From positions 1 to 26,900 of IMG/VR virus record IMGVR_UViG_3300037041_000455: a stretch of 26,900 nt of DNA. One strand, 5' to 3'. The DNA is from a virus. The translations under genes were made by a program, and so were the position numbers. The notes under the pieces were generated by a model that worked only from the letters and a program-made list of their open reading frames with translations, did not search any database and was not told the origin of the DNA. Shown one piece after another: positions 1 through 26,900 of this stretch. Positions within the stretch are counted from its first letter, which is position 1. Every line of letters begins with the position of its first letter.

Positions 1-104
1 GGTAACAGGCCGCCCGGAAGCCCACAGCGCTGCTGGAGCCGCCCCGCGTACTGCCGAAACCCACACCCCAAACCCCCGCATCGGAACTGCCGCTCCAATA
101 GTAG
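1..104 (-). other. Candidate DGR variable region (partial)
   Basis: This is the C-terminal coding stretch from residue 425 of the lectin-fold protein to the window edge. On the coding strand only 9 of the last 100 bases are A, and the last 60 bases are about 72% G+C, against roughly 23% A at 301-360. Many codons at the expected surface positions end in C or T (GGT, GGT, TTC, GGC, AGT, GGC, GGC, TCC, AGC, AGC, GCT). That is what adenine-specific mutagenesis of AAC/AAT template codons would leave, although the GTG codon at residue 438 does not fit. No template repeat is visible in the window, so the boundaries are approximate. Confidence 0.5.
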
Positions 105-1375
105 GCAACGACGAGGCACATTTTGTTGATGAGATAACGATATAAGCCGTCCTTGCCAAACAGGTTGGTCCCCGGACTGCCGAGTCCGTTTGCGGTTTCC
201 GGAAAGCCGAGACCAGCCAGCAACCACGCATTTCCGCTGACATCATCGGCCAATACCTGATTCGCGCCGTTGCCGAAATAGGTCCATCCGTCATTCCCGG
301 TGATGAACGGAACGGTAAGAGCATCAAACATGTCATATCTTCCCCAATGGTCGGTTGCGGCGGCATTGTCTCCGTTCGTGAACGTTTTCATTGCCGTTGC
401 TTGTTTTGCGACATAGAAATTCGTGCCGTCGCAGGTTACGCCGATGGAGATTTCGTATATGAGGCCGTTTACATCAGCAATCCCGCAATTCTGTCCGTTG
501 TGAGTTGACTTGGCAAATACATTGCCCGCACCACCTCCGTATCCAGCAGATCCAGTCTTTCCACAGTTTGAGTAACCGTCTGATTCCCATTTCACAGTGG
601 TGTCGTCTGTATCAGACAGTGCATTGTTATTACATCCCTTGGGATAGTTATAAGTGGCGTGCCACCATGCACAGTTCTTCGTTTGAGTACCATTGACTGT
701 TGCTGCTTGACCGTGAGCCAATGTCAGCTTTGCAATAGCTCCTCTCTGAAACTGGGAAGCTGCGAACATTATCGAACTGGCGTTGACGTTCCCATTGACT
801 CCGTCTATCCGATGGGCAAGGTCGATTGCAGAGTAATAATAGTTAGCGCCACCTGTCAGGTCTGAGAACGGATTATGTGCAGCGGCGCTCGACAACGGAA
901 GTCCGTTCTTTACCGAACCTGCTGTGAACCCTGTTCCGTTAGCGACCTTACTTGCCTTGTACTTAAAGCAGAACCATCCAGGTTGCACTACTCCACCATC
1001 GTAGAATGACCTGTCTAAAGCGTATCCCTGCGCGTTTGCTTCGGCCTCAGTTGCAAAGGTATTCAGTCCTACAATGTCAATAGTATTCGCGCCGTATGTG
1101 GCGTAGTGAGGGCTGGCGGTGCTTCCGATACGGTAGAAGAAAGCCGGGACGTATCCGAATATGCTGCCTTCCGTAAACTGATAGTCACCGTAATTGTCAT
1201 TGAATCTATCGGTACAGCCAGTCAATGGCACCATCCCTGTTGGGAGGTAGGCTGTCGGACAGACACCCTTTCCAAATCCCATTGTTCCAGGTTCGCCTAT
1301 TGAGAGTGGGGAGTTTACATTGTAGGCGTTCTGAAATCTCGATATGCCGTTGGTTCTCTTAACAATTAGTCCCAC
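1..1375 (-). CDS. DGR-type variable tail protein, C-type-lectin/FGE-like fold (3' end cut by window)
   Basis: The frame is open for 458 codons from a GTG at 1375 to the left edge. The start is chosen because TAAGGAGG (stop codon of the gene before, fused to a strong ribosome binding site) lies 7 nt upstream of the GTG. Residues 298-304, GIADVNG, followed by LIYEI match the GxxDxxGNVWEW-type signature of the formylglycine-generating-enzyme/C-type-lectin fold. Residues 427-444 read WSGSSDAGVWGVGFGSTR, and 451-456 read VGFRAA. This is the arrangement seen at the C-terminus of DGR target proteins, where the surface residues of the lectin fold are diversified. The N-terminal part (GSIFGYVPAFFYRIGS, about 70-85) resembles phage fibre proteins carrying such domains. 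It is the last gene of a fibre cluster, so a receptor-binding role is inferred. The stop codon, and any template repeat or reverse transcriptase, lie outside the window. The fold is supported by motif; DGR membership is inference. Confidence 0.82.
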   Translation of the reverse strand, partial: MGLIVKRTNGISRFQNAYNVNSPLSIGEPGTMGFGKGVCPTAYLPTGMVPLTGCTDRFNDNYGDYQFTEGSIFGYVPAFFYRIGSTASPHYATYGANTIDIVGLNTFATEAEANAQGYALDRSFYDGGVVQPGWFCFKYKASKVANGTGFTAGSVKNGLPLSSAAAHNPFSDLTGGANYYYSAIDLAHRIDGVNGNVNASSIMFAASQFQRGAIAKLTLAHGQAATVNGTQTKNCAWWHATYNYPKGCNNNALSDTDDTTVKWESDGYSNCGKTGSAGYGGGAGNVFAKSTHNGQNCGIADVNGLIYEISIGVTCDGTNFYVAKQATAMKTFTNGDNAAATDHWGRYDMFDALTVPFITGNDGWTYFGNGANQVLADDVSGNAWLLAGLGFPETANGLGSPGTNLFGKDGLYRYLINKMCLVVAYYWSGSSDAGVWGVGFGSTRGGSSSAVGFRAACY

Positions 1376-1387
1376 TGTTTGGCCTCC

Positions 1388-2146
1388 TTAAACGGCTCGT
1401 AGATGCTGTATGATCTTCATGGTAAGTGCTGCATTTTCAAAGGAACTGGTTGACTTGTATATCCACCCGCGTACTCCCGGACTACTCTCCAAAAGCGCAG
1501 CGGTTGCGGCGGGGGAGGTGAGTTTCGCATAATTATAATTCTTTAAATGCAAATTACCAGTAAACCCAACAACATTTCCTAATCCAACTTCCACAAAACC
1601 AGCAGCCGCACCCGCCGTTGAATACCAATTAGTTGTTACATAAGAGGCAGTTGATGAGAACAAAGGTGAGAAATAATCTGCAAATCCTTTGTATAAGCGC
1701 AGATCAGTCGCTGATCCCGTACCATTCTTCAAGTCAATCTGGGCCTTATACAGCGCCCCAGCTATTGCTGACGTTCCGGTAAGTTTGTGGATATTTGGGC
1801 CACTATTGTCTGGAGTTGAATCATAAACATAGTGGTCAGTGTCAAACACAAGAGTACATCTAACAAGAACCCAATTAGCAGTGCCATCAGATGCCATTGT
1901 ATCCGACACAATGGCCGTATCCAAACTCTCCCCCGCACTCTTACTCTTCGAGATCAGCGCCTTCCCTACCAGCACCCCGGCGCTGTACAATTCGAGATAG
2001 CTGCGACCGTCCCTATATGGCCCGAAGTCAAAGGGCGAACCTGATACGATAGGGGCGGCAAAGGCATTGAGAGTGGTGGAATCTATCAGGGCGTTCCCCA
2101 CTGTTATCGCTGTGGCAGGTATTACTACGCTTGGGTAAATATTCAT
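1388..2146 (-). CDS. Hypothetical fibre-cluster protein, 252 aa
   Basis: I do not recognise a named family. The protein is rich in Ser, Thr, Ala and Gly with alternating hydrophobic residues, as in beta-sandwich virion proteins. The N-terminal part (residues 40-75, FDFGPYRDGRSYLELYSAG and following) looks like a short beta-rich module. The ATG at 2146 lies 4 nt after the stop codon of the previous gene, with GGTG as a modest ribosome binding site. Its own stop TAA is fused to the binding site of the lectin-fold gene downstream (TAAGGAGG), so the two are probably translated together. From position alone it may be a fibre-associated or chaperone-like partner of the variable tip protein. No signal peptide or membrane segment is visible. 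Confidence 0.75.
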   Translation of the reverse strand: MNIYPSVVIPATAITVGNALIDSTTLNAFAAPIVSGSPFDFGPYRDGRSYLELYSAGVLVGKALISKSKSAGESLDTAIVSDTMASDGTANWVLVRCTLVFDTDHYVYDSTPDNSGPNIHKLTGTSAIAGALYKAQIDLKNGTGSATDLRLYKGFADYFSPLFSSTASYVTTNWYSTAGAAAGFVEVGLGNVVGFTGNLHLKNYNYAKLTSPAATAALLESSPGVRGWIYKSTSSFENAALTMKIIQHLRAV

Positions 2147-2150
2147 GTTA

Positions 2151-2822
2151 TCACCATGTTCCCATTATCTTGTCGCAGAGGAACTCCACCACGGCATCTT
2201 GAAGGATCGCATTACCTGCTATCTCCGTCGAGCCACCCGCTGTCTTGGCTACCCTCTGAAGGCAGAAGCTCATGTTATTCCTGGCCACCAATGTCTGTTG
2301 AAGGGATGCTGAATCATAGTCCAGCTCGAATGATACTGAGTACGTGGACAGGGCTGCGTTACGGGGAGCTGCAAGCACCGCGATGTCCCCCGATAGAACG
2401 TCAAGCGTAGTCGCTACCATCTGGCCGGCGACGCTGGTATTGTTCCAGAGCAGCTTGAACTGGAACACCTTGCCGGCGGTCTCTTCTGATTCAATCCCAA
2501 CCATAGCCTTGAATACGGGGTTGGTAGTGCCATCCCAGCGATAGGGGCAGCGCATCGTGTAAAACACCTGCTGATCGTCAGAGCCATTGGTTATAGGCAT
2601 CCTGAAGTACTGCCATGCTCCGACCTGAACCTGAACTGGCTTAACCTTGACACCGATCAGGCCCTGATTGATACGAGGACGCATGGTGAGCTTGCGCTTG
2701 GCTGTACCCTCCCATGTTATAATGCCACCGGAGGATATGACTGTCTTATCTGCCCCGGTGCCTATCGTGATACCGGGGATAGGATCAGTCGTCGAAAAGT
2801 TGGAGATTATTGTCTCTGACAT
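2151..2822 (-). CDS. Hypothetical fibre-associated virion protein, 223 aa
   Basis: No family was recognised by eye. The start at 2822 has a strong ribosome binding site (AAGGAGG, 6 nt upstream). The sequence alternates polar and hydrophobic residues throughout. It has a basic stretch at about 42-50 (KRKLTMRPR) and an aromatic block around 70-100 (WQYFRMP, YTMRCPYRWDG). The C-terminal half has a predicted beta pattern (STYSVSFELDYDSA). It sits between the 671-aa fibre and the 252-aa protein with gaps of 12 and 4 nt, clearly in one transcription unit. A tail-fibre accessory or connector role is inferred from position only. Confidence 0.75.
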   Translation of the reverse strand: MSETIISNFSTTDPIPGITIGTGADKTVISSGGIITWEGTAKRKLTMRPRINQGLIGVKVKPVQVQVGAWQYFRMPITNGSDDQQVFYTMRCPYRWDGTTNPVFKAMVGIESEETAGKVFQFKLLWNNTSVAGQMVATTLDVLSGDIAVLAAPRNAALSTYSVSFELDYDSASLQQTLVARNNMSFCLQRVAKTAGGSTEIAGNAILQDAVVEFLCDKIMGTW

Positions 2823-2834
2823 TGCTCCACCTCC

Positions 2835-4850
2835 TTAACTGCTAAATGCAATAGTACCGTCAAGACAAACGAGCTGGATGCTTGTTGCTGAAGTTACACG
2901 CCATCTCATTGAGCCTCTGGCGCTCACGGCAAGCTCCACGTACCCTGCCGCTGTGGAAGCTCCTGCTGCTGAATAAGCGTAGGTGCCCGCAGGAAGCTGA
3001 AGCCTTAGTACCCCTGCTCCGGTGCCGGTCTTGACCACATCGAACATCTTACCGACATCGGCAGCTACTACAGCTCCGAGGGTGAATGTCTGCGTGCTGC
3101 TATGATCGCCAAGGTACTGCATCGGGATTGCTGACAGGTCGGAAGGTGCGATTGCTCCATCTGCTGCGGCAAAGTTGATCACATCCACGCCGATCTCTTG
3201 GTAGTTCGGGCTTGGGTCATAGTAGATAATACCCACGCTGGCTGTATTCGTGCTTGTTGCATGTCCTAACGTCTGCAAACAGACCGTAGCCGTAGTTGAG
3301 GGAACTGGCGCTGTCTGTGTGATCAACCCTGCCGTTTCACTTGGGTAGATGTCCTGGCCACAGGTCATTCCAGCCCAAAGGGAGTCCTTCCTGATATAGC
3401 CTCTCTTCAGGAATGCCCCTGTTGCTGCTGCGTTGATAGTGCCAAGAGCGATTGCAGAACCGGGCATCGTAGCTGAGGTCGAGGAATCGCACTTGTACCA
3501 CTTCAGGTCGGCTGCAAGATAGCAGTGGGAGCCGAAGGTAAGATTCTCTCCTGCTGTACCTGCGGGGATCTTCTCAATGGCGCAGAAGGTTTCATCCGTG
3601 GTAAGGGCTGGCTGAAGTACAATACCGCCACAGTCAGGGATTAGCACTTCTCCATTGCCTATGATGACCTTGCGCAAGGATAACTCGCTCATGAAATTCC
3701 ATCTCGCGTCCCCTGCTGCATAGTCCACTACGCCAAGCTGGGCTGAGTCAGCAGGGAAGGCTGCGGTGGCCATTGTGGAGCCGCCCATTTGGAGGACCTT
3801 GGCTGCGGAGGTGCCTGCGGCGGTGAGGGCTCCGAACAAGGCATTTTGGGACGTATCTACTTTTAATCCTAATTTCCATCCAGAGTTAGATACATTAACC
3901 ACAAATCCCGCTTCTGCATTTAGGGTTAAATTTCCGCCGTTAGCTGTAATCTGATTCGTTGTGAAAGCCATCCCAGCAAACCAGCCAGTAATATTGTAAA
4001 ACCAATGTTTCCCGTCTGCCAAGATAAACCCCTGCGTCGCCCCCGCGCTATTCACAAACGTAGCAATCGGCAACTGCACGCTCGTCAGTTCCGTAGCGGC
4101 TGCAAGGGTGCAGGCGGTGTCAACGGTGCAGGCAGTCGAGTTCGTCCAACTCTGGATGTACCGTGTAACCGAAGCCTGCTTAATCGGCCCTGTGATAATC
4201 GTAGTGCCGAGGATGGGGTTGGTGGCGCTGTACCCTGCGAGGATAGCATCTGCGGCAGAGCTGAAGGTCACTGTGGTCGAGCTGCCAGAGGTGCTTACTG
4301 TCCCTGCGAAGCTGGTTGAGGCTGCGGGGCCTTTGGATGTTACCGGGGTGGCGAATACTTTGCCGAAGGTGACATCGCTCGTAGTCGTAGTAGCCTGATT
4401 CTGCCATGCCGCCCATGAGGTGAGGTAGAGGTAGATGGTGTTTACGTCTTCTACTTCGCAGATCATGCCCTCATTAGGACTAACAGAAATCCACACGGAC
4501 CCATTAAATTCTGCTATATCATTATTAAGTGCTCCATCCCAATTAGCATGAGGGGCACCCGTGGCACCAACAATGTATCTATCTCCAAGAACCTCTGTAG
4601 GTGGAGCATTAGTAGCCGTAGCAATTGACTTAACTGAATCCTGTGCGTCTAAAGTTACGGAAGCACCAATAGCTTTAGTCCACGTAGCCACTCCTGAAGT
4701 AACATCAAGTAGAATATACGCCTTGTTATTAGTACCATCTAGCCACACAGTAGGTACACGATACTGTGTATCAGAAGTAGTAGGGACTGCGGTCTTATGC
4801 ACTACCGGAAGTACCTTTCTAGTTAAGTTCCAAGGAAGTATTGAATTCAT
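2835..4850 (-). CDS. Tail fibre protein with DUF2793-like module, 671 aa
   Basis: The start is placed at ATG 4850 because GGAGG lies 5 nt upstream. A longer frame beginning with TTG at 4892 would overlap the previous gene and lacks a binding site. Residues 83-149 (PPTEVLGDRYIVGATG, then WDGALNNDIAEFNGSVWISV and a Trp-containing end) look like DUF2793, a module found in phage fibre proteins. The C-terminal 200 residues are Ala/Thr/Gly-rich with motifs such as GYIRKDSLWAGMTCGQDIYP, typical of repetitive fibre shafts and tips. Base composition swings inside the gene: about 40% G+C at 4501-4740, 58-65% at 4081-4320, and 35% at 3841-3900. This suggests a mosaic built by recombination. Role inferred: host attachment, with the lectin-fold protein. 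Confidence 0.82.
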   Translation of the reverse strand: MNSILPWNLTRKVLPVVHKTAVPTTSDTQYRVPTVWLDGTNNKAYILLDVTSGVATWTKAIGASVTLDAQDSVKSIATATNAPPTEVLGDRYIVGATGAPHANWDGALNNDIAEFNGSVWISVSPNEGMICEVEDVNTIYLYLTSWAAWQNQATTTTSDVTFGKVFATPVTSKGPAASTSFAGTVSTSGSSTTVTFSSAADAILAGYSATNPILGTTIITGPIKQASVTRYIQSWTNSTACTVDTACTLAAATELTSVQLPIATFVNSAGATQGFILADGKHWFYNITGWFAGMAFTTNQITANGGNLTLNAEAGFVVNVSNSGWKLGLKVDTSQNALFGALTAAGTSAAKVLQMGGSTMATAAFPADSAQLGVVDYAAGDARWNFMSELSLRKVIIGNGEVLIPDCGGIVLQPALTTDETFCAIEKIPAGTAGENLTFGSHCYLAADLKWYKCDSSTSATMPGSAIALGTINAAATGAFLKRGYIRKDSLWAGMTCGQDIYPSETAGLITQTAPVPSTTATVCLQTLGHATSTNTASVGIIYYDPSPNYQEIGVDVINFAAADGAIAPSDLSAIPMQYLGDHSSTQTFTLGAVVAADVGKMFDVVKTGTGAGVLRLQLPAGTYAYSAAGASTAAGYVELAVSARGSMRWRVTSATSIQLVCLDGTIAFSS

Positions 4851-4860
4851 ATCTTCCTCC

Positions 4861-5214
4861 TTAGTACGCACGAAGTTTGGCAGTAACAACAATAGAACTT
4901 GCTCCGCCAGTTTCAGTGAATTTTATTTTGAATTGATTGCAAGGAGTAACATCAAAATCAACCATATTAGTACCACTCGTTCCACTTGTCTTAGTCTGTC
5001 CTGTAGTAATATCAGGATCTAATTCTAAAAACACACTCCCGTCATTAGACACAAGATCCTCTGCCTTCATAGTACCATCACCAGTAACTGTCCACTGAAG
5101 AGAAAACAATCCTTTAAGTTCAGTACAGTCAAAGGCATCAGTAGTATATGATCCGCTCGCTGTGATTGTGCCTGAGGAAATAGAAACAGTGTTAGTGTTG
5201 CGAAGCTTTATCAT
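4861..5214 (-). CDS. Small beta-rich virion protein, 117 aa
   Basis: The protein starts MIKLRNTNTVSISSG, with GGAGG 8 nt upstream of the ATG at 5214. The frame is open further upstream, but that extension runs through two palindromic repeats and the end of the previous gene, so the downstream start is preferred. The sequence alternates Thr/Ser/Val, with a conserved-looking core around FDCTELKGLFSLQWTVTG and a C-terminal half FKIKFTETGGASSIVVTAKL. This resembles small decoration or fibre-base proteins. I cannot name a family. It is the first gene after the double palindrome at 5237-5307 and therefore opens the fibre gene block. Confidence 0.75.
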   Translation of the reverse strand: MIKLRNTNTVSISSGTITASGSYTTDAFDCTELKGLFSLQWTVTGDGTMKAEDLVSNDGSVFLELDPDITTGQTKTSGTSGTNMVDFDVTPCNQFKIKFTETGGASSIVVTAKLRAY

Positions 5215-5236
5215 CTTACCATCCTCCATTTTTATT

Positions 5237-5265
5237 AAGAACCGTCCAATTATTGGGCGGGACTT
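5237..5265. repeat. 29-bp palindromic element, copy A2
   Basis: On the plus strand the left arm is AAGAACCGTCCAAT, the centre T, and the right arm ATTGGGCGGGACTT. The central pairing CCGTCCAA/TTGGGCGG has one G:T-type mismatch. It lies between the end of the 1480-aa gene and the binding site of the 117-aa gene. It belongs to a family of five copies (others at 5279, 10412, 16556 and 19491). There is no T-tract on the 3' side in the transcript, so a classical intrinsic terminator is unlikely. Confidence 0.8.
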
Positions 5266-5278
5266 GGTTGTTGGGTTA

Positions 5279-5307
5279 AAGAATCGTCCAATTGTTGTAC
5301 GTATCTT
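5279..5307. repeat. 29-bp palindromic element, copy A1
   Basis: On the plus strand the left arm is AAGAATCGTCCAAT, the centre T, and the right arm GTTGTACGTATCTT. The right arm has drifted from the palindrome. The element overlaps the first two positions of the stop codon of the 1480-aa gene (5306-5308). It is in tandem with copy A2, with starts 42 bp apart, which is close to four DNA helical turns. Confidence 0.75.
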
Positions 5308-8300
5308 ATTCATCTGTTTTTGCAGTGGGAATAGCAAAAATGTACCTGAACTTACTATCCTTATATATTTCAGGAATATCATTATTATTAAGTCTATACA
5401 GTTTTTGTGAACCTGTAGGACCAAAATATAACTTATCTCCGTCTCCTGAAGAGAGCCACTTTCTTAGAAAATCTGTCATCCAAAAAGCATCTTCATCCTT
5501 ATTATTGTAGGTTCTTAATGCCGCACCAAGTAAAGGATTCAATGCAAGATTAACGGATTGTTCTTGCTTCTTAACAAAAGGAACATGAAACATACCCCAC
5601 ATATCTCCATCAAAAAAATACTTACCAGATTCAACAGTAGCACCTATCACAAGAATATTCCTAGCAAGTTGTGCAGCATAGGAATTCCCAGCTAAATCTT
5701 TCGGATTCATTAAAGCATCCTTGATTAGATGCGCCTTAAACGTTTGCGTTCCTTCAATAATGTCATTTTTTAAGTTCATTAATTGCTTATAACTTTCTTT
5801 TGCGGCATCAGCAACTGCACCAGATCCCCGCATGGCAGTTATGAATCTTTGCTCAGCTAACTTAAAAGGTGTTCCCTGAAAAAGAAACAAAAGTCTAGTC
5901 TTAGGATCTCTTAACCAAGACGGATTATGTATGCCACTTAAAAAGTTATTTTTCAAAACAGCGTCCATTACAAGATAAGATGATTGTTCAGGCGTCATTC
6001 CCTGCTTCGAGGCCATTGTCATAGCATTAAGAAAACTTGTGCCTCTATCAAATCGTTCTGAAGCATTAAGCATAAATCCAGCCTTGTCATTAAACCCTTC
6101 CAAAAACTTATCAACTGCTTTCTTAGGCAATCCATACATAGCCATATCATTGGCCAGCGTATATATTCTTCTTGTATTAATATGTCCCTTCATCACTGCT
6201 TCGAACGCATCTTTAGGTGCATCTCCCATGTCCATCCGAGTGTTTCTTACAAATGCACTTAAATCTCTTGGAATATTAGCCAAAGCATTTCCAAATCCAT
6301 AGTTTGCTACGTTTGCAAGAACCTTAAATCCATGTTTGAGTGCAACTGAAGGAGACAACGCAATAAATCTAGCAACTTCAAACATCTGAACTCTTTGTGC
6401 CCACTGGTTGATAGTACCGTATTGATCAGTATTTCTAAATCCTTTTTCAAGATTACCTAAGTATCTAGAGATACCATTATAACCAAGTGCGTCCATCTGC
6501 TGTTTAAACGGTCTCCAAGTATTCCAAAACTCAGACATGCCCACTCTCATATTAGCATCAGGAAGATACCTTTCCATGATATACTCAACATCAGGCATTA
6601 ACTGCTTACTCCACGATGCACGATGATGAAAGTGTGCCATGTCAATACCAGTCATTGAATCAGGAGTAAATTTTTCTATCCCTTTCATGGCTGCTTTGTA
6701 ATCAAGACCAGGATGACTTGCATGATGAATAAACTCTTTTGCAACAATAGGATTTTCACCAACACTTATCATCATAGCTTCAAGTTGCTCATTAATTGCT
6801 TTTATCTTACTAACAGCAAACGTTTCTCTTTCAGAAAGCATTGGAGCAAGCCACGCATCACCTTCCTTCATTCCAACATCTTCAACAGCCAGTGCAATTC
6901 TGGAAGAAGAATATTTACTAGCAAGGTTCTTTGCTAACACTTCCCAATCAGCTCCATAGGATGCAACAGCATCATCATACAAAGCACGTTGACCTTTATA
7001 GTCATCTTGAAGTTTCATCAAGGTATATACTTGATCCTCTTCAGTTGCATCTAGTTTAGTTCGCTTACCAGTTCTAACATCCTTCATGTATTTACTGGTA
7101 CCAGATAGTGCATTTGCTTTATCAACTTGTTTATATTTACCTGCCAAGGCAGTATCAATAGTCTCAATAGCATTATCAAGCCAGGATGCCTCACTCATAC
7201 TTGTTCCATATTTCTGCACAAATGGGAACATTTCTTTTTCTACTTCCTTAGTAACTCTCGCGTACTCAGGAACTTCTCTAAGCACATTCCTAACTGCTTG
7301 TAACATCAAATCAGAGTTATTATGTGCCATAGTAGTCATATAAGCTGCTTGTGGTTGGGGACTTGCCCAATCATGAAAAAGTATCTGAGCCTGTGCGCCA
7401 GGAGTCATCTTATCCTGAATATAGTGAATTTCATTCATTCGCTTAACATCACTAACATCAGGAGTCATTCCCCAAAACTTCTGTGTAGTAGCTACGCCAT
7501 ATCCATCATCTGTAAGTTTTCCAAAGGCATAACCTTTTTCTGCCATTTCTGTAATAGCTTCTTCAAAAGATCTGACTCCACGTTGCTCAGCAAATGCCCG
7601 AAGCATCTTAGGTACAATGCGTGTAGTAGCATCAAGACCAGCTGCATCTGCCTTAGCAGGACCAATAAGATCTCCTACCGTAGCCATACCAAGACCTGTA
7701 ACTGCTGTAACACCAGCAAATTTACTCCACGTGTTTCCCCATCTAGACTGAAGTTCTTTTGAAATAGTGTCACTTGGAATACCCTGCTTAATCATATCAT
7801 CAATATGTTGCCTTACCATATTCTTAGTTTCAGACACAGGATTCCCATAAACAATCCTATTAAAAGTCTTTGCTGTGTCAAGTCCTTCTTTCTCATACAT
7901 CGCAGATACATCAGGATTACCAACAAACTTAGTAAGCTTATCCTGAAAACTCTTATAATCTTTTGAATTAAACTTAAGATCAACATTATCTGTAAAGTGA
8001 GATATGACACTATCCCACTTGTTGTAATCACCTTCTTTAACTGCAAGATCAATATGCTTAACAGCAGAGTTTTGCCACTCCTGACTAGCAACTTGTGGAC
8101 CTACTTTACTAAACAATTCCTTTTCTGTTACAGGTGCTTCGGCCAGTCTGTATATCTTATCAAAACTCCTGTATTCAGCATCATTAAGAATTCCCATCCT
8201 ATTAAGTTCTTGTGCCTTTTCTCTGTGCAACAATAACTCTTCAGTAGGCATGTTCCTTACTTTGCCGATATTAGTTTTAGTAAAATCTTCTGTTAACTGA

Positions 8301-9748
8301 TTGTATTTACTCCAAAGGTTATTCTGAAACTGCTCTTCAACTCTTCCTGCTTCTAGTCTTGTACTAAGTTTATGTTCTACTTCCGCCAACGTATCAAGAG
8401 GACGTGGTCGCGTTCCAACTTCATATGCAGTTCTGAGTAGAACGTTCTTATTCATACTACTCAAAGCAGCATCATCAAATCCTCTTGATTTAAGCTCAAC
8501 TAGTGCATCTTCGATTATCCCAGGACTTTTACTAGCCCGTTGAACTATCGCAGACATATCTTCAGTAGGAAACATCTTACGCAGGGTGTCTACTCGATTA
8601 GCAAAAACACTTGCATTAACATCAGCATCTTTTCGTGCTTGATTAAGTTCTCCTACTTTAGTTACTTCATCGAAAGAAGTTTGTCGCTTCATTACACCAG
8701 AACTTACTCTACCAGTGGCCTCTTCTAAAGGCATACCTCCCTGTGTGAGCTTTCCAATTTCTTCAAAATCAGCCTTTTCCCAAAATTCAGGTCTAGGAGT
8801 GGCAACTGTTACCTTTTCCTTTGCTAACGCAGCAGTCTTTTCTGCGTCATCAAAGCCTAGGATATTTTTAAGCGAAGGATCCTTTGCTAAGTTAGCCGCC
8901 ATATCATTGACAGCACCTAAATCCTTTTTCAACACAGATGATATAAGACCTTCAACGCCTCGTTCAATACCATGCATTGCTGCGACATCAGTAACAAGAC
9001 GTACACCTAAAGTCTTCAAAGGATTTGCAGCAGCCCATTGAGACTGCGTTATTGGAGACATCACAACATCAGCAATGGGAGCTGCCGTAGCCATCAACAT
9101 TCCCGCACCAGCAATTCGAGCAAGGGGATGGGGTAACTTCGCAACTAAAGGACCAGCTGCCTTTATCGCACCCTTCCAACCCATCTTGGCAATGCCCTCC
9201 GCTGCCGTCTGAAACAGTGCTCCCGCGGCAAGGTTATGTAGTGGATTAGAGAAAATAGGATTATTCTTCTCAAAATCAGCCATTCTTGCTGCTTTATATT
9301 CGTTGTACAAAGGCACATCTGTATTAGCTTTTTTGCCTGAAATATTTGACTCGTTCTCAAACAAGTAGTTATGCAACTCACCAGTTTTAAGAATATCTAA
9401 ATACTTATTCTTATAAAGATTAGCCACAACTTCTTGTGGGTGCATATTTGGATTAGCAACGATAGCAGCATTTGCTTGCGCAAGTACTTGAGAACCAAGT
9501 CGTTTCCTTGGATCGTCATCGGGAATAGCTTTTTCTATCCGATCCAAGGTTGCATTACGTGCTATCTTCGCACCTTCTTTTTCAGGCAACGCAGTATGCG
9601 CGTAGTGAGACACAAGGCGTTCTGTGTACTGAGGATCAGAAAGATACTTTTCCTGTGCCTCTTGTGTACGGCGACCTTCTGCCATATTATAAGCAATTAT
9701 ATTGGAGACTATAGGATCTCTCTTAGTAAGTTCTTCGAACAAGCCCAT
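5306..9748 (-). CDS. Large internal virion (ejection) protein, 1480 aa
   Basis: This is the largest gene in the window, starting MGLFEELTKRDP at 9748 with a GGGAG binding site. Most of the chain is charged and helical. Two glycine/alanine-rich hydrophobic stretches, about residues 172-235 and about 690-725 (FAGVTAVTGLGMATVGDLIG), could insert into membranes. Length, helical composition and the position after two other helical proteins match the large ejection proteins of podoviruses such as T7 gp16, which enter the host envelope ahead of the DNA. I see no clear lytic transglycosylase or peptidase active-site motif by eye. A C-terminal segment RLLFLFQGTPFKLAEQRF resembles a motif in very large phage virion polyproteins. 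The gene ends at a palindromic element. The ejection role is inferred from size, order and composition. Confidence 0.75.
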   Translation of the reverse strand: MGLFEELTKRDPIVSNIIAYNMAEGRRTQEAQEKYLSDPQYTERLVSHYAHTALPEKEGAKIARNATLDRIEKAIPDDDPRKRLGSQVLAQANAAIVANPNMHPQEVVANLYKNKYLDILKTGELHNYLFENESNISGKKANTDVPLYNEYKAARMADFEKNNPIFSNPLHNLAAGALFQTAAEGIAKMGWKGAIKAAGPLVAKLPHPLARIAGAGMLMATAAPIADVVMSPITQSQWAAANPLKTLGVRLVTDVAAMHGIERGVEGLISSVLKKDLGAVNDMAANLAKDPSLKNILGFDDAEKTAALAKEKVTVATPRPEFWEKADFEEIGKLTQGGMPLEEATGRVSSGVMKRQTSFDEVTKVGELNQARKDADVNASVFANRVDTLRKMFPTEDMSAIVQRASKSPGIIEDALVELKSRGFDDAALSSMNKNVLLRTAYEVGTRPRPLDTLAEVEHKLSTRLEAGRVEEQFQNNLWSKYNQLTEDFTKTNIGKVRNMPTEELLLHREKAQELNRMGILNDAEYRSFDKIYRLAEAPVTEKELFSKVGPQVASQEWQNSAVKHIDLAVKEGDYNKWDSVISHFTDNVDLKFNSKDYKSFQDKLTKFVGNPDVSAMYEKEGLDTAKTFNRIVYGNPVSETKNMVRQHIDDMIKQGIPSDTISKELQSRWGNTWSKFAGVTAVTGLGMATVGDLIGPAKADAAGLDATTRIVPKMLRAFAEQRGVRSFEEAITEMAEKGYAFGKLTDDGYGVATTQKFWGMTPDVSDVKRMNEIHYIQDKMTPGAQAQILFHDWASPQPQAAYMTTMAHNNSDLMLQAVRNVLREVPEYARVTKEVEKEMFPFVQKYGTSMSEASWLDNAIETIDTALAGKYKQVDKANALSGTSKYMKDVRTGKRTKLDATEEDQVYTLMKLQDDYKGQRALYDDAVASYGADWEVLAKNLASKYSSSRIALAVEDVGMKEGDAWLAPMLSERETFAVSKIKAINEQLEAMMISVGENPIVAKEFIHHASHPGLDYKAAMKGIEKFTPDSMTGIDMAHFHHRASWSKQLMPDVEYIMERYLPDANMRVGMSEFWNTWRPFKQQMDALGYNGISRYLGNLEKGFRNTDQYGTINQWAQRVQMFEVARFIALSPSVALKHGFKVLANVANYGFGNALANIPRDLSAFVRNTRMDMGDAPKDAFEAVMKGHINTRRIYTLANDMAMYGLPKKAVDKFLEGFNDKAGFMLNASERFDRGTSFLNAMTMASKQGMTPEQSSYLVMDAVLKNNFLSGIHNPSWLRDPKTRLLFLFQGTPFKLAEQRFITAMRGSGAVADAAKESYKQLMNLKNDIIEGTQTFKAHLIKDALMNPKDLAGNSYAAQLARNILVIGATVESGKYFFDGDMWGMFHVPFVKKQEQSVNLALNPLLGAALRTYNNKDEDAFWMTDFLRKWLSSGDGDKLYFGPTGSQKLYRLNNNDIPEIYKDSKFRYIFAIPTAKTDE

Positions 9749-9772
9749 TTTGAATCTCCCTTTTACTTATTA

Positions 9773-10399
9773 CTAAGGACGTGCAACGCCTAACCGTTTC
9801 CTTGGATCTGTTGGATCAAATACATGACTGTAATTAGGTGCTGTAGGTGCAACCGCCGTGGAAACAGCAACATTTGGAATTGCTACAGGAGAAGGATTAT
9901 TAAACGATCCTCCTGTTTGAGAACGAAAGATTCTACGCCATTCCTCAGGATCACTAAGTACAGTGCCCTCAGCCAACTTAGTTCTTGCCATATTTGAAGT
10001 TAATTGTGGCAAGTATTTTCTTTGTTCGTCTAGTCCTAACCTACCTGTAGTATCCCAGGTATACTGAGACTGCTCATTTGCTTGATTGAGTGCGGTTGTC
10101 CTTGCTCCCTGAAAACCTATATTACCTTGACTTTCTTGAATGTCAAAAGGTAACATAGCAACTTTCTTTTTAGTATCCTGCTCAAAACCAAGTGTCTGTG
10201 CAGCGCGTCCAGGAGCAAGTGCAGCTATTTCTCTGTCCATAGCACCACCAGGACCATAGTGCATAGTAGCAACTTTCTCTTGAGAAGCATTTTGAGCAGC
10301 GTAAATATCTGCCTTGTTTTTATCAACCTTATTAGAGTAATCCATAAACTTATTATACTCTGCTTCTTTGTAATCTTTCCAGGGATCATATTGTGCCAT
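9773..10399 (-). CDS. Putative internal virion protein, 208 aa
   Basis: It starts MAQYDPWKDYKEAEYNKF at 10399 with GGAGG 7 nt upstream. The protein is hydrophilic and mostly helical, rich in Gln, Ala, Lys and Asp. The C-terminal 50 residues are Pro/Val/Ala-rich (SPVAIPNVAVSTAVAPTAP) and may be disordered. No enzymatic motif is visible. It lies between the 396-aa helical protein and the 1480-aa protein, the usual place for a smaller ejection protein in podoviruses. Palindromic element B lies directly upstream of its ribosome binding site. The identification rests on position and composition. Confidence 0.65.
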   Translation of the reverse strand: MAQYDPWKDYKEAEYNKFMDYSNKVDKNKADIYAAQNASQEKVATMHYGPGGAMDREIAALAPGRAAQTLGFEQDTKKKVAMLPFDIQESQGNIGFQGARTTALNQANEQSQYTWDTTGRLGLDEQRKYLPQLTSNMARTKLAEGTVLSDPEEWRRIFRSQTGGSFNNPSPVAIPNVAVSTAVAPTAPNYSHVFDPTDPRKRLGVARP

Positions 10400-10411
10400 C
10401 TTACATCCTCC

Positions 10412-10440
10412 GAGATTTGTTCATTAATTGGACGGTTCTT
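10412..10440. repeat. 29-bp palindromic element, copy B
   Basis: On the plus strand it begins GAGATTTGTTCATT, has A at the centre, and ends ATTGGACGGTTCTT. It fills almost the whole 39-nt gap. One end overlaps the stop codon at 10439-10441 and the other touches the GGAGG of the 208-aa gene. It shares its degenerate arm (GATTTGTTCA) with copy C at 16556, suggesting these two have a common recent origin. Confidence 0.8.
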
Positions 10441-11629
10441 ATTTATTATAATTATAAACTGTAGAAACCCTTGGACCTTCGGCGGTTTCTTTAGTCATAT
10501 CATAACTATCACCCCTGTTATAGGTATTAGAAGCTGACAATCCATCACTCGCTCCAATAGACGCCGACGCGTGAATACTGGTAAGTGCTGCTGCCATACC
10601 CTGACCAGACACAGAAGCCAATGCTTTAGCGCACTCCACCTTTGCCTGATAAACAGCAATATCTTCTTGCACCTGAAGTTCAGCCATTTTCATAGCTTGT
10701 GTAAGCTTAAGTTTAGCAACTTCCAATGTAACAGTAGCTGCTTTGTACAAAGCGTCAATCTGAACGGAAGCAAGTTGAATTGTTGCCTTATATTTATCTA
10801 TATACATACCAAGAAGTTTTACACCCTCATCAACAGCAGAAATAATGCCTGTAAGAACCGCACTAAACGCCTGAACTTGTGCAGAGTACTTTTTGATTCT
10901 TGTTTCATTTACAATAGAGATCATTTGAATCTCTTGCAAAGTCTCTTGTAACGCATACTTTTGAACTTCAGTAAGAATAAAATGTTCATTAGTCTGAGCA
11001 AGTCGAGCTTGTTCAATGGCTATATCCATATCCATACCATCTCTTTTGCGACCAATCTCAATGTTGATTTCGCTTAACCTGCCCGCCAACATACCCGGAG
11101 GCATTGAAAATCCTCTCGAAGAGAAGTACTTTTCAGTCTCTTCATACATCTTCTGTACTTCAAGTTCTTGTCTGTCCAACGCCCTCTGCCAAATATCTGC
11201 CTCAACATCTGCACCTAAACCAGTTCCTCCTGCAGCGAGTTTAGCAAGAAGTTTTACTACGTAGTTATCCATTAACTGATCAGCAAGATTAGTCCTGACT
11301 ACAGGAAAATCCTGAAGAGGATCAAGAACAGGAACTGAAGGAACCGGGGGAAGACCATTGAGTTCAGTAATCTTACTCATTATGTCTCTGTACTCAATGC
11401 CCTTAGAGTCTGTATCAACATCTGAGGTTATATCATCAGTATCAACAGAAGGTTCCTCAATATCAATAGTCTCCCCATCGAAGTTATCTATCTTATTCTT
11501 TAATTCGTCAACAGCATCATTAAAAAGATCCCATGACTGATCAGCATAATCCTTTGCTTCATTGAATTTATCAGTTACAAGTGAAGTGGCTTCGTCTTGT
11601 TTCTTAACTATATCTTCATAAATAGCCAT
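10439..11629 (-). CDS. Helical virion protein, probable ejection/injection protein, 396 aa
   Basis: It starts MAIYEDIVKKQDEATS at 11629. The binding site AGGAG is formed from the stop codon TAG of the gene before it, so translation is probably coupled. Residues 1-90 are acidic and helical. Residues 170-186 (SSRGFSMPPGMLAGRLSEI) match a motif I know from helical virion proteins of podoviruses, the pattern RGFSxPPGxLA. Residues about 185-345 form a long amphipathic helix rich in Ala, Gln and Lys, with coiled-coil character. The tail is Ser/Tyr/Asn-rich. Its position before the 208- and 1480-aa proteins supports an internal virion role. A tail-needle or baseplate-like role is the alternative. 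Confidence 0.7.
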   Translation of the reverse strand: MAIYEDIVKKQDEATSLVTDKFNEAKDYADQSWDLFNDAVDELKNKIDNFDGETIDIEEPSVDTDDITSDVDTDSKGIEYRDIMSKITELNGLPPVPSVPVLDPLQDFPVVRTNLADQLMDNYVVKLLAKLAAGGTGLGADVEADIWQRALDRQELEVQKMYEETEKYFSSRGFSMPPGMLAGRLSEINIEIGRKRDGMDMDIAIEQARLAQTNEHFILTEVQKYALQETLQEIQMISIVNETRIKKYSAQVQAFSAVLTGIISAVDEGVKLLGMYIDKYKATIQLASVQIDALYKAATVTLEVAKLKLTQAMKMAELQVQEDIAVYQAKVECAKALASVSGQGMAAALTSIHASASIGASDGLSASNTYNRGDSYDMTKETAEGPRVSTVYNYNK

Positions 11630-11638
11630 TATAAACTC

Positions 11639-14014
11639 CTAAATCTCAATTACTGTTTTTAGTTCAGTCATGTTAATCCCGTATATCTCATCAGGAAGAG
11701 GATCTTGCTCATCAAATAACTCCGTTGCCCAATTATCAGGATCTGATAAAGAAACAATTCCTACCACTCTTTTTGAAGTTTCCCATAATTTAGTTCCAAG
11801 ATTAGTATTCCAATCTTCGAAGTTCAAAGGACTATCGTAATACGAACCCGCTCCTTGCGCATTTGCAGTAGTTACAAAACTATCAAGATCATAGGTAACA
11901 AGTACGTTCTTTTGTACCATCTTAACCACAACACCATAACATCTTTGTCCTGATCCAGTTCCGAGTCCTCCATTAAAAGTTGCAAGAACCTTTGAATATA
12001 CTCTTCCTCCAATGTTTGCATAAAGAATATATTCAACTTTTCTTGTTCCTGTACACGTAGAAGTATCATGTGATGTTATCTCTGACTCTGACGGATCTCT
12101 AGGAGGAGGATAGTTAAATCCTCCGCCGTTACTTATAATTCCTGCTTGAGCAGATCCACAATTTATAGAAGATGAAGATCCTATACTTCTCGGAAGACTA
12201 CTTGATACGGTTATCTTCTTATATACGATGGAAAATGCTTTCACATAATTATTGTCGTAGTAAAAATTAGACTCCGAATCATAATCAAGTACTTCAAAAC
12301 AAATCATAATTCTATTGCAGTTTACCGTAGTAGCAGAATTATCAACTCTTGTTCCTGTACTTATTGCATACCCACTCCATCCTCTGTAATCATAAGTATC
12401 ATTTATCCAAGTATATTCTCCATTATAGTCAAAAGTTGTAACTCTGCTTGCACTGTAAGTTAATGTTCCTGTTCCAGAATCAACAGTATAAGATCCTGCT
12501 TTCAACGAAGACGCAATACTTCCTGATACAGAATATGAAGTGTTTTCCGTAGAAATAGAAGTTGACTTATCAACCCACTCGCCTTCGCCCCACATTTCTG
12601 TATAAGATGGATACCATAGATAAACACCATCACCAAAAGTAGTATCTTTAGTATGAGTGAAAGTCTTATCATAACTATAAGAACTACTTAGAACAACCTT
12701 ATTACTTACTTCAATAACATCTCCGTCACATATAGTTCCTATAAGAACATTCTTTTCTACTGAACAATTCCAATTACAAGAAGAAGTATTAGTATCTACC
12801 CATGTACTGCTAAGTGGACCATCATCAAGTGTCCAATCTCCACCACCAGGATTTCGATAGTGAGGTCTTGGTGCAGTTGTACTACTACTAACAACAGGAT
12901 TCCCAGTAAACGTTGCTGCATCTGTAGATTTAACCTCTGTATGTTCTACACCATCAATACTTGTGTATTTGTAAGACCATTGTCTTGATCCTAATCCATT
13001 CTCAGGAATATAGCACTGACCATAGAAACTATCATTACCTGACCAACTGTAAATAAAGAAATAAGGAATCTCCCAAAGATAAGGAACAAACGGCCACAGA
13101 TACATAATCCAATTATCTCCAGGTTGATTCTCTGACCAACTTCCAGTTCCTGTAGTTTCTACTCTCTCATTATATCTTGTAATAAATCCGTTTACATCTC
13201 TCGTCCACGGAGTCTTTCCATACGCCTTATGTAAAGTCTCAACCATATGATACTGCTTAGGATCGTTGTCATAAGTAAGATCAACTTTTCCAGGTCTATA
13301 AATACGTTTTTCTTGGTCAATACTTCTAACTATGTGACTTCTAGAAGTTCCACCAAATGTGTAGTAAGAGTGACTCCAGTGAAAATACTTACCAGACGAT
13401 CTTGATTGCAGACCAGGATGTGCCCAGGTATTCGCATAATCACTCACAGCATACGCACCTCCAGAAGCCCACCAATAAGGAAAGTCAACCCACATAAACT
13501 TCTTGTAATGCCAATCATCTCTGTGGTCTGCAGCTACCACAAAGATATTATCATTAGCCACATTAGAAATTCCATTTATAATACTAACACAACTTTCCTC
13601 ATATCTGTCATAGTTAGTCTGATCAAGACTAAAATAATTATTAAAAACAGTATATTTATTTTCCTTTAACTTCAAACCAGTTGCCCTTGTTATTGACGTA
13701 GGATAAACTGAATAAAAGGAATTATACGACTGTCCTGTACTTACTAAGTCTATTTCATATATTGTAAGACTAAGTTCATTGATGACTTTTATCTCTTTAG
13801 GTTCCTCTACCACTACTTCGGGGTAGTATATAATAGATTTAGTTCCTGTCTTTGTATATAAAGTTCTAATAACAGCACCATTATCGAATATTGCGTATCT
13901 TTGTAGTACTCCATAATCAAAATTCTTAGCATATCTCTCAGTAATAAATTGCTCCTGCAAGGCAACGCCTTTAAGCAATTCACACTTATCTTTATTTCCA
14001 CTAAGAATAAACAT
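11639..14014 (-). CDS. Aromatic-rich structural/adhesin-like protein, 791 aa
   Basis: The start is set at ATG 14014, whose A is shared with the stop TAA of the preceding gene (TAATG), a sign of translational coupling. A GTG start at 14089 would overlap the neighbour by 25 codons and is less likely. The protein is unusually rich in Tyr, Trp, Ser and Thr. Residues about 150-330 contain blocks such as WVDFPYWWASGGAYAVSDY and WPFVPYLWEIPYFFIYSWSG. Later parts hold Ser/Thr beta-like repeats (TSYSVSGSIASSLKAGSYT) and several Cys residues. I recognise no enzyme or named domain. Aromatic-rich beta proteins in this place are often tail spikes or sugar-binding appendages, but that is inference. Confidence 0.8.
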   Translation of the reverse strand: MFILSGNKDKCELLKGVALQEQFITERYAKNFDYGVLQRYAIFDNGAVIRTLYTKTGTKSIIYYPEVVVEEPKEIKVINELSLTIYEIDLVSTGQSYNSFYSVYPTSITRATGLKLKENKYTVFNNYFSLDQTNYDRYEESCVSIINGISNVANDNIFVVAADHRDDWHYKKFMWVDFPYWWASGGAYAVSDYANTWAHPGLQSRSSGKYFHWSHSYYTFGGTSRSHIVRSIDQEKRIYRPGKVDLTYDNDPKQYHMVETLHKAYGKTPWTRDVNGFITRYNERVETTGTGSWSENQPGDNWIMYLWPFVPYLWEIPYFFIYSWSGNDSFYGQCYIPENGLGSRQWSYKYTSIDGVEHTEVKSTDAATFTGNPVVSSSTTAPRPHYRNPGGGDWTLDDGPLSSTWVDTNTSSCNWNCSVEKNVLIGTICDGDVIEVSNKVVLSSSYSYDKTFTHTKDTTFGDGVYLWYPSYTEMWGEGEWVDKSTSISTENTSYSVSGSIASSLKAGSYTVDSGTGTLTYSASRVTTFDYNGEYTWINDTYDYRGWSGYAISTGTRVDNSATTVNCNRIMICFEVLDYDSESNFYYDNNYVKAFSIVYKKITVSSSLPRSIGSSSSINCGSAQAGIISNGGGFNYPPPRDPSESEITSHDTSTCTGTRKVEYILYANIGGRVYSKVLATFNGGLGTGSGQRCYGVVVKMVQKNVLVTYDLDSFVTTANAQGAGSYYDSPLNFEDWNTNLGTKLWETSKRVVGIVSLSDPDNWATELFDEQDPLPDEIYGINMTELKTVIEI

Positions 14015-14535
14015 TATACACCAGTAGCTGAAATAGTTAAATGAGGTCCGTCTTGTCTTACTCTGCCGAGAAGGGAAACTTCTTCCCACTTACCAGATGT
14101 CACACTAAATATAACACTAATATTGTCAACACTAAAATCAGCACCGCCAACATTTGCAATCTTTAAACCAACGAATCTGCCTCTGTGATCTGCACTAAAA
14201 TTCTTTCTGTAAGTCTTTGAAGTAACAGTGGATTCAGATACAATGGTAACTGTCTCGCAATCGACCTTATCAATAACTGAAGTAATAGACAAAGATCCTA
14301 TAAAGACTCCAGTAAGATACACTGCGCGAAGTTGCTTTGCATTGGACGTTCCCATATCAAAATGCTTAGTTTCAAAGTAAGACGTAACTGCTGCATCTTC
14401 AGTTAACTTAAAAATTCCACTTTCACTGGCTCCGAGAACAACACCTGATATAGATGCAAGACTATTATAAGTCAACAATTCATATTGACTTGCAGACATC
14501 GTCTTAGTATTTAACCTTATTCCAACAGTATTCAT
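14014..14535 (-). CDS. Hypothetical tail/appendage protein, 173 aa
   Basis: Its ATG at 14535 overlaps the TGA of the LamG-like gene by four bases (ATGA), and its TAA overlaps the next start. The protein is beta-rich. The central part (FDMGTSNAKQLRAVYLTGVF at about 60-80, then GRFVGLKIANVGGADFSVDN) resembles small phage proteins that form a beta domain on tail or fibre bases. The last residues (GPHLTISATGV) repeat a motif also present near the end of the 670-aa upstream protein (IPLITISATG), which links the two genes. No exact family name is claimed. Confidence 0.75.
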   Translation of the reverse strand: MNTVGIRLNTKTMSASQYELLTYNSLASISGVVLGASESGIFKLTEDAAVTSYFETKHFDMGTSNAKQLRAVYLTGVFIGSLSITSVIDKVDCETVTIVSESTVTSKTYRKNFSADHRGRFVGLKIANVGGADFSVDNISVIFSVTSGKWEEVSLLGRVRQDGPHLTISATGV

Positions 14536-16544
14536 CTTGTGTACTCCAATACATAAGTGGAGAATGATCTGCTATTAACAGCATTTGCATATATAGATAT
14601 AAAGGGAAAATCTTCATTAAGAGTGTTTGTTCCTGTTATGTAAGAATCTCCTTCCAACGAAACAAAGGGAATATTTTGCAACAAAGTAACAATTATTGCT
14701 GGATCACTTCCTGCATTGAGATAAGGAAATGGAGTCCTTCCAACCATATCACTGGCAATACTTCTATCACCTGTAGCAGATATAGTAATAAGTGGAATAC
14801 TCTTATCTAGCAATGCACCTGTTTCTGCTGATAAAGAACAAAGTTTATGACTACTGTCTAAAACAGCATTATACCCGCATTGACCTTCCAGTGTTGGAAT
14901 AGGAATCTTTAACGCTGGAACATCAATAAAGACAACATAATTACTGTCAAAAACCGCATCTGCTTCAGCAGGTAAAGGCCACGTTTGGTAGTAACCTGCT
15001 GTAAATGATGCACCTGAAACAGCGCCCTCTGATATTACTTTTTCGTACCAGTACTGTCCTTCAAACAAATCAACAGCATGCGCATCCTCGTCTTCTGCTC
15101 GAAGATACATTGCTTGGCCAAAGAAAGTTGCATCTGCATGTGCATGAGGATCTACGTCGTCCCAAAGGGTATCAAAGGCTGCATCTGCCAGTGCTGCAAA
15201 AGTAACATCTGCAGATTTATATATAGTACCGTACTCATCTGAAGGAACTGCATCTGAAAAATCAGCAGTCCATCTTTTTATATCAGGTGAAAATCTGTAT
15301 TCATCAATTAACTGATCTGTTCCTGTTCCACCAGGGATGGTTCCTATCATATGATAGGCAGGCATCGTAGCAGAATACGCAGAGACAAATGACGAAATAT
15401 CCGTCGCCGTTCCTGGAACTCCATCACAATAGACTGTTATATAACTAGAATTTTTAATTATTGCAATATGATGCCAAGTACTTACTGTAAAGTGATCCAG
15501 TGGTATATCCACAGCACCATTCTGGTTTACTCTAATATAGTAAGCAGCACCTGAATTATAAAAATACCAGCCTTCACCAACATCACCTTGGTACATTAAA
15601 GCATGTTGATTTCCACCAGTTGGAAGACTAGGCTTATATATCCAGAAATCAATGGTCCAGCAATCACGAATCCACAACTTATACAGTGCAGTTGCTCCGT
15701 TAGATATAAAACCTTCTCCACCCGTAGCATACCCACTTGCATTACCTAGTTTTTTATTAGTCTGTGTTATGTACGGATGACTATACACAGTCCAAGGCAT
15801 ACCTGTTTGGTCTGTTATAGTAGTTGATCCTTCACTACCATTAAAGTGCAGTAAAGCAGCAGTAAACTCATCATCTACCCCTACTCTTTTATACGCATAA
15901 GTTTCATTCGTAAAACTAGCAGTATGTCTTGCAGTTCCGTATGTGTATCTGAATTCATCTACGTAGGCATTAAGATACCCTGCAGTACCATTCCTTCCGA
16001 TTTCAAAGTTTCCAGTAAGATCAGATATTTCTAAAGCACCAGAAACAGTAGATAATAAAGTACCACTCTGAAATAAGTACAACGTAGTACCACTTCGAGT
16101 TAATTCAAAGTGATACCACGTATCTACGTTAAGAGTTGAAACAGGAAAGGATGCGTCATTAAGAAGTGTTGCACCTTCTCTGCTCCTAAACCGCATTGTC
16201 TGAACACCTGCATTGTCATACAGTTCCAGATAATAACGATTATTAGAATCTTGATACTTAGAGAAAATACACTGAGGAGTTGATCCAGGAAGTAATGGAA
16301 GTTTTATCCAAAAATCAAAACTGAAATTAGCAAGTCCTAAAGTAAAGTCTGCATGGTCTACAGTATAAACATACCCACTTTCGCCATCAAGATACAGACA
16401 TGAACGACCAAACTTCTTGGTGGAGATAACCAGTTTAGCCGTACCTCCAACAAGCCAGTTTTTTGTTGACCCAAAGTCATATATGCCTGTACTGTTATTG
16501 GCGCCGTTAAAGTGAAGTAGAGATTTAGTACTTGTGTCAGACAT
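14532..16544 (-). CDS. Double LamG/concanavalin-like lectin-domain structural protein, 670 aa
   Basis: Two LamG-like (concanavalin A-like jellyroll) units are visible. The first is at about residues 5-215 (LLHFNG ... FSFDFWIK ... WYHFELTRSG ... YVDEFRYTYGTARHT). The second is at about 228-430 (LLHFNGSEGSTT ... WTIDFWIYKP ... WHHIAIIKNSS ... IDEYRFSPDIKRWT). Both show the LLHFNG opening, a FWI strand, a WHH/WYHF strand and a DEYRF/DEFRY ending that mark this family in phages. The last 230 residues hold degenerate beta motifs of the type IPxxTxxG (IPIPTLEGQ, IPLITISATG, IPFVSLEGD, FPFISIYAN). The likely role is sugar binding on the virion surface or a tail appendage. The ribosome binding site is weak (GGTG), and palindromic element C lies just upstream. 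Confidence 0.85.
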   Translation of the reverse strand: MSDTSTKSLLHFNGANNSTGIYDFGSTKNWLVGGTAKLVISTKKFGRSCLYLDGESGYVYTVDHADFTLGLANFSFDFWIKLPLLPGSTPQCIFSKYQDSNNRYYLELYDNAGVQTMRFRSREGATLLNDASFPVSTLNVDTWYHFELTRSGTTLYLFQSGTLLSTVSGALEISDLTGNFEIGRNGTAGYLNAYVDEFRYTYGTARHTASFTNETYAYKRVGVDDEFTAALLHFNGSEGSTTITDQTGMPWTVYSHPYITQTNKKLGNASGYATGGEGFISNGATALYKLWIRDCWTIDFWIYKPSLPTGGNQHALMYQGDVGEGWYFYNSGAAYYIRVNQNGAVDIPLDHFTVSTWHHIAIIKNSSYITVYCDGVPGTATDISSFVSAYSATMPAYHMIGTIPGGTGTDQLIDEYRFSPDIKRWTADFSDAVPSDEYGTIYKSADVTFAALADAAFDTLWDDVDPHAHADATFFGQAMYLRAEDEDAHAVDLFEGQYWYEKVISEGAVSGASFTAGYYQTWPLPAEADAVFDSNYVVFIDVPALKIPIPTLEGQCGYNAVLDSSHKLCSLSAETGALLDKSIPLITISATGDRSIASDMVGRTPFPYLNAGSDPAIIVTLLQNIPFVSLEGDSYITGTNTLNEDFPFISIYANAVNSRSFSTYVLEYTR

Positions 16545-16555
16545 TTACATTCACC

Positions 16556-16584
16556 AAGATTTGTTCAATAATTGGACGATTCTT
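16556..16584. repeat. 29-bp palindromic element, copy C
   Basis: On the plus strand it reads AAGATTTGTTCAAT, centre A, ATTGGACGATTCTT. The outer four bases (AAGA/TCTT) and most of the inner arm pair. It is in the 46-nt gap between the 190-aa gene and the LamG-like gene. It is the copy closest to B at 10412, including the same asymmetric arm. Confidence 0.8.
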
Positions 16585-16590
16585 ACCACG

Positions 16591-17163
16591 TTATGCGTTG
16601 GCCAGTGTAATAGTAACCGTAGTTGCCAGAATATCATCATTAGCAACTGCTTTTGATGCTGTAAACTTAGCAGCAGCAAACAGTGTTCCACCACCCGCCG
16701 TATTTGCCTTAACCGTAGGATCAGTTCCACCTCCAACCAATGCTGCACCATAAATGGTTTCACTGTCATTGAAGGTATAAAGAGCCTTATTTGCACTATT
16801 GGTAATACTCTGTGCAGTAGAAGCAGCTTCCACAAAGGCAACACGTGCAGCCTCGTCAACCTTTGCACTTACCTCAGTATATCCAGGTGCTGCATAGGTA
16901 TGCGTATTGAGAATTGTCGTGTTAGTGGAGAACAACGCAATATACCAAGTGGTTATCTGCGTTCCTCCATTAAACATAATGTTAAGCCAGGAGTTAAGAC
17001 CCTGATCAGTAATGAGATTATGCACTCTCTCATGATCAATCAACCTTCCATTACGATAAAGGTCAAAATCCCAGATTGAAGTAATCAAACCACTCAGACC
17101 GAGTTTTCTTCCTGCCATTTTAAAAGCATCCATAGAAACATTAGCTTTAGGTGCGAGTATCAT
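16591..17163 (-). CDS. Conserved phage virion protein, 190 aa
   Basis: It starts MILAPKANVSMDAFKM at 17163 with AAGGAGG upstream. The stretch at about residues 28-75 (WDFDLYRNGRLIDHERVHN, then LITDQGLNSWLNIMF and GGTQITTWYIALFS) is a pattern I recognise from small structural proteins of many phages. In these, a conserved N-terminal region is followed by an Ala/Thr/Ser-rich beta domain. The function of that family is not firmly known. The C-terminal 100 residues are mostly Ala, Thr and Val. It is separated by only 11 nt from the 251-aa gene before it. A head- or tail-surface role is inferred. Confidence 0.75.
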   Translation of the reverse strand: MILAPKANVSMDAFKMAGRKLGLSGLITSIWDFDLYRNGRLIDHERVHNLITDQGLNSWLNIMFNGGTQITTWYIALFSTNTTILNTHTYAAPGYTEVSAKVDEAARVAFVEAASTAQSITNSANKALYTFNDSETIYGAALVGGGTDPTVKANTAGGGTLFAAAKFTASKAVANDDILATTVTITLANA

Positions 17164-17174
17164 TTCATTCCTCC

Positions 17175-17930
17175 TTATGCCGTAGCAGGAAGTGTCAGAG
17201 TAAAGGTGTCAATCGTAATAGTCGCACCAGATCTGATACTTGTTGAAGTCATGTTAAGATCGGCACCCGATGTTGCAATAGTACCATCAATTCTGGGATA
17301 CAGGAAAGGTGTAGTATCTGCTGCACCTGCATCAGTAGCATTTGCATACAGTCTGAAGAATCCTGCCGTACCTGTCTGCACTGCCGTACCACTCCATACT
17401 TCAGTTGACAGTTTACTAATTGCTCCAGCAGATGCGGCACCGAACTCTAAACCAGCCGCGACAGCACCGGCAGTAAAAGTGGCACTTGAAACAGATATGG
17501 TAACAAGAAGAGTTGCTCCGCCAATGGATGTATCAGCATCAGCAGGTCTCGTTCCACTGTAAATCTTCAGTACACCATCTTTAAAAACATCTTTCAAAGA
17601 ACCACCAGTCAGGCAAACCAAAGTTGCCTTAACACCCGACGCTGCATCTACTGCAAGAGGAGTACCAGAAACTGTAATCTGTCCAGCAAGAACTTCTGTT
17701 GCAATGAAAGGTCCATGAATACCTAACATTCCTGCGGCAAAGCCATAGGAAAGAATAGAATCTCCTGCGGTAAATCCTTTAGTGATGAACAGAGATGCTG
17801 CATCCGTAAACGTACTAGTGGATGCTCCCTTGATATCAGCATTAGTTCCTGCCGTGTAAGTAGCGACATGCCTTACAGGAACTCCACCAAGCATCTTATT
17901 CCTCAAATGCGTAGAAAAAGTAAGAGCCAT
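17175..17930 (-). CDS. Hypothetical Ala/Thr/Gly-rich virion protein, 251 aa
   Basis: The ATG at 17930 follows the nozzle-like gene by 12 nt, with a GGAGG-type binding site. The protein is rich in Ala, Thr, Ser and Gly with beta-strand alternation (FTAGDSILSYGFAAG at about 50-66, KIYSGTRPADADTSIGGATL at about 122-142). The phrase YSGTRPADAD is shared with small structural proteins in other podovirus-like phages. No enzyme motif, signal peptide or membrane span is seen. From its place between the tail-tube-end protein and the appendage genes it may be part of the tail hub or a surface protein. Confidence 0.75.
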   Translation of the reverse strand: MALTFSTHLRNKMLGGVPVRHVATYTAGTNADIKGASTSTFTDAASLFITKGFTAGDSILSYGFAAGMLGIHGPFIATEVLAGQITVSGTPLAVDAASGVKATLVCLTGGSLKDVFKDGVLKIYSGTRPADADTSIGGATLLVTISVSSATFTAGAVAAGLEFGAASAGAISKLSTEVWSGTAVQTGTAGFFRLYANATDAGAADTTPFLYPRIDGTIATSGADLNMTSTSIRSGATITIDTFTLTLPATA

Positions 17931-17942
17931 TGTTAAATCCTC

Positions 17943-18836
17943 CTATTCATTTATCAAACAGTAATATGTGTTATTCAAAAACGCTGCTGAACCAAAGGTC
18001 CCTTCAGGATATGTAAGTTTCTTTTCAGTTACCTCACTCACCCTGCCTCCAGGCATCCCTATGCAAATACTCCTAGTTGAAGTCCACATAGCAACCTGCC
18101 CAGTGTACTCTCCCGCAAGAACCTGTCCTCCAGGAGCGTTTAAGTCTGTTCCTTCTATAGAAGGATAATCGTGTACTTTATTCTGAACTATCTCTCCTGG
18201 ATCTGTACCTTTAAGGAAATAGGCACAGTTTTCAGTTGAGATGTATAACCCGTCTTCTACCGAGATAATCATCCGAAGTCTAGAATTAAACTGAAACATA
18301 TTCTTAGCTAAGTCAAACCAACTAAATGCAAAAGGTTCTGAAAACCAAAGAACATTATCTGCAGCAATCCAAATTCTTCCAGCATGATAAGCAACAAGAT
18401 GGCCAATAGGAGGATTACTAAATCGTCGATAGGTGGTAGGACCAACATACGCTTCACCAATCCAACTTCCTGCTACGTCATTATCCACCTTACCTATTTG
18501 CTGCCCATTGACCCAGTAAATAACACCATTAACTGACACACAACGCATTTTAAGATTCTGCACAATTCCAGTGGCAATTAGTCGCGCCGTTAAATCAGGA
18601 AACAGGAGATACATACTGTCAGCAACCAAATACAATCCCCTCTCGCCATTACTGTAAAGTGAATTGCAGTTAGTAGTGATCCCCGCAGTAACAAAGTTCT
18701 TTCTTCTTGAAACTCTACCAGAGTCATCAATGTCCACATTATAAGCATTTGCCAAATCTGTATCTTCAATTCGAGAAGGATCTACCTTGTTATTTACTCC
18801 GGTAGTTCCCTTGAAGAGTTCGAATGGTTTCTGCAT
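17943..18836 (-). CDS. Tail nozzle / stabilisation-like protein, 297 aa
   Basis: The start is placed at ATG 18836, whose A is shared with the TGA of the adaptor gene (TGATG). GGAG lies 6 nt upstream. A TTG four codons earlier is possible but unneeded. The N-terminus, PFELFKGTTGVNNKVDP followed by DTDLANAYNVDIDDSGRVSRR, is the characteristic opening of phage tail accessory proteins of the P22 gp10 / nozzle type. These form a beta-propeller-like ring below the adaptor. The rest has repeated short blades (GLYLVADSMYLLFPD, GVIYWVNGQQIGKVD, RIWIAADNVLWFSEP, GLYISTENCAYFLKG), consistent with a propeller. Its place directly after the adaptor supports this. Confidence 0.8.
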   Translation of the reverse strand: MQKPFELFKGTTGVNNKVDPSRIEDTDLANAYNVDIDDSGRVSRRKNFVTAGITTNCNSLYSNGERGLYLVADSMYLLFPDLTARLIATGIVQNLKMRCVSVNGVIYWVNGQQIGKVDNDVAGSWIGEAYVGPTTYRRFSNPPIGHLVAYHAGRIWIAADNVLWFSEPFAFSWFDLAKNMFQFNSRLRMIISVEDGLYISTENCAYFLKGTDPGEIVQNKVHDYPSIEGTDLNAPGGQVLAGEYTGQVAMWTSTRSICIGMPGGRVSEVTEKKLTYPEGTFGSAAFLNNTYYCLINE

Positions 18837-19468
18837 CACTGACTCCAAACAGATGTTCCGACGTTAGAACGTCTTCTATGCGCCCATGCACTGAGTTTAG
18901 CCATTCCAACCTTTGCCAAGTTGGTAAACATTGTAGTGTTTATCTTTTCCTGTTCTAAACCGTCCTCAATATAACTGTAAAGAATAGAAGCCGCTTTGAA
19001 ACAAATGGTCTCCCTATGTACCATCTCAGGAATATCAGTGGGAGTATCCGTGTCATTAACTAAAGTAGCAGGGTAATTGTAACCTATGCAAGTTAAAGCT
19101 TTGGCAGTAGAAGGAATAGGAAGATAGTATAAAACATTTCCTTCTTGTGCTAAATCCTCTATGTCACCAACTACAGTTACGTCAGGGTGCTTGGTTACGA
19201 GTTGCTCGAGACCTCCATCAAGCAATGACATTGCACCTTCAGTATCTCCTATATATCTAAGCCGCCCAGAAAAACCAGATGGAAAGTTCACATAGAAAAC
19301 ACTTGTGCTTGTAGTAACTGTAAAAAGGACTTTTAACGAGGGAAGAACGACATCTTCTGAAATCTGCTGCACAGCCTCGTTTATTGCATCAGGTATAGTG
19401 ATGAGGATATTCGAACTTTGATCCATCACTAATGCTTTAACTTCCCTTTGAAGCTCAGAAAAGTTCAT
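18836..19468 (-). CDS. Head-tail adaptor-like protein, 210 aa
   Basis: It starts MNFSELQREVKALVMD at 19468 with GGGAG about 10 nt upstream. The N-terminal helices (NFSELQREVKAL, DAINEAVQQISEDV), the beta part in the middle and a helical end (FKAASILYSYIEDGLEQEK) match small adaptor proteins that dock under the portal in P22/SU10-like podoviruses. The order adaptor then nozzle is the usual one. It is separated from the 201-aa gene by a gap carrying palindromic element D. The assignment is by pattern and order; sequence similarity to a named adaptor was not tested. Confidence 0.72.
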   Translation of the reverse strand: MNFSELQREVKALVMDQSSNILITIPDAINEAVQQISEDVVLPSLKVLFTVTTSTSVFYVNFPSGFSGRLRYIGDTEGAMSLLDGGLEQLVTKHPDVTVVGDIEDLAQEGNVLYYLPIPSTAKALTCIGYNYPATLVNDTDTPTDIPEMVHRETICFKAASILYSYIEDGLEQEKINTTMFTNLAKVGMAKLSAWAHRRRSNVGTSVWSQ

Positions 19469-19490
19469 GACTCGGATACTCCCATTTAAT

Positions 19491-19519
19491 CAGATCCGTC
19501 CAAAAATCGGACGAATCTT
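19491..19519. repeat. 29-bp palindromic element, copy D
   Basis: On the plus strand it reads CAGATCCGTCCAAA, centre A, ATCGGACGAATCTT. Inner arms GTCC/GGAC and outer AGAT/ATCT pair. It occupies the 55-nt gap between the stop codon of the 201-aa gene (19524) and the start of the adaptor gene (19468). Confidence 0.78.
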
Positions 19520-19523
19520 ACAA

Positions 19524-20129
19524 TTAAACATCAACCTCTTCCCACATAAAATGGAACTGGAAACATGCAGTTGTTGCCAGCGTCGTAAACGTAGCCAACG
19601 TACGCCCAGGCTTAAGCACAATGCTTCCTTTAAGGTCAACAAGACAAGGACCAACCGAGCCCATAGACGATGTAGCAACAGTACCATAAGTCCCATACGT
19701 CCTTATCTGCAACGGAGTAACAATAGTTGCCCCGTCATCAGCATACACAGCCAGCGAAGCACTCTCGCCATCAAGACAATTGTGCACAGTAACTCCAGCT
19801 GCGGGTGCTGCAATAGTACCAGACATAAGTCCGATGGTACCTGCCGCATCAGAAGCAATCATCAAACTCCAACCAAACTCATGCACAATTACGTTCTTGC
19901 TACTAGTTGACAAGTTTGATATGCACAGTCCAGTAAACGTGCCAGCAACACCAGCCGTTGTTGCTACTTTAGTGGCATTACAAGCAGTAAACATCCTGCC
20001 TTCGAGTACCGCAGAAGAATACTTACCACCTCCACCAACCACACGAAGGTTACCAAACTCATCAGTAGCCAACGGATTAACTGTACCTGATGCTGCTGTA
20101 ATAGGTCCAACTCTTCCTTCAACCTTCAT
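19524..20129 (-). CDS. Hypothetical small virion protein, 201 aa
   Basis: The ATG at 20129 has GGAGG upstream and is 15 nt after the third paralogue. It begins MKVEGRVGPITAASGTVNPL followed by a Gly run (VVGGGG at about 30-36). The rest is Ala/Thr/Val-rich beta sequence with an aromatic ending (FQFHFMWEEVDV). The make-up is like the three paralogues upstream, but no clear alignment is visible by eye. A capsid decoration or head-fibre role is possible from its place between the capsid and adaptor genes. No family name is claimed. Confidence 0.75.
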   Translation of the reverse strand: MKVEGRVGPITAASGTVNPLATDEFGNLRVVGGGGKYSSAVLEGRMFTACNATKVATTAGVAGTFTGLCISNLSTSSKNVIVHEFGWSLMIASDAAGTIGLMSGTIAAPAAGVTVHNCLDGESASLAVYADDGATIVTPLQIRTYGTYGTVATSSMGSVGPCLVDLKGSIVLKPGRTLATFTTLATTACFQFHFMWEEVDV

Positions 20130-20144
20130 TTCAACCTCCTGTTA

Positions 20145-20657
20145 TTAAGGAATAATGCTGATAAGCATCATTACCTGAACTTGACCAATAATTATAGTTG
20201 CTACCTTAGGAAAGATGGCAATAGCAGGAACATTGGTACTTGCTCCTACAATCAGATTACCACCTTCGATAAAGGTACCTGATACCTGCGAATCAACAAA
20301 GTCTCCAGCGGTCGGATAGTATCTTCCAATCGTGGTTGCAGTAATGTCCTCTGCCTCAACAAAAGCATCATCATTTGTGACTGTAGCAACTCCTCCTGTA
20401 GTAACAGAATCAGTTGCTAAAGTACACAACCCTAATTCAAGGGTAGTGGCAGTGGTAAACGCAGTCAACACGTTTACCATTATGCCACTAATAATAATCT
20501 GCTGATCAGTTGTAGGAAAAGAGAACAATACGCAGGCTTTGTTTTTCAACCCAGAAACATCAAATCCATCGACAACCTTAGACATGATCCAATAAGGATC
20601 ACCAGCAAGATTGGTACGAAGATCAGTGCGTCTGTAGTCCTGCACAGTTGTACTCAT
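20145..20657 (-). CDS. Tandem paralogue 3 of a small virion protein, 170 aa
   Basis: It starts MSTTVQDYRRTDLRTN. It shares the opening DYRR[ST]D.RTN, the block VSGLKNKACVLFSFP and the ending VATIIIGQVQVMMLISIIP with the two genes directly upstream (20667-21194 and 21206-21739). It is the most diverged of the three. For example it has GDPYWIMSKVVDG where the others have NPFWLTSAVVDG or TPFWISSAVVDA. Predicted beta-rich, no membrane segment. Copies in tandem after the capsid gene suggest surface decoration proteins that could form a hetero-oligomer. Confidence 0.8.
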   Translation of the reverse strand: MSTTVQDYRRTDLRTNLAGDPYWIMSKVVDGFDVSGLKNKACVLFSFPTTDQQIIISGIMVNVLTAFTTATTLELGLCTLATDSVTTGGVATVTNDDAFVEAEDITATTIGRYYPTAGDFVDSQVSGTFIEGGNLIVGASTNVPAIAIFPKVATIIIGQVQVMMLISIIP

Positions 20658-20666
20658 TTCTACCTC

Positions 20667-21194
20667 CTACGTACCAGGAATAATACTCACAAGCAGGTGC
20701 AACTGAGCTTTACCTACAATGATAGTTGCAACTTTGGGAGTCAAGGCAATGCAAGGAACTGCCGCAGCGATACCAGTAATCATGTTGTTATTAGCAACAT
20801 GCGTACCAGCTGCACGAGCAGTAAGCCAATCACTTGACGTAGCTCCATACCAACCAATCGTGGTAGCATCTATAGTAGAAGCTGTAGGAATCAACTGGTT
20901 AACAGTTCCTACAAGCGTGGCATCACCTGCCGTAGTCACGGCATCAGTTAACAGCGTGTAGATACCAACATCAATAGTGGTAGTTGCCGTGAAACCTAAG
21001 ATAATGTGAAGCCACACATCCCAGATGATAATCTTCTCTCCTGCTTTGGGAAAGGAAAACAGTACACAAGCCTTGTCAGCAAGACCAGATACAGCTGCTC
21101 CATCCACAACCGCAGAAGTAAGCCAGAACGGATTCTCCAGCGCATTAGTACGCTGATCAGTTCTTCGATAATCCTGAATCGTTGCAGTTGACAT
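20667..21194 (-). CDS. Tandem paralogue 2 of a small virion protein, 175 aa
   Basis: It starts MSTATIQDYRRTDQRTN. It is closely related to the gene before it across the N-terminal 55 residues (NALENPFWLTSAVVDGAAVS, then KACVLFSFPKAGEKIIIWD) and the last 50 residues (WLTARAAGTH ... VPCIALTPKVATIIVGK ... IIPGT). The middle third differs more. A gap of 11 nt and a GGAGG site precede it. The conserved ends with a variable middle suggest the ends make a shared fold or interface. Function unknown; a decoration role is inferred. Confidence 0.8.
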   Translation of the reverse strand: MSTATIQDYRRTDQRTNALENPFWLTSAVVDGAAVSGLADKACVLFSFPKAGEKIIIWDVWLHIILGFTATTTIDVGIYTLLTDAVTTAGDATLVGTVNQLIPTASTIDATTIGWYGATSSDWLTARAAGTHVANNNMITGIAAAVPCIALTPKVATIIVGKAQLHLLVSIIPGT

Positions 21195-21205
21195 CTATAA
21201 ACCTC

Positions 21206-21739
21206 CTATGTTCCAGGAATAACGGCAATCTGCATGTGAACCTGGATCTTCCCAACAATTACTGTTGCAGTGCCAAAAGTTAATGTTACACAAGGAACAG
21301 TAGAAGCTGCCCCCGTAAGAAGATTTGCTGCCGCCGTATGCGTTCCTGCAGCCCTTGCAGTCAACCATGTATTTGCCGCAGCAGGCGTATACCAAGCTGC
21401 AGTAATGGCAGTAAAGTTAGCATTGGTCATGAAGTTGTCAGTAGTTGCTCCTGCGTACGTCATGGTTCCTGCAGTAGTAACTGCGTCTGTTGCAATAGTT
21501 CCATAACCAACTTTAATAGTCGTTAACGATGTAAATCCTGTGATAATCTGGCAAGCAATATCCCAAATTATAGTTTTCTCGCCCTCCTTAGGAAAGGAGA
21601 ACAAAAGACATGCTTTGTCCTTCAGACCTGCTACTGCCGCCGCATCAACAACTGCCGAGGAAATCCAGAACGGAGTTTCCAAAGCATTCGTACGGAGGTC
21701 AGATCGTCTGTAATCTGCAATCGTAGCTGTAGTAGCCAT
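21206..21739 (-). CDS. Tandem paralogue 1 of a small virion protein, 177 aa
   Basis: It starts MATTATIADYRRSDLRTN at 21739 with AAGGAGG upstream. It is the first of three tandem copies. Shared parts are the DYRR..RTNALE.PFW opening, KACLLFSFPKEGEKTIIWD at about 41-60, WLTARAAGTH near 125, and the ending VGKIQVHMQIAVIPGT. It is Ala/Thr-rich and beta-like. It follows the 136-aa gene by 12 nt, in the same transcription unit as the major capsid gene. The copies most likely arose by gene duplication. Confidence 0.8.
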   Translation of the reverse strand: MATTATIADYRRSDLRTNALETPFWISSAVVDAAAVAGLKDKACLLFSFPKEGEKTIIWDIACQIITGFTSLTTIKVGYGTIATDAVTTAGTMTYAGATTDNFMTNANFTAITAAWYTPAAANTWLTARAAGTHTAAANLLTGAASTVPCVTLTFGTATVIVGKIQVHMQIAVIPGT

Positions 21740-21751
21740 TTTCTAACCTCC

Positions 21752-22162
21752 TTAGTGAATTACGGTGTAATCACAGAAGATTCTGTAAGTACCCAAGGTT
21801 GTGGCCGCACCTGCAGCAAAGGTTAAGGTAATGATTCCAGTAGCGTCACTGAAATACTTCCCATCGAAAGTAACCAGTGTATCACTCTGAGCCCTTTTGA
21901 GACCTACAACAGTCGGATTGGCAATATCAGTCGTAATGAAACCGTTAGTCACGGCAGTCTCTGAATTACCAGTCCAACCAACTGTACAAGTTGTGGGTTC
22001 CACGTTAGTCGCAACAGTAACCTGCAGCCAGACAGCCCTAACAAAGGCGTATTTCGGAATCCGGATCAAGTTATATGTCGCGTCCGACGGACTTATCACA
22101 AGCTTGCTCTTAGCAAGTCTCAGATTATCCGCAAAAGCATTAGTGTAAAAATCAGTCGCCAT
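21752..22162 (-). CDS. Small virion protein after the capsid gene, 136 aa
   Basis: It starts MATDFYTNAFADNLRLAKSK at 22162 with TGGAGG upstream. The mid part, IRIPKYAFVRAVWLQVTVAT and TCTVGWTGN, has the same beta pattern as the IIIWDVWLHIILGFTATTTI blocks of the three downstream paralogues. It may be a distant member of the same group, but this is a weak visual match. It lies 14 nt after the major capsid gene. A head decoration or cement role is the best guess from place, size and composition. Confidence 0.72.
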   Translation of the reverse strand: MATDFYTNAFADNLRLAKSKLVISPSDATYNLIRIPKYAFVRAVWLQVTVATNVEPTTCTVGWTGNSETAVTNGFITTDIANPTVVGLKRAQSDTLVTFDGKYFSDATGIITLTFAAGAATTLGTYRIFCDYTVIH

Positions 22163-22176
22163 TTGCTAAACCTCCA

Positions 22177-23229
22177 TTAACCGATCGCTGCGCCGTAAGA
22201 AGATCCGACAATCACGCCGTAGTCTTCGGAGTTAAAGATGGACTTAGCCATACCGAAGATACCACCACCTCTAACCATCATGAAGCGGTCTGCATCCTTC
22301 TGGTAAGGAACAAAGGACATCGTAGTTGACTTGGAATCTCCAGCGCCACCCCAGCCGAACACAGCAGCCTGGCAACCAAGCAGGATGTTTCTGTAGACGC
22401 CAGTATACGGGGATCTAATACGATCAGATTTGGAGATCAGCATACCATTATACTCAATCTCGACACCCGGAACTGCCAGTTTATTAGCCGACCGAAGCAG
22501 ATCGCCCCACTGCCCGACGTTAGTATTCTCACGAAGAGCGTCGAAAACGTAGGTATGAAGAATGACTCTGAAATAACTTCTACCCCCGATCTTGAGAGGG
22601 CGAACTTTGTAACAGTTCGTACCTGCGATAGGCAGTTCAGCACGCTGTTTCATCCTGTTAAGGAAGGTCAGATCGAGCATATCTGCACTGGTCATAGATG
22701 CTTCAGCAACATCATTCATCTTCAGTGCGTGGTAGGTAGTGGGTGCGGTAATAGCCGTTCCGAACGTACCCTTACCAGCAACGACATTATACGCAGTATC
22801 ACCACAAAGAACTGCAAAAGCATAGTCAGACAGTTTTGCCGCCCACCAATCCTGGAGTCCGTTCTTCCCTTCTTCCATAAGATTATAAGGAATTCTCTGC
22901 TCTTCCATCTTACCACCAGTATCAACTGCGTGGTTAAGTTCTTCGATCGTAACAGCGAAATTCTTGAAGACCAGTTTCTCTTCATTTCCTTCCACCACAT
23001 CATTTCCCTGAATACCCGCACCAGTCAAAGGCAGACGAAGACCAAATGTCAACGTATCACCCTCGCCTTTGGCAAGTTCAGTCTTCATTTGAATAATAGC
23101 ATTACTGTCTTTGCCCGTAAGATCATTGAACTCAGTTGCGGGAAGCAGAATACTAAAAAGGTCACGTGCCCACTTTTTTCTGGTAAGGGCATCTCCTGTC
23201 AAGAATTGCGTTTTCGGATTTCCGGCCAT
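22177..23229 (-). CDS. Major capsid protein, N4-gp56 (DUF4043) family, 350 aa
   Basis: It starts MAGNPKTQFLTGDALTRKKW at 23229 with AAGGAGA upstream. Residues 55-84 (GEGDTLTFGLRLPLTGAGIQ, then GNDVVEGNEEK) and 85-130 with VTIEELNHAV carry the signature of the N4-gp56 type of major capsid protein, an HK97-fold family found in many podoviruses. The length of 350 aa is usual. The C-terminus (FGMAKSIFNSEDYGVIVGSS) also fits this family. The gene follows the scaffold-like gene by 13 nt and precedes small decoration-like genes, the standard head-module order. It forms the icosahedral shell. Confidence 0.92.
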   Translation of the reverse strand: MAGNPKTQFLTGDALTRKKWARDLFSILLPATEFNDLTGKDSNAIIQMKTELAKGEGDTLTFGLRLPLTGAGIQGNDVVEGNEEKLVFKNFAVTIEELNHAVDTGGKMEEQRIPYNLMEEGKNGLQDWWAAKLSDYAFAVLCGDTAYNVVAGKGTFGTAITAPTTYHALKMNDVAEASMTSADMLDLTFLNRMKQRAELPIAGTNCYKVRPLKIGGRSYFRVILHTYVFDALRENTNVGQWGDLLRSANKLAVPGVEIEYNGMLISKSDRIRSPYTGVYRNILLGCQAAVFGWGGAGDSKSTTMSFVPYQKDADRFMMVRGGGIFGMAKSIFNSEDYGVIVGSSYGAAIG

Positions 23230-23242
23230 TGCTTATCTCCTT

Positions 23243-24199
23243 TTAAGGTAAATCGTTCTTGAGATACCTTTCATAAATATCTCGAGGAACTTTCGTTAAA
23301 TCTTCTTCATCCATGTTATCAATCTTAGCAGAGGTCCATCCTCCACCATCCTTGCCACTTCCCCCCGGTAAGTCTTGAAGACTCATCGCCTGCTCTTTCG
23401 GCTTTTTCTCGTCAGCCTTTTCAGGTTTGTCTTCAATTTTAGCATCTTTCAAAGCTGCCTTAAGATCAATCTTCTCAATATCAACTTTTGCTTTAGGCTT
23501 TTCCTCTTGTTCCGTATAAGCAGGATGGTACTTCTTCACTAAATCATACATGTATTTGTAAGGATTAGGAAGTGACCAGATTTCTCTTTCAACCTCAGTC
23601 ATCGTCTGAGTGAAATCTCCACCTTTCTGCGAAACATGGTACTTAGCCAACGCAGTGATCATATCGTCGAAGTTACGTTGGGAGACAACGGTTTCAATAT
23701 CCTCGTACCGAGGATTAACCTTCATCACCTCCAACATATCTCCGAGTGTTGACAACCGCCTTTCGTAGTTGACACGAGCAACGTCTTCTTGATCCTTACG
23801 ACTCTTCTCATCGTCTTCATCTATGAGTCCTTTGTCTTTAAGAATCTTATTAAGCCTTTCGTACTCCGATGTGACCTTATTCAGTTCAGCTTTCTGAGCT
23901 CGGGCGATCTCCCTGAGTTCCCGTACTTCTTCGTCGTCCTGTATAGCCTCTTTCTTTTCCTCAGGTTTAACAGGTTCATCCTTCTTTACTTCCCCTTCTT
24001 CTTTTTTGGGATCTCCACCTTCTTTGGAGTCTCCTTCTTTACCTTCTTCACTTTTTGCTTCGCCACCTTTGTCATCCCCCTCCTTTACTTCAGATTCTTT
24101 TGCGGAGTCTTCGACTTTGGTGCCAACCTCAAGCGATGCCGCTAATTCGCGTTCGGCTTCATCTTGCATTGTCATCAATTCCTCTGCTGTAAACGACAT
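23243..24199 (-). CDS. Scaffold-like protein, 318 aa
   Basis: It starts MSFTAEELMTMQDEAERELA at 24199 with GGAGG upstream. Residues about 28-90 are an extremely charged, low-complexity Lys/Glu/Asp/Gly run. Residues 91-125 (EVRELREIARAQKAELNKVT and on) look like a coiled coil. The middle is helical (RNFDDMITALAKYHVSQKGG), followed by a second Lys/Glu-rich run at about 232-275. This pattern is typical of capsid scaffolding proteins, which assemble inside the procapsid and leave later. Its place between the portal and the major capsid protein supports it. No protease motif is seen. Confidence 0.8.
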   Translation of the reverse strand: MSFTAEELMTMQDEAERELAASLEVGTKVEDSAKESEVKEGDDKGGEAKSEEGKEGDSKEGGDPKKEEGEVKKDEPVKPEEKKEAIQDDEEVRELREIARAQKAELNKVTSEYERLNKILKDKGLIDEDDEKSRKDQEDVARVNYERRLSTLGDMLEVMKVNPRYEDIETVVSQRNFDDMITALAKYHVSQKGGDFTQTMTEVEREIWSLPNPYKYMYDLVKKYHPAYTEQEEKPKAKVDIEKIDLKAALKDAKIEDKPEKADEKKPKEQAMSLQDLPGGSGKDGGGWTSAKIDNMDEEDLTKVPRDIYERYLKNDLP

Positions 24200-24226
24200 A
24201 CTTAAATTCCCTCCTCCAATTAAAGT

Positions 24227-24280
24227 TTATTTAGGTTTCTTAGTTCTCTTACCTTTACCACCACTTCCACATTTAGCCAT
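24227..24280 (-). CDS. 17-codon basic minigene MAKCGSGGKGKRTKKPK
   Basis: In the 82-nt space between portal and scaffold there is an ATG at 24280 with GGAGG 6 nt upstream and an open frame ending in TAA at 24227. The binding site overlaps the portal stop codon, which is 1 nt before the ATG, so it would be translated by coupling. The product is Lys/Gly-rich with one Cys. Very short basic Gly/Lys proteins beside the portal occur in related phages, to my knowledge. The well-placed binding site argues against chance, but expression is unproven. Confidence 0.6.
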   Translation of the reverse strand: MAKCGSGGKGKRTKKPK

Positions 24281-24281
24281 C

Positions 24282-26375
24282 TTAATCCTCCTTCTTTACA
24301 GAAGTTTCTTTATTTCTATCTTCTTTTTCCATTTTATCTTTGTGTTCAAGATGCCCCATCATCAACTTATCTTCGTGCATCTCTTTCTGATGTTCCCTTG
24401 TATCAGCATTTTCGGCATGACTAATTACCAGTTGATTATCAGAAACTTCCTTCTGCGTCTTATTCTGCATTTCAGCAATCAATAACTTAACAGAAGCGTC
24501 CAGTTCGGAAATTTGCATTTTAACAGCCAAACTCATCTTTTCCAGTTCGAGTTTACCTTCCATATCCTGCTGAGATGCCTGTACAGAAGCCATCTTAATA
24601 CGCTCCTCTCGCGCAAGCATCATCGCATTATATTCCTTAACCTTCATTATAGCGGTTAACGGAAGATCAGAATACTCCATAATCAGATCTGGAGGAATGG
24701 TATTGGGATTATTTTGGCTATAATCCGTCAACATTTGAGCAGTGGCCATCCGCATAGTCTGATTCTCAACCGCCTCATCCACTACCAGATCGTACTTTCC
24801 AGTCGAGATGTCATTGAAACCAGGAGCATTGGGATCTTTCTGGGAGTTGATTTGAACTAACTTAGCACCTTCTTCGCCCTCGATCCGAATCATCTGCGCC
24901 TCGGTCACATACTGCTGCATCAGAGAAAGAAGTTGCCGACCCGCCTGCATACGAGATTCTCTGTAGTTATCAAAGATGATAAACAAGACAGCCATTCCAG
25001 TTTCCTGTCTCATTCGAACTGTGATACCAGGTTCTCTGGAAGAAGTCTGAACACCCATCAAGGAGTCCTGGATTCCAGACGCGTCCTTCATAGTCTGTCC
25101 GTCCATGCTAATCAATTGTGCATAGACAGGACTAATCTGAGGTTGGTCGGTAAACTTAATCTGTCCCTTTGCAAGTGCACCGGGAGCAAGTTCCATATGA
25201 AAGTTTGGTTCAGCAGATCTCTTTTCATACTGCTCAATGTCAAGAACTGCTCCGGATTCATGCAGGAACAAACCTTTAGGTGAAGTCTGAAGAAGATGCT
25301 GAAGTTGCCGCCGCATGACGTTGATCCCTCTTTGAGGATCTTTCATCATTTCTATAGCACCGAACCAACAATTAGTATCATCGTCTTTATAAGCGCCGAA
25401 TTGCACATAAGGGAATTCACCATGTTTATAAGGTGAAGGTCCTCTTTTGATTATCTTCGTATTAGAAAATACTGCGTAATGAATAGTCTTCCTAAGCTTT
25501 TCGATAGCAGGAAACTGTTCCTTCTGCAATATCTGACCATTGGGAAGTGTAATTCCACCTTTGATCTTTTTACTAAAATCTTTGTATTCATCTGTAGTCA
25601 AAGGTTCATTTCGTTTAGTCAGGGGATTCTGAACCCAATAGACTTTTTCAATCTTCCTGTACCAACATTCAGTAACACGATACATGTCACGTTCTTGCGA
25701 ATAGAAGGAAGGATTCTCTGGATTGCCCTGCGAAAGTTGGGAAATCTCATCCGCATTAAGATCTGGAAAATAGTATTCAAGATCTTCCTTAGTAAAGTAT
25801 TTGTCAACAAAGATAAACCTCGCATCGGACATATCGTATTCAACTGAAAGAGGATCAAGCCAATAGTCCCTTCCATGAATCCTTTTACTCTTTATCTCCG
25901 GTGCGTAAGGATCTTCTCCAGAAATATAAAAGTGCAGAAGTGCACGACCTGCCTTAGCAATATGCTCGAAGCATTCAATCTCATTCCTGGCCATCCGCGA
26001 GGTTCGTCTGAAGTGTTTAAAAGCTCCATTGGCAATTTCAGATAAGGCAGCATCATTTGTTTCAACTGGGAAGACCATTGGAGCTTTTCTGTTCTGTGAG
26101 GCCAATCCAATAAGCATGTCAATCTTTGGTTTGCACTCGTTGTATACAGTAGGAGGACGACTTTGCGCCTCAAGAAGTGCAAGAACCTCATCAGTGTCCT
26201 GCTTTCCAGCGTAGAAGTCGTAGGCCTCTTTGGCCATATCACGCCAGTCAGATTCAGACGTTGCGGTCTCAGTAGTCTTTAGCCATTCCATCATCTTATT
26301 CAAGAGAGAAATATCATCATCTGGACTTGACTCTTGGCCCTTCTGTAATATTGCGGAATCGTCGACTATGTTCAT
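24282..26375 (-). CDS. Portal protein, P22-like, 697 aa
   Basis: It starts MNIVDDSAILQKGQ at 26375, 2 nt after the previous gene's stop. Residues 73-103 (RPPTVYNECKPKIDMLIGLA, then SQNRKAPMVFPV) match the pattern before the clip region of P22-type portals (RP.. N.. .P.v..l.G...qNR). Residues 166-205 (HGRDYWLDPLSVEYDMSDAR, then FIFVDKYFTKEDLE) are the typical DP..sv.yD..DA segment. The length of about 700 aa suits the P22 type, which has a long helical barrel. The last 110 residues are a charged helix rich in Met, Lys and Glu (coiled-coil-like barrel). The dodecameric portal is the DNA entry channel and the terminase docking site. It heads the capsid block. Confidence 0.92.
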   Translation of the reverse strand: MNIVDDSAILQKGQESSPDDDISLLNKMMEWLKTTETATSESDWRDMAKEAYDFYAGKQDTDEVLALLEAQSRPPTVYNECKPKIDMLIGLASQNRKAPMVFPVETNDAALSEIANGAFKHFRRTSRMARNEIECFEHIAKAGRALLHFYISGEDPYAPEIKSKRIHGRDYWLDPLSVEYDMSDARFIFVDKYFTKEDLEYYFPDLNADEISQLSQGNPENPSFYSQERDMYRVTECWYRKIEKVYWVQNPLTKRNEPLTTDEYKDFSKKIKGGITLPNGQILQKEQFPAIEKLRKTIHYAVFSNTKIIKRGPSPYKHGEFPYVQFGAYKDDDTNCWFGAIEMMKDPQRGINVMRRQLQHLLQTSPKGLFLHESGAVLDIEQYEKRSAEPNFHMELAPGALAKGQIKFTDQPQISPVYAQLISMDGQTMKDASGIQDSLMGVQTSSREPGITVRMRQETGMAVLFIIFDNYRESRMQAGRQLLSLMQQYVTEAQMIRIEGEEGAKLVQINSQKDPNAPGFNDISTGKYDLVVDEAVENQTMRMATAQMLTDYSQNNPNTIPPDLIMEYSDLPLTAIMKVKEYNAMMLAREERIKMASVQASQQDMEGKLELEKMSLAVKMQISELDASVKLLIAEMQNKTQKEVSDNQLVISHAENADTREHQKEMHEDKLMMGHLEHKDKMEKEDRNKETSVKKED

Positions 26376-26377
26376 AG

Positions 26378-26575
26378 TTAAACCTTAGGTCTCGCTACTT
26401 TATTTCTACCTTTACCTGACTTAATCATCGCGGCAAAGTCGGGGTTGTGATCAATAGCGTTAAGAAGTCGCTGTTGACCTTTAGCCTTTTCCAGAGTGGT
26501 GTTCTTGGCCTTTACTCCTCCAGGAGTACTGACCTGATACCCACCTGACTTCATCTTTGCTATTTTTGCTGGCAT
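26378..26575 (-). CDS. Small basic phage protein upstream of portal, 65 aa
   Basis: It starts MPAKIAKMKSGGYQVSTPGG at 26575 with AAGGTG as binding site. It is Lys/Ala/Gly-rich (KAKNTTLEKAKGQQRLLNAI at 22-41) and ends GRNKVARPKV. Short basic proteins with a GGYxVxxPGGVKAKxTTxxKAxxQxRLLNA-type pattern are found near terminase and portal genes in several phages. Their function is unknown to me. The gene is separated from the portal by 2 nt and is probably translated by coupling. It may bind DNA, given its charge, but nothing confirms this. Confidence 0.75.
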   Translation of the reverse strand: MPAKIAKMKSGGYQVSTPGGVKAKNTTLEKAKGQQRLLNAIDHNPDFAAMIKSGKGRNKVARPKV

Positions 26576-26613
26576 TAATCACACCTTAAAACTTTGATTA
26601 GCGTTGGTTGGTA

Positions 26614-26639
26614 CTGTGTCGATAAAAGAGACAACACAG
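26614..26639. other. Hairpin in the gap upstream of the 65-aa gene
   Basis: CTGTGTCG and CAACACAG are complementary over 8 bp, with one G:T pair, around a 10-nt centre. This is the only structure seen in the 94-nt gap 26576-26669. No T-tract follows in the transcript direction, so it does not look like an intrinsic terminator. It is not related to the 29-bp palindromes. Possible role: RNA processing site or regulatory hairpin. Confidence 0.4.
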
Positions 26640-26669
26640 ATGTAAGTATTCCAACTCCGCGACCCTACT

Positions 26670-26900
26670 TTACTGAGGCGGCATCGCTCCAACCTGTCCA
26701 GACACATCATACCCTGCTCCAGGAGGAGGCTGACCCTGATCCTGCTGAGGTCCAAAGGCATCTACAATCTGAGGAATGAGTTGGACCAGTATACCATACT
26801 TTTCCTCAGGACTCCCAGTGAGCGTCGCCAACTTCTTAGCAATGAAGTCAACCTTCGGATCAATCTGTTGACCTCCAGGGCCGCCGGGCATCTGCTGAGG
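26670..26900 (-). CDS. C-terminal end of a Pro/Gly/Gln-rich phage protein (5' end outside window)
   Basis: The frame is open from the right edge to TAA at 26670, giving 76 residues. It opens with PQQMPGGPGGQQIDPKVDF. An ATG at 26891 exists, but the frame continues upstream of it with no binding site nearby, so this is most likely the tail of a longer gene. Residues about 14-45 are helical (DFIAKKLATLTGSPEEKYGI, then LVQLIPQIVDAF). The last 27 are Gly/Pro/Gln-rich and probably disordered. No family can be named. It lies upstream of the portal, where terminase-linked genes usually are. Confidence 0.6.
   Translation of the reverse strand, partial: PQQMPGGPGGQQIDPKVDFIAKKLATLTGSPEEKYGILVQLIPQIVDAFGPQQDQGQPPPGAGYDVSGQVGAMPPQ

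Follow-up and report, generated by a model that had tools for sequence, protein, structure and literature searches.

The gene that runs off the left end of the window is, with a probability of approximately 95%, the target of a phage diversity-generating retroelement (DGR), a system by which phages alter the tip of a protein of their own. In this DGR the target, carrying a variable repeat (VR) at its 3′ end, is followed by Avd, a template repeat (TR) and a reverse transcriptase (RT), all behind a virion and fibre block. The window is an entire IMG/VR record of 26,900 bases, which stops at base 1 with no sequence further left, and the rest of the cassette was located on a second contig, L103. 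The cassette, the adenine specificity and the fold were shown by computation, and the system is a DGR of a known kind. The coordinates of the features are summarized in Table 1.

The target open reading frame covers 458 codons at 2–1375 of the minus strand, leaves the contig end, and amounts to 460 residues once completed by L103. The original prediction described a GTG-start frame of this length with a ribosome-binding site, a GIADVNG signature at residues 298–304 and a lectin-type ending, and all of these were recovered, the closing stretch being WSGSSDAGVW...STR...VGFRAA. Because IMG/VR and bacterial genomes contain homologs with up to approximately 60% identity over most of its length, the frame was considered a real gene and not a chance one. 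Within the signature, G298, D301 and G304 were invariant across 47 homologs, and the signature resembles the D-x-x-G-N-V-W-E motif known from C-type-lectin folds of the FGE type. Two PHROGs families of unknown function, phrog_2889 and phrog_20912, were matched by the gene, and no match was obtained in Pfam, FGE-sulfatase included, or in NCBIfam. A search of IMG/VR for close relatives with the target alone gave no match, and two target homologs were obtained by tblastn against phage records.

A DGR template and its variable repeat differ only at positions where the template carries A. IMG/VR was scanned with a VR pattern in which the possible template-adenine positions were left free, and a single contig, L103 (IMGVR_UViG_3300037041_000700, 5,345 bp), was matched twice, at 49–84 and 628–663. 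A DGR-type RT and an A-rich template repeat had been expected to the left of base 1, and both were found on L103; no RT was present within the 26.9 kb record of the window itself. The order on L103 was the target end (CYHV-stop), Avd, TR, RT, an HNH-like gene and, around an amidase gene further on, probable lysis genes. The target stop codon was located at L103 133–135, which is 6 bases past window base 1 and 12 nt past the VR end. The L103 Avd also matched the NCBIfam Avd model NF033474 (E 2e-19, below the curated cut-off). The RT carried the motifs IGNLLSQ, an SQ variant of motif 4 (IGxxxSQ), and YVDD, both conserved in the alignment with the DGR RT of Helicobacter ganmani prophage BK070120.

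Table 1. Positions of the target gene, its neighbours and the DGR cassette in the window and on contig L103.
Feature	Window position	Strand	L103 position	Remarks
DGR target gene	1..1375	-		GTG start 1373-1375; 458 codons in window; H, V and stop on L103
GGAGG ribosome-binding site	1383..1387	-		7 nt ahead of target GTG
GIADVNG signature	464..484	-		Target residues 298-304; FGE-type structure matches
Variable repeat (VR), 116 nt	7..122	-	585-700 (template copy)	
252-aa gene adjoining target upstream	1388..2146	-		Family unassigned
Gene with DUF2793 domain, 685 aa maximum	2835..4892	-		Probable fibre-block protein
Exact end overlap with L103	1..127	.	1-127	L103 bases are the reverse complement of the window bases
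Post-VR hairpin, G-A form	~8-25 bases past base 1		135-152	GCC-GA-GC-GATA-GC-GA-GGC
Avd, 133 aa			165-563	PF22296 bAvd, E 1.3e-15, above cut-off
Template repeat (TR)	~456 bases past base 1		about 583-700	
Reverse transcriptase, 338 aa	~700 bases past base 1		about 829-1845	RVT_1, E 3e-14
HNH-like gene			1879-2463	Directly after RT

As the window and L103 are separate records, the possibility was weighed that the target is a fixed C-type-lectin adhesin, that the L103 DGR comes from a different phage, and that the overlap arose by chance or by a chimeric join. The G+C contents of the two records differ somewhat (42.9% and 48.6%), and no RT match was obtained near 16 target homologs that have 2 kb or more of sequence downstream, so DGR-less members exist. 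However, the 127 exactly shared bases include all 25 hypermutated sites, which cannot recur by chance, and a chance overlap was therefore excluded. Moreover, the target frame reads into L103 and meets its stop 2 codons on, and the only TR-like match in the window is its own VR. The length of the overlap is a common assembler k-mer length, and exactly 127 bases would be the pattern of neighbouring edges in a k=127 assembly graph, as expected of neighbouring contigs. Synteny also spoke against two phages, as one contig of G001, the nearest relative of the window phage (portal 62%, capsid 78%), has homologs of window genes and of the L103 gene 2825–3265 (52% identity), without a DGR. Taken with this evidence, an origin from separate phages was judged extremely improbable.

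As the source of the cassette, G001 was rejected, having neither a target homolog nor an RT, and MT835557 has a target homolog and lacks an RT. No overlapping contig was found at the right end of the window, and the overlap search with the right end of L103 returned only L103 itself. Three adjacent paralogous genes of 170–177 aa were observed at window 20145–21739, and G001 likewise has three copies. The HNH-like gene of L103, a possible homing endonuclease, showed weak similarity to an HNH-like ORF beside the G001 capsid gene.

Comparing VR with TR over 116 aligned nt, 25 of the 36 template adenines were substituted, and none of the 80 other bases was. By our own arithmetic, the probability that 25 random differences among 116 sites would all fall on the 36 adenines is approximately 1e-16. 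All 13 template AAY codons were altered in VR, to Y, S, G, D, G, G, G, S, G, G, S, S and A. The absence of any mismatch at the 80 non-A positions indicates that no drift has occurred since the last copying event. VR lies at the 3′ end of the target ORF, as anticipated; the range of variation had been placed at 1–104, a little away from the actual template-matching repeat, which spans residues ~419–457. No second VR was found elsewhere in the window, the best other place having 43 non-A mismatches out of 80. VR has been replaced at least once by an RNA-templated copy of TR, with substitutions at template adenines only. On the model of BPP-1 and other DGRs, TR RNA would be reverse-transcribed by a complex of RT and Avd that makes errors at adenines, and the resulting cDNA would take the place of VR, with the IMH-like GGCCT end and the hairpin that follows the stop codon as guides. 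In the protein, the residues encoded by VR would make up the variable, ligand-binding surface of an FGE-type C-type-lectin domain.

The fold of the target was predicted with AlphaFold2 on the alignment of the 47 homologs, and the resulting model had a pLDDT of 89.7 and a pTM of 0.92. Its best match among solved structures was TaqVP, the DGR variable protein of a Thermus aquaticus prophage (PDB 5VF4, PMC6328139), with Z 32.1 over 297 residues and a Foldseek E of 3e-13, followed by two further DGR variable proteins, TvpA (Z 12.7) and Mtd (Z ~12), and by formylglycine-generating enzymes (FGE, Z ~11). In the case of the PDB sequences, 5vf4 was the sole match of the family profile (E 1.8e-6). An FGE-type C-type-lectin fold with VR on the C-terminal strands is supported both by this confident model and by the matches to solved structures, in line with the earlier reading of a C-type-lectin ending.

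TaqVP and the window target share more than the fold. Both have VR at the very C-terminus, and the order target-avd-TR is common to the TaqVP locus and the window/L103 cassette. The two proteins come from different hosts and phages, however, with ~18% identity over the aligned part, and the variable sites comprise 9 residues in TaqVP and 13 AAY codons in the window target. Adenine-directed copying and an Avd-type accessory protein are also shared with Bordetella phage BPP-1 (Mtd, Avd, bRT), whose Mtd is trimeric and multi-domain and is the weaker structural match.

A closer counterpart was BK070120 (L002), in which 9702–13308 holds a complete DGR with every CDS annotated as hypothetical. The target homolog of this prophage is followed by an RT, and its 113-nt repeat has 91% identity, with all 10 mismatches at template A. 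The nearest well-covered homolog is therefore a genuine DGR target. The homologous target (31–32% identity), Avd, TR and RT stand in the same order as on L103, whereas the RT is 39% identical to that of L103, the hairpin stem is perfect and the N-terminal part of the target is longer. The IMG/VR DGR phages L104–L108 have RTs 65–74% identical to that of L103, with the same cassette, TR/VR layout and GGACT/GGCCT ends, but their template sequences differ from that of L103, and in the L106–L108 group two VR alleles occur on identical backgrounds.

The family survey covered 97 loci, 68 viral and 27 genomic ones from profile searches plus BK070120 and L103, and TR/VR pairs were called with an adenine-tolerant scan. 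A pair was found in 60 of the 97 homologous loci, usually in the order target-Avd-TR-RT and in most cases with a spacing of 545–664 nt. The 16 RT-less target homologs (L014, L028, L041, L055, L056, L058, L061, L062, L064, L066, L069, L072, L080, L084, L096 and L099) belong to the family as members that either lack a DGR or are served in trans. The flanks of L107 and L108 showed no difference in 2,000 nt of downstream and 1,500 nt of upstream sequence (100% identity), and all 18 VR differences fell at template A. Similarly, L010 and L012 showed 20 VR differences, all at template adenines. The RTs of L107/L108 are 65% identical to the L103 RT, and those of L010/L012 are clearly homologous to it. 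As relatives with identical flanks differ in VR only at template adenines, the DGR family is live, and we infer that the DGR is active at present in the window phage.

A relic, in which the RT or the target site no longer works in the window phage, was also considered. The window phage offers a single VR sequence, and decay does occur in the family: the repeats of L059 and L063 have decayed and contain many non-A mismatches, and an internal stop codon interrupts the RT frame of L109 (6001–6990, on the same contig as L075), although the TR/VR mismatches of L109 are adenine-only. Against a relic stand the intact RT, Avd, TR and VR of the window/L103 locus, the lack of non-A mismatches, and the near relatives on otherwise identical contigs that differ only at adenines. 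A relic was consequently judged unlikely.

The site at which the copy would be received showed two features beyond the repeat itself. In 25 loci, L103 among them, TR ended in GGACT and VR in GGCCT, and this fixed difference is more reminiscent of IMH* and IMH in BPP-1 than of mutagenesis. According to PMC3240598, BPP-1 and other phage DGRs require a GRNA-loop hairpin just 3′ of VR, the stems being given there as 7–10 bp; a perfect GC stem is what has been described for phage DGRs. BPP-1 and L103 both have such a hairpin with a 4-nt loop at this place; the stem of BPP-1 is a perfect 8 bp, whereas that of L103 consists of 3 bp, a tandem G-A/A-G step and 2 bp under a GATA loop. Across the family, 51 of 64 loci had a GRNA-loop hairpin no more than 75 nt from the VR end, compared with an expectation of 0.15 for shuffled sequence, and in none of the 64 loci did one follow TR. 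Perfect stems were present in 22 family hairpins. The core GA-NN-GRNA-NN-GA, with a tandem G-A/A-G step between the tetraloop stem and the outer stem, was present in 33 of the 64 loci.

The inner pairs of this core co-vary, GC/GC being replaced by AC/GT in L034 and L092. For the outer stem, the flanks were re-paired among loci 2,000 times as a control. The outer arms fitted their own partners better (mean 2.9 vs 1.6, sd 0.2), and none of the 2,000 re-pairings was as high, the value being somewhat inflated by near-copies. The G-A and perfect forms interchange about nine times on the RT tree. The folding energy of the L103 hairpin alone was no better than that of shuffles (z -0.78), and the hairpin argument therefore rests on the family. 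A search of Rfam gave no match. A kink-turn reading of the core was dropped, since the extra bases are not on the side of the G-A pairs that a kink-turn requires. Among the phage-DGR stems described in the available part of PMC3240598, a G-A-interrupted one is not included, and the conserved tandem G-A interruption of the post-VR hairpin may be a new observation.

The kind of substitution also varied between loci. Over 61 loci, 53% of the substitutions at template adenines were to G, 27% to C and 21% to T, and the spectra differed between loci beyond chance (chi-square 273, 118 df, p 3e-14). The between-locus spread persisted after correction for the 3′ neighbour (variance of Z 2.6 vs 1). L103 was the most A-to-G biased, with 22 of 24 substitutions against a context-corrected expectation of 12.7 (P ~1e-5 before allowing for 59 loci). 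No correlation was found between the A-to-G fraction and the G+C of the locus (Spearman 0.16, p 0.23). For the BPP-1 DGR reconstituted in E. coli, C misincorporation (A to G) was put at 59% and described as strongly dependent on context (PMC12875486), and G misinsertion in the NAT context by the reconstituted BPP-1 RT was reported to be rare. In the TR/VR pairs of the family, 51% of the substitutions at adenines before T were to C (71/140), and 39 of 40 at adenines before G were to G.

A bias specific to the RT may be the cause, as may the dNTP pools or selection acting on the single VR sampled. Locus-specific A to G, C or T spectra may be a new observation. It is tentatively proposed, at somewhat less than even odds, that the DGR family employs a modified GRNA hairpin (2-bp stem, conserved tandem G-A/A-G, variable outer stem) instead of a perfect GC stem, and that its RTs or the host cells have locus-specific error spectra, the near-exclusive A to G changes of the window phage steering its variable site to Gly/Ser/Asp in place of an even randomisation.

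By analogy with BPP-1 and from gene position, the target most likely sits at the fibre tip, where it would alter receptor choice. It lies directly after the virion and fibre-like gene block, with one direction of transcription. The virion genes are P22-like (portal PF16510, E 8e-112; capsid PF13252, E 8e-36), the DUF2793 gene is a probable fibre-block protein, and the position of the adjoining 252-aa gene suggests a fibre or baseplate-associated protein. Alternatively, the diversified protein could decorate the virion, or it could be secreted as an adhesin that binds to something else than the surface of the host cell. The target gene is free of Pfam domains and tail annotation, and the sequence of single-domain targets such as TaqVP gives no link to a tail. 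Such a role was considered rather doubtful given the place of the gene behind the fibre block, and a receptor-binding tip is preferred.

The discovery of the rest of the cassette on an overlapping contig confirmed a by-eye prediction based on a truncated gene. A search pattern that leaves possible template adenines free is able to retrieve DGR targets located at contig ends, a useful property given that assemblies are broken by hypervariable repeats. Moreover, the survey yielded about 60 related DGRs of phages and prophages with their TR/VR pairs, among them allele pairs on identical backgrounds, and this set allows direct tests of the error spectrum and of the target hairpin.
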